Source: Microbispora corallina (GTDB taxonomy: Bacteria; Actinomycetota; Actinomycetes; Streptosporangiales; Streptosporangiaceae). Taken from it: a DNA stretch of 64,000 nt. The stretch covers positions 1-64,000 of the forward strand of contig NZ_BOOC01000021.1 of assembly GCF_016863035.1 (NCBI RefSeq). The letters run 5' to 3'. The notes below the pieces were generated by a model. That model saw only the letters and a list, made by a program, of their open reading frames with translations. It was not told the DNA's origin and searched no databases. Positions 1 through 64,000 of the stretch are shown here, in pieces. Both the position numbers and the translations under genes were made by a program. The number at the start of each line of letters is the position of its first letter. Position 1 is the stretch's first letter.

Positions 1-736
1 CCCCCCGCCGTACCGGCTCGCGCAGCGTCGGCACCTCCACGAGCACGACCGTGAGCTGCGACTCCTCCAGCCGGTGGCGGGCGCCGAGCAGGGCCGCCGT
101 GTGCAGCGCCGAACGGACGGCCGCGGACGTCGGCCGGATCGGCACGACCGGGACCCCGGCCGAGACCAGCCGCTCGGCCACGCCGTGGACGCACGTCAGG
201 GCGCCCGTCGTGACGCCCTGCCGCAGCAGCCGCTCGTGGAAGGCCGCGATCGTCCCGACCGGGCCGGGCTCGTCACGGGTGTGCACCTCGCCCGAGGGGA
301 GGTTGAGGTCGCTGTAGACCTCGTCGATCTCCGTCCGGCCCAGCACGTCGACGCTGACCCGGCGGGGGTCGATCCGGTCGTCCAGGGCCGCCTTGGCCAC
401 GGCCGCCACGAGCGCCGCGCCGCCCAGTTGCACGTGGGTGGCGGGCATCGTCAGCACGCCGGCGCGCCGGGCGAGCTCGAAGGGGACCGGGCTCGCGAAC
501 AGGCACGCGTCCACTCCCGGTCCCAAGCGGGTGACCTTGTCCGCCGCCTCCTGTTCGTCCCGGTAGGCCGCCGCGACCAGCCGGCAGGGCACCGGGGCCG
601 CCGAGTGGCCCATCAGCATCACCCGCTCGACCAGGTCGTGCGACCCCACCACGCCTATCGTGAGGTCCGGTGTCACCGTCCCCAGGCGCGACCCGCGCGG
701 AGTGTCTTCCGTGCGCTCGACCAATGTTCGTCCCAT
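1..736 (-). CDS. N-terminal part of an unrecognised, probably regulatory protein
   Basis: The frame is open from an ATG at 736 to the left edge (245 codons), so the C-terminus is missing. The visible part is soluble, with no signal peptide or membrane segment, and alternates hydrophobic strands with helices, as in TIGVVGSHDLVERVM and VSVDVLGRTEIDEVY. This suggests a Rossmann-like sensor fold. I do not recognise the family with confidence. Similar actinobacterial proteins may carry a C-terminal DNA-binding domain, but that part lies outside the window. It follows murA by 159 bases on the same strand. Confidence 0.6.
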   Translation of the reverse strand, partial: MGRTLVERTEDTPRGSRLGTVTPDLTIGVVGSHDLVERVMLMGHSAAPVPCRLVAAAYRDEQEAADKVTRLGPGVDACLFASPVPFELARRAGVLTMPATHVQLGGAALVAAVAKAALDDRIDPRRVSVDVLGRTEIDEVYSDLNLPSGEVHTRDEPGPVGTIAAFHERLLRQGVTTGALTCVHGVAERLVSAGVPVVPIRPTSAAVRSALHTAALLGARHRLEESQLTVVLVEVPTLREPVRRG

Positions 737-874
737 CCCACGTCGCCCTCGTTGTTGTGGCTTCTCTTTGGAACGATCGCTGGTTAAGGCCGTAATGTCA
801 CGCCCGGGTTTGCCGGAATACCATTCTGGCAGGTGCGGGGGAGTCCCTTATTTGTAATGTTTTCGCTGGTCAGG

Positions 875-894
875 CCGGAAAGATAGGTTTCCGG
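875..894 (-). terminator. Hairpin just after murA
   Basis: A perfect 7-bp inverted repeat (CCGGAAA / TTTCCGG) with a 6-base loop starts immediately after the murA stop codon. There is no clear T tract, so intrinsic termination is plausible but not certain. Confidence 0.45.
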
Positions 895-895
895 A

Positions 896-2173
896 CTAAC
901 CCTCGTTCAAAGTGGAAATTTCACGGACCACATCTGCGCCGAGGGCCTGCATCCGCTGGGCGAGCGCGGCGTGCCCCCGGTCGATGAGATAGCCGGAGCC
1001 GATCGTGGTCTCGCCGTCGGCGGCGAGCCCGGCCAGCACGAGGGCGATCCCCGAGCGCAGGTCGTGCGCCGTGACCTCGGTGCCGCGCAGCGGCGTCGGG
1101 CCGTGGACGACCGCCCGGCTGCCCTCGACCTCGATATTGGCGCCCATCTTGTTCAGCTCGCCGGCCAGCGCGAAGCGGCCGTCGAAGATCCGCTCGTGGA
1201 TGTAGCTGGAGCCGTCGGCCAGGCAGGCCACGGTCATCAGCGGCGACTGGAGGTCGGTGGCGAAGCCGGGGTAGGTGTCGGTGATCACGTTGATCGGCCG
1301 CAGCGGCCGGTCGCGGCGGACGTGGAGGACGGCGCCGTGGTTCTCGAACTCCACGCCCATCTGCTCCAGCTTCCAGCGCACCACGCCGAGGTGCTCCAGC
1401 GACGCGCCCACCAGATTGACCTCGCCGCCGGTGATGGCGGCGGCCATGGCGAACACGCCGGCGTCGAGGCGGTCGGGCATGACGGTGTGCTCCACCGCGG
1501 TGAGCTCGTCCACGCCCTCGACCGTGATGAACCCGGTGCCGCCGCCCTGGATGCGGGCGCCCATGCGGCTCAGCATCGAGATGACGTCGAGCACCTCCGG
1601 CTCCAGCGCGGCGTTCTCGATCACGGTCGTGCCCAGTGCGAGCGAGGCGGCCATGATGAGGTTCTCGGTGCCGGTGTGCGACGGGGTGTCGAGGTAGAGC
1701 GGGGCGCCGACGAGCCCGCCCGCCTTGATGTGGATGACGGACTCGCCCTCGTCGACCATCGCGCCGAGCCGCTTGTAGCCGAGGTAGTGGAAGTCGAGGT
1801 TGCGGCTGCCCAGGTTGCAGCCGCCGATGCCCTCGATGATCGCCTCCCCGAGCCGGTGGAGCAGGGCCGGGACGAACAGGACCGACCCGCGGAACCGCCG
1901 GGCGATCTCCGCCGGCAGCACCGGGCTCGTCAGCCGTGAGGCGTCGATGACGAGCGTGCGCTCGCTCTCATGGAACTCCACCTTCGCGCCGACGGCCTGC
2001 GCCAGCTCGACCGCCCTGCGCACGTCCTCGATCACGGGCACGTTGCGCAGCACCGTGCGGCCCTCGGCCGCCATCAGGGCCGCGCCGATCATGGGCAGTA
2101 CGGCGTTCTTCGCGCCCTGGATGAAGGCGGTTCCACGCAGCACGTTGCCACCGCGGACGCGGTAACGAACCAT
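896..2173 (-). CDS. murA: UDP-N-acetylglucosamine 1-carboxyvinyltransferase (MurA)
   Basis: MurA transfers enolpyruvate from PEP to UDP-GlcNAc, the first committed cytoplasmic step of peptidoglycan synthesis. The 425-residue product has the usual family length. The N-terminal GAKNAVLP motif places Lys22/Asn23 as in E. coli MurA. The catalytic loop GGCNLGSRN carries the active-site Cys at residue 119, so the enzyme should be fosfomycin-sensitive (family knowledge). An in-frame GTG/ATG extension to 2215 exists. The start at 2173 is preferred because AGGAG lies 8 bases upstream and the protein then begins MVRYRVRGG, as relatives do. It lies 172 bases downstream of purC. Confidence 0.96.
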   Translation of the reverse strand: MVRYRVRGGNVLRGTAFIQGAKNAVLPMIGAALMAAEGRTVLRNVPVIEDVRRAVELAQAVGAKVEFHESERTLVIDASRLTSPVLPAEIARRFRGSVLFVPALLHRLGEAIIEGIGGCNLGSRNLDFHYLGYKRLGAMVDEGESVIHIKAGGLVGAPLYLDTPSHTGTENLIMAASLALGTTVIENAALEPEVLDVISMLSRMGARIQGGGTGFITVEGVDELTAVEHTVMPDRLDAGVFAMAAAITGGEVNLVGASLEHLGVVRWKLEQMGVEFENHGAVLHVRRDRPLRPINVITDTYPGFATDLQSPLMTVACLADGSSYIHERIFDGRFALAGELNKMGANIEVEGSRAVVHGPTPLRGTEVTAHDLRSGIALVLAGLAADGETTIGSGYLIDRGHAALAQRMQALGADVVREISTLNEG

Positions 2174-2345
2174 GGATGAGACTCCTATGTCGGGGGAAGA
2201 TGTGGGGACTCGCACCCAGGCGGCGACCGATCGTCGGCGGGGTCGTCGGCCCAGCGTAGCCGCTAACCCGGGCGTTTCGCGGAGGAACTACCCGCGTGGC
2301 CGCCGAGGGAACGCGGTACTGGAGGTACTTTTGTGACTTGCGCGG

Positions 2346-3194
2346 TCAGTCCCTGAACCGCCGGCCGGTGATGCGCTCGTAGGCCTCGACGTACCGGCTC
2401 CTGGTGCGCTCGACGACCTCGTCGGGCAGGCGCGGCGGCGCCTCTCCCGAGGCCCGGTCCCATCCCGAGGCGGGGGACACCAGCCAGTCCCTGACGTACT
2501 GCTTGTCGAACGACGGCTGCGCGTGGCCGGGCTCCCACCGGTCGAGGGGCCAGAACCGGGACGAGTCGGGCGTCAGCAGCTCGTCGCCCAGCGTCAGGAC
2601 ACCCTCGGCGTCCCAGCCGATCTCGATCTTGGTGTCGGCCACGATGATGCCCCGCCCCAGCGCGATCTCCGCGCCCCGGCTGTACACCTCCAGGGTGATG
2701 CGCCGGAGCCGGTCGGCCACCTCGGCCCCGACCTCGGCCGCCACCTGCTCGAACGTCATCGGCTCGTCGTGCTCGCCCACCGGCGCCTTGGTCGACGGCG
2801 TGAAGATCGGCTCGGGCAGCCGTGAGCCGTCGGTGAGGCCGTCCGGGAGCCTCACCCCCGAGACCGCGCCCTCCCTGCGGTAGTCGACGAGCCCGGAGCC
2901 CGTCAGGTAGCCCCGGGCCACGCACTCCACCGGCACCATGCGCAGCGGACGGCACAGCACGGCCCGCCCGGCGAACTCCGCCGGCACGTCGGCCGACACC
3001 ACGTGGTTGGGGACCACGTCCTCGAGCTGCTCGAACCACCACAGCGACAGCCGCGTGAGGATCTCGCCCTTGTCGGGGATGCCGGGCTCGAGCACGTGGT
3101 CGAACGCCGAGATGCGATCGGAGGCGACCATCAGCAGCAGCCCGTCGGGCGTCTCGTACAGGTCGCGGACCTTGCCGGAGTGGAGGTGCTTCAC
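2346..3194 (-). CDS. purC: Phosphoribosylaminoimidazole-succinocarboxamide synthase (PurC)
   Basis: SAICAR synthetase condenses CAIR with aspartate using ATP, in de novo purine synthesis. The 282-residue protein opens with HSGKVRDLYE, the family N-terminal signature, and contains DTKIEIGWD and LTPDSSRFWP from the ATP/substrate sites. It starts at a GTG with GGAGG 8 bases upstream. Its purine partner purD lies on the same strand, but a LuxR-type regulator gene separates the two, which is not the usual arrangement. Confidence 0.96.
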   Translation of the reverse strand: MKHLHSGKVRDLYETPDGLLLMVASDRISAFDHVLEPGIPDKGEILTRLSLWWFEQLEDVVPNHVVSADVPAEFAGRAVLCRPLRMVPVECVARGYLTGSGLVDYRREGAVSGVRLPDGLTDGSRLPEPIFTPSTKAPVGEHDEPMTFEQVAAEVGAEVADRLRRITLEVYSRGAEIALGRGIIVADTKIEIGWDAEGVLTLGDELLTPDSSRFWPLDRWEPGHAQPSFDKQYVRDWLVSPASGWDRASGEAPPRLPDEVVERTRSRYVEAYERITGRRFRD

Positions 3195-3251
3195 CCCTCC
3201 ATCCTCCCAGCCCCCGGCCCGTCCCCCACCGCGGGTGCGGGCCGCGTACGG

Positions 3252-4340
3252 TCAGCCCGCCGACCCGATGGATCCGAGCCTGGACCGGTCGGCCACGCCG
3301 AGCTTCGTGTAGACGCGGCAGAGGTGGTTGCCGACCGTGCGGGGGGACAGCCCCAGCCACTCCGCGATCTCCCGGTTGGTCATCCCCCAGGAGGCGAGCT
3401 GGGCCACCTCCTGCTCGCGCCGGCTGAAGTCGCCGGAGGCCCGGGAGCCGCCGTTCACAGGGTGGCCGGCCGGGCGGCCGAGCCGGCGCAGCAGGTCGCG
3501 CACGACGATCGGGCCGAGGTCCTCCCGGAGCGCCGCGCGGTGGATCGGGCGGGCGAACCGCACCTGGAGCCGGGTGCCGAGGCGGTGCGCGCGCACGAGG
3601 CCGCGCCGCTCCAGCCGGTGCAGGGCCGCGGGCGAGGTCAGCCGCTCCAGCGCGTCCACGTCCACCTCGCCGGCCACCGCGAGCAGGTCGAGGGCCTCGC
3701 GCTCGCCGTCGTCGAGGTGGCCGATCTCGTCGCGCACCAGCTCGCGCACCCGGTCGCCGAGGGGGAGATCGCCGCTGAGCGTCCATCGGTCGTCCATCAG
3801 GCTCAGCCGTCCGGAGGCCAGGCCGGTCTCGACCAGCTCGCGGAGCAGCCGCATGTTCCCGGCGGCAGCCCGCCACAGCCGCTGCGCGGTCGCCCCGTCC
3901 ACCGGCCCCCGCAGCGCCGCCGCCAGGATCCGTACGGCGTGCTCCGCGGGCAGGGGGGACAGGTCCCACCGGGTGGCGAGCCCCTCGACGAGCAGCGCGG
4001 CCACCGGCCCGGGCGGTTCCGCGCCGGTGCGGGCCTCGGCGAGCAGTGTCGCCTCGCCGGAGGCGACGAGATCGTGCACCCGGCGTGCCGACGCGGGGTC
4101 GAGCAGGTACGCCCGCTCCACGACCAGGAGCAGCGGTCCCGTCGGCTCCGGCGGCAGGGACGTTCCCGGCACGGCCGCGACCGTGACCCCGCCCAGCTCG
4201 CGGACGGCCCGCCGGATGAGGGCGGTCTTGCCCACCCCCGGCTCTCCGGTGACGACCAGGCTCACGCCCGCGTGCACCGTCTCGACGATCTCCCCGATCT
4301 CGCGGGCTCTCCCGCTCATCGGCCACCGCACTCCGCTCAT
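3252..4340 (-). CDS. LuxR-family regulator with N-terminal ATPase (STAND type)
   Basis: The protein of about 362 residues has a P-loop near the N-terminus (GEPGVGKTALI, Lys38 from this start), a central NTPase/winged-helix region, and a C-terminal LuxR-type helix-turn-helix (SRREQEVAQLASWGM then TNREIAEWLGLSPRT). It is much shorter than typical LAL regulators and lacks a TPR region. Start choice is uncertain: 4430, 4340 and 4319 are all in frame. 4340 or 4319 puts the P-loop at a normal distance, and SD support is weak for both. The gene sits between purD (94 bases upstream) and purC (57 bases downstream), so it may be cotranscribed with purine genes. The ligand is unknown. Confidence 0.8.
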   Translation of the reverse strand: MSGVRWPMSGRAREIGEIVETVHAGVSLVVTGEPGVGKTALIRRAVRELGGVTVAAVPGTSLPPEPTGPLLLVVERAYLLDPASARRVHDLVASGEATLLAEARTGAEPPGPVAALLVEGLATRWDLSPLPAEHAVRILAAALRGPVDGATAQRLWRAAAGNMRLLRELVETGLASGRLSLMDDRWTLSGDLPLGDRVRELVRDEIGHLDDGEREALDLLAVAGEVDVDALERLTSPAALHRLERRGLVRAHRLGTRLQVRFARPIHRAALREDLGPIVVRDLLRRLGRPAGHPVNGGSRASGDFSRREQEVAQLASWGMTNREIAEWLGLSPRTVGNHLCRVYTKLGVADRSRLGSIGSAG

Positions 4341-4434
4341 GTCCCCGACGCTAGGCCGAGGCGGCGGCGGGGACATCGGGGCACGCCCGGCCGTCGTCTC
4401 CGGGATAACCCGGAGGAGCGGCCGTCGCACGAGG

Positions 4435-5673
<1,239 letters not shown>

Positions 5674-5895
5674 GCGTCCATTGTCGCAGCGTTCGCCACC
5701 CCCTCCTCCGCACCGGTGCCGGCCGTACGGGAAAGGGTGAGATACACATGCTCAGCCGATTTGTTCCGGTGCTTTTTGGCAAGTAGTGCATGATCCACCG
5801 CTGTCGGTGGGGGTACCCTGGAAAGGCCGCCGGACCCCGATGTGGTAAGTTAGGCGGGCTTAGCGTCGTCTCCTCGTGATTGGAGGTGGTCTGGG

Positions 5896-5997
5896 ATGAA
5901 TTCTGGTGATCCCGTCAGTACGTGCTCGCGCACGTACGTCGTGCGCACTCCCGACCACTTCGACACAGAGCCCGAGGGGCCGTTCACGCCTGCATGA
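5896..5997 (+). CDS. Putative 33-residue leader peptide upstream of corA
   Basis: An ATG at 5896 is preceded by a strong GGAGG with 8-base spacing. The frame runs 33 codons to TGA at 5997, 56 bases before the corA-type ATG. The peptide begins MNSGDPVSTCSRTYVV and ends EGPFTPA; it has no membrane segment. Codons 8 to 14 overlap a perfect 8-bp hairpin. This layout resembles translated leaders that control Mg2+ transporter genes in enterobacteria (mgtL, corL), but I know of no described actinobacterial equivalent. It is also possible that this is an independent small protein. Confidence 0.55.
   Translation: MNSGDPVSTCSRTYVVRTPDHFDTEPEGPFTPA
5918..5937 (+). promoter_or_regulatory. Perfect hairpin inside the leader ORF upstream of corA
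   Basis: GTACGTGC, loop TCGC, GCACGTAC form an uninterrupted 8-bp stem within the leader reading frame. Ribosome position on the leader could open or close it. No mutually exclusive partner helix was worked out. Confidence 0.4.
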
Positions 5998-6053
5998 AGG
6001 GGTGACATCACGTCGCGCGTGGAGCGTGCCGACTCGGGCGGGAAGGGACCGCC

Positions 6054-7187
6054 ATGCGCTCCTCGATCATCTTTCCTCGCATCAACAGGCACACCCGTGT
6101 CCTGCCCACGCGCCTGACCGCCACCGCCGCCACCGCCGCCACGGCCGCCGACGAGCCGCTCGGCCGCTGCGTGCCGCCGAGCAGTTCCCTCGTCGAGTTC
6201 GGCGCCTACGTCGCCGGCGAGAAGATCGACGCCTCGGGCATCCCCGAGGCCGTCCGCCTCGTCCGTGAGCACAACGAGACCGCGCCGATGCCCGACGCGT
6301 ACGTCTGGGTCGGCCTGCACGAGCCCGCCGCGCCCGAGGTCGAGTGGCTGGCCGAGGTGTTCGGCCTGCACCCGCTCGCCGTCGAGGACGCCATCAAGGC
6401 CCACCAGCGCCCCAAGGTCGAGCGGTACGGCGACTCGTTGTTCGTCGTGCTGAAGACCGTCGCCTTCCTCGACAACGAGGTGTCCGCCGCGACCGGCGAG
6501 ATCATCGGCACGGGCGAGATCATGGCGTTCGTCGGCGCCGACTTCGTCGTCACGGTCCGGCACGGCCGGCACTGTCCCCTCGGCGACGTCAGGGAGAAGA
6601 TCGAGGCCAAGCCGAAGCTGCTGGGCCGCGGCCCCACGGGCGTGCTGCACGCGATCGCCGACCACGTGGTGGACAAGTACCTCCAGGTCGCCGACCTCAT
6701 GCAGGCCGAGCTGGAGGAGGTCGAGGCCGCCGTCTTCGCCGAGGTCAGCTCCCGCGACATCAACCGCATCTACCAGCTCAAGCGCGAGATGCTGGAGCTC
6801 AAGCGGGCCGTCGCCCCCCTCCTCACGCCGTTCAACGCGCTCCCCCAGCGCCGCGTGATCCCCTCCGAGATGCGCGAGTACTTCCGCGACGTCGGCGACC
6901 ACCTCTCCCGGGTCTGCGAGCAGGTGCAGTCGTCCAACGAGCTGTCCGACTCGATCCTCCAGGCCGCCCTGGCGCGCTCCAACGCGCTCGCCAACGAGGA
7001 CATGCGGAAGATCTCGTCGTGGGTGGCGATCATCTCGGTCCCCACGATGATCGCCGGCATCTACGGCATGAACTTCGAGCACATGCCCGAGCTCAGGGCC
7101 GCCTACGGGTACCCCCTCGTCCTGGGCGTCATGGCGGTGGCCTGCACACTCCTCCACCGCGCCTTCCGCCGCAACGGCTGGCTCTGA
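6054..7187 (+). CDS. corA: CorA-family magnesium/cobalt transporter
   Basis: This is a 377-residue inner-membrane divalent cation channel. The long cytoplasmic N-terminal domain is followed by the CorA stalk helix (about residues 200 to 300) and two C-terminal transmembrane helices. The first ends in the universal YGMN motif, then the short loop EHMPEL and the second helix. The C-terminus is short and basic (RRNGWL), as in the family. ATG at 6054 has GGGA upstream. It probably belongs to one transcript with the small ORF ending at 5997. Substrate choice between Mg2+, Co2+ and Ni2+ cannot be read from the sequence. Confidence 0.92.
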   Translation: MRSSIIFPRINRHTRVLPTRLTATAATAATAADEPLGRCVPPSSSLVEFGAYVAGEKIDASGIPEAVRLVREHNETAPMPDAYVWVGLHEPAAPEVEWLAEVFGLHPLAVEDAIKAHQRPKVERYGDSLFVVLKTVAFLDNEVSAATGEIIGTGEIMAFVGADFVVTVRHGRHCPLGDVREKIEAKPKLLGRGPTGVLHAIADHVVDKYLQVADLMQAELEEVEAAVFAEVSSRDINRIYQLKREMLELKRAVAPLLTPFNALPQRRVIPSEMREYFRDVGDHLSRVCEQVQSSNELSDSILQAALARSNALANEDMRKISSWVAIISVPTMIAGIYGMNFEHMPELRAAYGYPLVLGVMAVACTLLHRAFRRNGWL

Positions 7188-7205
7188 CCGCCTTCCCGGG
7201 CCCTG

Positions 7206-7838
7206 TCAGCCGGAGGCAGGCCGGGAGCCGAGGGCGCCGAGGCCGCGGAGGGTGAGGTCGACGGCGCGGCGACCGGCCTCCCAGACGCGCTCGGGGGGCT
7301 CGCCGCGCTCGATGCTGGTCAGGGCGGCCAGGTGGCCCGCGCCCGCGACGGCCCCGACGGCCGCCGCGGCCTCGGTGAGGTCGATCTCGTCCGCGTACGC
7401 CTGGTGGAGCGCCTCCGCCAGGCGGCGCTGGGTGTCGAAGAGCAGGTGGAGCCCGCGGGCCTGCAAGGCGGGCACGGACATCACGAGCCGGTGGCGCAGC
7501 GGGAACAGGTCGGCGGTCAGGTCCGTGTCCAGGAAGGCCGACCGGAGGCTCTGGTGGGCCAGGCGCATCAGGAGGCCGGCCACCGGCTCGCCCGGCCGCC
7601 GGTCGGCGACCACCTTGAGAGCCTCGTCGGCGCGGTGCCGGTGGTCGAAGAAGACGACGTCCTCCTTGCTCGTGAAGTAGCTGAAGAACGTCCGCGTCGA
7701 GACGTCGACGGCCGAGGCGATCTCGGCGATCGTCGTCTCCTCGTACCCCTGCTCCTGGAACAGGCGCAGGGACGCCTCGATCAGCGCCTGCCGGGTGCGC
7801 AGTTTCTTGCGTTCGCGCAGGCCAGGGCCGTCCGTCAT
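7206..7838 (-). CDS. TetR-family repressor, divergent from a P450 gene
   Basis: The 210-residue product starts MTDGPGLRERKK. Its N-terminal helix-turn-helix is typical of TetR: RTRQALIEASLRLFQEQGY, then TTIAEIASAVDVSTRTFFSYF. The C-terminal two thirds is an all-helical ligand-binding domain. An upstream in-frame extension to 7943 would run through the operator region and is rejected. The gene is divergent from the P450/ferredoxin operon with a 122-base spacer holding an AT-rich palindrome, so it very likely represses both. The inducer is unknown. Confidence 0.9.
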   Translation of the reverse strand: MTDGPGLRERKKLRTRQALIEASLRLFQEQGYEETTIAEIASAVDVSTRTFFSYFTSKEDVVFFDHRHRADEALKVVADRRPGEPVAGLLMRLAHQSLRSAFLDTDLTADLFPLRHRLVMSVPALQARGLHLLFDTQRRLAEALHQAYADEIDLTEAAAAVGAVAGAGHLAALTSIERGEPPERVWEAGRRAVDLTLRGLGALGSRPASG

Positions 7839-7861
7839 GTCCAAGACTCTATGACATTCGC

Positions 7862-7875
7862 AATGAACTTTCATT
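7862..7875. promoter_or_regulatory. Probable TetR operator between tetR and P450 genes
   Basis: AATGAA-CT-TTCATT is a perfect 6-bp inverted repeat in an AT-rich patch, 23 bases upstream of the tetR start and 85 bases upstream of the P450 start. Position and symmetry suit autoregulation of the divergent genes. Confidence 0.5.
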
Positions 7876-7960
7876 CGTTGCAAATCGACACCCGATGCTG
7901 TTATGTGAAGGGAGCAGGCGACTCGACAGCGGACCGTTTCCACCCTTACAGGAGCGTGTC

Positions 7961-9160
7961 ATGACCGAGGCCACACCGCGGATCGCGACCTTCCCCGTCA
8001 AGCGGGAACGCGCCTTCGACCCACCCGACCTGCTCCGCCGGTGGCAGGAGGAGGCGCCGATCCGGCGCATGACGTACGCCGACGGGCACGAAGGCTGGGT
8101 CGTCACCGGGTACGCCGCGGCCCGCGCGATCCTGGCCGACCCCCGGTTCAGTACCCGTCCCGAGCTCCTGCACTCCCCGATCCCCCAGCGGAACCTCCGG
8201 CTGCAGAACATGAACGTGCCTCCGGGGTTCTTCATCCGCATGGACCCCCCCGACCACACGCGCTACCGGAAGCTGCTCACCGGCCAGTTCACCGTACGGC
8301 GGATGAAGCTCCTGGAGCCGAGGGTCGAGGAGATCGCGAACGCCCGGCTCGACGAGATGGAACGCCAGGGGCCGCCGGCCGAACTGGTGTCGGCGTTCGC
8401 GCTGCCCATCCCGTCCCTGGTGATCTGTGAGCTGCTCGGCGTGCCGTACGACGACAGGGCGAAGTTCCAGCGGGACTCGGCCGTCATGCTGAACCTGGAC
8501 TCGACCCTCGACGAGGTCACGGCCGCCATGGCCGACCTGCTGACCTACCTGCACAACCTGGTCATGCGGAAGACCGCCGACCCGGAGGACGACCTGCTGA
8601 GCGGCCTGATCGCCGGGGGAGAGCTGACGGACCGGGAGCTCGCCGGCATCGCCCTGCTGCTGCTCGTGGCGGGCCACGAGACGACGGCGAACATGCTCGG
8701 CCTCGGCACGTTCGCCCTGCTGTCCAACCCGCCGCAGATGGCCGCCCTGCGCGAGGACCCCACGCTGATCGACAACGCGGTGGAGGAGCTGATGCGCTAC
8801 CTCAGCATCGTCCACCTCGGTCCCATCCGGGCGGCGCTGGAGGACGTCGAGATCGACGGCCACCTCATCCGGGCGGGCGAGTCGGTCACGCTGGCCATCG
8901 CCGCGGCCAACCGGGACCCGGAGCGGTTCGGCGGGGGCGACATGCTCGACGTCTCCCGGTCGGCCCACGGGCACCTCGCGTTCGGGCACGGCGTCCACCA
9001 GTGCCTCGGGCAGCAGCTCGCCCGGACCGAGATGCGGATCGCGTACGCCGCGCTGCTGCGCCGCCTCCCCGGCCTGCGGCTGGCCGTGCCGCCCGGCGAG
9101 GTGCCGATGCGGTCCAATATGGCGATCTACGGAGTGCACCGCCTGCCGGTCGCCTGGTGA
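7961..9160 (+). CDS. Cytochrome P450
   Basis: This is a 399-residue soluble bacterial class I P450 monooxygenase. Motifs seen: I-helix AGHETTAN for oxygen activation, K-helix EELMRY with the ExxR pair, and the heme loop FGHGVHQCLGQQLA with the cysteine ligand at residue 348. The start at 7961 follows AGGAG by 6 bases. A ferredoxin gene begins 37 bases after the stop and would deliver electrons. The layout resembles CYP105/CYP107-type xenobiotic or secondary-metabolite P450s of actinomycetes, but family and substrate cannot be assigned by eye. Confidence 0.95.
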   Translation: MTEATPRIATFPVKRERAFDPPDLLRRWQEEAPIRRMTYADGHEGWVVTGYAAARAILADPRFSTRPELLHSPIPQRNLRLQNMNVPPGFFIRMDPPDHTRYRKLLTGQFTVRRMKLLEPRVEEIANARLDEMERQGPPAELVSAFALPIPSLVICELLGVPYDDRAKFQRDSAVMLNLDSTLDEVTAAMADLLTYLHNLVMRKTADPEDDLLSGLIAGGELTDRELAGIALLLLVAGHETTANMLGLGTFALLSNPPQMAALREDPTLIDNAVEELMRYLSIVHLGPIRAALEDVEIDGHLIRAGESVTLAIAAANRDPERFGGGDMLDVSRSAHGHLAFGHGVHQCLGQQLARTEMRIAYAALLRRLPGLRLAVPPGEVPMRSNMAIYGVHRLPVAW

Positions 9161-9196
9161 CGGGTGATTTGGTAGGACGGAGGGAAGGAGGGGGAC

Positions 9197-9391
9197 ATGA
9201 AGATCAAAGCGGACACGGACAAGTGTGTCGGCGCCGGCATGTGCGCGCTGTCGCTGCCCGAGGTGTTCGACCAGAGCGAGGAGGACGGCACGGTGGTCGT
9301 GCTCGATCCCGAGCCGCCGGAGGGCCTGGCGACCGGCGTGCGCAGGGCGGTGAACCTGTGCCCCTCCGGAGCCCTGTCCGTCGAGGAGTGA
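9197..9391 (+). CDS. [3Fe-4S] ferredoxin, P450 partner
   Basis: The 64-residue protein has the cysteine pattern CVGAGMC (Cys10, Cys16) and CP at Cys55. Alanine replaces the second cluster cysteine of a 4Fe-4S protein, which is diagnostic of single [3Fe-4S] ferredoxins that feed actinobacterial P450s. The start is preceded by GGAAGGAGGGGGAC, a very strong ribosome site. It is cotranscribed with the P450. No ferredoxin reductase gene is in the window. Confidence 0.93.
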   Translation: MKIKADTDKCVGAGMCALSLPEVFDQSEEDGTVVVLDPEPPEGLATGVRRAVNLCPSGALSVEE

Positions 9392-9474
9392 CCCCGCCGT
9401 CGCGTGTGGTGACCCCGGTCACATGTGACGCTGCGCTACTTGACGGGCACGCTGCGATGGGGTTGGCTGGTAAT

Positions 9475-9490
9475 CGGCTGTACCAAGCCG
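9475..9490 (+). terminator. Small hairpin with T-rich tail after the ferredoxin gene
   Basis: CGGCT, loop GTACCA, AGCCG is followed by TTTCTTG. The stem is short (5 bp), and it lies 84 bases after the ferredoxin stop. Confidence 0.35.
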
Positions 9491-9508
9491 TTTCTTGTGG
9501 GTGACCCT

Positions 9509-9537
9509 GAAGCCCCGTCCTCCTCGGGCGGGGCTTC
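9509..9537. terminator. Terminator hairpin between convergent ferredoxin and gdpD genes
   Basis: GAAGCCCCG and CGGGGCTTC form a perfect 9-bp stem with an 11-base loop. It is placed between the 3' ends of two convergent genes, so it could act in both directions. Confidence 0.65.
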
Positions 9538-9556
9538 CCCATGTCGTACGGAGTGG

Positions 9557-10483
9557 TCAGGCCCCGACGGGACGGAGCGGGCTGACCGGCTCGGGCAGCG
9601 CCAGTCCCCGCGCCTTCCACAGCCGTCGCATCCGGTCGGGGTAGTCGGTGACGATCCCCGCCACGCCCATGTCGACGAGCCGGGAGGCGTCCTCGGGCTC
9701 GTTGACGGTCCAGGCGACGACCGGCAGGCCGCGGCGGGACGCGCTCTCCATCAGCGCCTCGTCGATCAGCGTGTGGTCGGGGGACAGCGTGGTCGCCCCC
9801 GCGATGTCCGCGGCCGCGGCGAGGTCGCCGCCGATCTCGTCGAGGCGGACGCCGTTCATCCAGGCCGGGCTCATCGTGGCCCGCTCGACCAGGGCGTACC
9901 GCTGATCCACGAGCGGCCGGGCCGCCTCCAGGATGCGCCAGTCGAAGCTGAGCAGGGCCGCCCGGGACAGCCGGTCGTGCCGGTCGAGCTCCTTGGCGAC
10001 GAGCTCGGTGAACCGCACCGGGTCGGCCGACAGCTCGGGCCGGGTCGGGTCGGACTTCAGCTCCACGTTGAGCCGCACCTTGTCGGCGCCGAGTGCCCCG
10101 ATGAGGCCCAGAACGGCGCCCAGCGTGGGCATCCGGGTGTCGGGGAGCGGCACCTGCGTCATCGCGAACCGGTCGTCCGGCCGCTGCGGCAGCCGGACGC
10201 CCACGTCGAGGGTGCGCAGCTGGGGCAACGTCAGCGAGATGATCGGCTTGCCGACGTACGGGAACATCTCGTCGCCCGGGTGCGCCATGCCGGTGTCGGC
10301 ACTGGTGACCGGGGACACCAGCAGGTCGTGGGTGAGGACGAGCTGGCCGTCGGCCGACATGGCCACGTCGAACTCCAGCGCGTCCACCCCGAGCTCCAGC
10401 GCGAAGGCCAGGCCGGGAAGGGTGTTCTCAGGTCTCAGCCCGCGCGCGCCGCGATGCCCGTGTAGCTCAACGTATCCCTGCAC
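9557..10483 (-). CDS. Glycerophosphodiester phosphodiesterase
   Basis: The 308-residue GDPD-family protein hydrolyses glycerophosphodiesters to glycerol 3-phosphate and an alcohol. The N-terminal catalytic signature is complete: HGHRGARGLRPENT, then DALEFDVAMSADGQLVLTHD, with the metal-binding Glu/Asp and both histidines. There is no signal peptide, so it is probably cytosolic. The start is GTG with AAGG about 10 bases upstream. It lies 84 bases after purA on the same strand. Confidence 0.92.
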   Translation of the reverse strand: MQGYVELHGHRGARGLRPENTLPGLAFALELGVDALEFDVAMSADGQLVLTHDLLVSPVTSADTGMAHPGDEMFPYVGKPIISLTLPQLRTLDVGVRLPQRPDDRFAMTQVPLPDTRMPTLGAVLGLIGALGADKVRLNVELKSDPTRPELSADPVRFTELVAKELDRHDRLSRAALLSFDWRILEAARPLVDQRYALVERATMSPAWMNGVRLDEIGGDLAAAADIAGATTLSPDHTLIDEALMESASRRGLPVVAWTVNEPEDASRLVDMGVAGIVTDYPDRMRRLWKARGLALPEPVSPLRPVGA

Positions 10484-10567
10484 AAGGGCGTACCTTACTG
10501 GGTCGTCCTCCGCGCGCCGGGCATCGCCGTGTTCCCGGCGCGCACACCACGAACCCGCCCAAACCGA

Positions 10568-11851
10568 TCAGATGAGGGACCGGAGCTGCAGCGTCTGCGT
10601 GCGGCCGGGCCCGACGCCGATCGCCGACACGGGCGCGCCGCTCATCTCCTCCAGGGCCCGGACGTACGACTGGGCGTTCGGCGGGAGGTCGTCGAACGTC
10701 TTGGCGCTGGTGATGTCCTCCTGCCAGCCGGGGAACTCCTCGTAGATCGGCGTGGCGTGGTGGAACTCGGTCTGCGTCATCGGGATCTCCTCGTGGCGCA
10801 CGCCGTTCACGTCGTAGGCCACGCAGACCGGGATGCGCTCCAGGCCCGACAGCACGTCGAGCTTGGTGAGGAAGAAGTCGGTGACGCCGTTGATCCGGGT
10901 GGCGTACCGGGCGATGACGGCGTCGAACCAGCCGCAGCGGCGGTTGCGCCCGGTGGTGACGCCGTACTCGCCGCCGGTCTGGCGCAGCCACTCGCCCTGC
11001 TCGTCGAGCAGCTCGGTGGGGAACGGCCCGGAGCCGACGCGGGTCGTGTACGCCTTGAGGATGCCGATGACCCGGGTGAGCCGGGTCGGCGGGATGCCCG
11101 ACCCCGCGCACGCGCCGCCCGAGGTGGGCGAGCTGGAGGTGACGAAGGGGTAGGTGCCGTGGTCGATGTCGAGCAGCGTGCCCTGGCCGCCCTCCAGCAG
11201 GACGACCTTGCCCTCGTCGAGCGCCCTGGACAGGACGAGCGAGGTGTCGGCGATGTGGGGGCGGAGCCGCTCGGCGTACCCGAGGTACTCGTCGAGCACC
11301 TTGGCCGGGTCGAGGCCGCGCCGGTTGTAGATCTTGGTGAGGATCTGGTTCTTCTCGCCGAGGGCGACCTCGATCTTCTTGCTCAGGATGCCCGGGTCGA
11401 GCAGGTCCTGCACGCGCACGCCCATGCGGTAGATCTTGTCGCCGTACGCGGGACCGATCCCGCGGCCGGTCGTGCCGATCCTGGCCTTGCCCAGGTAGCG
11501 CTCGGTCACCTTGTCGATGGCCTTGTGGTGGGGCATGATCAAATGCGCGTTCGCCGAGATCAGCAGGCGGTCGCACGAGATGCCGCGATCGGCCAGCCCG
11601 TCGATCTCGCCCAGGAGCACACCGGGGTCGATCACCACGCCGTTGCCGATCACAGGGATCACCTCGGGCGACAGCACTCCGGTGGGCAGGAGGTGCAGCG
11701 CGTACTTCTGGTCCCCGATCACCACGGTGTGACCCGCGTTGTTGCCCCCCTGGTAGCGGACGACGTAGTCGACGTCGCCGCCGAGCAGGTCGGTGGCCTT
11801 CCCCTTGCCCTCATCGCCCCACTGGGCGCCCACGAGAACGACAGCCGGCAT
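10568..11851 (-). CDS. purA: Adenylosuccinate synthetase (PurA)
   Basis: PurA converts IMP and aspartate to adenylosuccinate with GTP, the branch to AMP. The 427-residue protein begins [18 protein letters not shown], the GTP-binding N-terminus with the catalytic Asp and the GDEGKGK loop, and has [14 protein letters not shown] and [12 protein letters not shown] further on. A longer in-frame start at 11890 is less likely because GGGAG lies just upstream of 11851. It sits in a conserved actinomycete neighbourhood with the DUF3151 gene and fba. Confidence 0.96.
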
Positions 11852-12046
11852 GGTCCTACTCCCGCGACAAAACGAAAACCCCTGACGCAAGCGCGGCAGG
11901 GGCCTCTTGCAAACAGAGACTACCCGAGTGCCCCCGTGTGGGTGAACGGGATCTTACGTACGGATGCTCCCCTTTTCCCGGCCCGGCCGCCGCGCGAGGC
12001 GGCGGCGGGCCGGGAGGACGTCAGGGGGACCGCCGCGGGCGCGAGG

Positions 12047-12469
12047 TCACGTGGTGGCCGTGAGAACCCGCGCGGCCTCCTCGCTGCTGTCGCGGAGGAA
12101 CTGGGCGCACCGCTCGGCCTCGTCCTTCTCCCCGATCGCCTGGGCCGCCCGGGCCAGGGCGTTCAGGCAGCGCAGGAACCCCTGGTTGGGCTCGTGGTCC
12201 CACGGGACGGGCCCGAAGCCCTTCCAGCCCGCCCTGCGGAGCTGGTCCAGCCCCCGGTGGTAGCCGGTGCGCGCGAAGGCGTAGGAGGTGACCGCGTGCC
12301 CGGCCGCGAAGTAGTCGTCGGCGAGAACGGCCCAGGCCGCCGAGTAGGCGGGGAAGCGCGCGGCCACGTCGGCCGCCTTGGCGCCCGATTCGAGCATCTG
12401 CCGCGCGTCGGGGTTGTCCGGCAGCAGGGTGGGCGGCGGACCGCCAAGGAGGTTCTCGTGCGTTTCCAT
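12047..12469 (-). CDS. DUF3151-family protein
   Basis: The 140-residue cytosolic protein begins METHENLLGGPPPT. It contains the region FPAYSAAWAVLADDYF and the Trp/Gly-rich stretch GWKGFGPVPWDHEPNQGFL that I associate with DUF3151. It is helical throughout, perhaps TPR-like. A GTG two codons upstream (12475) is an alternative start. The function is unknown; its position between fba and purA is conserved in actinomycetes (recalled, not checked). Confidence 0.85.
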   Translation of the reverse strand: METHENLLGGPPPTLLPDNPDARQMLESGAKAADVAARFPAYSAAWAVLADDYFAAGHAVTSYAFARTGYHRGLDQLRRAGWKGFGPVPWDHEPNQGFLRCLNALARAAQAIGEKDEAERCAQFLRDSSEEAARVLTATT

Positions 12470-12521
12470 GAGCACAGTCTTACCTGTAAGGCCGCTGAAT
12501 GAGTATGGCCGATCATGGAAA

Positions 12522-12550
12522 CGGGGGATCGATGTCGTATCGATCCCCCG
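12522..12550 (-). terminator. Strong terminator hairpin after fba
   Basis: CGGGGGATCGAT, loop of 5 bases, ATCGATCCCCCG form a perfect 12-bp stem, 16 bases after the fba stop. TTTCC follows on the minus strand. Confidence 0.75.
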
Positions 12551-12566
12551 CTCCGCCGAGGTGGAA

Positions 12567-13589
12567 CTACTTGATCTTGGTGCCCGCGGACTTGAGCTGC
12601 CGGCAGGCCTCGACCACGCGCTGCGCCATGCCCGCCTCGGCGGCCTTGCCGTACGCGCGGGGGTCGTAGGCCTTCTTGTTGCCGACGTCGCCGTCGACCT
12701 TGAGGACGCCGTCGTAGTTGCGGAACATGTGGTCCGCGATCGGCCGGGTGAAGGCGTACTGCGTGTCGGTGTCGATGTTCATCTTCACCACGCCGTACGA
12801 GATGGCCTCGTGGATCTCCTCGAGAGCGGAGCCGGAGCCGCCGTGGAAGACCAGGTAGAACGGCTTCTCCTTGCCGTACTTGGCGCCGACGGCGTCCTGG
12901 ATCTCCTTGAGCACGCTCGGGCGCAGCTTGACGTGGCCCGGCTTGTAGACGCCGTGGACGTTGCCGAACGTGGCGGCCACGATGTAGCGGCCGCGCTCGC
13001 CCAGGCCGAGGGACTCGGCGACGGCGAGGGCGTCCTCGGCCGTGGTGTAGAGCTTCTCGTTCATCTCGCCGACGATGCCGTCCTCCTCGCCGCCGACGAC
13101 GCCGATCTCGACCTCGAGGACGACCTTGGCCGCGGCGGTCTTGTCGAGCAGCTCGGAGGCGATCTGCAGGTTCTCGTCGAGCGGCACGGCGGACCCGTCC
13201 CACATGTGCGACTGGAACAGCGGGTCCTGCCCGCGGGCGACGCGCTCCGCGGAGATCTCCAGCAGCGGGCGCACGAACGAGCCCAGCTTGTCCTTCGGGC
13301 AGTGGTCGGTGTGCAGGGCGACCGTCACGGGGTACTTCTCGGCGACCACACGGGCGAACTCGGCGAAGGCCACCGAGCCGGTCACCATGTCCTTCACCGT
13401 GGTGCCAGAAAGGAACTCCGCGCCACCGGTCGACACCTGGACGATTCCGTCGCTCTCCGCCTCCGCGAAACCGCGAAGGGCCGCGTGCAACGTCTGCGAC
13501 GAGGTCACATTGATCGCCGGATATGCGAACCCGCCTGCTTTGGCGCGGTCGAACATCTCGGCGTAGACCTCGGGAGTGGCGATAGGCAT
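12567..13589 (-). CDS. fba: Class II fructose-bisphosphate aldolase
   Basis: The zinc enzyme of glycolysis and gluconeogenesis cleaves fructose 1,6-bisphosphate to DHAP and glyceraldehyde 3-phosphate. The 340-residue protein shows VALHTDHCPKDK (catalytic Asp and zinc His), VLEVEIGVVGGEEDG, GNVHGVYKPGHV and the phosphate loop VFHGGSGS. AAGGAG lies 11 bases before the ATG. It is expressed as a single gene, ending in a strong hairpin, and is divergent from dedA. Confidence 0.96.
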   Translation of the reverse strand: MPIATPEVYAEMFDRAKAGGFAYPAINVTSSQTLHAALRGFAEAESDGIVQVSTGGAEFLSGTTVKDMVTGSVAFAEFARVVAEKYPVTVALHTDHCPKDKLGSFVRPLLEISAERVARGQDPLFQSHMWDGSAVPLDENLQIASELLDKTAAAKVVLEVEIGVVGGEEDGIVGEMNEKLYTTAEDALAVAESLGLGERGRYIVAATFGNVHGVYKPGHVKLRPSVLKEIQDAVGAKYGKEKPFYLVFHGGSGSALEEIHEAISYGVVKMNIDTDTQYAFTRPIADHMFRNYDGVLKVDGDVGNKKAYDPRAYGKAAEAGMAQRVVEACRQLKSAGTKIK

Positions 13590-13756
13590 CGGGAGTCATC
13601 TCCTTCTGGGACGGTAACCGGCGCTGGCCAGTATCCCCAAGGCCATGCCGATCAGGGAAGCGCGGGGTCACCCGCGCTCATCTCACGGTTTCACGGTTGT
13701 CGAGCGCGCCTGTCGCTTCTCAGTCTGATCTCATTCCGGACAGGTAGGCTCACCCC

Positions 13757-14437
13757 GTGGACGTGCTCTTGGATCTTCTTGACCCGAAGTGGTGGCTGGG
13801 CATGCTCGGCGCCTTCGCGACGATCGGTGTCATCGCCATCGTATTCGCCGAGACGGGCCTTCTTGTCGGGTTCTTCCTGCCCGGCGACTCGCTTCTGGTC
13901 ACCGCGGGCATCTTCAGCACGGCCGCCGCCGCACACGGTTTCGGGATCGCCCCGCTCTCCCTGCCCACGCTTCTGGTGTTCGCGCCGATAGCGGCCATCG
14001 CCGGCGCGCAGTTCGGCCATTTCCTCGGGGCGAGGTTCGGCAGGAAACTGTTCGACAAGCCCGACTCGCGGCTGTTCAAGCGGGAGCACGTCGACAAGGC
14101 GGAGTACTACTTCGAGAAGTTCGGCCCGGCCAAGGCCGTGGTCGCCGCCCGGTTCATGCCGATCGTCCGCACGTTCATGAACCCGGTCGCCGGCGTGCTG
14201 GAGATGGACGCGCGGCGCTTCTTCGTCTGGAACGCCCTGGGCGGCGTCGTGTGGGTGGAGGCGCTGCTCCTGCTCGGCTACTTCCTGGGCAGCAAGGTCG
14301 AGGGCATCGACAAGTACATCCTCCCCGGGGTCTTCGTGGTGGTCCTGCTGTCGGTCATCCCGATCGTCCGCGAGGTGCTGAAGAGCCGCAAAGCCGCAGC
14401 GCTGGAGCCCAAGGGCCGCCACCACGCCCCGAGGTAG
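13757..14437 (+). CDS. DedA-family membrane protein
   Basis: The 226-residue polytopic membrane protein has the DedA (SNARE-associated, PF09335) signatures: FAETGLLVGFFLPGDSLL near the N-terminus and FGPAKAVVAARFMPIVRTF in the centre, including the conserved Arg of the FxGR/RF-type motif. About five to six hydrophobic segments are present. DedA proteins act as lipid or undecaprenyl-phosphate carriers. The start is GTG, divergent from fba over 167 bases. Confidence 0.9.
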   Translation: MDVLLDLLDPKWWLGMLGAFATIGVIAIVFAETGLLVGFFLPGDSLLVTAGIFSTAAAAHGFGIAPLSLPTLLVFAPIAAIAGAQFGHFLGARFGRKLFDKPDSRLFKREHVDKAEYYFEKFGPAKAVVAARFMPIVRTFMNPVAGVLEMDARRFFVWNALGGVVWVEALLLLGYFLGSKVEGIDKYILPGVFVVVLLSVIPIVREVLKSRKAAALEPKGRHHAPR

Positions 14438-14493
14438 GCCGTTTGTGACTCGCCAGTACTGAGATATCCCTCACACCCGCTACTCTCCGGGTT

Positions 14494-14934
14494 GTGGGAC
14501 GCCACAGGTCTGACCCGCTCGGCATCGCCAGGCTCGCCCTCGCCGGCCTGGCCGTGGTGCTGCTGCTCGCGCTGCTGGTGATAGGGGCGAGATCCCTGTT
14601 CTCCGCCCTGGGATCGGACGAGGCCGCTCCCGCCTCCGGTCCCCCGTCCACGAGCATCGCGGGCTCGCCCACGCCCGCCGCCTCCCGCGTCCCCACGGTG
14701 CGCATCGTCTGCCAGGCGGACAGGTGCCCCGTCTTCGTCCGCGTCCCGGGCGGGGACGTGCTCATCGACCGCGACATGACCAAGGGCGAGCAGGCGTCCT
14801 ACTTCGACCCGGAGCTCGCCGTCGTCCTGGACGACGCCGCCACGGTCGCCGTCGAGCAGAACGGCACGGCTCGCCCGGCCGGGCAGCCGGGCGAGCGCCA
14901 GTCGTTCAAGGTGACGAGATCCCAAGGTCGGTGA
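14494..14934 (+). CDS. Membrane-anchored protein with RodZ-C-like (DUF4115) domain
   Basis: The 146-residue protein has a short basic N-terminus, one membrane helix (about residues 13 to 34) and a Ser/Pro/Ala-rich linker. The extracytoplasmic domain of about 75 residues (VRIVCQADRCPVFVRVPGG onward) matches the pattern of the RodZ C-terminal beta-domain. It contains a close cysteine pair (CQADRC). The usual cytoplasmic HTH of RodZ is absent. The GTG start lies 56 bases after the DedA gene, so cotranscription is likely. Its 3' end overlaps the end of convergent pyrE by 29 bases. Confidence 0.7.
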   Translation: MGRHRSDPLGIARLALAGLAVVLLLALLVIGARSLFSALGSDEAAPASGPPSTSIAGSPTPAASRVPTVRIVCQADRCPVFVRVPGGDVLIDRDMTKGEQASYFDPELAVVLDDAATVAVEQNGTARPAGQPGERQSFKVTRSQGR

Positions 14935-15448
14935 GCGTGTAGGCGGAGCGGTACGGCACACCGGCGCCGGCCAGCGCCTCGTCGCCGCCGCGGTGCACGA
15001 TCGTCGCGATCCCGACCACCTCGGCGCCCGCCTCGCGCAGCGCCTCCACGGCGGTGAGCACCGAGCCGCCCGTGGTGGTCGTGTCCTCCACGGCCAGCAC
15101 CCGGCGTCCCGCCACGTCCGGACCCTCGACCCTGCGCTGCAGGCCGTGGGCCTTGCCCGCCTTCCGCACCACGAACGCGTCGAGCGCCCTGCCGCGGGCC
15201 GCCGCCGCGTGCAGCATCGCGGTCGCCACGGGGTCGGCCCCCAGCGTCAGGCCGCCCACCGCCTCGTACCCCAGGTCCTCGGTCAGGTCGAGCATGACCC
15301 GGCCCACCAGCGGCGCGGCGACGCCGTCCAGCGTGATGCGGCGCAGGTCCACGTACCAGTCGGCCTCCTTGCCGGAGGACAGCACGACCCGGCCGTGCAC
15401 GATCCCCTTGTTCTTGATCTCGTCCAGGAGTCTGTCGCGGTCACCCAT
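14906..15448 (-). CDS. pyrE: Orotate phosphoribosyltransferase (PyrE)
   Basis: PyrE makes OMP from orotate and PRPP in pyrimidine synthesis. The 180-residue protein has the PRPP-binding loop VLAVEDTTTTGGSVL, the N-terminal GRVVLSSGKEADWYVDL and the flexible catalytic stretch RKAGKAHGLQRRVEG. The ATG at 15448 lies in a CCATGG shared with the plus-strand TetR start, so the two genes diverge from overlapping start codons. A longer start at 15511 would run inside the TetR gene and is unlikely. Confidence 0.93.
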   Translation of the reverse strand: MGDRDRLLDEIKNKGIVHGRVVLSSGKEADWYVDLRRITLDGVAAPLVGRVMLDLTEDLGYEAVGGLTLGADPVATAMLHAAAARGRALDAFVVRKAGKAHGLQRRVEGPDVAGRRVLAVEDTTTTGGSVLTAVEALREAGAEVVGIATIVHRGGDEALAGAGVPYRSAYTLTDLGISSP

Positions 15449-16220
15449 GGTGCTCAGCGTACGGGCGGCCCGGCGATGGAAGGTCGCCGAGTACGGCGCC
15501 GGCGTCACCACCAGTCAGATCGCGCGGGCCGCCGGCATCGGGGAGGGCACCATCTTCCGCGTCTTCGCCGACAAGGACGAGCTGATGGGCGCCTGCGCGG
15601 CCGAGGCGATGAATCCCGACCACGTCCTGCGGGAGCTGACCTCGATCTCCGTCGACGACCCCCTTCCCGCGCGGCTCGTGCAGGCCGCCGAGGCCCTGGG
15701 CGCCCATCTGCGGCGGATGGGGACCGTGCTCGGCGCGCTGCACGCCTCCGGCGTCCGGCGGGAGCGGTCCGCGGGCGAACGGCCTTCCGCAGGTGAGGAG
15801 CCCTCCGCAGGCGACAGGCCTTCCATGGGTGAGGGGCCTTCCGCGGGAGGGCGGCCTTCCGGCGGCGGTCGCGAGCGGTCGTTGCGCGCCGTCCGCGAGG
15901 CGGTGGCCGAGCTCGTGGAGCCCGACCGGGACGCCCTCCGGATGGATCCGGAGCGGGTCGCGACGTACTTCCTGGGCCTGCTGTTCGCCCGGCTCCCCCT
16001 GACCGGAGACGAGCCGGAGCCGACGCCGGAGGAGTTCGTCGACGTCCTCCTGCACGGCGTCCTCGCCGCCGGCCGGGGGCCGCGTGACCGTCGGCCTGAA
16101 CCGCACCATCGTCCCCGCCGCCGACAACGGCGCGGCGGCCCGCTTCCTCGCCTCGATCATGGGTCGGGAGGTGTCGCCGGCCTGACGGTTACCCGCGGTA
16201 AAGGGCGGGCTTCGGTTTAG
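15447..16220 (+). CDS. TetR-family regulator with repeat insert and abnormal C-terminus
   Basis: The DNA-binding half is clear: VTTSQIARAAGIGEGTIFRVFADKDEL is the TetR recognition segment. The normal first helix is poorly conserved (LSVRAARRWKVAEYGAG), and the frame begins at the very ATG that overlaps the pyrE start. Residues about 106 to 141 are a PSAG-type repeat insert, specified by six 18-bp tandem units. After TPEEFVDVLLHGVLAAG the frame turns Arg-rich because it reads out of phase through a glyoxalase remnant and stops at 16220. The gene may be functional with a frayed tail, or in decay. Confidence 0.6.
   Translation: MVLSVRAARRWKVAEYGAGVTTSQIARAAGIGEGTIFRVFADKDELMGACAAEAMNPDHVLRELTSISVDDPLPARLVQAAEALGAHLRRMGTVLGALHASGVRRERSAGERPSAGEEPSAGDRPSMGEGPSAGGRPSGGGRERSLRAVREAVAELVEPDRDALRMDPERVATYFLGLLFARLPLTGDEPEPTPEEFVDVLLHGVLAAGRGPRDRRPEPHHRPRRRQRRGGPLPRLDHGSGGVAGLTVTRGKGRASV
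15763..15870 (+). repeat. Six tandem 18-bp units inside the TetR gene
   Basis: The units follow the pattern GGCCTTCCGCAGGTGAGG with 2 to 6 changes each. The 18-bp period keeps the frame and encodes variants of a P-S-A-G-[ED]-x hexapeptide between two helices of the ligand-binding domain. Confidence 0.8.
16084..16185 (+). pseudogene. N-terminal remnant of a glyoxalase/VOC protein
   Basis: In the frame starting GTG at 16084, 33 codons read VTVGLNRTIVPAADNG, then AAARFLASIMG and a TGA. This is the typical first beta-alpha unit of a VOC (glyoxalase-fold) enzyme, and nothing after the stop continues the fold. It lies inside the 3' end of the TetR frame. Inference: a TetR-VOC gene pair was truncated by deletion. 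Confidence 0.55.
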
Positions 16221-16236
16221 CCAGGACGTGGATTGC

Positions 16237-16265
16237 GGAATGTAACGCGGTGCAACTCATCGTAA
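16237..16265 (+). promoter_or_regulatory. Possible ECF-type promoter of the sigma fusion gene
   Basis: GGAAT at 16237 and TCGTAA at 16260 are separated by 18 bases, and the ATG follows 14 bases later. GGAAT resembles ECF -35 elements, which would allow autoregulation. This is a weak prediction by eye. Confidence 0.25.
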
Positions 16266-16278
16266 TCGCGAGGTCGCA

Positions 16279-18735
16279 ATGCGTCGAGAAGCCCGTCGGA
16301 CCGACATGGAACTGATCGAGGCCGTGAGGAGAGGAGACTCCTCGGCCTACGGTCTGCTCTACCAGCGCCACGCGGCCGCCGCCCGGTCCCTGGCCCGGCA
16401 GCTCGTGCAGGGGGACGACGAGGCCGAGGACCTGCTCGTCGAGACGTTCGCGCGGGTGCTGGAGATCGTCCGGGAGGGCGGGGGCCCGCCGGCGGCGTTC
16501 CGGCCGTACCTGCTGACGGCCCTGCGGCGGTACGCCGCGACCGGCCGGGTCGACGTCGCGGAGCCCTGGACGGTCCACGTGCACCCCGATCTCGCGGGGC
16601 TGGAGCGCTCGCCGCTCGCCCGGGCCTACCTCTCGCTTCCGGAGCGCTTCCGGATGGTCCTGTGGCACGCCGAGGTCGAGGGCGCGGCGCCCGAGGAGAT
16701 GGCCCCGCTGCTCGGCATGTCGGCGGGCGGCGTGGGCGGGCTCGCCCGGGCGGCCCGAGAGGCGCTGCGCCACGCGTACGTGCGGATCCACCTGGAGGGC
16801 GGGCCGGGCCGGGAGTGCCTCGGGGTGCTGCCGAAGATCTCCCGTCACGTCGAGGGCGGGCTGCCCCCGGCCGAGGCGCGGCTGGTGGACGAGCACGTCG
16901 CCGAGTGCATCGACTGCCGTTCGGTGCTCCTGGAGCTGGCCGACGTCACCCGTGGCCTGCGGGTGGTCGTCGGCCAGCTCATCGCGGGCCCGGTCGTCGA
17001 CGACTACCTCGCCGACCTCGCCCGGCAGGGCGGCGCCGCCCCGGGCGGTCTGGTCGCGGCGGCCCGCACCGCCCTGGCCGGACGGCCCCGCCTCTCGGAG
17101 CTGGCCGGCCTCCTGCGCCCGGCGCGGCCCGAGCACGCCCGTCCGAGCGAGCGGAGCAAAATGGGCTCGTCCTGGGCCGGCGACCTGCTGCGCGGGGTCC
17201 CCACCCCCGTGCGGGCCGTCCTGGCCGGTGTGCTGGCGGCGACGGTGGCGACGGCGGCGTTCCTCCTGGTGGCCCGGCCGATGACGGTGCGCCCGGTCGC
17301 CCGGCAGGCCGCGCTCCCCGCGTCCTCGCGGACGGAGCCGACCCTGGTGCCGGGGCCGTCCCCCGCCTCGCCCGCGCCCACCGCGGACGCCGGCGTCGAT
17401 CGGGACGCCGCCGGACGCTCAGGACGCCGGCGGATCGAGACGCGCGCGCCGCGCCGCGCCGAGCCGTCCGTGCCGCGGGAACGCACGCGGAAGGCGGGCG
17501 CGGCCGACCTCGTCGCGAGCATCGACCCCCTCGGCGCGCTGCTGCGGGCCCAGTCCGGCCTCATCGCGGTCCGCCTGCGCAACGCGGGCGCCGTGCGCAG
17601 CGGCGACGTCGAGGCCGCCGTGACGCTGCCTCGGGGCGTCACGCTCGTGTCCTCGGGCCGCCGCCGGTCCGGGGCCCGTACGGCCGACGGCTGGGCCTGC
17701 CGTACGGGCGGCCGGGTCGTGCGCTGCGGGAGGGGGGCGCTGGCGCCGGGGGAGGTGACCGCGATCTTCCTTCGGGTCGCCGTGGCGGCCGACGCGCCCA
17801 TCGGGCGGGGGCCGGGGGTGGCGGTGCGGTCGGAGGGCGTGCGGGCGGCGGCGACCGCGGTGTCGGGCGTGCGCGCCTCCGGCGCCGCGGCCCGGTTCGC
17901 CGCCGACGGCCGGGTGGTCACGCGGGTCGTCGGCAACACGCTGGTCAGCGCGGCCGTCCCGCCGAGCGGATGCGCCCCGGGCGACGCCGGGCCCGCCGAG
18001 GACGTGGGCGTCGCGATCCCCGTCGATCTCGACGACGACGACACGACGGAGAGTTCGAGCTGCGCCCGGCTCGATCTGCCGGCCGGCGGCAGGGTCCTGT
18101 GGGCCGGCCTCTACTGGGCGGCCGGCGGGCACGACGTCGACCCGGGAGGCGAGATCCGGCTCCGGCCGCCGGGCGCGGCCGAGTACGGCGTCGTCCGCGC
18201 GGCCGAGATCGCCCGCCGCGACCTGCCGGACGGGTCGGGCTACCAGGCGTTCGCGGACGTCACCTCGCTCGTCCGGGCGGCCGGTCCCGGCTCCTGGTGG
18301 GCCGCCGACCCCACCACCCTGGACGGGGCCGTGCGGCACGCCGGCTGGAGCCTCGTGGTCATGGCGACCGACGATCGGCAGCCGTACACGCGGGCCGTCG
18401 TGCTGGACGCCGCGGCCGTGGTGGACGAGTCCGGCGGGTCGCTGCGGATCCCGCTCGACGGCCTCGCCCCCGTCTCTGCGCCGGCCAGGATCGACCTCGT
18501 GGTCTGGAACGGCCAGGGCGTCAAGGGAGGGGTGGTCACGTTGAGCGACCGGTCCCGGCCCGGCGGCGGGGAGCGGCGGCGCGGGGGCGCGCTCGACCTC
18601 ACCGCCGGGGGCACGGCGGTCGCGGCCGACACCATCCACGCGCTGCTCGGACCGCATCCCGTCCTGCGGCTCACGACCAGGCGGAACTCCTTGTTCTTCG
18701 GGGTCGCGGTGGTCAGCGCCCGTACGTGGTCCTGA
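16279..18735 (+). CDS. ECF sigma factor fused to zinc-finger, membrane anchor and surface domain
   Basis: The 818-residue polypeptide has sigma region 2 at about 10 to 80 (AVRRGDSSAYGLLYQRH; EDLLVETFARVL) and region 4 at about 105 to 165 (LPERFRMVLWHAEVEG). An anti-sigma-like zinc motif HVAECIDC follows at about 210, then one transmembrane helix at 312 to 333. The outside part has a DUF11-like beta domain (about 414 to 525) and a C-terminal domain with LWAGLYWAAGG (607 on), GYQAFADVTSLV and GWSLVVMA, as in actinobacterial surface proteins. Topology predicts sigma inside and the sensor or adhesin outside. ATG at 16279 has GAGGT upstream. Long C-terminal ECF extensions are known in Actinobacteria; the specific group was not determined. 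Confidence 0.85.
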   Translation: MRREARRTDMELIEAVRRGDSSAYGLLYQRHAAAARSLARQLVQGDDEAEDLLVETFARVLEIVREGGGPPAAFRPYLLTALRRYAATGRVDVAEPWTVHVHPDLAGLERSPLARAYLSLPERFRMVLWHAEVEGAAPEEMAPLLGMSAGGVGGLARAAREALRHAYVRIHLEGGPGRECLGVLPKISRHVEGGLPPAEARLVDEHVAECIDCRSVLLELADVTRGLRVVVGQLIAGPVVDDYLADLARQGGAAPGGLVAAARTALAGRPRLSELAGLLRPARPEHARPSERSKMGSSWAGDLLRGVPTPVRAVLAGVLAATVATAAFLLVARPMTVRPVARQAALPASSRTEPTLVPGPSPASPAPTADAGVDRDAAGRSGRRRIETRAPRRAEPSVPRERTRKAGAADLVASIDPLGALLRAQSGLIAVRLRNAGAVRSGDVEAAVTLPRGVTLVSSGRRRSGARTADGWACRTGGRVVRCGRGALAPGEVTAIFLRVAVAADAPIGRGPGVAVRSEGVRAAATAVSGVRASGAAARFAADGRVVTRVVGNTLVSAAVPPSGCAPGDAGPAEDVGVAIPVDLDDDDTTESSSCARLDLPAGGRVLWAGLYWAAGGHDVDPGGEIRLRPPGAAEYGVVRAAEIARRDLPDGSGYQAFADVTSLVRAAGPGSWWAADPTTLDGAVRHAGWSLVVMATDDRQPYTRAVVLDAAAVVDESGGSLRIPLDGLAPVSAPARIDLVVWNGQGVKGGVVTLSDRSRPGGGERRRGGALDLTAGGTAVAADTIHALLGPHPVLRLTTRRNSLFFGVAVVSARTWS

Positions 18736-18831
18736 CCTCGGGAGGGGCAGGCAAGACCCGGACAAACTGGTACGGTCTGCGTGAACGCTTCCAAGGTCAG
18801 GGATGCGGGTCCACAGGCTCCGCATCGTGCG

Positions 18832-18863
18832 GCGAGGGCTGAATCGCCGGGATTCACCCTCGC
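18832..18863 (+). terminator. Long hairpin after the sigma fusion gene
   Basis: GCGAGGG plus TGAATC pair with GATTCA plus CCCTCGC around a 5-base loop, with one bulged C. It lies about 100 bases after the sigma-fusion stop and 54 bases before the NYN gene. Confidence 0.6.
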
Positions 18864-18916
18864 ACGATCACCCGCTTGACTACCCTGAAAGAGCCACGTA
18901 GGAAGGGCGGTGTCGC

Positions 18917-20176
18917 GTGGATCGCTGCGCGCTGTTCGTTGACGCCGGCTACGTGCTGGCGGACGGCGCAATGGCCGTACACGGCACCCGCCATCGCGAA
19001 GCCGTCGCCTGGGACTACCCCGGCCTGCTGCAGCTCCTGACGAACCTGTCGCGGGAGCGTACGGGCCTGCCGCTGCTGCGGTGCTACTGGTACGAGGCGA
19101 CCGTCGAGGGCCGCCGCACCCCCGAGCACGACGTGCTGGCCGACATCCCCGGGCTGAAGCTCCGCCTGGCCCGCATCCGGCCCGGCCGCCGCGAGGGCGT
19201 CGACGCGCAGGTGCACCGCGACCTGATGACGCTGGCCCGCAACAACGCGGTGTGCGACGCGGTCGTGGTGAGCGGCGACGAGGACCTCGCCCAGGTGGTC
19301 TGCGACGCCCAGGACCTCGGCATCCGGGTGACGGTCGTGCAGATCGCCGGCGACGGCGCCTGGTCGTCCTCCCGGACGCTCCGGCAGGAGTGCGACGACC
19401 TCATCGAGATGGCCGGCGGCCACCTCCGGCCGTACGTGACGATGGTGACCACCCAGGACCACGGCCTGAGCATCGGGAACGGGCAGCACCACCAGCAGTC
19501 CGCGGGCAACGGCCAGTCGCGGTCGAACGGCGTGGTGCCGCTGGCCAACGGGTCGCACGGCGCCGGGCGCTCCTCGGCGGCCCACGCGCGCCCGACGCCT
19601 CCGGCCCTGCCCGCGCAGCCGTCCACGACGTCGTACTCGGCGTACGGTCAGGAGCCGCCGCCCGCGGCCCCGCCGCAGCCGGCCCCCCAGCCTCCTGCCC
19701 AGCCCGCCCCGCAGGCGCAGGCCCAGCCGCCGGTGGCTCCGCCGCCTCCGCCCGCCGTGTCCCCGCCCGCCGTGCCCCCGGCCCCGCCCGTCCAGCCGCC
19801 GCCCACCCAGCCGGCTCCCACGGCCTCCCCGTACTCGTCCTCGGGCACGGGGGCGTACACGCCGTCTCAGCTCGGGCCGTACACCGGGCCGCAGCCGGCC
19901 CCCGTGCCGGTGCAGAACGCCGGCGGCACGACCACGCTGGCCGAAGCGGTGAAGGCCGCGCACAAGGAGGGCCACGACTTCGGCGACTCGGTGGCCAGGG
20001 ACGCCCCGGCGCTGTGGCTGGAGGCCGTGCTCGCCCGCAAGCCCCGCATGCCCTCCGACCTGGAGGCCCGCCTCCTCCAGGGCTCGTCGCTGCCGATCGA
20101 CTTCCTGCTGCACGACGAGGTCCGCCACGCCCTCCGCCGCGGCTTCTGGGACGCCCTCGAACGCGCGCGGCGCTGA
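18917..20176 (+). CDS. NYN-domain (LabA/PIN-like) protein with Pro-rich linker
   Basis: The 419-residue protein has an N-terminal NYN domain of the PIN-like ribonuclease superfamily (residues 1 to about 165). Acidic positions are Asp9 (LFVDAGY), Asp96 (EGVDAQVHRDL) and Asp121/123 (VVSGDEDLAQVV), the expected metal-binding set. A Gln/Asn/Ser then Pro/Ala-rich linker covers about 180 to 325. A helical C-terminal domain of about 85 residues ends in RGFWDALERARR. An RNA-processing role is inferred from the fold only. The GTG start has GGAAGG upstream. Confidence 0.82.
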   Translation: MDRCALFVDAGYVLADGAMAVHGTRHREAVAWDYPGLLQLLTNLSRERTGLPLLRCYWYEATVEGRRTPEHDVLADIPGLKLRLARIRPGRREGVDAQVHRDLMTLARNNAVCDAVVVSGDEDLAQVVCDAQDLGIRVTVVQIAGDGAWSSSRTLRQECDDLIEMAGGHLRPYVTMVTTQDHGLSIGNGQHHQQSAGNGQSRSNGVVPLANGSHGAGRSSAAHARPTPPALPAQPSTTSYSAYGQEPPPAAPPQPAPQPPAQPAPQAQAQPPVAPPPPPAVSPPAVPPAPPVQPPPTQPAPTASPYSSSGTGAYTPSQLGPYTGPQPAPVPVQNAGGTTTLAEAVKAAHKEGHDFGDSVARDAPALWLEAVLARKPRMPSDLEARLLQGSSLPIDFLLHDEVRHALRRGFWDALERARR

Positions 20177-20261
20177 GCTGGACTGACGAGCGAGCGGGGA
20201 GCGAGGCACGAGCGACCCCGAGCGAGAAAGGAAGCCGGCGCCTGTGGGCGCGCGTTCCGCC

Positions 20262-20341
20262 GAGCGCAGCGAGGCCATGTAGACGGTACGCGCGCGGCGC
20301 TGAGCGCGGCGAGGCCATGTCGACAGTACGCGCGCGGCGCT
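20262..20341 (+). repeat. Two tandem 40-bp repeats downstream of the NYN gene
   Basis: Units 20262-20301 and 20302-20341 differ at three positions. Each ends in GCGCGCGGCGCT, a motif that also occurs at the end of the NYN coding sequence (20163 on). The 191-base gap holding them has no gene. Confidence 0.85.
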
Positions 20342-20367
20342 GAGCTGGGCGGCTTTTGGGGGAGGGG

Positions 20368-21000
20368 CTACTGGAGGGCGTCGAAGCCGGCGCGGAGGTG
20401 GGTGACGCGCTCCGCGAGGTCGGCGACCGCGCCGTTCACGGTGGTGTCGCCTGACTTGTCGGCCAGTTCGCGGACCCGCCGCAGCTCGTCCTCGACGGCG
20501 ACGACGCGCCGGGACAGCTCGGCCAGCACCGACGTCTGGTCGGCGCCGGCGCCGCCGGGCAGCTCGGTGGACAGGCGCTCGCGCAGCAGCGCGGCCTGCT
20601 CGGTGAGCCGCCGGTTCATCGTGTAGAGCTCGACGAACACCGCGACCTTGGCCCGCAGGACCCACGGGTCGAAGGGCTTGGTCAGGTAGTCGACCGCGCC
20701 GGCGGCGTACCCGCGGAAGGCGTAGTCGGGCGCGCTGTCCACCACGGTCAGGAAGATGATCGGGATGTTGCGGGTCCGCTCGCGCCGTTTGATGTGCGCG
20801 GCCGTCTCGAACCCGTCCATGCCCGGCATGCGGACGTCGAGCAGGATGAGCGCGAAGTCGGTCGACAGGAGTGCCTTCAGGGCCTCCTCACCGGACCTGG
20901 CCCGCATGGGGATCACGTCGAGCGAGCTGAGGATCGCCTCGAGCGCGATCAGATTCTCCTCCCGGTCGTCGACCAGCAGGACCCTGGCGCGGTCAGGCAT
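20368..21000 (-). CDS. osaB: Response-regulator receiver with coiled-coil tail (OsaB-like)
   Basis: The 210-residue protein has a complete receiver domain: acidic pair DD at 11 and 12, phosphoacceptor Asp55 (LILLDVRMPGMDG), Thr/Lys switch residues in FLTVVD and YLTKPFD. There is no DNA-binding domain. Residues about 125 to 210 form amphipathic helices suited to a coiled coil. It starts 3 bases after the hybrid kinase stop. Gene order and architecture match OsaB of Streptomyces coelicolor, needed for osmoadaptation (family knowledge). Assignment of the symbol is by architecture, not by alignment. Confidence 0.78.
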   Translation of the reverse strand: MPDRARVLLVDDREENLIALEAILSSLDVIPMRARSGEEALKALLSTDFALILLDVRMPGMDGFETAAHIKRRERTRNIPIIFLTVVDSAPDYAFRGYAAGAVDYLTKPFDPWVLRAKVAVFVELYTMNRRLTEQAALLRERLSTELPGGAGADQTSVLAELSRRVVAVEDELRRVRELADKSGDTTVNGAVADLAERVTHLRAGFDALQ

Positions 21001-21003
21001 CGA

Positions 21004-25218
<4,215 letters not shown>

Positions 25219-25359
25219 GTAGCCTCCTTTACCCCATCGGGGGTTACGCGACCAAGGCGAACGGCACTTCAGCCGCGGACTCCATGCCAGTCTGTCACGT
25301 TCCGTGGGGTGAGGGGTGCCTTGATTGACCCTGTGTCAGTCGGAAGTGTGGTAAGCACA

Positions 25360-26898
25360 ATGACAGTGGCAACTACCCCTCGCGCCGTGCTGGCGGCGTC
25401 TTTCACGCCGGGCGAGACGGCCGTACCCGAAGCGAGGCGGTTCACGCGTGAAGTGATGACCGCGTGGGCCGCCATGTCCGTATGCGACGAGGCGGAACGG
25501 CTGACGGCCGACCTGGTCGGGCGGGTGTCCGGTGAGCCGTTCGAGGTGGTCTGGATCCACAACGGCGAGTCCGTCCAGGTGGAGATCCGGGAGAAGGCCG
25601 ACGACGCCGCGGGCGACCGGCCGGGGGAGGCCGCGGGCTGGGGGGTGACGTTCACCACGTCGCTGCGCACCCGCTGGGCCAGGATCGACCTGCCGGGCCG
25701 CGAGCCGGTGCAGAGCGACGAGTGGCTGATCGAGGCGGCCAACGGTCCCGGCTGGCTCGGGTTCCTCGCCGACGCCAGCGACCTGCTGGCCGGCACCCTC
25801 GACCCGGAGATGGTTCCGGCGATCATCGCGCAGATCGTGGTGCCGCGGCTGGCGAGCTGGTGCGCCGTCTACACCGCCCAGAACGACTACGGCCCGGTGC
25901 GCCCGGCGTACCTCTGGCACGCGGACGAGACGCAGATCGACGGGCTGCGCGAGGAGCTCGACGAGGTCCAGATCCCCTCCGAGGACGGCATCGCGGTGCT
26001 GCACATCGGCGAGTGGCAGTCGCTGGCGTTCCCGCTGACCGCCCGGGGACGGCGGCTCGGCCTCATGTGCCTCGGCCGCCGCGACCGCTTCCCTGACGAG
26101 GCCATCCAGATCGCCGAGGACGTCGGCAGGCGGGCCGCGTTCGCGCTCGACAACGCCCGCCTGTACGCCCAGCAGGCGGCGGCCAACCGGGCCCTGCAGC
26201 GCAGCCTGCTCCCGCCGGACGAGCCGACGACCCCCGGCCTCGACTTCCACGTGATCTACGAGCCCGCCGGGGAGACCAACGAGGTCGGCGGCGACTTCTA
26301 CGACCTGTTCCCGGTGGGCGAGGGGGTCTGGCGCTTCGCCATCGGCGACGTCTGCGGCACCGGGCCGGAGGCGGCCGCGGTCACCGGCCTCGCCCGGCAC
26401 GCGCTGCGGCTGCTCGGACGGGAGGGGTACGGCGTCGCCGCCGTCATGTCCCGGCTCAACCAGGCCATCCTGGAGGAGGGCGAGCGCGCCCGCTTCCTGA
26501 CCCTGCTGCACGGCGAGATCCGCCGGGTCGACGACGGGCTCGACATCCGCCTGGTGTCGGCCGGCCACCCCGAGGCGCTGCGGCTGCGGCCCAGCGGCGT
26601 GGTGGACGGCGTCGCCACGCCACAGTCGCTGCTCGGCGTGTTCCCGGAGGTGCACTTCGAGGAGGACGACGTCCACCTCGGCCCCGGCGACGTGCTGCTG
26701 GGTGTGACCGACGGCGTGACCGAGCGGCGGTCGGGCTCCCGGCTGCTCGACGACGACGGCGGCCTGGCCAAACTGCTGGCCGAGTGCGTCGACCTGTCGG
26801 CGCGGGCGGTGGCCGAGCGGATCCGGCGGGCCGTCCAGGACTTCGCGATCGAGCCCAGCGCCGACGACCTCGCGATCCTCGTCCTGCGCGCCCCCTGA
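25360..26898 (+). CDS. GAF-PP2C (SpoIIE/RsbU-type) phosphatase with degenerate RsbW-like N-terminus
   Basis: The 512-residue protein has residues 1 to about 125 resembling a worn-down RsbW/HATPase module (SVCDEAERLTADLVG) without a clear N-box. A GAF domain covers about 145 to 280. A PP2C-type phosphatase covers about 300 to 512, with GGDFYDLF, IGDVCGTG, GVTDGVTE and SADDLAILVL carrying the metal Asp residues. It is divergent from the OsaA-like kinase, as osaC is in Streptomyces, where OsaC is a larger RsbW-PAS-GAF-PP2C protein acting on sigma-B. ATG at 25360 is chosen because upstream codons lie in the shared promoter region. Confidence 0.82.
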   Translation: MTVATTPRAVLAASFTPGETAVPEARRFTREVMTAWAAMSVCDEAERLTADLVGRVSGEPFEVVWIHNGESVQVEIREKADDAAGDRPGEAAGWGVTFTTSLRTRWARIDLPGREPVQSDEWLIEAANGPGWLGFLADASDLLAGTLDPEMVPAIIAQIVVPRLASWCAVYTAQNDYGPVRPAYLWHADETQIDGLREELDEVQIPSEDGIAVLHIGEWQSLAFPLTARGRRLGLMCLGRRDRFPDEAIQIAEDVGRRAAFALDNARLYAQQAAANRALQRSLLPPDEPTTPGLDFHVIYEPAGETNEVGGDFYDLFPVGEGVWRFAIGDVCGTGPEAAAVTGLARHALRLLGREGYGVAAVMSRLNQAILEEGERARFLTLLHGEIRRVDDGLDIRLVSAGHPEALRLRPSGVVDGVATPQSLLGVFPEVHFEEDDVHLGPGDVLLGVTDGVTERRSGSRLLDDDGGLAKLLAECVDLSARAVAERIRRAVQDFAIEPSADDLAILVLRAP

Positions 26899-26944
26899 CG
26901 GCGCCGCGACCCGCTTCAGGTCCTATGTCAGGGCCCGGGCGGCG

Positions 26945-28705
26945 TCAGGTTCGGGCGGCCAGGGCCCGGACGGCGAAGTCGATCGAGGCCGACATCTGCC
27001 GGATGCGCTCCTCGACCACGAGGGTCCCGTGGCCGGCGTCGTACCGGTACACCGACGCCTCGTGGCCGTGGTCGGCCAGGGCCTCCAGGTAGCGCTCGAT
27101 CTGCCGGATGGGGCAGCGGGGGTCGTTCTCGCCCGCGAGGATCAGCAGCGGCGACTGCACCATGTCCGCGTAGGTGATCGGCGACGACGCGGCGTACCGC
27201 TCGGGCGCCTCGGACGGCGTGCCGCCCAGCAGCGCCCGGTGCGTGGCCCGCAGCCCCTCGGCCTCGTCCTCGTACGCCGCCGCGTGGTCGGCGATCGGGA
27301 CGGCCGCGATCCCGGCGGCCCACGTCTTCGGCTGCGTGCCGAGCGCGAGCAGGGTCAGGTAGCCGCCCCACGACGACCCGCTCAGCACGAGCCGGGCGGG
27401 GTCGGCGATCCCCCGCTCCACGGCCCACTCCCGTACGGCGGACACGTCGGCCAGTTCGACGTGCCCCACCTCTCCCCGGAGGGCGTCCCGCCAGGCCGAG
27501 CCGTACCCGGTGGAGCCGCGGTAGTTGACCCGGATGACCGCGAAGCCGCAGTCGACCCAGGCCGCCACGTGCGGCTGGAAGGAGTCGTCGTCCTGCCCGG
27601 CCGGGCCGCCGTGCAGCAGGAACACGGTCGGGTACGGCGAGGCCACCCGCTCCGGACGGGAGACGAGCGCGTGCACCCGGCCGCCGGGGCCCTCCACGTC
27701 GACGTCCTCCAGCGGCACGGACGGCGGCGGCGTCCGGCCGGGGCTGAGGACGACGTGCCCGCTGCTCGACCGGATCACGGGCGGGTGGGCGGCGCTCGAC
27801 CAGGAGTACTCCACGGTGCCGTCGGGCCGGGGCGTGGCGGCGTCGATCACGCCGTGGGGGCTCTCGATCGGCGTGAGGCCGCCGCCCGGGAGGTCGTACC
27901 TGAGCAGGTCGGTGCGGCCGCGGTGGTTGTGGACGATGAGCAGGGCCCGGCCGTCCCCGTACCAGTCGGCGTCGATCTCCCCGGGCACCGGCAGCCAGAT
28001 CTCGCGCTGCTCTCCGGTCACCGGGTCCCACACCAGCGGCTCGCGACGGCCCCGGCGCTCGTGCAGGACGAGCAGCCGCCGATCGCCGGGGACGGGGGCG
28101 AACCGGGCGCCGGCCACGCCCTTGCCCGGCCCGTCGTACAGGTCGCCGACCGTGTCGCCGTTGGTGCGCAGGACCCGGAGGGCGGGGTGCAGGGCGTCGC
28201 CGTGCTCGCTGTGCACGACGGCGACGAGCGACCCGTCGAGGGAGAGGTCGGCGACCGCGGCGTACTCGTCGTGCCGGTAGATCGTCACCGGCTCCGCGTC
28301 GGGGCGGGCCAGCAGGATCTCGAAGCCGGCGCGGGACGAGCGGCCGACGGCGGCCGTGCCGTTGTTGGCCAGGCCGAGCCCGCACGGGTGGCCGGGCGGC
28401 ATCGGCGCCGGCACGTCCTCCCCGCCCTGGAAGGGCTGGCGCATCCACACGCCCATCTCGTCGCCGTCGGTGTCGGCGAACCACCAGATCCAGCGGCCGG
28501 TCGGGTCGATCGCGCCGCGCGAGGTGCCCTCGGGACGGTCGGTCACCTGACGGGTCTGCCCCGTGGAGCGGTCCCAGGCGTAGATCTCCCAGGCCCCGGA
28601 GGCGTTGCCGCGGTAGACGGCGCGCTGCGGCGCCAGCCGCGCCCACGCAGGCAGGGTGACCCGGGGAGCGCGGAACCTGGCCTGCCAGCGTTCCTCGGCC
28701 TTCAT
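26945..28705 (-). CDS. S9-family prolyl oligopeptidase-type serine peptidase
   Basis: The 586-residue protein has an N-terminal beta-propeller (about 1 to 330) with repeated WDRSTG-like and YDLPGG-like blades, and a C-terminal alpha/beta hydrolase domain. Catalytic Ser445 sits in GSSWGGY. The Asp is in GENDPRCP and the His in AGHGT. The oxyanion segment HGGPAGQDD is present. There is no signal peptide, so it is cytosolic. The start is supported by GGGGAGG 4 bases upstream. An oligopeptide or acyl-peptide substrate is likely. Confidence 0.92.
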   Translation of the reverse strand: MKAEERWQARFRAPRVTLPAWARLAPQRAVYRGNASGAWEIYAWDRSTGQTRQVTDRPEGTSRGAIDPTGRWIWWFADTDGDEMGVWMRQPFQGGEDVPAPMPPGHPCGLGLANNGTAAVGRSSRAGFEILLARPDAEPVTIYRHDEYAAVADLSLDGSLVAVVHSEHGDALHPALRVLRTNGDTVGDLYDGPGKGVAGARFAPVPGDRRLLVLHERRGRREPLVWDPVTGEQREIWLPVPGEIDADWYGDGRALLIVHNHRGRTDLLRYDLPGGGLTPIESPHGVIDAATPRPDGTVEYSWSSAAHPPVIRSSSGHVVLSPGRTPPPSVPLEDVDVEGPGGRVHALVSRPERVASPYPTVFLLHGGPAGQDDDSFQPHVAAWVDCGFAVIRVNYRGSTGYGSAWRDALRGEVGHVELADVSAVREWAVERGIADPARLVLSGSSWGGYLTLLALGTQPKTWAAGIAAVPIADHAAAYEDEAEGLRATHRALLGGTPSEAPERYAASSPITYADMVQSPLLILAGENDPRCPIRQIERYLEALADHGHEASVYRYDAGHGTLVVEERIRQMSASIDFAVRALAART

Positions 28706-28797
28706 GCGCCCTCCCCTGGTCCCGTCGGGGTCGCCGTTAAGTATGTCCCGTTAGTAGGGGCATTGGCCGACAATTAGGGGATTTTCCTGGCGGCGCG

Positions 28798-29619
28798 TCA
28801 CCTGTGTGCCCGCCACGTGCCGATACGGAAGGACGCGGTCACCCGTACCGGATCGGGCAGTTCGGCGATCAGGACGGCGACCTCGCCGGGCCGGGTGTGC
28901 CAGGCGCTCGGTCCCATGCCGACGACCGCCTCCACGGCCTTGTGGTCGAGGTCGAGGGCGATCTCCACGTCCTCCCGCCCGGCGGGCGCGAAGTCCTCGC
29001 CCAGGGTGTCCTCCAGCCGGCGCTCCTTGTCCTCGTCCACCCGCAGCAGCCCGAGCCGTTCCACGATCGGGCTCAGGTGGCCGGGCGCGGGCGTGACGAC
29101 GACGAGCAGGCCGTCCGGGCGTAGGATCCGGGCGAACTCGGGCGCGTTGCGCGGCGCGAAGACGTTGAGGAGCACGTCGGCCGCGCCATCCCTGACGGGC
29201 AGGGCCCGCCACACGTCGGCGACCACCGCCCCCACCCGGGGATGGGATCTGGCCGCCCGCTTCAGCGCGTGCTTGGACACGTCGAGGGCGATGCCCACGG
29301 CCCCCTCGCCGAGGGCCCCCGCCAGGTAGTGGCCCGTCCCGGCTCCGGCGTCCGCCACGACCCCCGCCCCCGCGCACAGCTCCCTCAGCCGTACGGCGAG
29401 GGGGCGGTAGTGCCCGGCCTCCAGGAACGCGGCGCGGGAGGCGACCATCGCAGGCGTGTCGGCCGTGCCCGGGGCCGCCGACCCCGTGAGCATGTTGACG
29501 TAGCCCTGCCGTGCGACGTCGAAGGCGTGCCCGCGAGCGCAGCGGGCCGATCCGGCGTCGAGGCGGAGCCCCGCCCCGCAGACCGGGCAGATCAGGTGGT
29601 CGATGACGTCGCCGAGCAT
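28798..29619 (-). CDS. RlmA-family 23S rRNA (guanine-N1)-methyltransferase
   Basis: The 273-residue protein has an N-terminal zinc site (CPVCGAGL, then CARGH) followed by ARQGYVNML, and a class I SAM-binding fold with VADAGAGTGHYL. This architecture is that of RlmA(I)/RlmA(II, TlrB). Gram-positive members methylate G748 of 23S rRNA and can affect macrolide binding. Whether this one targets G745 or G748 cannot be told. The start at 29619 places the zinc site near residue 11, as in relatives. Confidence 0.88.
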   Translation of the reverse strand: MLGDVIDHLICPVCGAGLRLDAGSARCARGHAFDVARQGYVNMLTGSAAPGTADTPAMVASRAAFLEAGHYRPLAVRLRELCAGAGVVADAGAGTGHYLAGALGEGAVGIALDVSKHALKRAARSHPRVGAVVADVWRALPVRDGAADVLLNVFAPRNAPEFARILRPDGLLVVVTPAPGHLSPIVERLGLLRVDEDKERRLEDTLGEDFAPAGREDVEIALDLDHKAVEAVVGMGPSAWHTRPGEVAVLIAELPDPVRVTASFRIGTWRAHR

Positions 29620-29731
29620 CCGTCCATCATCTCCCGGCCGCCCGGGGCGGACGGCAAGCGGACTGCAGGAGGACGGCAAGCGGCCGGGCGTCTCATGGAC
29701 ACAGAAGGAAGTTCCGAAGGGGGAGATCGAG

Positions 29732-29878
29732 ATGACCCGCACCCACCGCCACTGCCCGCGCTGCCGCACCGAGCTGGACGAGGGCCCCATCCTCTACCGC
29801 TGCGCCCGCTGCGAGCGCGCCGTCTACGCCGCCGATCTCGACCTCGACTACGTGCCCGCCGGTTCCGCCGTTCACTAA
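29732..29878 (+). CDS. 48-residue zinc-ribbon protein
   Basis: MTRTHRHCPRCRTELDEG begins a tiny protein with two CxxC knuckles (CPRC and CARC), consistent with one structural zinc ion. An SD GGGGGAGA lies upstream of the ATG. It ends 9 bases before the MBL-fold gene, so the two are likely cotranscribed. The function is unknown. Confidence 0.75.
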   Translation: MTRTHRHCPRCRTELDEGPILYRCARCERAVYAADLDLDYVPAGSAVH

Positions 29879-29887
29879 TGTGGGGCG

Positions 29888-30637
29888 ATGCCGCATGAGC
29901 CGAGAGTCGTCGCGGGTGTCGAGATAGTCCCCCTCTGTGATGCCGTGGGCCCAATGGGGGCGCACATCCGCAGGCCGCTGCCGGAGTTGTTCCCCGGCGC
30001 CTCGTTCGAGGAGGGCGCCGAGTGGGTCCTCCACTTCCACTGCTACCTGCTGCGGGCCGCCGGCCGTACGGTCCTGGTGGACACCGGTATCGGCGGCGCG
30101 GACTCGCCGGCCGCGAGCTGGGCGCCCGTCCCCGGACGCCTGCTCGGTGAGCTGGCCGCCGCCGGCCACGACCCGGCGGACGTCGACGCGGTCGTGCTGA
30201 CCCACCTCCACAGCGACCACGCGAGCGGCTGCGTCGCGGACGGCGCGCCGGTCTTCCCCGCCGCCCGGTATGTCGTCCAGCGGGCCGAGCTCGACTGGGT
30301 GCGGGGTCCGATGCGCGAGCAGGTCGTGGTTCCCCTGGAGGATCGGCTCCAGATCGTGGACGGCGACGCCGGCCTGTTCCCGGGCGTGCGGCTCCTGCAC
30401 ACCCCCGGTCACACCCCGGGCCACCAGTGCGTCGAGGTCGGCGATGTGGTGATGAGCGGCGACGTCGTCCTCCACCCCGTCCAGCTCGCCGATCCCACGG
30501 TCCGCTACCTGTACGACGAGGACCCCGAGGAGGCCGTCCGCACCCGGACCGCCCTCGTCTCCCGGGCCCGCGTCCTCGCCCCCGGCCACTTCCCCACCCC
30601 CTTCGTGGACGGCCCGGCCGGCTCGGCCGCAGGATGA
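29888..30637 (+). CDS. MBL-fold metallohydrolase
   Basis: The 249-residue protein has the metallo-beta-lactamase-fold signature THLHSDHASG, plus later ligands in TPGHTPGHQ and SGDVVLHP. The N-terminal strand VLVDTGIGG is typical of lactonase and glyoxalase-II-like members. No signal peptide is seen. The substrate is not predictable; quorum-signal lactones, glyoxalase-like thioesters or other esters are possible. Confidence 0.88.
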   Translation: MPHEPRVVAGVEIVPLCDAVGPMGAHIRRPLPELFPGASFEEGAEWVLHFHCYLLRAAGRTVLVDTGIGGADSPAASWAPVPGRLLGELAAAGHDPADVDAVVLTHLHSDHASGCVADGAPVFPAARYVVQRAELDWVRGPMREQVVVPLEDRLQIVDGDAGLFPGVRLLHTPGHTPGHQCVEVGDVVMSGDVVLHPVQLADPTVRYLYDEDPEEAVRTRTALVSRARVLAPGHFPTPFVDGPAGSAAG

Positions 30638-30670
30638 TCCGAGGGCTGCCGGCTGCGTGAGCGGCGAGGG

Positions 30671-31633
30671 CTACGGGGTCAGCACGATCCTGCCGAACAC
30701 CTCGCCGGCGGCCATCTTCCGGTGCGCCAGCACGGCCTGCTCCAAGGGCAGCAGCTCGTGCACCACCGCGCGCAGCTCGCCGCGACCCGCGGCGGCGAAC
30801 TGCTCGGTCCTCACGGCACGCCGATCGTGCACGGCCACGGTGGCGGCGCTGAAGGTGGCGAACGACAGGGACCTCTGGAACGCCGCCATCATCGCCGCGC
30901 CGAAGTCCGCCGGCGGCTGTCCTCCCACCGCGCCGACGGCCACCATGCGGCCGTTCGGGTGGAGCTTGGCGAAGAAGGAGGGCATGTCCGCACCCGCGAC
31001 GACGTCGACGACGACGTCGTAGCCCGAGGGAGCGTCGTCGCCTCCCTCGCCCGAGCGGTCCAGCACGTGGGTCGCGCCGAGCTCGCGCAGCCGGTCGCCG
31101 CGTTCCGCGGACGACGTCGTGACCGCGACCGCGCCGGCGCCACGGCGAGCCGCGAGCTGCACCGTCATGATCCCGATGCTGCCGGCCGCGCCGCGCACCA
31201 GCACCGACTCGCCGGGAGCGAAGTGGGCATGGGAGAGGCCGAAGTGGGCCACCACGCCGGAGCTCCCGAGCGTCACCGCGTCGGCGGCGGACAGGTTGTC
31301 GGGGAGGGGGAGGACCTCCTCGACAGGGGCGATCGCCAGTTCGGCGTAGCCGCCGCCCACGCCGGTGAACGCCCAGACACGCCGGCCGATCCATGACGTG
31401 TCGACGTCGCCGCCGACGGCCGTCACGGTGCCCGCCACCTCGCCGCCGGGGATGTGACCTTCCTGGAAACCGTAGGCAGCCAGGGCGCCGCTTCGGATCA
31501 GGGCGTCGACTCCGCCGACGCCGATCGCCTCGGGGGCGATCAGCACCTGTCCTTCGGCGGGGACCGGGGCGGGGACGTCGATGACCGCCAGACCTTCTGG
31601 ACCTCCGAACGCGCGGATCGCGACTGCCTTCAC
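30671..31633 (-). CDS. MDR-superfamily zinc-independent NADPH:quinone reductase
   Basis: The 320-residue product begins VKAVAIRAFGGPEGL, the standard quinone-oxidoreductase N-terminus. It has the Rossmann nucleotide motif VRGAAGSIGIMTVQLA and ends GRIVLTP. The catalytic-zinc cysteines of alcohol dehydrogenases are absent. The GTG at 31633 is preferred over ATG at 31645 because GGAG lies 7 bases before it. It is divergent from a TetR gene, its likely regulator. Confidence 0.87.
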   Translation of the reverse strand: MKAVAIRAFGGPEGLAVIDVPAPVPAEGQVLIAPEAIGVGGVDALIRSGALAAYGFQEGHIPGGEVAGTVTAVGGDVDTSWIGRRVWAFTGVGGGYAELAIAPVEEVLPLPDNLSAADAVTLGSSGVVAHFGLSHAHFAPGESVLVRGAAGSIGIMTVQLAARRGAGAVAVTTSSAERGDRLRELGATHVLDRSGEGGDDAPSGYDVVVDVVAGADMPSFFAKLHPNGRMVAVGAVGGQPPADFGAAMMAAFQRSLSFATFSAATVAVHDRRAVRTEQFAAAGRGELRAVVHELLPLEQAVLAHRKMAAGEVFGRIVLTP

Positions 31634-31701
31634 TGTCGTCTCCATGGTGTGGATCGATCGGGACCTGCCCGGCCACCGCGCGCCGGACTGTCGGACCGTA
31701 A

Positions 31702-31717
31702 CGGACGCCCCCGTCCG
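31702..31717. promoter_or_regulatory. Probable operator between MDR and TetR genes
   Basis: CGGACG-CCCC-CGTCCG is a perfect 6-bp inverted repeat, 10 bases before the TetR ATG. Position suits autorepression and control of the divergent reductase. Confidence 0.45.
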
Positions 31718-31727
31718 GTTGAGTAAA

Positions 31728-32312
31728 ATGAGAGCGGTGGCCGAACCTTTGCCTCACACCCTGCGCTCCGACGCCCTGGACAACCGTGAGCGCATCCTCG
31801 ACGCGGCCCGCGCGCTGTTCTCCTCCGAAGGTCTGGACGTGCCGATGCGGAAGATCGCCCGGCGCGCCGAGGTCGGCCCGGCCACCCTGTACCGCCGTTT
31901 CCCGACGAAACAGTCGCTGGTCACCGAAGCCTTCATTGGCGAGATGCGCGCCTGCCGTGCCATCGTCGACGAGGGGCGTGCCGATCCGGATCCATGGCGA
32001 GGCTTCTGCCTGGTGATCGAGAAGATCTGTGAGCTGCACGCGCGCAACCGCGGCTTCACCGACGCCTTCATGTCGGCTTTCCCGGACGTGATGGATTTCG
32101 CCGCGGACCGCGAGTACACACTGGATTCGGTGGCCGAGCTGGCTCGCCGTGCCAAGGACGCCGGCCACCTGCGCCCCGACTTCGTGCTGGACGACCTGAT
32201 CCTTGTGCTCATGGCCAACAGGGGCATCCACGCCACATCGATGACCGCTCAGGTCACGGCCTCCCGGCGGTTCGCCGCACTCGTGATCCGGGCGTTCCAG
32301 GCCTCCCGGTAG
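31728..32312 (+). CDS. TetR-family regulator
   Basis: The 194-residue protein has HTH helices NRERILDAARALFSSEG and MRKIARRAEVGPATLYRRF. The helical C-terminal domain begins KQSLVTEAFIGE and resembles the SCO1718/TetR-C type often paired with oxidoreductases. The ATG at 31728 lacks a good SD and lies close to the palindrome, so the mRNA may have a very short leader. It is divergent from the MDR reductase gene. Confidence 0.9.
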   Translation: MRAVAEPLPHTLRSDALDNRERILDAARALFSSEGLDVPMRKIARRAEVGPATLYRRFPTKQSLVTEAFIGEMRACRAIVDEGRADPDPWRGFCLVIEKICELHARNRGFTDAFMSAFPDVMDFAADREYTLDSVAELARRAKDAGHLRPDFVLDDLILVLMANRGIHATSMTAQVTASRRFAALVIRAFQASR

Positions 32313-32369
32313 CGCTCGCCGCCGCCGCTGGACGGGCGCGTCACCGAAGAGGACAGCCGCGTCCGCCGC

Positions 32370-33431
32370 TCACGCCAGGGCGGGGTAGTCGGTGTAGCCG
32401 CGGTGGTCGCCGCCGTAGAAGGTGGCGGGGTCGGGAGTGTTGAACGGGCCGCCGGCGGCCAGCCGGGCCGGCAGGTCGGGGTTCGCGAGGAACAACGCGC
32501 CGAAGGACACCAGGTCGGCGGTGCCGTCCTCGATCAGGTTCAGGTGCTCAGGGCCGGTCGTGGCGCTCGGGGTGGACGGGTTCAGCATCAGCGCGCCGCG
32601 CCACCGCCGGCGCAGGCGCAGCGTCAGATCCCGGTACGGGCCCTCGAAGATGTGCAGGTAGGCGAGGCCGAGCGGGTTGAGCCCGGTCACCAGGGCCTCG
32701 TACGTGTCGTGGGCGTCGTCTTCGACCATGTCGTTGTTGGGCACTCCGGGCGAGATCCGCAGCCCGACCCGGTGCGCGCCGATCTCGTCGGCGACGGCCC
32801 GGGCGACGGCCAGCGGGAACCGGATCCTGGCCTCCAGGTCGCCGCCCCAGTGGTCGGTGCGCCGGTTGGTGCCGGTGGCCAGGAACTGGTGGAGGAGGTA
32901 GCCGTTCGCGCCGTGCAGCTCGACCCCGTCGAAACCCGCGTCCATCGCCAGTCGCGCCGACCGCGCGAAGTCGGCGACGGTGGCGCGGATGCCGTCCTCG
33001 TCCAGCGCGATCGGGTCGGCGCTGGCCCGCATGCCGTCCCCGGTGAAGATCTTGACGTCCGCGGGGAGCGCGGAAGGGGCGACGTGCCGCACGCCGTCGG
33101 GCAGGAAGCCGGCGTGCCCGATCCGGCCGGTGTGCATGAGCTGCACGAAGATCCTGCCGCCCCTGGCGTGCACGGCCTCGGTGACCCCGCGCCAGCCGGC
33201 GACCTGCCCTTCGTGGTGGAGACCGGGGGTGTTCAGGTAGCCCTGACCCGCGACGGAGGGCTGGGTGCCCTCGGTGACGATCAACCCCGCGCCGGCCCGC
33301 TGCGCGTAGTACTCCGCCATGAGCGGCGTCGGAATCTGGTCGACCGCGCGGCTGCGGGTCATGGGCGACATGACGATGCGGTTGGGCAACCTGAGTCCGG
33401 CCAGGTCGAACGGGTCGAATGCGGTGGTCAT
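32370..33431 (-). CDS. Old Yellow Enzyme family ene-reductase
   Basis: The 353-residue FMN enzyme is of the NADH:flavin oxidoreductase / 12-oxophytodienoate reductase type. Landmarks: LPNRIVMSPMTRSRA, GLIVTEGTQPS, QLMHTGRIGH, the active-site pair in DGVELHGANGYLLHQFL, and the FMN-phosphate region at the C-terminus (SFGALFLANPDL). It reduces activated C=C bonds of quinones and enones. ATG at 33431 matches the family N-terminus. It is divergent from an HxlR regulator with an operator-like repeat 20 bases upstream. Confidence 0.93.
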   Translation of the reverse strand: MTTAFDPFDLAGLRLPNRIVMSPMTRSRAVDQIPTPLMAEYYAQRAGAGLIVTEGTQPSVAGQGYLNTPGLHHEGQVAGWRGVTEAVHARGGRIFVQLMHTGRIGHAGFLPDGVRHVAPSALPADVKIFTGDGMRASADPIALDEDGIRATVADFARSARLAMDAGFDGVELHGANGYLLHQFLATGTNRRTDHWGGDLEARIRFPLAVARAVADEIGAHRVGLRISPGVPNNDMVEDDAHDTYEALVTGLNPLGLAYLHIFEGPYRDLTLRLRRRWRGALMLNPSTPSATTGPEHLNLIEDGTADLVSFGALFLANPDLPARLAAGGPFNTPDPATFYGGDHRGYTDYPALA

Positions 33432-33450
33432 CTGCGCTCCTCGAACGGTC

Positions 33451-33466
33451 TCGACTATCAAGTCGA
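33451..33466. promoter_or_regulatory. Probable HxlR operator upstream of the ene-reductase
   Basis: TCGACT-ATCA-AGTCGA is a perfect inverted repeat, 20 bases before the ene-reductase ATG. The spacer also holds two direct ACTATC motifs (33472 and about 33519). Confidence 0.5.
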
Positions 33467-33542
33467 AGGCAACTATCGAAAGGAAAGGCTAGGCAGCTGA
33501 CCTATCGTTGCGCAAGTCACTATCTAGAAGTAAGCTGCTGTC

Positions 33543-33890
33543 GTGGCTGGCTACGAACCGGACTTCTGTCCCCGGTATCACCACTCGATCGAGCTGATCG
33601 GCAAGCGGTGGACCGGCGTCATCCTGCGCGAGCTGCTCCGCGGCGCGAACCGCTTCTCGCAGTTGTCGCACGCCATCCCCGACATCACGGACAAGCTGCT
33701 GGCCGAACGGCTCAAGGAACTGGAAGCCGAAGGCCTGGTGGAGCGGCGGATCTACCCGGAGACCCCGGTACGGATCGAGTACGTGCTGACGGAACAGGGC
33801 CGCGACCTCGAGGGCGTCGTCCGGGAGGTGTCGCGGTGGGCCGAGTTCTGGCTGCCCCCGGTCGCGACCGGCTCGAAGGCCGACGAATAG
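33543..33890 (+). CDS. HxlR-family regulator with conserved N-terminal cysteine
   Basis: The 115-residue winged-helix protein has a typical HxlR core: IELIGKRWTGVILRELL, GANRFSQLSHAIPDI, then LAERLKELEAEGLVERR. Cys9 in DFCPRYHHS corresponds to the redox cysteine of YodB/HypR/QorR-type HxlR sensors (family knowledge). The neighbour encodes an ene-reductase, so a quinone or diamide-type electrophile switch is the natural reading. The start is GTG. A 12-bp tandem duplication (GCCGACGAATAG) spans its stop codon. Confidence 0.9.
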   Translation: MAGYEPDFCPRYHHSIELIGKRWTGVILRELLRGANRFSQLSHAIPDITDKLLAERLKELEAEGLVERRIYPETPVRIEYVLTEQGRDLEGVVREVSRWAEFWLPPVATGSKADE

Positions 33891-33922
33891 GCCGACGAAT
33901 AGGCCGCCGGACAGGCGGCATG

Positions 33923-33961
33923 CGTACGGCTCCGCGCACCCCCGTGACGCGGAGCCGTACG
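33923..33961. terminator. Bidirectional terminator hairpin between HxlR and MMPL genes
   Basis: CGTACGGCTCCGCG and CGCGGAGCCGTACG form a perfect 14-bp stem with an 11-base loop, between convergent stop codons. Confidence 0.7.
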
Positions 33962-33974
33962 AGCGAATGAGGGA

Positions 33975-36218
33975 TCAGCCGACGAGGGCCGGGACGCGCT
34001 CCTCGGGCACCTCCTCGTTGTCGTCCCCGTGGGACAGGACGGGCAGCCAGCCGAGCCAGCGGGGCAGGTACCAGTTCCAGTCGCCGAGCAGCTTCATCGT
34101 CGCCGGCAGCAGCACGGCCCTGACGATCGTGGCGTCGATGAGGATGGCGGCGGCCAGGCCGACGCCCATCTCCATGAAGGTCAGCAGCGATAGAGTGGCG
34201 AACGTGGCGAAGACCGCGACCATGATGAGCGCCGCGCTCGTCACCACGGCGGCCGTGCTGGTGATCCCGTACGACACCGCGTCCTCGGTCCGCATGCCCC
34301 GGTCGTACGCCTCCCTGATCCGGCTGAGGATGAACACGTGGTAGTCCATCGACAGGCCGAACAGGATCACGAACAGGAACAGCGGCACCCAGTTGGTGAT
34401 CGTCCCGGTCGAGTGGAAGCCCAGCAGGCTCTCGCCGTACCCCTTCTGGAAGACCAGCACCAGCACGCCGTAGGCGGCCGCGACGGACAGCAGGTTGAGC
34501 AGGATGGCCTTGACCGCGACGACCAGTGAGCGGAACGAGACGAGCAGCAGCACGAACGCGAGCAGCAGCACGAACCCGAACACCAGCGGCAGGCGCCCCC
34601 CGAGCTGGTCGTTGAAGTCCATCGAGCCGGCCGTGTTGCCGGTGACGTGGGCGCCCGGCAGCGTGGCGGGGATGACCTGCTCGCGCAGCGTGCGCACGGC
34701 GTGCTCGGACGCGGCGTCGGTGCCGTTGCCCTTGATGCCGATGCTGATCCTGGCCACGGTCTTGTCGGGGTTGACCTGGACGTCGAACGGCTCGTTCGCC
34801 TCGCCGGTCGCCATCGCGCGGCGTTTGAAGTCCTCGATCTTGGCCGTGACGGCCGGGGTGGTGACGTCGGCGGCCTTGATCACGACCACCGCGGGCTCGT
34901 TGCCGCCGGGGAAGGCGTGGTCGATGCGCTTGAACGTCTGGGCGATGGCGTAGTCGCCCTGCAGGTCGTCGATCGTCTGGCCGCCGGTGCTCAGGCCGGT
35001 GGCCGGGATCGCCAGGCCGACGAGCAGGCCGCCCGCGAGCAGCACCGACACCACCGGGTGGCGCAGGACCGGCCGCATCACGGCGCTCCACATCCGGCTC
35101 TGGCCGCCGCGCACACCCAGGATCCGGCGCCAGCCGACGCGGCCGCGGGTGGCGACGCGGACCGTGCCCTGGATCAGGCGGGCGTCGAGCTTGCCGCCGA
35201 TCAGCGACAGCAGCGCGGGCAGCACGGTCAGCGAGCCGACCATGGCCGTCAGCACGACGAGGATGGTGCCCTCGGCGAACCCCATGAAGATGCCGTTGCC
35301 GGTGAGGAACATGCCGGCCATCGCCACGATGACCGTGATGCCGGAGATGAGCACCGCCCTGCCGGAGGTGGCGGCCGCGATCTCGATGGCCCGCCGCTTG
35401 TCGCGGCCCTTCGCCCGCTCCTCCCGCTCGCGCATGATGTAGAAGAGCGAGTAGTCGACCCCCACCGCGAGGCCGATGAGCAGCATCACGTTGCCGGTCG
35501 CCGAGTCCACGTGGAGGAGGTGGCTGGTCAGCGCGAGCAGGCCGGTGGCCGAGAAGATGGCCGTCATCGCCAGGGCGACCGGGACCACCGCCGCCAGCAG
35601 CGCCCCGAACGCCGCGAGCAGGATGCCGAGGGTGATCGGGAGCGACAACTGCTCGGCGCGGACGAAGTCCTTGTCGATCGCCTCGCCGATCAGCTTCTGC
35701 GAGCTCGCCGCGCCCGCCTGTTCGACGCGCAGGTCCGGATGGGCCCGCTGCACCCCGGCCACGGCGTCGAGCACCGGTTGCACCCGGTCCTCCGCCGTCG
35801 CGCCGTCACCCTTCATGTCGAACTGCACGAGCGTCGTGCGCCGGTCGGCCGTCACGGGCGACGGCCGCGCGTCGTACGGCGTGCGCACGTGCTCCACCTG
35901 CCCGGTGGCCTCGATCGCGCTCTTCACGTCCGTCACGGCCCGGCGGAACGCCGGATCCCCGACGGTCGCCGTGCCCGTCCGGGTCTGCACCAAGACGACC
36001 TCGCCGGCGACGTTCTTGTAGCCCGCCTCGTCGATGATCTGCTGCGCCTGGCGGGAGTCCCCGTTGGCGCTCTCGTAGTCCTTCATCTCGGCGGTGCCCA
36101 CGGCGTTCCCAGCGAAGGTCGCCGCGGCCACGAAAGCGATCCAGATGAGCAGGGCCCACCACCGGTGGCGAGCGCTCCAGCCGCCGACAGAGGCGGCGAG
36201 GTTCTTGCGGCGTCCCAT
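33975..36218 (-). CDS. MMPL-family (RND superfamily) exporter
   Basis: The 747-residue membrane protein has two homologous halves. TM1 is near residues 20 to 40, followed by a periplasm-facing domain (about 45 to 190), five helices, a second exterior domain and a last helix bundle. Motifs such as GLAVGVDYSLFYIMREREER and FGLSMDYHVFILSRIREAY contain the Asp-Tyr pairs that carry proton coupling in MmpL proteins. GGGAGA lies upstream. No cognate accessory gene is adjacent. Lipid or drug export is inferred; the substrate is unknown. Confidence 0.93.
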   Translation of the reverse strand: MGRRKNLAASVGGWSARHRWWALLIWIAFVAAATFAGNAVGTAEMKDYESANGDSRQAQQIIDEAGYKNVAGEVVLVQTRTGTATVGDPAFRRAVTDVKSAIEATGQVEHVRTPYDARPSPVTADRRTTLVQFDMKGDGATAEDRVQPVLDAVAGVQRAHPDLRVEQAGAASSQKLIGEAIDKDFVRAEQLSLPITLGILLAAFGALLAAVVPVALAMTAIFSATGLLALTSHLLHVDSATGNVMLLIGLAVGVDYSLFYIMREREERAKGRDKRRAIEIAAATSGRAVLISGITVIVAMAGMFLTGNGIFMGFAEGTILVVLTAMVGSLTVLPALLSLIGGKLDARLIQGTVRVATRGRVGWRRILGVRGGQSRMWSAVMRPVLRHPVVSVLLAGGLLVGLAIPATGLSTGGQTIDDLQGDYAIAQTFKRIDHAFPGGNEPAVVVIKAADVTTPAVTAKIEDFKRRAMATGEANEPFDVQVNPDKTVARISIGIKGNGTDAASEHAVRTLREQVIPATLPGAHVTGNTAGSMDFNDQLGGRLPLVFGFVLLLAFVLLLVSFRSLVVAVKAILLNLLSVAAAYGVLVLVFQKGYGESLLGFHSTGTITNWVPLFLFVILFGLSMDYHVFILSRIREAYDRGMRTEDAVSYGITSTAAVVTSAALIMVAVFATFATLSLLTFMEMGVGLAAAILIDATIVRAVLLPATMKLLGDWNWYLPRWLGWLPVLSHGDDNEEVPEERVPALVG

Positions 36219-36415
36219 GAAAGTCTCCCTTTACGACTGCCTCAACCGTAGGAATCGATCAGGGCCGGGACATCGGGCGAGCAGACCAATTCGGAGGTAG
36301 TGCCAGGGGCGTACGGCTCTCGTCCTCGAGGTCTAGGGGACATCCCCCACTCGTCTCTGCGGGAGACCCCTATTACCCTCGTGACCATGCGTTCGTCCCG
36401 TACGGCGGCCCTGTC

Positions 36416-36883
36416 GTGATCCCCCCCGACGTCTTCTACGCCGGCCTGCACAAGGTGGCGGCGGCCGCGGGAGGGTTCATCACCGACCCGTCCGGCCGGG
36501 TGCTGCTGGTCAAGCCCAACTACCGCGACCACTGGGGCTGGCCGGGCGGACACGTCGACGAGGGCGAGTCGCCCGAGGCGGCCTGTGGCCGGGAGGTGCT
36601 GGAGGAGCTGGGGCTCACCGCGGAGGTCGGGCGGCTGCTCGTCCTCCAATGGGTGCCGCCGCTGGACGACCGGCCCGTCCCCCTGGTCCATTTCCTGTTC
36701 GACTGCGGCACGATCGTGGACGGCACCAGCGTGGTGCTCCAGGCCGAGGAACTGGACGGGTACGGCTTCTTCACGATCGAGGAGGCGGCCGACCTCCTGC
36801 CGCCGTACCTGCTGGCGCGGCTCTCGGCGGCCCGGGACGCCCGGGAGGCGGACGCCACGGTCTATCTCGGCTCCGCCTGGTAG
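36416..36883 (+). CDS. NUDIX hydrolase
   Basis: The 155-residue protein has a perfect NUDIX box (GHVDEGESPEAACGREVLEE, then LGL) near residues 42 to 64. The flanks AAAGGFITDPSGRVLLVKP and WVPPLDDRP fit nucleoside-diphosphate-X hydrolases. The start is GTG. A 10-codon ORF starting ATG at 36387 ends in a TGA that overlaps this GTG, which might couple translation. The substrate is not predictable. Confidence 0.92.
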   Translation: MIPPDVFYAGLHKVAAAAGGFITDPSGRVLLVKPNYRDHWGWPGGHVDEGESPEAACGREVLEELGLTAEVGRLLVLQWVPPLDDRPVPLVHFLFDCGTIVDGTSVVLQAEELDGYGFFTIEEAADLLPPYLLARLSAARDAREADATVYLGSAW

Positions 36884-36922
36884 AGCCGGAATGCGCCCCC
36901 GGGCGGGGATGTTGACGCGGGC

Positions 36923-37321
36923 ATGACCGATCATCCCGTCACCGAGCTCCGCCTGGTCGTGACCGCCGACGACTACGAGGAGGCCCTGCGGTTCTACCGC
37001 GACGTCCTGGGCCTGTCCGAGCGCGCCGCCTTCTCCGGACCCGACGGGAGGGTGACGATCCTCGACGCCGGGCGGGCGACGTTGGAGATCGCTGACCCCG
37101 CCCACGCCGCGTTCGTCGACCGCGTCGAGGTGGGCAGGCGGGTCGCGGGACACGTCCGGGTGGCGTTCGAGGTGCCCGACAGCGCCGAGGCGACCCGGCG
37201 GCTGGCCGGCGCGGGCGCCGAGGTGATCGCCGAGCCCACCCGCACGCCCTGGAACTCGCTGAACGCCCGCCTGGAGGGTCCGGCCGGGCTTCAGCTCACG
37301 CTCTTCTCCGATCTCGAATAG
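36923..37321 (+). CDS. Glyoxalase/VOC-fold protein
   Basis: The 132-residue protein has one paired beta-alpha-beta-beta-beta fold (YEEALRFYRDVLGL; GHVRVAFEVPDS; LEGPAGLQLTLFS). The metal-binding positions look partly replaced (Glu in TLEIAD and no N-terminal His), so it may be a bleomycin-resistance-like binding protein and not an enzyme. It lies 39 bases after the NUDIX gene. Confidence 0.87.
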   Translation: MTDHPVTELRLVVTADDYEEALRFYRDVLGLSERAAFSGPDGRVTILDAGRATLEIADPAHAAFVDRVEVGRRVAGHVRVAFEVPDSAEATRRLAGAGAEVIAEPTRTPWNSLNARLEGPAGLQLTLFSDLE

Positions 37322-37356
37322 TTCGCCTCCGTCGTGGAATGGGGGAAGGGACGACT

Positions 37357-37608
37357 GTGACGGAACAGGACGGTGTGGAGATGGACGAGTCCGAGCTCAG
37401 AGACGAGCTCAACGAGGTGGACGGCCAGATCGCGCGGCTGCGCCAGGAGGCGGCGCAGATGCGGGAGGAGATCGGCCAGAGCTGGGACGCCCCCACGGAC
37501 CTGGCCGAACGGTCCACCCTGCTCACGAACGTGGAGCAGCAGGAGGCGCTGATCGACGACCTGGAGGTCAGGCGCCGCCAGATCTTGGACCGCCTCGGGT
37601 CGGCCTGA
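37357..37608 (+). CDS. Small coiled-coil protein of unknown function
   Basis: From the GTG at 37357 (GGAAGGGA upstream) the product is 83 residues, highly charged and almost wholly helical, with heptads in ELRDELNEVDGQIARLRQEA and VEQQEALIDDLEVRRRQI. It has no cysteine, membrane segment or known motif. In-frame ATGs at 37339 and 37381 are alternative starts. Confidence 0.7.
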   Translation: MTEQDGVEMDESELRDELNEVDGQIARLRQEAAQMREEIGQSWDAPTDLAERSTLLTNVEQQEALIDDLEVRRRQILDRLGSA

Positions 37609-37723
37609 GGAGGCCGATGAAGGTAAAACCCCATTCGGACCGACAAAACGGACAAATGTACCCTGGTAGCCGGGGTTGCGCCGGGGGTGGCGTAGCGGGG
37701 ACACGGGGGCGGCGTGAGGTGTC

Positions 37724-40081
37724 ATGACCGCACTGGCGGCGAATGTGTTCGGGCGGGGGCCGAGCGGACTGCCCGCGGAGGTGACCAGCTTCGTCGGGCG
37801 CCGTCATGAGCTGGCCGAGGTCAAACGGCTGCTGACGGGCTCGCACGTGGTCACCCTCACGGGCGTGGGCGGGGTCGGCAAGTCCCGCCTCGCCCTGCGG
37901 GTGGCCATGGACGTCCGGCGCGCGTTCCCCGGCGGGGTGTGGCTGGTCGAGCTCGCCGAGCTGGAGAACCCCGAACTGCTCACCCAGGCCGTCGCCGAGG
38001 CCCTCGACCTCGAGGACTACTCGCCCCGGCCGCGCACCGAGGTGCTGCTGGAGCGCCTGGCGGGCCGCAGCGCGCTGATCGTACTGGACAACTGCGAGCA
38101 CCTGCTCACGCCCTGCGCCGTCCTGGTCGACACGCTCGTCCGCGCCCTGCCCGACCTGCGGGTCCTCGCCACGAGCAGGCAGCCGCTCGGGATCGCGAGC
38201 GAGCAGACGGTGGACGTCGCGCCACTGCCGTTCCCCGCGGCCGACGACGACCCGATACCGACGGACGCCCTGAGCGACTGCGACGCCGTACGGCTGTTCG
38301 CGGAGCGGGCCACGGCGGTCCTGCCGGACTTCGCGCTGACCGACGCCAACCGCGAAGCAGTGACGGCGATCTGCCGCCGGCTGGACGGGCTGCCGCTGGC
38401 CATCGAACTGGCCGCCGTACGGCTGCGGGCGCTGTCGGTCGACCAGGTGCTCGAACGGCTCGACGACAGGTTCCGCCTGCTGACGGCCGGGTCGCGGGCC
38501 GCCCTGCCCCGCCAGCGCACGCTCCGGGCGCTCATCGGCTGGAGCTACGACCTGTGCACCGAGCAGGAGCGGCTGATGTGGCAGCGGGCCTCGGTGTTCA
38601 GCGGAGGCCTGGACCTGGAGGCCGCCGAGGACGTCTGCTCGGGCGACGGCATCGCCCGCCACGACGTGCTCGACCTGGTCACCGGGCTGGTGGAGAAGTC
38701 GGTCCTGGTGCGTGAGGAGCAGCAGGGGACCGTGCGCTACCGGTTGCTCGACACGATCCGCCACTACGGCAGGGAACGGCTCGCGGCCTCGGGGCAGGAG
38801 GCCGCCCTCCAGCGGCGGCACCGCGACCACTTCCGCCGGATCGCGGCCGCGGCCCACGCCGATCGGTTCGGCCCGGAGCAGGCCGCCTGCCTGAGCCGCC
38901 TCCAGCGCGAGAACGCCAACCTCCGGATGGCGCTGGAATGGTCGTACGGCGAGCCGGACGAGGTGGAGACAGGCCTCGACATGGCCTGCGACCTGCTCTA
39001 TCACTGGATCACCGGCCGGCACATCAGCGAGGGGCGGCGCTGGATCGACCGCGGCCTCGCCGTCCACGTCGACCCGAGCCCGACCCGGGCCCGCGCCCTC
39101 TGGTCCGACGCGTGGCTGGCGATCCTCCAGGACGACCCGGGCCCGGCCGGCTACGTGCTGGAGGAGGGGCGGCACCTGGCCGAGCGGCTGGGGCTGGAGC
39201 GGGATCTCGCGTACGTCAACCTGTTCTCCGCGCAGCTCGCCATGCGGCAGGGCGACCCGGAGACGGCGATCAAGCTGTACGAGGAGGCGGCGGCGGCCCA
39301 CCGCGCCCACGCCGACCCGGTGGGCCTGGTCCTCACGCTGGTCCGGCTGTCCATGGCGCGGTCCTTCCGCGGCGACGCCGAGGCGGCGGTGGGCCTGGCG
39401 GAGGAGGCGCTCGCCGTGTGCGAGTCCCATCAGGAGGACTGGCACCGGGCGTACGCGCTGATGACCCTCGGCATCGAGCTGCGCCGCCAGGGCGACCTCC
39501 GCCGGGCTGCGGAGCTGGAGAAGGACAGCCTGCGGATCAACCGTTCGGTCAACGACCTCTTCGGGACCGGCGTGAACCTGGAGGTCCTGGCCTGGATCGC
39601 GGCCGACGAGCGGCGGTTCCAGCGGGCCGCCCGGCTGCTCGGCGTCCTGGACACCGTCTGGCGGGCGGTCGGCTCGGCGCTGTGCGGCTTCGGGCACCTC
39701 GTCCGCTACCACGACGAGTGCCAGGCCCGGACCGCCGAGGTCCTCGGGGAGCCGGCCTTCCGCACGGCGGTCAAGCGGGGGACCCGGCTCCCCTACGACG
39801 AGGCGATCCAGTACGCCCTGCAGGAGGAGCCGCCGGAGGCCGAGGCGGAGGGGCCCGCTCCGGCGAAGGGGGGACGGCTGCCGCCGCTCACCCGCCGGGA
39901 GACGGAGATCGCCGAGCTCGTGGCGCGCGGGCTGAGCAACAAGGACATCGCGAGCGCTCTGGTGATCTCGCAGCGGACGGCCGAGGGGCACATCGAGCAC
40001 ATCCTCGACAAGCTGGGCTTCAAGTCCCGGACACAGATCGCCACCTGGCTGGGCGAGCGCACCCGCCGCGACGCCTCCTGA
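37724..40081 (+). CDS. STAND ATPase with LuxR-type C-terminal HTH
   Basis: The 785-residue regulator has an NB-ARC-like NTPase with Walker A GVGGVGKSRLAL (Lys53) and Walker B LIVLDNCEHLL, sensor segments (VLATSRQPLG; RLDGLPLAIELAA) and a winged-helix region. A TPR-like helical array covers about 400 to 660. The LuxR-type HTH at about 725 to 780 reads LTRRETEIAELVARGLSNKD. Such proteins oligomerise on ligand binding and activate transcription. ATG at 37724 has GAGGTG upstream. The target genes and signal are unknown; the next gene downstream faces it. Confidence 0.92.
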   Translation: MTALAANVFGRGPSGLPAEVTSFVGRRHELAEVKRLLTGSHVVTLTGVGGVGKSRLALRVAMDVRRAFPGGVWLVELAELENPELLTQAVAEALDLEDYSPRPRTEVLLERLAGRSALIVLDNCEHLLTPCAVLVDTLVRALPDLRVLATSRQPLGIASEQTVDVAPLPFPAADDDPIPTDALSDCDAVRLFAERATAVLPDFALTDANREAVTAICRRLDGLPLAIELAAVRLRALSVDQVLERLDDRFRLLTAGSRAALPRQRTLRALIGWSYDLCTEQERLMWQRASVFSGGLDLEAAEDVCSGDGIARHDVLDLVTGLVEKSVLVREEQQGTVRYRLLDTIRHYGRERLAASGQEAALQRRHRDHFRRIAAAAHADRFGPEQAACLSRLQRENANLRMALEWSYGEPDEVETGLDMACDLLYHWITGRHISEGRRWIDRGLAVHVDPSPTRARALWSDAWLAILQDDPGPAGYVLEEGRHLAERLGLERDLAYVNLFSAQLAMRQGDPETAIKLYEEAAAAHRAHADPVGLVLTLVRLSMARSFRGDAEAAVGLAEEALAVCESHQEDWHRAYALMTLGIELRRQGDLRRAAELEKDSLRINRSVNDLFGTGVNLEVLAWIAADERRFQRAARLLGVLDTVWRAVGSALCGFGHLVRYHDECQARTAEVLGEPAFRTAVKRGTRLPYDEAIQYALQEEPPEAEAEGPAPAKGGRLPPLTRRETEIAELVARGLSNKDIASALVISQRTAEGHIEHILDKLGFKSRTQIATWLGERTRRDAS

Positions 40082-40232
40082 CGAGGCCGGTGCGGCGGTC
40101 GGCCGCCGGGAGCCGACGGCTGGCCGCCGGGTGCGTGCGGGGGCCGGGCTGTCGGAGGGCCGCCGCGGTGCGAGGGCCGGGTGCTGACGTGCGGTGGGCC
40201 GCTGGGTGTGCGGGCCCGGGGCGGCGGTCGCG

Positions 40233-40778
40233 TCAGGCGGCGTGGACCTGACGGCCGGGGAGTTCGAACCACACGACCTTGCCCTCGGACGTGCGCGTGC
40301 CTCCCCAGCAGCGGGCGAGCTGGTCGAGCAGCCACAGCCCCCGGCCGCCCTCCTCGTCCTCGCGCGCCTCGCGGAGGCGGGGCATGCCGGTCGCGCCGTC
40401 GGCGACCTCGACGCGCAGCACGTCCTCGGTCACGGACAGGGTCAGCTGGACCGGGCCCTTGCCGTGCTGCAAAGAGTTGGTGACCAGCTCGCTGACGAGC
40501 AGCTCGGCCACGTCGGCCTGCTCCGCGAGGCCCCAGTCGTCCAGCCGCGCGCGGGTGAGGTGGCGGGCGGTGGCGGCCGCGCTGCCGCTGACGGGCAGCT
40601 TCCAGGTCGCCGTGCGGGCGTGCGGGTCCTCGGCCAAGTTCACCACGATCTCCCCGAGCCTGCGCCTGGCCGTTCGCCACCGCTCACGCACACCGGCGTA
40701 CGGGTCGCGGGGCGTGCCCTCGGAGACCTGGGAGGGCCACCGCAGGGCCGTGCCGAGAGGAAAGGTGAGGGCGCTCAT
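40233..40778 (-). CDS. RsbW-like ATP-binding regulator (HATPase_c_2)
   Basis: The 181-residue protein has the GHKL anti-sigma kinase core: N-box ELLVSELVTNSLQHGKG, G1 VEVADGATGMP and G2-like GGRGLWLLDQLA. An N-terminal extension of about 50 residues is basic. Streptomyces-type actinomycetes carry many such stand-alone RsbW-like proteins with unknown partners. The ATG overlaps the stop of the DUF5999 gene (ATGA), so translation is probably coupled. Confidence 0.9.
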   Translation of the reverse strand: MSALTFPLGTALRWPSQVSEGTPRDPYAGVRERWRTARRRLGEIVVNLAEDPHARTATWKLPVSGSAAATARHLTRARLDDWGLAEQADVAELLVSELVTNSLQHGKGPVQLTLSVTEDVLRVEVADGATGMPRLREAREDEEGGRGLWLLDQLARCWGGTRTSEGKVVWFELPGRQVHAA

Positions 40779-40984
40779 GCGGCACACCCCAGGTGCTCCC
40801 GGCGCGGATAGTCGTAGTGGGCGGGGACGCTCCGCCCGTCGGGCAGCAGCTCGCCGTTGTCCTCGAACAGCACGATGCCGTTGCAGAGAAGGCCCCATCC
40901 CTGCTCGGGGTGGAACGCGACCAGGCAGGCCGCCTCACGATCGGGGGCGTCTGCCGGCGGGCACGGAGGCTGGTGCTGGCACAT
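40775..40984 (-). CDS. DUF5999-family small protein
   Basis: The 69-residue protein begins MCQHQPPCPPADAPDREA and continues HPEQGWGLLCNGIVLFEDNG, ELLPDG, the recognisable DUF5999 sequence of actinomycetes. Three cysteines and several histidines could bind a metal (speculative). GGGGA lies upstream of the ATG. It is the first gene of a two-gene unit with the RsbW-like protein. Confidence 0.88.
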   Translation of the reverse strand: MCQHQPPCPPADAPDREAACLVAFHPEQGWGLLCNGIVLFEDNGELLPDGRSVPAHYDYPRREHLGCAA

Positions 40985-41279
40985 ATTGGTTCCCCTTGGT
41001 GCTTGTCCGGATGTTGTGGGCCTTTCTTGGCGATGGTTTCAGCATGCCCGACAACCTCTGGGTGGAAGACGGGGAAAACCCCCGTATGAGTACCCATTCC
41101 GCCCTACGTAGGTAGTGCGTAGACCAGGACTGCCGCGTGGAGGTAGATCCTTTGGATCGATTGAGGACAGATTGCCCGTCAATATGGGCTTGATTCACTA
41201 TTTGACATGAAGTTCACCGTGTGGTCGGCTGCTTCCTTCGACGATCTCGGATCGAGGTACGGATCGGGGAGAGCCAGTC
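40985..41279. promoter_or_regulatory. 295-base divergent intergenic region
   Basis: This holds the promoters for the DUF5999/RsbW-like pair (left) and the large secreted protein (right). A GGGGAAAACCCC palindrome lies at 41071, and TTGACA at 41202 is not followed by a convincing -10 element. I see no coding potential with a ribosome site. Confidence 0.4.
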
Positions 41280-44200
41280 ATGCCGCGTCCCACAGGTATC
41301 CCACGTCTCCTCAGGAACGGCGTGGCGGCGGTCCTCGCGGTCTCCTCACTCACCGCGTGGGGGGCCGTCGAGCCTGGTCCGGCCCGTGCCTCGGCATACC
41401 CGGCCTTTGCCGTGTCCCTTCCCGCCGCCGGCTCGCCCGAACCCACCGGAGTGACCGACTCCACCGGCGTGACCGACCCCGTGCCGGCCCTGCCCTCCCG
41501 TACGGGAGAGCGGGTGGCGGTGCCGCGTGAGCCGTCGCTCGCCGCGCGGCCGGTGGAGGAGCGTCCGGTCGGCCCGGAGCCGCCCCCGGTAACCATCCCT
41601 GCGGGTCCGGTGTTCATGGACGGCGTCACGGCCGAGGTCCGGGCCCGCCTGTCGGCCGCCGGCCTGCCGTCGAGGGGCGGCGCGGCTCCCCGGCCCGAGG
41701 CGCTGCTGCCCGCCACGGGCGCGGCGGGCCGTCTCGGCGTCACCCGCCCCCCGGACGGCGAGGTGGCGCGGGCGGCGGAGACCGTCGGCGGGCTGGGCGG
41801 CCCCGACCTGACCAGGCTCTACCGGTCGCGGCCGGAGGGCGTGCCGGTGCTCACCTACCGGCTGTGCGCCGAGTCGCCGTCGCTCCCGGTCGCCTGCTCC
41901 GCGCCGCGGCCGCTCCTGCACCCGGCCGCCGCCGACGTGACCGGCGACGGGACGCCCGACGTCCTGGCCGATCTCGTGCCGGCCCGCGACCCGGGCGACG
42001 TGCTGCGGGCGGCGGACGCCCTCGCCGGTCACCTGCCGCTCGGCGGCTCGCCGGGACGCCGCGACCGCCTCGCGGCGACGGCGGCGGCGGGACTGGGCCT
42101 GCTCACCCGGCGGCTCCCGGGCGGGGACACCGCCGGGCGCGACCTGCGGGCCCAGGTCTGGGCGGAGTACTCCCTGGGCGACCGGCTGATCCGCGTCGGC
42201 GTCGACGGCTACCGCCGCGGGGCCTCGCTGTCCGACCTCGACTGGGGGCTCTACACCGTCACCCGCTCCTCGTCGGGGGCGATCGACGTGCGGGCCGACG
42301 TCCGGCATCGCGGGCCGGGGGCGTCGATCGCGACGGTCGCGGGGACGGCGGGAGCGGACGGCGGCCGGTCGGCCGGGGCGTCCTCGCTGGTCAGCCTCCG
42401 CCAGGCCCCGGTGCCGGAGACCCTGTCCGTCCACGCCCGGGTGGAGACCGCGACGTCCGCCGGCACGCTCACCGTCACCGTCTCGCGCCCGTCCGCGCTG
42501 GACGCGCTGGCGCTGTCCGGGGACTCCCACCGGTCCCGGGTCACCCGCCTCCTCGCCGACAGGGTCACCGGGACGGCGACGGCCCGGCTGACCCGGGCGG
42601 CGGACGGGGCGGCCGGCCTCAGCCTCGACTCCGGCGCCGCGATCGGCACGGCGGAGTTCGGCGCCTACGCCTTCGGCGGCGGCCGGCTCGACGGCGCGGC
42701 GGGGATCTCGGTCACCCGGCTGCCGGGACGCCTGCGGGCGCGCTACGAGCCGGGCCCGCGATCACGCCTCACCGTGGACACCGGATCTCCCACCGGCACC
42801 GGTGTGCGGATGGTCTACGCCGACCGCTCGGGGGCCGGCACTGCCTTCCGGGCCGCCCTCACGGACGTCCCCGGCCACCTCGAGCTCGTCCAGCGGGACG
42901 CCCGGCTCGCCCTGACCGCGTCCGGCGCCCTCGGCGGCCTCGACGCCGTCCTCCAGCGCGGCGGGGGAGCCGTGTCGTCGCCGCCCGGCGCCCACGTCAC
43001 CGTGATCAAGGACGGCTCGCGGCTCGGCGTCTCCGGGCGCCTGTCGAACCTCGACGCGCTCGACGTCGCGTACGGCACCCGGCCGCACGCCGCGCTCCGG
43101 CTCGCCGCGGGCGGGCGGCCGTTCCTCGGGGCGGCGTCCGTGGACGGCCGGCACCTCGCGCGTATCGAGATCTCCGACACCCCGGCCGAGGTGGAGGTGG
43201 ACGTCGACCCGGCGGCCCGGAAGGCCGTCTACCGCGCGAGCGGCACGATCGACCGGATCCGCGCGGCCTACGCCGACACCACGGCAGGCCCGACCATCGA
43301 CGGCACGGTCGAGGGGGTGCGGTCCTCGGTCGCGGCGTCCTGGGACATGGGCGGTCGGACCGTGGCCGATGTGGCGACCCCCGCCGGCCTGCGGGCCATG
43401 TCGCTCTACGTCAACAGGCGCCATGTGACCTCCGTCGGCCCCCGGGGGCGGGACGACCTCTTCGTCACGGCCGAGGGGATCGGCGCCCACGTGGGCGTCG
43501 CGGCCGACCCGGCCGCCGGCGCCTTCACGTGGACCGCCGACCGGCCGGTCGCCTCGCTGTCCGCCTTCGCCCGGACGGGCGGGGTCCGGGTCGCGGCCCG
43601 GGCCACCGGGGTGCCCGCCCGCTTCGACGCCACCTGGGCCGGCGGGACGTACGCCGTCCGCGGCGTGTCGGGGCCCTTCGGCTCGTTGGCGATCGCGGTG
43701 ACCGACCACGACGGGGCGACGGCTCCCACCGGCCCGCACGTGGCGGCGCACCTCGGCCCGGGACGGTTCGACGCGAGCCTGCGTCTCGACGGCCTGTCGA
43801 GCCTGCGGCTGAGCGACGGCGCGGGCGGACTCGACGCCGACGTGCGGGCCGCCCGCCAGACCGTCGCGCTCGACGTGGACGCCCTCCTGCCCGGAGACCT
43901 GCGCGCCGGGGCGCTGGGCACGCTCGGGCCGGTCCCCGGACACCTGCGGATCACCGCGGCCCCCGGCGGGGTCGTCGGCTACGAGACCGACGCGCCCATG
44001 GACCTGCGGGCGGACGTCTGGCTCGGCAAGGCCGCCGCCGTCGAGCGGGCCCCCGCCGTCCCCGCCGTGGCGAACGGCCTCGCCCTCGCCGACGCACGCT
44101 GCGCGGCGGGGTCCCGGGGCTGCGCCGCGGACGGCGGCCCGTTCTGCCGTACGGGTGGCTGCTTCGGGCTGCGCGGGACCGTGCGCCTGTCTCTTCCGGC

Positions 44201-45611
44201 CAAGGCGACGCTGGACCTGGCCCACAAGACGGTGACGTTCTCCGGTTACCGCGCGGCGGGCCGCGACCTGCAGGTGTACCTCGGCGGTAGCGCGCCCGGA
44301 CCGGCGCCGTTCCGGGCGCTCGCCACGCTGCGCGGGCTGCCCGGCACGGTGACCCGCCTGTCGGTGGGGCCGTTCGGCGTCGCCGGCGGGTCCGGCGGCG
44401 GGACGGTCGACGTCGGGTACGCCGTCGAGCCCGCCACGCCCATGGCCTCGCTCGAGGTGCGCGGGGAGACGCGCGCCGGCGGCCGCACCGTGCGCGGCCA
44501 GGTCGTCGTCGAGAAGGTGCCCGCCTCGGTCGCGATCACGGCCGCCTACGGCGCGAGGACCCGCCTCACCGTGCGCGACTCGGCGCCGATCGACGCGCTC
44601 ACCGCCCGCGTGACCGTGGTCCCACGAAAGGGAAGGCCGGGGACGGGCGGCGTCCGGTTCACCGGCGTCCCCGCGACGTTCGCCGTCGACGCGGCGGCCT
44701 CCGTGGCGGGGCTGCGGGTGCCGGCCCTGACCTACACGGCCGACGCGGCCACCCTCGACGGCACGCTCGCCGTGCAGGGGGCGCTCGCCAGGCTCGCGGT
44801 GCGGGGGGCGCGGCCGCTCGACTCGTCGATCTCCTTCACCGACCTCGCGCCGGACACGACCGTGCGGCTGAACGACGACCTGTCGATCGACCTCGCCTCC
44901 CGTCCGGTGCCGACCGGCTCGATCGAGATCCACGCGGGCCTCGCCGTCCCCGCGGTGCGGCGGCAGCGGGTGTCCTACCGCACCGGCATCCCGTACACCG
45001 GAGGGTTCTTCGGGCTGCGGATGAACGGCCACTACGGGGCGGGGCCGAGCCGTGTCGCGGACCTCTCGGTCGGCGTGCACGCCATGTCGTGGTTGCGGAT
45101 CCGCCCTGGCCGGATCCCGTTCGGACTCGCCGCGCCGCCCGCGCTGGGGTTCCTGACGCCCGGCTTCGAGGGGGTCTACGACCACCTGGACATCCGTACG
45201 GACGGCGTCGACCTGCGGCCCGACGTGAAGCTCGCCGTCAGGATCGACCGCGCGGTGGGGGCGGACGCGTTCCGCGACACGCTCAGGCTCGGCCCGGCGA
45301 CGTCCCTGCGCCTGCGGCGGTACGACGGCGTGCTGCGGCCCATCAGCGCACGGCAGCCGGTCGGCGTGGGTCCCGCCCGGCTGGCGTGCCTCACGATCGG
45401 CACCCGTCCCGGCCTCGCCGCGCCGCCGTCCACCGGCGCGATCACGCTGCGCGGCGCGGACGGTCCACAGGTGGTCAGCCTGCTCGACCCGGGCGGCCAG
45501 GTCCCCGGGTACGCGGTCGACCTGCTGGCCCACATGATGTCCCCGTTCGACGCGCCGGCCCTGGCGGTGACCGGGTTCACCCCGGGCGACTGCGCCGGTG
45601 ACCCTCAATAG
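41280..45611 (+). CDS. Very large secreted repeat protein of unknown function
   Basis: The 1443-residue protein has a classical signal peptide (basic start, hydrophobic 14 to 28, cleavage near ARASA). The region around 215 has an FG-GAP/EF-like loop (DVTGDGTPDVLADL). From about 370 onward, beta-strand-rich units recur, each with a [LTV]-P-[AG]-x-[LVF] pivot: LPGRLRARY, VPGHLELVQ, TPAEVEVDV, VPARFDATW, VPGHLRITA, VPASVAITA, VPATFAVDA. Cysteines are few, with a cluster near 940 to 965. No LPXTG or C-terminal membrane anchor. A long beta-helix, beta-taco (AsmA/TamB-like) or beta-sandwich array is possible. No function can be given. Confidence 0.8.
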   Translation: MPRPTGIPRLLRNGVAAVLAVSSLTAWGAVEPGPARASAYPAFAVSLPAAGSPEPTGVTDSTGVTDPVPALPSRTGERVAVPREPSLAARPVEERPVGPEPPPVTIPAGPVFMDGVTAEVRARLSAAGLPSRGGAAPRPEALLPATGAAGRLGVTRPPDGEVARAAETVGGLGGPDLTRLYRSRPEGVPVLTYRLCAESPSLPVACSAPRPLLHPAAADVTGDGTPDVLADLVPARDPGDVLRAADALAGHLPLGGSPGRRDRLAATAAAGLGLLTRRLPGGDTAGRDLRAQVWAEYSLGDRLIRVGVDGYRRGASLSDLDWGLYTVTRSSSGAIDVRADVRHRGPGASIATVAGTAGADGGRSAGASSLVSLRQAPVPETLSVHARVETATSAGTLTVTVSRPSALDALALSGDSHRSRVTRLLADRVTGTATARLTRAADGAAGLSLDSGAAIGTAEFGAYAFGGGRLDGAAGISVTRLPGRLRARYEPGPRSRLTVDTGSPTGTGVRMVYADRSGAGTAFRAALTDVPGHLELVQRDARLALTASGALGGLDAVLQRGGGAVSSPPGAHVTVIKDGSRLGVSGRLSNLDALDVAYGTRPHAALRLAAGGRPFLGAASVDGRHLARIEISDTPAEVEVDVDPAARKAVYRASGTIDRIRAAYADTTAGPTIDGTVEGVRSSVAASWDMGGRTVADVATPAGLRAMSLYVNRRHVTSVGPRGRDDLFVTAEGIGAHVGVAADPAAGAFTWTADRPVASLSAFARTGGVRVAARATGVPARFDATWAGGTYAVRGVSGPFGSLAIAVTDHDGATAPTGPHVAAHLGPGRFDASLRLDGLSSLRLSDGAGGLDADVRAARQTVALDVDALLPGDLRAGALGTLGPVPGHLRITAAPGGVVGYETDAPMDLRADVWLGKAAAVERAPAVPAVANGLALADARCAAGSRGCAADGGPFCRTGGCFGLRGTVRLSLPAKATLDLAHKTVTFSGYRAAGRDLQVYLGGSAPGPAPFRALATLRGLPGTVTRLSVGPFGVAGGSGGGTVDVGYAVEPATPMASLEVRGETRAGGRTVRGQVVVEKVPASVAITAAYGARTRLTVRDSAPIDALTARVTVVPRKGRPGTGGVRFTGVPATFAVDAAASVAGLRVPALTYTADAATLDGTLAVQGALARLAVRGARPLDSSISFTDLAPDTTVRLNDDLSIDLASRPVPTGSIEIHAGLAVPAVRRQRVSYRTGIPYTGGFFGLRMNGHYGAGPSRVADLSVGVHAMSWLRIRPGRIPFGLAAPPALGFLTPGFEGVYDHLDIRTDGVDLRPDVKLAVRIDRAVGADAFRDTLRLGPATSLRLRRYDGVLRPISARQPVGVGPARLACLTIGTRPGLAAPPSTGAITLRGADGPQVVSLLDPGGQVPGYAVDLLAHMMSPFDAPALAVTGFTPGDCAGDPQ

Positions 45612-45621
45612 AGTTGGCGCC

Positions 45622-46083
45622 ATGAGCCCCAGGATCGCCACCGCCGAGACCGTCTCCCGCGAGCAGCTGCTCGACTTCCTGCGCGACCGCCACCGCGCCG
45701 TCCTCATCACCACGCGGCGTGGCGGAGGCCCGCAGGCGTCGCCGGTGAGCTGCGGCGTGGACGCCGAGGGACGCATCGTCGTGTCCACCTACCCCGAGCG
45801 GGCCAAGACCCGCAACGCCCGCCGCGACGCCCGGGTCAGCGTGGTCGTCCTGTCCGACGACTTCGACGGCCCCTACGTCCAGGTCGACGGCACGGCCGAG
45901 GTGCTCGACCTGCCCGAGGCCCTGGAGCCGCTGGTGGACTACTACCGGTCGATCTCGGGTGAGCACCCCGACTGGGACGAGTACCGCGAGGCGATGGTCC
46001 GCCAGGGCAAGTCGCTGCTGCGGATCACCCCCACGCGCTGGGGGCCGGTGGCCACCGGCGGCTTCCCGCCCCGCCTCGCCTGA
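45622..46083 (+). CDS. PPOX-class (split beta-barrel) F420/FMN-dependent oxidoreductase
   Basis: The 153-residue protein has the split-barrel core LLDFLRDRHRAVLITTRRGG, PQASPVSCGVDAEGRI, and RDARVSVVVLSDDFDGPYV, ending near RWGPVATGGFPPRLA. This pattern is typical of actinobacterial PPOX-class F420-dependent reductases. FMN or heme binding cannot be excluded. The ATG at 45622 is preferred; an in-frame GTG at 45598 overlaps the upstream stop region. Confidence 0.87.
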   Translation: MSPRIATAETVSREQLLDFLRDRHRAVLITTRRGGGPQASPVSCGVDAEGRIVVSTYPERAKTRNARRDARVSVVVLSDDFDGPYVQVDGTAEVLDLPEALEPLVDYYRSISGEHPDWDEYREAMVRQGKSLLRITPTRWGPVATGGFPPRLA

Positions 46084-46091
46084 CCGTCCCC

Positions 46092-47261
46092 GTGGTATCG
46101 CCGGGACGAGCGGGCGGGACGCGCCCGCTGTGGCCGCTCTACGCGGCCGGGTTCACCACGGCGTTCGGCGCCCACGGCGTGGCCGCCAACCTGGGCGCCG
46201 TCACCGGAGGCGTCGGGGGCTCGCTGCTCTACCTCGGCCTGCTGCTGGCGCTGTACGACGGCGCCGAGGTGGTGCTCAAGCCGGTGTTCGGGTCGCTGGC
46301 CGACCGTGTCGGGGCCCGTCCCGTGCTGGTCGGCGGCCTGGTGGCGTTCGTCCTCGCCTCGGCGGCCTTCGCGGCGGCCGGCGACCCGGCGCTGCTGTGG
46401 GCCGCCCGGCTGGGACAGGGCGCGGCGGCCTCCGCGTTCTCTCCCGCCGCGTCCACCCTCGTCGCGCGGCTGACCCCGGAGCCGGCGCGCGGCCGGGTCT
46501 TCGGCTCGTACGGCTTCTTCAAGAGCATCGGCTACACCACGGGCCCGCTCGCGGGCGGGGCGCTGGTCTGGCTCGGCGGCCCGCGGGCCCTGTTCGCCGT
46601 GACGGCCGTCGTCGCGGCCGCGGTGGCCTGCTGGGCGGCGCTCGCCGTCCCGGCGGTCCCCCCGCTTCCGCGGGCCCGCGGCACGGTGGCCGACCTGGGC
46701 CGCGCCCTGACTCACCCCGGTTTCCTGCGGCCGACGGCGGCGCTCGCGGCCGGGACGGCCGCGCTGTCCGTCGGCGTCGGCTTCCTGCCGGTCTCCGGAG
46801 CGGCCGACGGGCTCCCGCCCGTCCTGACGGGGGCGGCCGTCTCCGTGCTTGCCGTCTGCGCCGCCGTCGCCCAGCCCGTCGCCGGGCGGGCCCTCGACGC
46901 CGGACGGGTCACGGTCCGCCTTGGGCTCGCCGCAGGGCTGCTGATGTGCGCGGCCGCCTTCGCCGCGGCCGCCGTCCCGGGCGTCGCGGCGCTGCTCGCC
47001 GCCGCCGTGCTGGCGGGGGCGGGCGTCGGTCTGGTCACCCCGCTCGGGTTCGCGTCGCTCGCCGCGGCCACGCCGCCCGACCGGATGGGACGGACCATGG
47101 GCGCCGCCGAGGTCGGCCGGGAGATCGGCGACGCGGGCGGCCCACTCCTGGTCGGGGCCCTGGCCGCCGCCGGGTCCCTTGTCACGGGATATCTCGCGCT
47201 GGCCGTCCTCCTCGCCGCCGCCGCTGTCCAGGTGGGCCGCGCCCACCCTCGGGAACCCTGA
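46092..47261 (+). CDS. MFS-family transporter
   Basis: The 389-residue membrane protein has about 12 hydrophobic helices. The loop 2-3 motif GSLADRVGARPVLVGG and the helix-5 region GSYGFFKSIGYTTGPLAGG are hallmark major-facilitator sequences of drug-efflux type. The start is GTG, 8 bases after the PPOX stop. It is convergent with the AraC gene, with only 4 bases between stops. The substrate is unknown. Confidence 0.9.
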   Translation: MVSPGRAGGTRPLWPLYAAGFTTAFGAHGVAANLGAVTGGVGGSLLYLGLLLALYDGAEVVLKPVFGSLADRVGARPVLVGGLVAFVLASAAFAAAGDPALLWAARLGQGAAASAFSPAASTLVARLTPEPARGRVFGSYGFFKSIGYTTGPLAGGALVWLGGPRALFAVTAVVAAAVACWAALAVPAVPPLPRARGTVADLGRALTHPGFLRPTAALAAGTAALSVGVGFLPVSGAADGLPPVLTGAAVSVLAVCAAVAQPVAGRALDAGRVTVRLGLAAGLLMCAAAFAAAAVPGVAALLAAAVLAGAGVGLVTPLGFASLAAATPPDRMGRTMGAAEVGREIGDAGGPLLVGALAAAGSLVTGYLALAVLLAAAAVQVGRAHPREP

Positions 47262-47265
47262 TCCC

Positions 47266-48090
47266 TCAGCCGGCGGCGTTCCGGTACTCCCCGGGCGTGA
47301 TCCCGTACGACCGGACGAACCAGCGCGTGAGGTGGCTCTGGTCGGCGAACCCCGCCCGGACGGCGGCCTCGCTCAGCGGCGTGCCGTGGCCGATCAGGGT
47401 CCGGGCGTGCCGCAGCCGCAGCTGCCGCTGGTAGTCGCTGGGCGCCATCCCGTACACCGACCGGAACGCGCGGTAGATCGCGAACCTGCTGCACCCGGCG
47501 GCGGCCGCCAGGTCACCGGCCGTCACGTCCGCGAGGGGGGCCTCCCGCAGCCGGGCCCGCGCGCGTTCGGCCACCCGCCGGGTCTCGCGCTCGCCCGCCT
47601 CCGCCGGCCCCGGCCCCCGTACGGCGGCCCTGCGGACGATGGACGCGACCGCGGCGGCCAGCGCCTCCTCCCGGCGCAGGGCGGTCGCGGGCCGGATGAG
47701 CGCGCGGTGCAGGTCGAGCAGGTCGCGCGCGAGCACCCGGTCCTCGACGACGGGGCGGGGGAACAGCGGCAGCGCGCCGCGCCCGCCGGTCGCGTCGGCC
47801 AGGACGCCGGTCACCAGCTCGGGGCCGATGTGGACGATGCGGTAGGTGAACCCCAGCTCGTCGGCCGCGTGACCGTCGTGCGGGTCGTCCGGGTTGAACG
47901 CCAGCACCATGCCCGTGGCGCTCGTGTGCGAGGCGCCCCGGCAGGTGAACGCCTGCGCGCCCTCCTCCGTCACGCCGAATGAGTAGGTCTCGTGGCTGTG
48001 CCGGTGGTAGCGGTGCCGGGTGAAGTGGGCGCGCATGGCCTCGAGCGGCTGGTCGGCCGAGCGCCAGTAACGGGACCAGTCCTGTGCCAC
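47266..48090 (-). CDS. AraC-family transcriptional regulator
   Basis: The 274-residue protein has an N-terminal cupin sensor (HRYHRHSHETYSFGVTEEG), a linker and a C-terminal double HTH: VTAGDLAAAAGCSRFAIYRA and LSEAAVRAGFADQSHLTRWF, ending YGITPGEYR. The start is uncertain: GTG at 48090 fits the family N-terminus but its SD is too close, and GTG at 48138 is an alternative. It may control the adjacent MFS exporter or the divergent DUF2000 gene. Confidence 0.88.
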   Translation of the reverse strand: MAQDWSRYWRSADQPLEAMRAHFTRHRYHRHSHETYSFGVTEEGAQAFTCRGASHTSATGMVLAFNPDDPHDGHAADELGFTYRIVHIGPELVTGVLADATGGRGALPLFPRPVVEDRVLARDLLDLHRALIRPATALRREEALAAAVASIVRRAAVRGPGPAEAGERETRRVAERARARLREAPLADVTAGDLAAAAGCSRFAIYRAFRSVYGMAPSDYQRQLRLRHARTLIGHGTPLSEAAVRAGFADQSHLTRWFVRSYGITPGEYRNAAG

Positions 48091-48183
48091 CTCCCCATTG
48101 TGGCCCGCACCGCGATCCCGCGATCCTGGTGGCCGCACGAGCGTTCAAGACGCGTTCGCGCAGGCCCGGTCACCCTGGTCCCC

Positions 48184-48594
48184 ATGCGCTTCGACACCAA
48201 GATCGGTATCGTGGTCCGCGACGACCTGGCCGTGTGGCAGCGGCTCAACGTCACCGCGTTCCTGGCCGGCGCGGTCGCCGGCGGCGTCCCCGGCCTGATC
48301 GGGTCGCCGTACGAGGACGCCTCCGGCACCGCGTACCTGCCGACGTTCCGGCAGCCTGTCCTCGTCTACGTGGCCGACGCCGGCGGCCTGTCCGCCCTGC
48401 GCTCCCGCGCCGTCGCGCGGGGCCTGGACACCGCCGTCTACATCGAGGAGATGTTCACGACCGGCAACGACGACGACAACCGCGCCGTCGTACGGGCCGT
48501 CACGCCCGACGACATGTCCCTCGTCGGCCTCGCCGTCCACGGCCCCAGGAACGCCGTCGACAAGTCCCTCAAGGGCCTGCCGCTCCATCCGTAA
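48184..48594 (+). CDS. DUF2000-family protein
   Basis: The 136-residue protein starts MRFDTKIGIVVRDDLAVWQ and has the DUF2000 features RLNVTAFLAGAVAGG, GTAYLPTFRQPVLVY and VYIEEMFTTGNDDDN. The fold is related to peptidyl-tRNA hydrolase II (family knowledge) but the role is unknown. It is divergent from the AraC gene. Confidence 0.87.
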   Translation: MRFDTKIGIVVRDDLAVWQRLNVTAFLAGAVAGGVPGLIGSPYEDASGTAYLPTFRQPVLVYVADAGGLSALRSRAVARGLDTAVYIEEMFTTGNDDDNRAVVRAVTPDDMSLVGLAVHGPRNAVDKSLKGLPLHP

Positions 48595-48636
48595 CGGGCC
48601 GGGTGCGCCGGGCCCGCTGGTTGTGGGCAGTGGGCG

Positions 48637-48984
48637 TCAGAGGGGTGGGGCCTTGCGGGCGGAGCCGCGGTAGAGGCCGGGGTCGTAGCGCCGCTCGCTC
48701 TCGTCGAGCTTGTCGTGCGCGGCCCGGACCAGGTCGACGCCGAGGAGGTCGGCGAGCCGTACGAGGTAGGCGGTCACGTCGCCGAGCTCCGCGCGGACCC
48801 GGGCCGTCGCCTCCTCGTCAAGCGTGGACGACTCCGCCGGCGTCAGCCACTGGAACTCGGCGACCAGCTCCCCGACCTCGCCCGCGAGGGCCATCGCCAG
48901 GTTCTTCGGCGTGTGGAACCGCTCCCAGTCCCGGGCCTGGGCGAACTCCCGCATCCGGTCCGCCAGCCGCTCCAGCTCACCCAC
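48637..48984 (-). CDS. MazG-like nucleotide pyrophosphohydrolase
   Basis: The 115-residue all-alpha protein has the paired acidic motifs LAGEVGELVAEFQW and RAELGDVTAYLVRLADLLG, which bind Mg2+ in the MazG/RS21-C6 (dCTPase) group. This single-domain size matches RS21-C6-type house-cleaning enzymes that remove non-canonical dNTPs. The start is GTG. It is divergent from the HNH endonuclease. Confidence 0.9.
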   Translation of the reverse strand: MGELERLADRMREFAQARDWERFHTPKNLAMALAGEVGELVAEFQWLTPAESSTLDEEATARVRAELGDVTAYLVRLADLLGVDLVRAAHDKLDESERRYDPGLYRGSARKAPPL

Positions 48985-49048
48985 GTCCGCTGACCCTACC
49001 CTCTTGCCCCCCGCCCATCACGGCCTGATCGGCCTAGAATCGTCGGCC

Positions 49049-49933
49049 GTGGACTGGGTGGAGCGCGTGGCCGGAGTTCGCCGGTGGACGCGGAACGGTG
49101 AGCGCGCGCCGCACAAACCCCTGCTCCTCCTGTACGCCCTCGGCCGCTACCAGCGCGAGGGGGCCGAGCCCATCTCCTTCAGCGCCGCGGAGGGGGATCT
49201 GCGGCGGCTGCTGAAGGAGTTCGGCCCGCCGCGGGACACGAGCCCCGGCTATCCCTTCCATCACCTGGCGAACGACGACGGCCTCTGGCTCGTCGACACG
49301 GCCGACGGCCGGGGCAGCCCGGGACCGGAGGTGGGCCGCTTACGGGAGAGCGGGGCGCGCGGCCGCCTGCATCCGGACCTGGCCGCGGCGCTGGCGGCGG
49401 ACTCGCGGCTGGTCGCGAGACTGGCCCGGGTTCTCCTCGACGCGAACTTCGAGCCCTCGCTGCACGCGGACATCTGCCTGCTCGCCGGGCTGGACGTCGA
49501 CGGCGCCGAGGCCGGAGGCCGCCTGCTGCGCGGCCGGCCGCGCCGTCCGGGGTTCCATGAGGAGGTCCTCATGGCGTACGAGTACTGCTGCGCGTTCTGC
49601 GCGTACGACGGCTGGCTCGACGGGACGGCGGTCGGGCTCGACGCGGCGCACGTGCGGTGGTGGGCCTTCGACGGTCCGGACGACCCCGGCAACGGCCTGT
49701 GCCTGTGCTCCCTGCACCACAAGCTCTTCGACAAGGGCGTGCTGGGACTGACGCAGGACCGGACGATCACGGTCTCCGCGAGGTTCGTGGGCAGGGCGGC
49801 GGCTGCCCGAGACATGGTGCTGGCCCTCAACGGGAGAGACGTGCGGGAGCCGCAGCGCGGGCTCGACGGGGTGCACCCCCGGCACATCGAGTGGCACGGC
49901 CGGCAGGTGTTCCGCGCGCCGGCGCGGGGGTGA
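49049..49933 (+). CDS. HNH restriction endonuclease, phosphorothioate-dependent type
   Basis: The 294-residue protein has a start region WTRNGERAPHKPLLLLYALG and YPFHHLAND that fits the sulfur-binding domain of ScoMcrA-like type IV enzymes. The C-terminal half is an HNH nuclease: knuckle CAFCAYDG, HNH core GLDAAHVRWWAFDGP, then NGLCLCSLHHKLFDKGVL with the catalytic and zinc residues. In Streptomyces coelicolor ScoMcrA cuts phosphorothioated and methylated DNA (family knowledge). This protein is shorter and probably lacks extra domains. GTG start. No dnd genes are in the window. Confidence 0.83.
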   Translation: MDWVERVAGVRRWTRNGERAPHKPLLLLYALGRYQREGAEPISFSAAEGDLRRLLKEFGPPRDTSPGYPFHHLANDDGLWLVDTADGRGSPGPEVGRLRESGARGRLHPDLAAALAADSRLVARLARVLLDANFEPSLHADICLLAGLDVDGAEAGGRLLRGRPRRPGFHEEVLMAYEYCCAFCAYDGWLDGTAVGLDAAHVRWWAFDGPDDPGNGLCLCSLHHKLFDKGVLGLTQDRTITVSARFVGRAAAARDMVLALNGRDVREPQRGLDGVHPRHIEWHGRQVFRAPARG

Positions 49934-49936
49934 CGG

Positions 49937-50368
49937 TCAGGGGGTCTCGGGGGCGAGCTCGGCGCCGAGCTGGGCGTACAGCTCAAGCTGGTCGTAGAAC
50001 ACGCGGTGGGCGGCGATCAGGTGGCGGTCCATGGTCCGGGCGCCGCATCCGCGGATGCCCACACACCGCCCGGTGGCCGGCAGGACCTCGCCGCCCGGCA
50101 TGAGGAACGGCCCCTCGTGTGTGCCGGTAAGGGTCCACTCGATGACCACGAGGTCGTCGAGGACGAGCGTGCTCCACGGCGTAACGCGCACATCGGGGAA
50201 GCCGGTGAGGAACGCCCCCAGGAACGAGGCGATCTCGTCGCGGCCCTCGCCCATGCCGCTCGGCGACACGTACACTGCTCCCGGCGTGTAGCACAGGAGT
50301 GCCGCCTTCAGGTCGTGCGCGTTGAACGCGCCGATCATGGCGTCCGTCACCTCGGGCAGGTCCGGCAT
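49937..50368 (-). CDS. SnoaL-like NTF2-fold protein
   Basis: The 143-residue protein shows the ester-cyclase/SnoaL pattern: MIGAFNAHDLKAALLCYTP, GRDEIASFLGAFLTGFPDV, VVIEWTLTGTHEGPF, and the C-terminal FYDQLELYAQLG. Such proteins range from polyketide cyclases to small-molecule isomerases. No biosynthetic cluster surrounds it. It is convergent with the HNH gene, with 3 bases between stops. Confidence 0.87.
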   Translation of the reverse strand: MPDLPEVTDAMIGAFNAHDLKAALLCYTPGAVYVSPSGMGEGRDEIASFLGAFLTGFPDVRVTPWSTLVLDDLVVIEWTLTGTHEGPFLMPGGEVLPATGRCVGIRGCGARTMDRHLIAAHRVFYDQLELYAQLGAELAPETP

Positions 50369-50502
50369 GCGCGAGTCCCCCTCTCGCGATCGGAAGCCGG
50401 TGAGGGGCGTTCCAAGCCAGGGTATCGGGCCGGCCGGACCTCGCCTCGGGCCGCGGTGCCCGGGGGCGCTACCGCCGGATGGCCGTCGAGAGAAAGGTGC
50501 CC

Positions 50503-51381
50503 ATGAAGCCCGCAGACCCGTCCTCCCTGCCCGTCCGCCGCCTCGGCCTCGACGACGTGCCCCGCTGCCTCGACCTGGCGCAGGACCGCTCCTGGCCCAG
50601 GGAGGAGCGCAAGTGGCGGCTCCTGCTGGAGTACGGCGAGGGCTTCGGCATCGACGCCCCGGACGGCGACGGCCTGGCGGGCACGACCATCCTCACCCGG
50701 TACGGCGGTACGGCGGCCGCGGTCGGCATGATGCTGGTGGCCTCCCGGTACAGCGGGCGAGGGCTGGGACGCCGTCTCCTGAACCACGCGCTGGCCGAGG
50801 CCGGCGACGCGACCGTGTTCCTGTGCGCGACGGAGTACGGCCGGCCCCTCTACGAGAAGCTGGGCTTCGAGACGGTCGACATGATCCATGCCTGCGTCGG
50901 CCGCTTCGACGCGGGCGACGGCGCGCACGGCGGGTCCGGCCGCGAGCGGAACGCCACGCGGCTCGCCGAGCCCGGGCGCGACCTGGCCGCGCTGTGCGCC
51001 CTCGACGCCGAGGTCTTCGGGGCCGACCGGTCCGGCCTGCTGGCCCGCCTGTTCGACTTCGCCGAGCAGGTCCGGGTCGCCGGGCGGGACGGGGAGATCA
51101 CCGGGTACGGGGCGTCCTGGCGGAGCGGCGACAGGGTGTTCGTCGGCCCCGTCGTCGCGGAGGACGACGAGACGGCCCGCGCCCTCGTCACCGACCTGGC
51201 CCGGGACACAGACGTCCGGATCAGGATCGACCTCGGTGACCGCCGTACCGAGCTGATCTCATGGATCTCGGGACACGGCGTGCCGCAGTCGTCCACGACG
51301 GCGTTCATGGTTCATGGCGGGCGGGCGCTCCCCGGCGACCGGTCCCGCCTGGTCGCGTCGTTCATGTCGGCGCTCGGCTGA
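50503..51381 (+). CDS. GNAT-family N-acetyltransferase (two-domain)
   Basis: The 292-residue protein has an N-terminal GNAT fold with the acetyl-CoA segment MMLVASRYSGRGLGRRLLNH and YEKLGFE. A C-terminal domain of about 120 residues (VAGRDGEITGYGASWRSGD) resembles the second half of YitH-type acetyltransferases. AAAGGTG precedes the ATG at 50503; an upstream ATG at 50479 lacks an SD. The acceptor is unknown. Confidence 0.87.
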   Translation: MKPADPSSLPVRRLGLDDVPRCLDLAQDRSWPREERKWRLLLEYGEGFGIDAPDGDGLAGTTILTRYGGTAAAVGMMLVASRYSGRGLGRRLLNHALAEAGDATVFLCATEYGRPLYEKLGFETVDMIHACVGRFDAGDGAHGGSGRERNATRLAEPGRDLAALCALDAEVFGADRSGLLARLFDFAEQVRVAGRDGEITGYGASWRSGDRVFVGPVVAEDDETARALVTDLARDTDVRIRIDLGDRRTELISWISGHGVPQSSTTAFMVHGGRALPGDRSRLVASFMSALG

Positions 51382-51495
51382 GCGGCGCCCGTCGACAGGG
51401 CCGCCCCGGCCGGGTTCGGTTCAGCGCTCGATACCGGGAAACCCTAGGAGAAAACGACCGTTTCTTACTAGATCGCGGCAATTTGTGAGGTCGCC

Positions 51496-51954
51496 ATGAG
51501 CGCACGACCACCGGTTCCGCCGTTCACCGAGGAGACCGCCCGGCAGAAGGTGCAGGCGGCCGAGGACGCCTGGAACACCCGCGACCCCGAACGCGTCGCC
51601 CTGGCCTACACGGAGGACTCCGAGTGGCGGAACCGGGACCGGTTCGTGACGGGGCGCCGGGAGATCGTGGAGTTCCTGACGGGCAAGTGGGAGCGCGAGC
51701 TCGACTACGCCCTGCGCAAGGACCTGTGGTCGTTCAGCGGCAACCGGATCGCGGTGCGGTTCCAGTACGAGAGCCGGGACGCGGACGGCCAGTGGTGGCG
51801 CAGCTACGGCAACGAGCTGTGGGAGTTCACCCCCGAGGGCCTGATGAGCAGGCGGGAGGCGAGCATCAACGACGTGCCGATCGACGAGGGCGAGCGGCGC
51901 ATCTTCGGCCCCCGCCCGGAGTCCGAGAGGGACGCGGGCATCCCGCTCAGGTAG
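51496..51954 (+). CDS. DUF1348 NTF2-fold protein
   Basis: The 152-residue protein has the DUF1348 run [51 protein letters not shown] and SYGNELWEF. The family has a cone-shaped NTF2-like fold, with no established reaction. The ATG is preceded by GAGGTCGCC. Confidence 0.9.
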
Positions 51955-52007
51955 GCCGGCCGCACCCACAAGCCGCCGCGCCTGCCACGACCGCACGGGC
52001 CGGGGAT

Positions 52008-52048
52008 GACGGAACACCGGCCGCCCGGTGACAGACCGGTGTTCCGTC
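52008..52048. terminator. Bidirectional terminator between the DUF1348 gene and the decayed GH55-like gene
   Basis: GACGGAACACCGG and CCGGTGTTCCGTC form a perfect 13-bp stem with a 15-base loop. CCCTTT follows on the plus strand. Confidence 0.7.
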
Positions 52049-52056
52049 CCCTTTCG

Positions 52057-53690
52057 CTAGGGGTAGGAGACGAGGGTTGACTCGGTGTGCCCGGACCGCG
52101 CCGCGCCGCCCGTGGTGTTGACGACGTGGCTGATCGTGCCGGTGCCGCCGAGCGAGACCGAGATCAGGCTGTGGAACCGTACGTTCGGGGTGTCCGGCAC
52201 CTCGAAGGAGCGGGCCGCGACCACGCCTGGGTTGACGTTGAAGTAGCAGTAGCTGCCCATGCCCCAGGCCTCGTGCCGGGTGACCGACGCCGCCACCTTG
52301 TAGGCCGCGTAGCCCTGGGTGGAGCCGTTCATCCAGGCGGACTGGTTCGGCGGGTCGTACGGCATCTCGTTCCGGAACATGTAGGTCCGCCCGTCCTCGC
52401 CGTTCCAGACGACCTGGTACTTCTGGTAGTGCTCGACGAACAGGCCGTACATCGTGACGCGGGCGCCGTTGACGATCAGTCCGGTGTCCGCCGGGTTGGT
52501 CGTCCAGCCGACCGTGCCGGGGTGGGAGTCGTCGGAGTGGTCGGCCCGCCACAGCCAGAGGTGGTCCCCGATCACGTCGGAGCTGTTGATCACCAGGCTC
52601 TGGGTGGCGCCCCGCGATCGGGTCGCCGATGCGGATGAACACGTCGTGCAGCGACGTCGGGTCGGCCGCGTGGCTCTGGCCCGACCCGGACGGTCCCACC
52701 TGCATGAGGACGGGTGAGGTGGTGGTCCCGGCCTCGATCAGCAGGCCGGCGATCTTCACGCCGTCGACGTCGGCGACCGACAGGGCCATGACGCCGTTGT
52801 CCGCCTGCAGCGTGGCCAGGCCGAGGCCGAGCACCACGGTGCCGGGGCGGGTCACCCTGATCGTGTCGGTCAGGTGGTAGACGCCGGGGGTGAACAGCAG
52901 GTTCTTCCCGGCGGCGAGCGCCGCGTTGACGTCGGCCGCGGTGGCGCCCGGCTTGGCGATGGAGAACTGGTCGATGGGGGTCGACGTGCCGGCCGTCGAG
53001 CCGCCGGTCCAGCTCGCGCCCTGGGCGCCGGTCCGCAGCGCGGGCACGAACATCTGGTAGGCGCCCGCCTGGTCGACGTACAGGAACGGCTTCTCCCGCG
53101 TCACCGGTGTGGCCGGCAGCGTCGTGTACGACGGGTTCGGGAAGCCGGTGGGGGGAGCGCCGGCCACTCCGGCGAAGACGAGGTTCCAGTTCTCCCCCGT
53201 CCAGCCGCCGATCTGGGAGTTGCGGGTCAGCCACTGCTGCTGCCCGCCCGAGTCGACCGTGCCGTCGATAGTGGAGTCGGAGATCCAGCCGCCGCTCGCC
53301 CAGCCGCCGTCGACGAGCGTGAGGCCGCCCCGCACGTGCATGCGCCGGTACGGCGCGGCCTGGGAGACCGCCCACCGGTCCTGGCCGCCCGTCGGGGTGA
53401 CCGACAGGTTCTCCGCGCCGCGCCAGAAGTTCTGGGTCGCGTTGCCTTGGAACCAGTCGGCCTCGGCGTGCACCCGGCCGTTGATCGTGACGTCGTCCGG
53501 GGACGCGCCGAGCCCCAGCACCTGTGTGTAGAAGCCGACGTTGACGTCGACGTCGTACGCGCCGGGCTTGAACATCAGGCGCCGCCCGCCTCCTCCACGG
53601 GCTGCCACTGCTGGTTGTCGCCGCCGCCGTACGCCCAGAGCTGGACGGGTGCGGCGTCGGCCCTCGAGACGTTCGTTACGTATGGCCGCG
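52057..53690 (-). pseudogene. Decayed secreted RICIN / GH55-like beta-helix protein
   Basis: Read on the minus strand, a piece of a ricin-type lectin (APVQLWAYGGGDNQQWQPVE, about 53668 to 53580) ends in a TGA and lacks its start. The frame then shifts into a pectate-lyase/GH55-like beta-helix (MFKPGAYDVDVNVGFYTQV and on, from about 53575). Near 52605 to 52620, at a GCGCCCCGCG tract, the frame is lost and resumes in another phase from INSSDVIGDHLWLWRAD to the end at 52057. At least two frame breaks and a missing 5' end, including the signal peptide, mark it as a pseudogene, unless the homopolymer shift is a sequencing error. It lies next to the ceb operon. Confidence 0.72.
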
Positions 53691-53762
53691 TCACGATCGG
53701 ATACGCCCGTCAGGGCGGTGGTGGCGCCCCGCTCCTGGAGCTCACGCCGGCTCCCGGACGGC

Positions 53763-55202
53763 TCACGCGAGCCCGTTGCGGCCGGCGACCTCCCGGAACC
53801 ACAGCGCGCTGTCCTTGGGCAGCCGCCGTTGCGTGGCGAAGTCCACGTGGACGATGCCGAACCTGCGGGCGTACCCCTCGGCCCACTCGAAGTTGTCGAG
53901 CAGCGACCACACGAGATATCCGCGCACGTCCGCGCCGCCCTCGAGCGCCGCGTGCACGGCCCGCAGGTGCGAGTCCAGGTAGGCGGTGCGGTCGTCGTCG
54001 TGGACGTGCTCGGCGCCCTCGCCCGCGGTCACCACGTCGTCGAACGCCGCGCCGTTCTCCGTGACCATCAGCCCGGCGCCCGGGTAGTCGTGCGACAGGC
54101 GCAGCAGGTGACGCGAGAGCGCCTCGGGCACGACCGGCCAGTCCATCGCCGTCACCGGGACCTCGACGGCCGGGAACGCGATGCCCTCGCTGCCGGGGTA
54201 GGCCGGGTTGGCCGGCTCGCCGGGGCTCGACCGTACGACGCATGGGCTGTAGTAGTTCACCCCGACCAGCTCGATGGGCTGGTGGATGGTCCGCAGGTCG
54301 TCGTCGTGGACGTGGCTCAGCCCGGCGTGCCGTTCGACGATCTCCAGCACGGTGGCGGGATAGGTCCCGAGCAGCACGGGGTCGAGGATCTGCCGGGTGA
54401 GCAGGCAGTCGACGCGGTCGGCCGCCTCCGCGTCCGCCTCGTCGGGTTCGGCGGCCGGGTCGGCGATCTGGGCGGGCGTCAGCACCGGCGCGGTGTTGAC
54501 GACCAGCATGATCTCCGGCGCCCCCGCCTCCCGCAGCGCCTGCGCGGCCAGCCCGTGCGCGAGCAGGAAGTGGTGCGCGGCGACGAGGGAGGCGGCGGCG
54601 TCGCGCCGCCCCGGCGCGTGGACGCCCGAGCCGTAGCCCAGGAAGGCCTGCACCCACGGCTCGTTGAGCGTCGTCCAGTGCCGCACCCGGTCCCCGAGGC
54701 GGGCGTGGACGGCGGCCGCGTAGTCGGCGAACCGGTAGGCGGTGTCCCTCGCCGTCCAGCCGCCCCGGTCCTCGAGCGCCTGCGGGAGGTCCCAGTGGTA
54801 CAGGGTCACGTACGGCGTGATGCCGGCGGCCGCGAGCTCGTCGACCAGCCGGTCGTAGAAGTCCATGCCCCGGGGGTTGACCGGCCCGCTCCCGTCCGGC
54901 CGGATCCGGGGCCAGGCGACGGAGAACCGGTACGCCGCCAGCCCCAGCTCGGACATGAGCCGGACGTCCTCGGCGTACCGGTGGTAGTGGTCGCAGGCCA
55001 CGTCGCCCGTGTGGCCCTGCGCGACCGCTCCCGGCGTGCGGGAGAAGGTGTCCCAGACCGAGGGGCCGCGGCCGTCGTCGCGCGCGGCCCCCTCGATCTG
55101 GTACGACGCGGTCGCCGCGCCCCACACGAAGCCGTCGGGGAACACCGCCCGTCCCTCCGTCAGCAAGGAAGGCAGGGTCCCCCGAGTGGTGGTCATGGTC
55201 AT
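53763..55202 (-). CDS. bglC: GH1 beta-glucosidase (BglC-like)
   Basis: The 479-residue cytosolic enzyme hydrolyses cellobiose and short cello-oligosaccharides. The GH1 N-terminal signature FPDGFVWGAATASYQIEGA is present. The acid/base is Glu181 (TTLNEPW), the nucleophile Glu382 (VTENG), and substrate-binding elements HYHRYAED and WSLLDNFEWAEGY are seen. The ATG at 55202 overlaps the permease stop (ATGA); a second ATG at 55196 has AAGGG at good spacing. As last gene of cebEFG-bglC it handles the imported sugar, as BglC does in Streptomyces. Confidence 0.93.
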   Translation of the reverse strand: MTMTTTRGTLPSLLTEGRAVFPDGFVWGAATASYQIEGAARDDGRGPSVWDTFSRTPGAVAQGHTGDVACDHYHRYAEDVRLMSELGLAAYRFSVAWPRIRPDGSGPVNPRGMDFYDRLVDELAAAGITPYVTLYHWDLPQALEDRGGWTARDTAYRFADYAAAVHARLGDRVRHWTTLNEPWVQAFLGYGSGVHAPGRRDAAASLVAAHHFLLAHGLAAQALREAGAPEIMLVVNTAPVLTPAQIADPAAEPDEADAEAADRVDCLLTRQILDPVLLGTYPATVLEIVERHAGLSHVHDDDLRTIHQPIELVGVNYYSPCVVRSSPGEPANPAYPGSEGIAFPAVEVPVTAMDWPVVPEALSRHLLRLSHDYPGAGLMVTENGAAFDDVVTAGEGAEHVHDDDRTAYLDSHLRAVHAALEGGADVRGYLVWSLLDNFEWAEGYARRFGIVHVDFATQRRLPKDSALWFREVAGRNGLA

Positions 55203-56065
55203 CCCTTCACAGCTCCTTGCATGATTCCTCCGATGACCTGCTTGCCGAGCAGCGCGAACACGATGACCAGCGGCAGCGTGCCGAGCGTGGTCCCGGCGAG
55301 GCTGAGGGCGTAGTCGCTCACGTAGCCCGCGGCGAGCGTCGACAGGGCGACCTGGACGGTGGGGTTCTCGGGGGTCAGCACGACCAGCGGCCAGAAGTAG
55401 TCGTTCCATGCCGACATGAACGTGAGCATCCCGAGCACGGCCGCCGCCGGGCGCGCGGCGGGCAGGGCGACGTGCCAGAACAGCCCCCACGTCGTGCAGC
55501 CGTCGACGCGGCCGGCCTCCAGCAGCTCGCCCGGCAGGGCGCGCGACAGGTACTGCGTCATGAAGAACACGCCGAACGCGTTCGTCAGGGCCGGCACGAT
55601 CAGGGCGTACAGGGTGCCCGTCCACTCCAGCTTCACCATGATCAGGTAGAGCGGGATGATGCCGAGCTGCGTGGGGACCATCATCGTGGTGATCGTCAGC
55701 ACCAGCAGGGCCCGGCTGCCGCGGAAGCGCAGCTTGGCGAACGCGAACCCGGCCAGCGTGGAGAAGAACATCACCGACGTGGCGATGAGCCCCGCCACCA
55801 GCACCGAGTTGAGCAGCGCCAGTGCGAAGGGGACGGTGTCGAAGACGCGGGAGATGTTGGCGACCAGGTTGCCGCCGGGCACGAGCGGGGGAGGCACGGA
55901 CGCCAGGGCCGAGTTGTCGCGGGAGGCGACGACCACGCTGTAGTAGAGCGGCAGGGCGGAGAAGAACGCCACCCCCGTCAGGGTCAGGTAGGTCAGGGTG
56001 CGGCCGACGCCGCCGGAGGGGCGGCAGGGGCGGGCGTGCGCGCCGCCCGTCACCTGGGCGGTCAT
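55199..56065 (-). CDS. cebG: Cellobiose-type ABC transporter permease CebG
   Basis: The 288-residue inner-membrane permease of the MalG type has about six helices. The binding-protein-dependent EAA loop reads EAGRVDGCTTWGLFWHVALP. It ends in LGKQVIGGIMQGAVKG, the usual MalG-class C-terminus. Its ATG overlaps the cebF stop and its stop overlaps bglC, so all three are translationally coupled. As in Streptomyces, no ATPase gene is in the operon; the shared MsiK would power it (family knowledge). Confidence 0.92.
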   Translation of the reverse strand: MTAQVTGGAHARPCRPSGGVGRTLTYLTLTGVAFFSALPLYYSVVVASRDNSALASVPPPLVPGGNLVANISRVFDTVPFALALLNSVLVAGLIATSVMFFSTLAGFAFAKLRFRGSRALLVLTITTMMVPTQLGIIPLYLIMVKLEWTGTLYALIVPALTNAFGVFFMTQYLSRALPGELLEAGRVDGCTTWGLFWHVALPAARPAAAVLGMLTFMSAWNDYFWPLVVLTPENPTVQVALSTLAAGYVSDYALSLAGTTLGTLPLVIVFALLGKQVIGGIMQGAVKG

Positions 56066-56976
56066 GTGAGGCTCCCTCTGGTGCGGCGGGTGAGGGCGTA
56101 GTTGACGGCCACGACGAGGACGATGAAGACGAACATCATCCACGAGACGGCCGAGGCGTAGCCGAAGTCGAGCTTGGTGAAGTTCTCGTAGATGTACAGC
56201 GCGAGCGTCTGGTACTGGCGATCCGGGCCGCCCGTCACGCTGTAGGTGCCGAACAGCAGCGGCTCGGCGAGGATCTGGACGGCGCCGATCGTCGAGGTGA
56301 TCACGACGAACACGATCGTCGGCCGGATCATCGGGATCGTGATGCGGCGCAGCTGCGTGAAGGAGGAGGCCCCGTCGATCGTCGCGGCCTCGTACAGGTC
56401 CCTCGGGACGGCCTGCATGGCGGCCAGGAAGATCAGCGTGTTGTAGCCGGTCCAGCGCCACATGATCATGGTGGAGATGGCCGCGTGGGAGGTCGCGGTG
56501 CCCGCGTTCCAGTCGATCGCGCCGATGCCGAACCACGACAGCACCCAGTTGATCAGGCCGTAGTCCCGGCCGAACAGCTGGCTGAAGATGACCACGACCG
56601 CCACCACGCTCGTGACGTTGGGCAGCAGCAGCGTGACCCGGAACAGCGTCTGGCTCCGCAGCGGCCGGTTGAGGAGGTGGGCCAGCCAGATGGCGAGGGC
56701 GAGCTGCGGCACCGTCGAGAGGATCCCGATGGACACGGTGTTGAACGCCGCGTTCCAGAAGTAGGAGTCGCCCATGAGGGTCCGGTAGTTGTCGAGCCCG
56801 ACGAACTTGTGGGCCTCCGACAGCAGACTCCAGTCGTGCAGGCTCACCCAGGCGGTGTACACCAGGGGAAACAGCCCGAACGCCGCGAACACCAGGAAGA
56901 ACGGCGTCACGTAGGCGTACGGCGACACCGCCCGGTCCACCCGGTGCACCCACTGCCGGCGGGCCGTCCTCCTCAT
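56062..56976 (-). CDS. cebF: Cellobiose-type ABC transporter permease CebF
   Basis: The 304-residue MalF-type permease has a basic N-terminus, six helices, and the EAA loop EAATIDGASSFTQLRRITIPM. The first exterior loop contains WVSLHDWSLLSEAHKFVGLD, typical of sugar permeases. It lies 172 bases after cebE with a strong hairpin in the gap. A longer in-frame start at 57108 would cross that gap and is unlikely. Confidence 0.92.
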   Translation of the reverse strand: MRRTARRQWVHRVDRAVSPYAYVTPFFLVFAAFGLFPLVYTAWVSLHDWSLLSEAHKFVGLDNYRTLMGDSYFWNAAFNTVSIGILSTVPQLALAIWLAHLLNRPLRSQTLFRVTLLLPNVTSVVAVVVIFSQLFGRDYGLINWVLSWFGIGAIDWNAGTATSHAAISTMIMWRWTGYNTLIFLAAMQAVPRDLYEAATIDGASSFTQLRRITIPMIRPTIVFVVITSTIGAVQILAEPLLFGTYSVTGGPDRQYQTLALYIYENFTKLDFGYASAVSWMMFVFIVLVVAVNYALTRRTRGSLT

Positions 56977-57110
56977 GCGGCCGGACCGCCCCTCCCCGTA
57001 CGGCGGGGCCGGCTCCCTGCCGTGGGCCGGCGGCCCGGACCCGATCACCGCCACTCGATCGGCGCCATCAGCGGCCACGACGACTCCTTCACGTCCTTCG
57101 CCTGCCAACG

Positions 57111-57144
57111 GGAGGCGGCCGGCCCGCTCGGGCCGGCCGCCTCC
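57111..57144 (-). terminator. 15-bp hairpin between cebE and cebF
   Basis: GGAGGCGGCCGGCCC and GGGCCGGCCGCCTCC form a perfect stem with a 4-base loop, 4 bases after the cebE stop. There is no T tract. Such hairpins after the binding-protein gene commonly protect its mRNA and lower expression of the permease genes. Confidence 0.7.
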
Positions 57145-57148
57145 GGGA

Positions 57149-58441
57149 TCACTTGATGCGCTGCAGGTCGTCCAGCGCCTGGGTCCAGGAGTCCTGGGGG
57201 TTCTGCTTGCCCTGCTCGATGCGCTGGAGGGCGTTGCCGAAGGTCGTCAGCACGTCGCCGGCCTTGGGGCCCACGTACTGCGGCTTCAGCGCCTTGGCGG
57301 CGTCTGTGAAGATCTTGCCGGTGGGCGCGTCGTTGAAGAACGGGTTCGTGAACGAGGTGATCGTCGGGTCGTCGTACAGCGCCGGGATCGACGGCAGCGC
57401 GCCGGCCTCGGTGAACAGCCGCAGCTGGGAGTCCTTGCTGGTGAGCAGGTCGATCAGCTCGGCCGCCTCCTTCGGGTGCTTGCCCTGCTTGGGCGCCATC
57501 AGGTGCGTGCCGCCCTGGTTGCCGCCGCCACCGCCGGGCACCGCGGCGACGTCCCATTTGCCGGACGTCGTGGGCGCGGCGTCCTTGATGCTGCCGGTCT
57601 TCCAGGACGGGCAGATCACCGTGGCGAACGAGCCCTTGGTCAGGCCGGTGTTCCACGGCGGGCTGAAGGCCGCCAGCTTGGCGGACAGCCCCGCCTCGAT
57701 CATCTCGGCGTTCAGGTCGAAGGCCTTCTTGACGTCGGGGTTGGTCCCGGCGACCAGGTTGTTCTGCTGGTCGTAGAACCCGACGGGGGCCTGGTCGACC
57801 ATGGCACGGAAGTTCTCGCCCGGGCCGTCGAACCACTTGGCGCCGCCGGCGTTGGCGACGAACTTCTTGCCGGCCGCCATGTAGTCCTCCCAGGTCGGCC
57901 AGAGCCTGCCGACCTCGTCGCGGTCGGTGGGCAGGCCCGCCTTCTTGAACAGGTCGGTCCGGTAGCACATGGCCAGGCCGCCGACGTCGGTGCCGAGGCC
58001 CAGCAATTTGCCGCCGTCGGGGGACAGTCCCTGCTTCCACTTCCAGTCCAGGTAGTCGCCCTGGCGCTTGCCGAGCCCGTACTGGTTCAGGTCGTAGAAC
58101 TTGTCGGCCATCGGGGTGAACTGGGCGATGTAGCCCGCCTCCACCGCCACCACGTCGGCCGCGCCCGCCCCCGTGGCCAGCTGCGTGGTCAGGTTCCGGT
58201 GGTGGTCGTTGAACTGCGCCCGCCGCTCCACGATGTCGACGTTGGGGTGCGTCTTCTTGAACTCCTCGTACAAGGGGGCGAAGTGGAAGTCGCTGAACAG
58301 CGCGACGGTCAGTTTGATCTTTCCGGCGGGCTGACCCGACGCGTTCGTACCGCCCGTTCCTCCGCCGCCACACGAGGTGGCGCCGACGAGAACGGCGGCG
58401 GCGAGCAACGGGGTCACGATCCTGGGGCTGAAGCTGCCCAT
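57149..58441 (-). CDS. cebE: Cello-oligosaccharide-binding lipoprotein CebE
   Basis: The 430-residue extracellular solute-binding protein (family 1) has a lipoprotein signal peptide ending LVGATSC with Cys24, so it should be anchored to the membrane outer face. The mature part begins Gly-rich, then KIKLTVALFSDFHFAPLYEE, with the family signature ATGAGAADVVAVEAGYIAQF near 100. Order, size and CebR-type operators upstream point to cellobiose/cellotriose capture, as in Streptomyces CebE. AGGAGGG lies 4 bases before the ATG. Confidence 0.9.
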   Translation of the reverse strand: MGSFSPRIVTPLLAAAVLVGATSCGGGGTGGTNASGQPAGKIKLTVALFSDFHFAPLYEEFKKTHPNVDIVERRAQFNDHHRNLTTQLATGAGAADVVAVEAGYIAQFTPMADKFYDLNQYGLGKRQGDYLDWKWKQGLSPDGGKLLGLGTDVGGLAMCYRTDLFKKAGLPTDRDEVGRLWPTWEDYMAAGKKFVANAGGAKWFDGPGENFRAMVDQAPVGFYDQQNNLVAGTNPDVKKAFDLNAEMIEAGLSAKLAAFSPPWNTGLTKGSFATVICPSWKTGSIKDAAPTTSGKWDVAAVPGGGGGNQGGTHLMAPKQGKHPKEAAELIDLLTSKDSQLRLFTEAGALPSIPALYDDPTITSFTNPFFNDAPTGKIFTDAAKALKPQYVGPKAGDVLTTFGNALQRIEQGKQNPQDSWTQALDDLQRIK

Positions 58442-58475
58442 GGACCCTCCTGGGGGGGCGAATATTTGATCATGG

Positions 58476-58489
58476 AGGGAGCGCTCTCT
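58476..58489. promoter_or_regulatory. CebR-type operator 1
   Basis: GGGAGCGCTCTC in a 14-base near-palindrome, 35 bases before the cebE ATG and just downstream of the predicted -10. It differs from the Streptomyces CebR consensus TGGGAGCGCTCCCA at three positions. Confidence 0.75.
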
Positions 58490-58493
58490 GGAA

Positions 58494-58522
58494 AGAGTCG
58501 CCCGCCTGGAGCGGGGTGTCAA
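58494..58522 (-). promoter_or_regulatory. Probable cebE promoter
   Basis: On the minus strand TTGACA (58522 to 58517) is followed after 17 bases by GACTCT (58499 to 58494). The -35 is perfect and the -10 is poor. Operator 1 overlaps the expected start point. Confidence 0.5.
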
Positions 58523-58649
58523 CGGGCAGAGGGTCGCCAGCTTCGTAACAAAACGGCACGCCGGGCCGGCCTCCGTAATGGAGCGTTTTCTCGAAATCGC
58601 CCGCATTCATGCAGGTCAAGAGCGGTCTTTTTGGGCTCTGCGGGCAATG

Positions 58650-58663
58650 GGGGAGCGCTCCCA
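58650..58663. promoter_or_regulatory. CebR-type operator 2
   Basis: GGGGAGCGCTCCCA matches the Streptomyces CebR consensus at 13 of 14 positions. It lies 209 bases upstream of cebE, suggesting looping or a second promoter. Confidence 0.8.
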
Positions 58664-58712
58664 CTCACCTTGGGAACGGATACGGCGGGTTTCCGGCAGG
58701 TTAATCCCGGCC

Positions 58713-58745
58713 TTGACAGAACCTGAGGGAGAAGCGCACTCTCGT
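58713..58745 (+). promoter_or_regulatory. Possible rightward promoter near operator 3
   Basis: TTGACA at 58713 on the plus strand is followed after 19 bases by ACTCTC, with operator 3 just downstream. No intact plus-strand gene follows. An ATG at 58769 opens a basic, signal-peptide-like start (MNRVVPPRCRRAAGVA) that then runs antisense to a sensor kinase gene. Confidence 0.35.
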
Positions 58746-58749
58746 CGTG

Positions 58750-58763
58750 CGGGAGCGCTCCCC
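58750..58763. promoter_or_regulatory. CebR-type operator 3
   Basis: CGGGAGCGCTCCCC contains the full GGGAGCGCTCCC palindrome. It lies 57 bases from the 3' end of the sensor kinase gene and far from cebE. Confidence 0.75.
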
Positions 58764-58819
58764 GAGTCATGAACAGGGTTGTGCCGCCCCGCTGTCGCCG
58801 TGCCGCGGGGGTCGCCCCC

Positions 58820-60253
58820 TCAGAGGTCGCCCGGCGCCGGCTCCTCCGGAGCCCCGGTCCCCGGCGGGGCCAGGGGAAGGCGCAGGACGAACCGCGCCCC
58901 GCCCTCCGCGCAGTCCTCGATGGACAGGGTTCCCCCGTGGGCGTGCGCGACCTCAAGGGCGATGGCCAGCCCGAGGCCCGTGCCCCCGTGGTTCCGGCTG
59001 CGCGCGGTGTCGAGCCGGGTGAACCGGTGGAAGACCCGCTCCCTGTCGGGTTCGGGGATGCCGTCGCCGTCGTCGGTGACGGTCAGCAGCGCGCCGTCCC
59101 CGACGCGGCGGACCTCGACCCACACGTTGCGCCGCGCGTGGCGCAGGGCGTTGTCGAGCAGGTTGCCGCAGGCGCGCCGCAGGTGGAAGGCCTCGGCCTC
59201 GACCTCTGTCCCCGGTTCGAGGCGGGCGTGGAGGAGGCACCTGGGCAGCCGCCGGGTCAGTTCCCCCCGTACGAGTTCTGCGAGGTCCAGGCGGATTCGC
59301 CGGTGGGCGCCCTCGGAGCCGAGGCGGGCGAGCAGCAGCAGGTCGGCGGCGATGGACTCCAGGCGGTCCACGTCGCCGAGCGCGCGCTCCAGCAGGGCCG
59401 GCAGGTCGGAGTCCTCGGGGTGGAGCTGGGCCTCCTCCAGTTGGGCGCGGAGGCCGGCGATCGGCGTGCGCAGCTCGTGGGAGGCGTCGGAGGCGAACTG
59501 CCGTTGCCGCTCGGCCATCCTCTCCAGGCATCTGCGTGCCTGGTCGAGCCGGCTCAGGGTGCCGTTGACGGTGTCGGCGAGCTGGGCGATCTCGTCCCGG
59601 CTGGACGGTACCGGCACCCGCCTGTCGAGGTCGCCGAGGTTGATCGAGGCGAGCTCGGCGCGGATGGCCTCGACCGGGCGCAGCACGCGGCCGGTGACGC
59701 GCCACGTCGTCCAGGCGGTCAGCGAGACGAGCCCCGCGACCTGGACGGCGAAGAAGGTGTCGAAGATCCCGGTGGAGACGAGGCCGGGGACGCGTCCCCC
59801 GGCGTACACGACGGGAGAGGCGCCGGACGTGCCCGCGAGGACGACCGAGAGGCGTACGCAGCCGACGCGGGGGTCGCCGCAGGACTGGACGTCCAGCCGG
59901 GGCCGTTGCGGGGACGGCAGGACGGCGGTCAGCGGCGGAAGCGTCCGGGCGGCGGCCGAGGAGTCGAGAACGTGGTGATCGGAGGTCACGACCTGGACCA
60001 GGTCGATGCCGGCGACGCGCGGGACGACGGGGTGGGTCAGCCGTCCCCGGAGCACGTCCTGCGCCGTGATCGCGGCCTGTGCCCGGGCCTGCCGCCACTC
60101 CATGTCGGACAGGCGCTGCCGCGCGATGGTCGCCGCACCCAGTCCCGTGGGCGCCAGGAGGACCACCGCGAGCATGGTCACCAGGAGGGTGATCCGGCTC
60201 CGGAGCGACAGGGAGCCGATCCGGAGGTGGGCGAGGCGGGGCACGGCGGGCAT
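58820..60253 (-). CDS. Sensor histidine kinase (paralogue 1)
   Basis: The 477-residue membrane kinase has TM1 at about 21 to 44, an extracytoplasmic sensor (45 to 163) with a cysteine pair Cys125/Cys132, and TM2 at about 164 to 186. HAMP, HisKA with His259 (SDASHELRTPIAG), and HATPase (NLLDNALRHA; DDGDGIPEP; GGTGLGLAIAL) follow. The sensor shares a pattern with the kinase at 62382 (LVQVV..D..HVL, then LPPLT). No response regulator is adjacent. It starts 12 bases after the low-complexity membrane protein gene, so the two are probably cotranscribed. Confidence 0.93.
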   Translation of the reverse strand: MPAVPRLAHLRIGSLSLRSRITLLVTMLAVVLLAPTGLGAATIARQRLSDMEWRQARAQAAITAQDVLRGRLTHPVVPRVAGIDLVQVVTSDHHVLDSSAAARTLPPLTAVLPSPQRPRLDVQSCGDPRVGCVRLSVVLAGTSGASPVVYAGGRVPGLVSTGIFDTFFAVQVAGLVSLTAWTTWRVTGRVLRPVEAIRAELASINLGDLDRRVPVPSSRDEIAQLADTVNGTLSRLDQARRCLERMAERQRQFASDASHELRTPIAGLRAQLEEAQLHPEDSDLPALLERALGDVDRLESIAADLLLLARLGSEGAHRRIRLDLAELVRGELTRRLPRCLLHARLEPGTEVEAEAFHLRRACGNLLDNALRHARRNVWVEVRRVGDGALLTVTDDGDGIPEPDRERVFHRFTRLDTARSRNHGGTGLGLAIALEVAHAHGGTLSIEDCAEGGARFVLRLPLAPPGTGAPEEPAPGDL

Positions 60254-60265
60254 GGGGTGCGACCG

Positions 60266-61273
60266 CTAACCGTGATCGGTGGGGGGGCGGCAGGCGGAGA
60301 CGTGGAGGCGGGCGCACCGGGGGAGGACGACGTTCACCACAGGCGCGTTCTCGGTCGCGCGGCCTCGTACGACGCGACGCCCGGCCGCGGAGGGCAGGCC
60401 GTTCGCGGGAGGAAGCCCCCCGGTGAGGAGCCCGTCCGCGACGGCTGCGATGTGCGCGCGTAGGAGCCCGTCCGCGACGAGCGTGGCCTTCGCGACGAGC
60501 CCGGCCTTCGTGACGAGCCCGGCCTTCGTGACGAGCCCGGCCTTCGTGACGAGCCCGGCCTTCGTGACGAGCATGGCCCTCGCGGCGGGCCGGGCGGGCC
60601 CGGGGGTGGGGAGGGCATGCATGGCGGGCCGGGCGGGCCCCGCCGCCGGCATGGGGTGGCCGTGCGCGGCGGGCCGGGCCTGCGCGGCGGACCGGGCGGG
60701 TCCTGGGGTGGTGGGGAGGGCGTGAGCGGCGGGCAGGACGTGCGCGGCGGGCCGTGGGGTGGGGAGGGCATGAGCGGCGGGCAGGACGTGCGGGGGCCGG
60801 GCGGGCCCGGCGGCCGGCATGGGGTGGGCGTGCGCGGCGGGCCGGGCGGGTCCTGGAGTGGGGAGGGCGTGCGCGGCGGCCGGCATGGGGTGGGCGTGCG
60901 CGGCGGGCGGGCCTTCGGGGGCGCGGCGCCGCAGCGGCGTGGGGTCGTCCCGGAGATCGCCGGACGCGGCGCCCTCGCTCAGCGACCCCTCACCCCGAGG
61001 CTCGGCGGCCCACTGCTCGCCGGTGCCCTGCTCCTCGAACGGAAACACGCCGGTCGCCTCGTCGGCCCAGAACACACGGGGCTCGTCGTCCATGAAGGGC
61101 ATCTCCCCGTCGTCGCCGGGGACCGGTTCCGGCTCGTGGGCACCCGCGGCATGCCAGTCGCCCCCCCACGGGCGCAGCAGGGCGCAGCCGAGGATCGCCA
61201 CCCAGAGGAGGACGCCACCCAGGGCGGGGACCAATATCGTGCCTGCGCCTATCGCCGCGCCGTAGTGCACCAT
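60266..61273 (-). CDS. Single-pass membrane protein with low-complexity repeats
   Basis: From the ATG at 61273 the product is 335 residues: a membrane helix (about 5 to 33, GTILVPALGGVLLWVAILGC), then an acidic segment of about 85 residues (EPEPVPGDDGEMPFMDDEP). A long Pro/Ala/His-rich part with AAHALPTPGPARP repeats follows, then hexapeptide repeats LVTKAG and a short tail. The repeats come from minisatellite DNA, so the C-terminal half may be disordered or its frame poorly constrained. I do not recognise the family. The following gene is a sensor kinase. Confidence 0.6.
   Translation of the reverse strand: MVHYGAAIGAGTILVPALGGVLLWVAILGCALLRPWGGDWHAAGAHEPEPVPGDDGEMPFMDDEPRVFWADEATGVFPFEEQGTGEQWAAEPRGEGSLSEGAASGDLRDDPTPLRRRAPEGPPAAHAHPMPAAAHALPTPGPARPAAHAHPMPAAGPARPPHVLPAAHALPTPRPAAHVLPAAHALPTTPGPARSAAQARPAAHGHPMPAAGPARPAMHALPTPGPARPAARAMLVTKAGLVTKAGLVTKAGLVTKAGLVAKATLVADGLLRAHIAAVADGLLTGGLPPANGLPSAAGRRVVRGRATENAPVVNVVLPRCARLHVSACRPPTDHG
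60474..60581 (-). repeat. Six tandem 18-bp units
   Basis: Unit GTGACGAGCCCGGCCTTC: three copies are identical, and three flanking copies carry 1 to 3 changes. On the minus strand each encodes K-A-G-L-V-T. Confidence 0.92.
60582..60915 (-). repeat. Degenerate GC-rich minisatellite
   Basis: About 330 bases of interspersed GGCGGGCCGGGCGGG, TGGGGAGGGC and GGCATGGGGTGGGCGTG motifs recur at irregular spacing and encode His/Pro/Ala-rich repeats. Expect assembly and alignment trouble here. Confidence 0.8.
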
Positions 61274-61458
61274 GGCTGCTCTTCTCTCTCCGGGGAGGCC
61301 GCCCCACACCAGGGAGGAAGCGGGACGACATCCAACGACTACGCCACAATCGTCAGCCATCAGGACGGGATGGGTAAGGCCGCCGGTCTCCTGGGACGCC
61401 GGACCCTAGGTGTAGTACAACCACCCAAGTAGACAGATAACGGGCATATGGTGACGGA

Positions 61459-62337
61459 ATGGACCGTCAACGACTCCTTGGAGACTTTCTCCGCGCACGT
61501 CGCGAGTCGACGCGCCTCGAGGACGTCGGGCTGACGAGGGTGGGACGCCGCCGTACCCCCGGACTGCGCAGGGAAGAGGTGGCCATGCTCGCCGGCGTCA
61601 GCACCGACTACTACGTGCGGCTGGAGCAGGGCAGGGAACGCCGTCCGTCCGAGCAGGTCCTGGACGCGCTGGCCCGGGTGCTGGAACTCGACCCCGCGGC
61701 CACCGAGCACCTTTACGAGCTCGCCCACCCGCGCCCCCGGCAGCGGCCGGTACGGCGGGAGGAGGAGGTGGCCCCTGGGCTGCTCCGCCTGCTCCGGCTG
61801 TGGGACCACACCCCGGCGTTCATCCGGGGCCGGTGGATGGACCTGCTCGCGACCAACGGCATGGCCGACGCCCTCTACGGCGGGCTCGACCACAACGACA
61901 ACTTGCTGCGGCTCTGCTTCCTCAACCCCGAGGCGCGCGCCTTCTACCCGGATTGGGAGCAGTCGGCGGCACTGAAGGCGGCGCAGTTGCGGACCGGCGC
62001 GGGCACCGATCCCGACGACCCCTTCCTCCCGCAGCTCGTCGACGAGCTGTCCGACCAGAGCGCCGAGTTCGTCCGCATCTGGGCCCGTCACGACGTGCTG
62101 CCCCGGCATACCGAGCGCAAGCGCTTCCGGCACCCGATCGTGGGCGAGCTGATGCTCTCCTACGAGGTCTTCACGATCAACAGCGCCCCCGGTCAGCAGC
62201 TCGTCATCTTCCAGGCCGACCCCGGAAGCCCCTCGGAACGAGGCCTCGCCATGCTGTCGTCCCTGGTCCCGCCGCCCCAGGAGCCCGTCCTCGTCCCCCA
62301 GGTCGGTGCCGCGCCCCGCGTGCACCGCCAGATTTGA
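61459..62337 (+). CDS. XRE-family regulator with MmyB-like ligand-binding domain
   Basis: The 292-residue protein has an N-terminal HTH (TPGLRREEVAMLAGVSTDYY, then RLEQGRERRPS), typical of the actinobacterial MmyB/MltR family. The C-terminal part binds a small or fatty-acyl ligand (LLRLWDHTPAFIRGRWMDLL; LVDELSDQSAEFVRIWARHD; HPIVGELMLSYEVF). These regulators usually sit divergent from a short-chain dehydrogenase, but here the divergent gene is the low-complexity membrane protein and a sensor kinase follows at once. Confidence 0.93.
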   Translation: MDRQRLLGDFLRARRESTRLEDVGLTRVGRRRTPGLRREEVAMLAGVSTDYYVRLEQGRERRPSEQVLDALARVLELDPAATEHLYELAHPRPRQRPVRREEEVAPGLLRLLRLWDHTPAFIRGRWMDLLATNGMADALYGGLDHNDNLLRLCFLNPEARAFYPDWEQSAALKAAQLRTGAGTDPDDPFLPQLVDELSDQSAEFVRIWARHDVLPRHTERKRFRHPIVGELMLSYEVFTINSAPGQQLVIFQADPGSPSERGLAMLSSLVPPPQEPVLVPQVGAAPRVHRQI

Positions 62338-62381
62338 TGGCGAGCCTGGTCGCGGATGGCCGGCTCCCCGAGGCGGGAACG

Positions 62382-63764
62382 ATGAGTTTGCCACTACCCC
62401 GCGTACGGTCCATTCGGGCTCGTTACACGCTGGTCGCCGCGGCCCTGTCGTTCGTCTTCCTGACCGTGGTCGGGGCCTACCTCGACGTGGTCACCCGGTA
62501 CAAGGCCGAGAGCGAGGCGTACGTCGAGACCGAGCGGGTGGCCACGCAGTGGAGCGCCGCCGTCCGGGACGGGAGCGTGCCGCGGGTGATCCCGACCTCC
62601 TCCCGCGTCGACCTGATCCAGATCATCGACGCCGACGGGCACATCCTGGGGGCGAGCCGTGCGGCGAGCCGGCTGCCCCCGCTGACCCACGTCCGGCCCC
62701 CGCCGGACGACCGGTTCAAGAGCCTGGAGGAGTGCAGCCCCGACGGCAAGTGCGTCATGCTGATGGCGATCCGTGACACCCCGGCCAAGGACTCCCCGTT
62801 CGTGTACGCCGGGCTCCGCGTGCCTCCCCTCCTCACAGACCACTGGCTGGAAGCCGCCATCACGGCCTGCGCTCTCCCCGTCCTCATCCTCGTGACGCTG
62901 ATGACCTGGAGCCTGGTCGGCCGGACCCTGCGGCCGGTCGAGATCATCCGGGCCCGGATGTCCGAGATCAGCGGCACCGACCTGAGCCTCCGGGTGCCGC
63001 TGCCCCCGGGCCGGGACGAGATCACGATGCTCGCCCGTACGGCCAACCAGACCCTCGCCCGGCTGGAGGCCGCCGTCAAGCAGCAGCGGAGGTTCGCCTC
63101 CGACGCCTCGCACGAGCTGCGCAGGCCGATCAGCGGGCTCCGCACGGGCCTGGAGGAGGCCCTGCTCTACCCGGACGACGTGGAGCCCCGGCAGGCGATC
63201 CGGGAGGCGCTGGCGACGACCGACCGCCTGGAGGCGATCGTCGACGACCTGCTCGTGCTGGCACGCCTGCGGGCCGCCGATCCGGAGCCCCCGGAGCAGC
63301 TCGACCTCGGCGCCCTGGCGGCGGAGGTGGCGGCCTCCCGGCCGGTGCGCCCGCCGGTCTTCGTGGTCGCCGCGCCCGGTGTGCTCGTCCGGGGGTACCG
63401 CATCCAGCTCATCCGCCTGCTGGAGAACCTGCTGGCCAACGCCCAGCGGCATGCCGCGACCGGCGTCCGGATCCAGGTGCGGGCGGAGGGCGGGCAGGCG
63501 ATGGCCGCCGTGGCGGACGACGGGCCCGGGGTGGCGCCGGAGGACCGGGAGCGCATCTTCACCCGGTTCGTCCGGCTGGACGACGCGCGCCGCCGCGAAC
63601 CGGGCGGCAGCGGGCTCGGCCTCGCCATCTCCCGGGAGATCGCGCAGACCCACGGCGGCTCGCTCCGGGTCGAGGACTCGCCCAAGGGTGCCCGGTTCGT
63701 GCTCAGGCTGCCGTGCGTCCCGTGCGTCCCCGGCCAGCCGGTCGGCCCGGCGGACGGGCGGTGA
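62382..63764 (+). CDS. Sensor histidine kinase (paralogue 2)
   Basis: The 460-residue kinase has TM1 at about 15 to 36, a sensor domain with Cys118/Cys124, TM2 at about 156 to 178, HAMP, and HisKA with His244 in SDASHELRRPISG. The Thr that normally follows HELR is Arg here. The HATPase shows LLENLLANAQRHA, DDGPGVAPED and GGSGLGLAISREI. It shares sensor architecture with the kinase at 58820. An in-frame ATG at 62337 overlaps the XRE stop and is an alternative start. No response regulator follows. Confidence 0.92.
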   Translation: MSLPLPRVRSIRARYTLVAAALSFVFLTVVGAYLDVVTRYKAESEAYVETERVATQWSAAVRDGSVPRVIPTSSRVDLIQIIDADGHILGASRAASRLPPLTHVRPPPDDRFKSLEECSPDGKCVMLMAIRDTPAKDSPFVYAGLRVPPLLTDHWLEAAITACALPVLILVTLMTWSLVGRTLRPVEIIRARMSEISGTDLSLRVPLPPGRDEITMLARTANQTLARLEAAVKQQRRFASDASHELRRPISGLRTGLEEALLYPDDVEPRQAIREALATTDRLEAIVDDLLVLARLRAADPEPPEQLDLGALAAEVAASRPVRPPVFVVAAPGVLVRGYRIQLIRLLENLLANAQRHAATGVRIQVRAEGGQAMAAVADDGPGVAPEDRERIFTRFVRLDDARRREPGGSGLGLAISREIAQTHGGSLRVEDSPKGARFVLRLPCVPCVPGQPVGPADGR

Positions 63765-64000
63765 GCCGGGCGCCGGCACGGGCGGTGAGGCCCCGCAGGC
63801 GCGGGCCGTGCCTGCGGGCCCACGCGTACGCCCAGGCGCCCTGGTATCCCAGGAGGACCGCCAGGGTGGCGACCGCGTCCGCTGTGTCCACCGGGGTGGC
63901 GTGCCGGGTGAGCGCGCCGAACGCCCGGCACACCATCGTGAGGGTGAACGGCAGCGACACCAGCAGGAAGACCGCGAGGCAGGCGGCCGTGCCGGTCAGC
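63703..64000 (-). CDS. C-terminal part of a membrane protein, cut by the right edge
   Basis: The frame is open to the window end. The visible last 98 residues contain two hydrophobic segments (TAACLAVFLLVSLPFTL; ATLAVLLGYQGAWAYAWA) and a basic tail. There is no recognisable motif. Its 3' end overlaps the end of the convergent kinase gene by 62 bases, so the annotated tail of one of them may be longer than the functional protein. Confidence 0.5.
   Translation of the reverse strand, partial: LTGTAACLAVFLLVSLPFTLTMVCRAFGALTRHATPVDTADAVATLAVLLGYQGAWAYAWARRHGPRLRGLTARAGARLTARPPGRPAGRGRTGRTAA

Follow-up and report, generated by a model that had tools for sequence, protein, structure and literature searches.

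A one-frame fusion of an ECF-like sigma factor, a zinc anti-sigma domain and an adhesin-like exterior in Microbispora corallina and related actinobacteria

Introduction

Why would a sigma factor be joined, on a single chain, to domains resembling those of secreted adhesins? The question is raised by a gene of Microbispora corallina located in the window, that is, the whole 64,000-nucleotide stretch of contig NZ_BOOC01000021.1 analyzed here. The forward-strand frame at 16279-18735 has, as read in the window, 818 codons without an internal stop, and its GC fractions at codon positions 1, 2 and 3 are 0.80, 0.60 and 0.95. The encoded protein consists, in this order, of an ECF sigma factor, a zinc anti-sigma domain, a membrane helix and an exterior made up of a disordered stalk, an Ig domain of DUF11-like type and a head (Table 1). 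Thus, as a first-pass annotation made from the sequence alone had claimed, the sigma factor, zinc motif, helix and surface part do reside on one polypeptide. The reading that we favour, with moderate confidence, is that of a self-inhibited, membrane-held sigma factor freed by proteolysis upon an outside cue. Domain order, conservation of the fusion, the zinc-ligand pattern, one main hydrophobic helix and homology of the exterior are established at the sequence level, as is a conserved, lineage-limited promoter-like element; topology, self-inhibition, the cue, cleavage, autoregulation and a regulon are inferred.

Table 1. Features of the fusion gene and its upstream region (window coordinates)
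Feature	Position	Strand	Evidence
Second conserved upstream block, GTAAAG...CGGTTTAGCCA.GAC	16198..16227	+	Consensus of 28 upstream regions; alignment
ECF-type promoter-like element, TGCGGAAT-N19-CGTAAT, 12 nt 5' of ATG	16234..16266	+	Upstream alignments, genome scans
Whole fusion gene	16279..18735	+	818 aa, ATG start
ECF sigma module, residues 1-172, regions 2 and 4	16279..16794	+	Pfam, PDB sequence matches, Foldseek
Zinc anti-sigma domain, residues 176-232, C180-x25-H206-x3-C210-x2-C213	16804..16974	+	zf-HC2; pattern
Single transmembrane helix, residues 313-331	17215..17271	+	Hydropathy; model helix 309-328
Outer low-complexity stalk, residues 332-408, length strongly variable among relatives	17272..17502	+	Hydropathy, model, relatives' alignment
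DUF11-like Ig domain, residues 409-534	17503..17880	+	hhalign to DUF11 repeats; beta strands in models
Head domain, residues 536-818 (LWAGLYW, YQAFADVT, AGWSLVV)	17884..18732	+	hhalign to secreted-protein heads; weak DUF3344 matches in relatives

Sigma, anti-sigma and membrane modules

Of the two sigma regions initially assigned to the N-terminal part, region 2 was matched by Pfam over the cut-off (Sigma70_r2, PF04542, residues 27-86, 27.1 bits versus 24), while region 4 remained under it (Sigma70_r4_2, PF08281, residues 114-163, 14.2 bits versus 25.7), yet could be aligned to solved ECF sigma factors. Specifically, in a search of the sequences of solved structures, residues 1-179 aligned with regions 2 and 4 of both Escherichia coli sigma-E (E = 1.9e-7) and Mycobacterium tuberculosis SigE (E = 1.2e-6). 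At E<=10, Pfam matched region 2 in all seven orthologues scanned, slightly under the cut-off in two relatives (L001, 22.3; L003, 23.4), and region 4 in six of them. Among the NCBIfam matches listed, no sigma model reaches its cut-off (sigma70-ECF, TIGR02937, 29.6 versus 42.9), but the latter names proteins rather than defines the fold, and we still file the window protein as an ECF-like sigma factor because of the region 2 match and the alignments to solved ECF sigmas. The AlphaFold2 model of the full 818-residue chain is poor (pLDDT 49.9, pTM 0.32). When this low-confidence model was submitted to Foldseek, beta-rich proteins ranked first; AlgU (8z6g), SigE (9m9e) and sigma-E (1or7) were retrieved at ranks of about 12-36 with prob 1.00, at TM-scores by target of only 0.32-0.37. 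In a clade that includes the window protein (25 of 59 rows), about 11 residues of region 2, which we take to be region 2.4, are missing.

The anti-sigma assignment was based on an HxxxCxxC motif, which corresponds to H206-C210-C213. It is confirmed by a zf-HC2 match at residues 183-214 (24.4 bits, Pfam cut-off 22.2) and by a four-ligand pattern, C-x25-H-x3-C-x2-C, found in 47 of 47 rows (these count the window as well as L003 and its identical twin L048, and four of them were chosen partly for HxxxCxxC). The spacing presumably matches that of RsrA, whose zinc site senses thiol and redox stress. Invariance of the four ligands would thus also suit a protein whose main switch is cytoplasmic, with such stress sensed at the zinc site and the exterior serving only as a wall anchor. 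We regard this as unlikely, considering that zinc motifs occur in about 48% of membrane-bound anti-sigma factors and that the motif has a structural role in RsiW, as stated in the passages available from PMC7406223.

The proposal of one transmembrane helix is upheld for the window protein by hydropathy (KD 2.4; the runner-up, 1.43, lies within the exterior) and by a helix in the model. In all 57 complete sequences a hydrophobic stretch lies between the anti-sigma and Ig domains, with the best KD of 1.49-2.94 (median 2.32). The helix is weak in three homologues (KD under 1.6), and in some the second-best stretch reaches 1.88, so that a single helix is not certain in every homologue. The predicted topology is N-in/C-out; given N-in, 487 residues would be outside (about 480 in the initial estimate). 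Among homologues the cytoplasmic linker ranges from 32 to 580 residues, a feature for which the favoured reading does not account, and the outer stalk from 47 to 397.

Exterior domains

The label "DUF11-like" for the first exterior domain finds no support in Pfam, since DUF11 (PF01345) is not matched in any of the seven orthologues at E<=10, but it is backed by profile comparison: hhalign aligned the domain with true DUF11 repeats over 85 columns (prob 95.8, E = 6.7e-9), compared with prob 0.4 or less for the swapped and ricin controls. Two cysteines of this domain, C474 and C483, are invariant in 7 of 7 sequences. For the head, hhalign established homology over 284 columns with the domain that opens secreted DUF11-repeat proteins at their N-terminus (prob 100), consistent with the earlier suggestion that the LWAGLYW domain occurs in surface proteins. 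Pfam found no DUF3344 (PF11824) in the window protein; elsewhere, sub-threshold matches were obtained for an orthologue (L154, 14.9 bits) and for a Thermus protein (L010, 18.0 bits; cut-off 27.2). No carbohydrate-binding module was detected in the window protein by Pfam or among the NCBIfam matches listed (25 of 29 families at E<=1), nor in the seven orthologues by Pfam at E<=10. The model of the exterior is weak (pLDDT 60.2, pTM 0.60) and its TM-scores by query length, among the PDB matches listed, are as low as 0.12-0.23; therefore, we claim no fold beyond all-beta. Comparison of the exterior sequence with those of solved structures returned three matches, each with E of 0.75 or more. A tblastn search of plasmid records located the head in 10 of them and the Ig part in one, and WAGLYW as an exact DNA motif is present in 3 of 396 genomes of the phylum, the own genome included.

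Taken together, the profile matches support assignment of both exterior domains to a secreted, adhesin-like family. Four secreted proteins with a homologous head (L103, L105, Thermus L010 and Deinococcus L011) all have DUF11 over the Pfam cut-off. In these proteins the head is N-terminal, precedes the DUF11 repeats and is accompanied by no sigma or anti-sigma domain that we could see, whereas in the window protein it is C-terminal, behind one DUF11-like domain. A similar plan, a stalk with a distal, N-terminal DUF3344-like region, is described for the predicted fibrillar adhesins of cluster 23, which are filed under ambiguous function (PMC9210967). The passages available from that study mention no signalling part, and the head of the window family, where it matches DUF3344 at all, is sub-threshold.

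Conservation of the fusion

All modules reside in one frame in 55 of the 60 related loci fetched, a result that rules out a frameshift or an artefact of GC-rich genomes. Of the remaining five, two have a frame break and three are truncated where the contig or the fetched sequence ends. Forty loci had been picked by eye from the scan for the upstream element, for either a window-like spacer or a sigma gene already known behind the site; 39 of them are intact, counting L065, whose frame reaches the limit of the sequence retrieved, and one (L070) is frame-broken. In the second set, 16 of 20 loci are intact, L136 is frame-broken, and L137, L138 and L150 are edge-cut. Split homologues, which would have spoken against a genuine fusion, are thus exceptional, one per set. 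Differing lengths of the Ig and head open frames in several genomes had also suggested split genes, an idea rejected because the two domains share a frame in 20 of 20 loci read. In genome G036, the Ig and head parts lie on separate contigs.

Within the order, 72 of 121 genomes contain a match to the exterior profile, and 59 orthologue rows form one clade in the tree (support 97/88). Mean pairwise identity, calculated for 58 sequences (57 complete, the window included; L136, L137, L138 and L150 left out and L048 dropped as an identical duplicate of L003), is 61.8% for the sigma module, 54.0% for the anti-sigma domain, 46.5% for the Ig domain and 49.3% for the head. The outer and inner linkers have 30.0 and 38.6%, with column fill of 22 and 13%, respectively. 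Judged by these values, the modules are under constraint and the linkers are not.

These results bear on several explanations. Constraint on the exterior would be unneeded for an inert anchor, which is a further argument against the zinc site being the main sensor. The low score of region 4 and the shortened region 2 in the window's clade count against the favoured reading and might indicate that the sigma part is decaying and that the protein is now chiefly a membrane-anchored surface protein; the sigma module, however, is the best-conserved part of the chain, and we consider such decay quite unlikely. Alternatively, the exterior may sense nothing, with the fusion simply guaranteeing a 1:1 ratio of sigma to anti-sigma and the activity being set by how fast the entire protein is turned over. 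Preservation of one frame and the freedom of the linkers to vary would fit this scenario, which nevertheless seems very unlikely to us, as it leaves unexplained both the two conserved secreted-type domains and the replacement of the exterior by a ricin lectin in Streptomyces relatives. Indeed, ricin lectin is over the Pfam cut-off in both scanned Streptomyces proteins with related sigma modules, which share 36-38% identity with the window protein across the sigma and anti-sigma region and may belong to ECF53/ECF48. An Arthrobacter relative with a related sigma module has a sub-threshold Big_6 match. The contrast with the Streptomyces proteins suggests that sensors have been swapped onto one sigma/anti-sigma cassette.

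Upstream promoter-like element

The first-pass annotation had named a GGAAT/TCGTAA site for promoter mapping. When the upstream regions of the window gene and of six relatives found by protein were aligned, all seven showed the promoter-like element; in Nonomuraea as well as in the window's clade, GGAAT-N19/20-CGTAAT is located 12 nt 5' of the ATG. The consensus was derived from 28 of 42 promoter-chosen upstream regions, filtered on spacer and ATG position. The element is exact at the gene in all 15 genomes of the genus. In its strict form it matches the own genome once, at the own gene, and hence no regulon can be predicted. Three of the 15 genomes (G078, G101 and G141) have one further strict match; those of G101 and G141 are alike, about 161 nt upstream of a 446-residue open frame. 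Allowing one mismatch at fixed spacer yielded 5 extra matches in the 15 genomes versus 3 in the reversed control. The order-wide scan found the element in 71 of 297 genomes, other matches being among them; the sigma gene follows the site in 17 of 30 loci (L014-L043), and in the 40 picked loci presence of the element is a matter of selection.

In contrast, neither the strict nor a looser GGAA...CGTAA element was found in any of the 17 loci chosen by the exterior; among the 16 of them inspected by eye (all but L154), a near version ending in GTAATCG is seen in L149 and L155 and none in the other 14. The site thus stands as a feature that the window's clade and Nonomuraea have kept before the gene, and on the upstream regions compared the promoter-like element is lineage-limited rather than family-wide. 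Its absence from the exterior-chosen loci lowers our confidence in the proteolytic reading and raises that in decay of the sigma part; its single occurrence in the own genome likewise counts against the former and for the latter. On the other hand, the element is retained at 12 nt in the clade with the shortened region 2, both in element-chosen loci and in relatives found by protein, which argues against decay. GGAAT...CGTAAT presumably resembles SigR-type promoters, a likeness that would favour the redox-sensing alternative.

Relationship to known fused sigma factors

The combination of sigma, anti-sigma, membrane and exterior parts is known from ECF48, ECF52, ECF53 and IutY, as described in passages of PMC8999054 and PMC5826349. 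The first-pass annotation, which noted that long C-terminal ECF extensions are known, had singled out the exterior pairing for characterization. This pairing differs from the known ones, whereas the fusion plan belongs to an already described class; novelty is confined to the exterior. Among the closest systems is ECF52 SCO4117 from Streptomyces coelicolor, in which the sigma factor, zinc finger, membrane region, low-complexity linker and exterior likewise form one protein, and for which proteolytic release and possible autoregulation have been proposed (PMC5826349). The window protein shares with ECF52 the fused zinc finger, the helix and a long extension predicted to be extracellular. As far as that description goes, SCO4117 has a carbohydrate-binding module (smart00776) behind a proline-rich linker in place of the DUF11-like Ig domain and DUF3344-like head, and its putative motif, CSGYN-17bp-SRHA, differs from GGAAT-N19-CGTAAT of the window gene (PMC5826349). 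By description, actinobacterial ECF53 and ECF48 also have a fused C-terminal anti-sigma part, which contains a zinc domain and crosses the membrane with one or two helices (PMC8999054). In IutY of Pseudomonas putida (ECF243), sigma and membrane anti-sigma parts are on one chain as well, and release by proteolysis, with cuts by Prc and RseP, has been demonstrated experimentally; unlike the window protein, IutY serves Gram-negative cell-surface siderophore signalling, and an adhesin-type exterior is not mentioned in the passages available (PMC8999054).

Thus, within a known design, it is the exterior that seems to be novel, an adhesin-type stalk and head without a carbohydrate-binding module. 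In our searches of open-access literature, judged from titles, beginnings of abstracts and passages, we found no prior report of a sigma factor with such an exterior pairing, and no experimental work on the window protein.

Proposed mechanism

In the scenario that we favour, the ECF sigma factor would be inhibited on the cytoplasmic side by the zinc anti-sigma domain that immediately follows it on the chain, and the single helix would anchor the protein with its N-terminus inside and C-terminus outside. The flexible stalk and the DUF11-like Ig domain would bear the distal head, as on secreted, fibrillar-adhesin-like DUF11-repeat proteins. The head would be engaged or disturbed by a cue arising at the cell wall or outside it, most likely leading to site-1 cleavage followed by intramembrane cleavage. 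The anti-sigma piece would then be degraded and the freed sigma factor would guide RNA polymerase to its targets, which in the window's clade probably include its own GGAAT/CGTAAT promoter. Exterior binding, an adhesive or wall-derived signal and proteolysis are plausibly proposed by likeness to IutY and SCO4117.

A more specific, Notch-like plan can also be envisaged, in which the head, on a species-tuned stalk, touches the hypha of a neighbour, some surface or a polymer of the wall; the pull or the binding would then make the stalk accessible to proteases and so free the transcription factor of the same chain. Stalk length, which varies between species with head and sigma conserved, would then set the reach of the sensor, a role proposed for stalk length in periscope adhesins. 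We view this plan as rather improbable.

Implications

Fused sigma/anti-sigma receptors are poorly characterized: according to passages of a 2022 review, proteolytic activation has been experimentally demonstrated for IutY only (PMC8999054). The window family offers a one-frame representative that is widespread in one actinobacterial order and has an adhesin-type rather than sugar-binding exterior. If the proposed release of a membrane-held sigma factor by proteolysis is true, surface contact would be tied directly to transcription within one protein, and the family would provide a tractable route to what DUF11 and DUF3344-like domains recognize.

The fusion gene and its conservation

The fusion gene is a stop-free frame of 818 residues with GC of 0.80/0.60/0.95 at codon positions 1/2/3, and is genuine. 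In its product, sigma region 2 and the zinc anti-sigma finger pass their Pfam cut-offs, region 4 falls short of its own, and all NCBIfam sigma models listed for the protein scored below theirs. Solved ECF sigma factors aligned in sequence searches with residues 1-179, across regions 2 and 4, and Foldseek with a poor full-length model retrieved AlgU, SigE and sigma-E (prob 1.00, TM-score by target 0.32-0.37), ranked after beta-rich proteins. One main hydrophobic helix (residues 313-331) precedes a linker of low model confidence without predicted structure.

The whole fusion lies in one frame at 5/5 loci from the related-locus search (four Planotetraspora and Microbispora oryzae) and also occurs in Nonomuraea gerenzanensis, whose 11.85 Mb record (L006), an entry of the plasmid collection titled plasmid I, is probably the chromosome. 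Within the order, an exterior profile had matches, a few of them weak, in 72 of the 121 genomes, representing 22 of the 34 genera. Among promoter-chosen loci, 39 of 40 carry the whole fusion (L065 as far as the fetched stretch extends), and the remaining one, L070, is broken within the Ig domain; of 20 exterior-chosen loci, 16 keep every module in a single frame, three run into an edge and one, L136, is frame-broken. Splits that might betray a frameshift are thus not the rule. The first-pass annotation's description of a sigma factor, anti-sigma zinc motif, helix and surface exterior in a single frame is confirmed by the frame, the domain matches and the one-frame orthologues.

Across 57 complete sequences, window included, mean pairwise identity is highest in the sigma module (61.8%), followed by anti-sigma (54.0%), head (49.3%) and Ig domain (46.5%); the inner, cytoplasmic linker spans 32-580 residues and the outer, stalk linker 47-397. 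The 59 orthologue rows group together in the tree (97/88), to the exclusion of the relatives in Streptomyces and Arthrobacter; the tree was flagged for long branches.

The exterior and known fused sigma factors

Pfam at E<=10 gave the exterior no family in 7/7 orthologues. In profile comparison the Ig part aligned with genuine DUF11 repeats at prob 95.8 (E 6.7e-9). The head aligned at prob 100 over 284 columns (E 8.7e-45) with the domain that forms the N-terminus of secreted DUF11-repeat proteins; these come from two other members of the Actinomycetota and from Thermus and Deinococcus. Control comparisons (swapped pairs, ricin) gave prob <=0.4. DUF11 exceeds the Pfam cut-off in 4/4 of these secreted proteins. 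These matches bear out the proposed pairing of a DUF11-like domain with a surface-protein domain. The DUF3344 model matched orthologue L154 and the Thermus protein below cut-off, and the head is a remote relative of DUF3344. Excerpts of PMC9210967 class DUF11 as a stalk domain and describe, for predicted fibrillar adhesins, a DUF3344-like N-terminal cluster that is filed under ambiguous function. A head insertion of ~105-155 residues, beginning ~25 residues in, occurs in L136-L142, L145-L148, L150 and L151.

The fused sigma/anti-sigma/membrane class is already known, because PMC8999054, in excerpt, describes ECF48, ECF52 and ECF53 as actinobacterial sigma factors to which a zinc anti-sigma part and membrane helices are fused, and PMC5826349, likewise in excerpt, describes SCO4117, which carries a carbohydrate-binding module. 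The same part of PMC8999054 expects proteolytic activation for all three groups and reports it as demonstrated for IutY only. The earlier interpretation, that a surface signal could control a tethered sigma factor, stands in part: the exterior is kin to secreted DUF11-repeat proteins, but the fused class is not new. No report of this exterior pairing on such a sigma factor was found in the open-access literature searched, mostly at title level. Alternatively to control from outside, the zinc site may have a cytoplasmic redox role, consistent with a zinc-ligand pattern kept in 47/47 rows.

Promoter-like element and sigma region 2

Upstream features and neighbouring frames in the window
Feature	Position	Strand	Sequence or content	Basis
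Fusion gene	16279-18735	+
ECF-type promoter-like element	ATG 12 nt downstream	+	TGCGGAAT-N19-CGTAAT	alignment
Second conserved block, ahead of element	16198-16227		GTAAAG...CGGTTTAGCCA.GAC (GTAAAG...CGGTTTA)
Open frame, perhaps gene remnant	16084-16185		33 residues; presumably resembles start of VOC/glyoxalase-type protein
Downstream gene	18917-20176		adjoins fusion in 6/6 relatives with flank read; NYN-domain-like	by eye
Open frame	41280-45611		1443 residues; signal-peptide-like start

The element aligns in 7/7 upstream regions (window plus six protein-found relatives), and its distance to the ATG is the same in 41 of 43 rows and 6 nt in two, the rows being nearly all element-chosen. The organism's own 8.36 Mb genome holds one match. 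All 15 same-genus genomes carry the exact element at the fusion gene, and three have one extra strict match each. In two of the same-genus genomes (L030, L037) an extra strict GCGGAAT...CGTAAT with similar spacer lies ~161 nt upstream of a 446-residue open frame, possibly a second target or chance. Since the element is kept at the gene within the genus, yet absent from 17/17 exterior-chosen loci, it is an ECF-type element limited to some lineages, possibly read by the fused sigma factor itself; a near version ending GTAATCG is retained in L149 and L155.

In 25 of 59 orthologue rows, forming one clade (100/98) that includes the window, sigma region 2 is shorter by about 11 residues, which we take to fall in region 2.4. 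The element is identical in this clade and in Nonomuraea, which retains the residues. Either the residues are dispensable or the promoter is served by another sigma factor.

Relatives with other exteriors

A tblastn search of plasmid records turned up related sigma factors from both Streptomyces and Arthrobacter. A ricin-lectin exterior exceeds the Pfam cut-off in 2/2 Streptomyces proteins scanned, and the Arthrobacter exterior has a Big_6 match below threshold. The zf-HC2 family exceeds its cut-off in the Arthrobacter protein and was not matched by Pfam in the same two Streptomyces proteins, which do show the C...HxxxCxxC pattern; of three Streptomyces proteins, one was recognised by our anti-sigma profile. 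In Arthrobacter alpinus (L007, 1-8720) a SpaA-type pilin gene and a class C sortase immediately precede the fused sigma factor, and a second sigma factor gene lies nearby. One Streptomyces gene adjoins a sortase-dependent surface protein gene. As related sigma factors bear differing exteriors in Streptomyces and Arthrobacter, sequence comparison suggests a sigma/anti-sigma cassette with exchangeable sensors.
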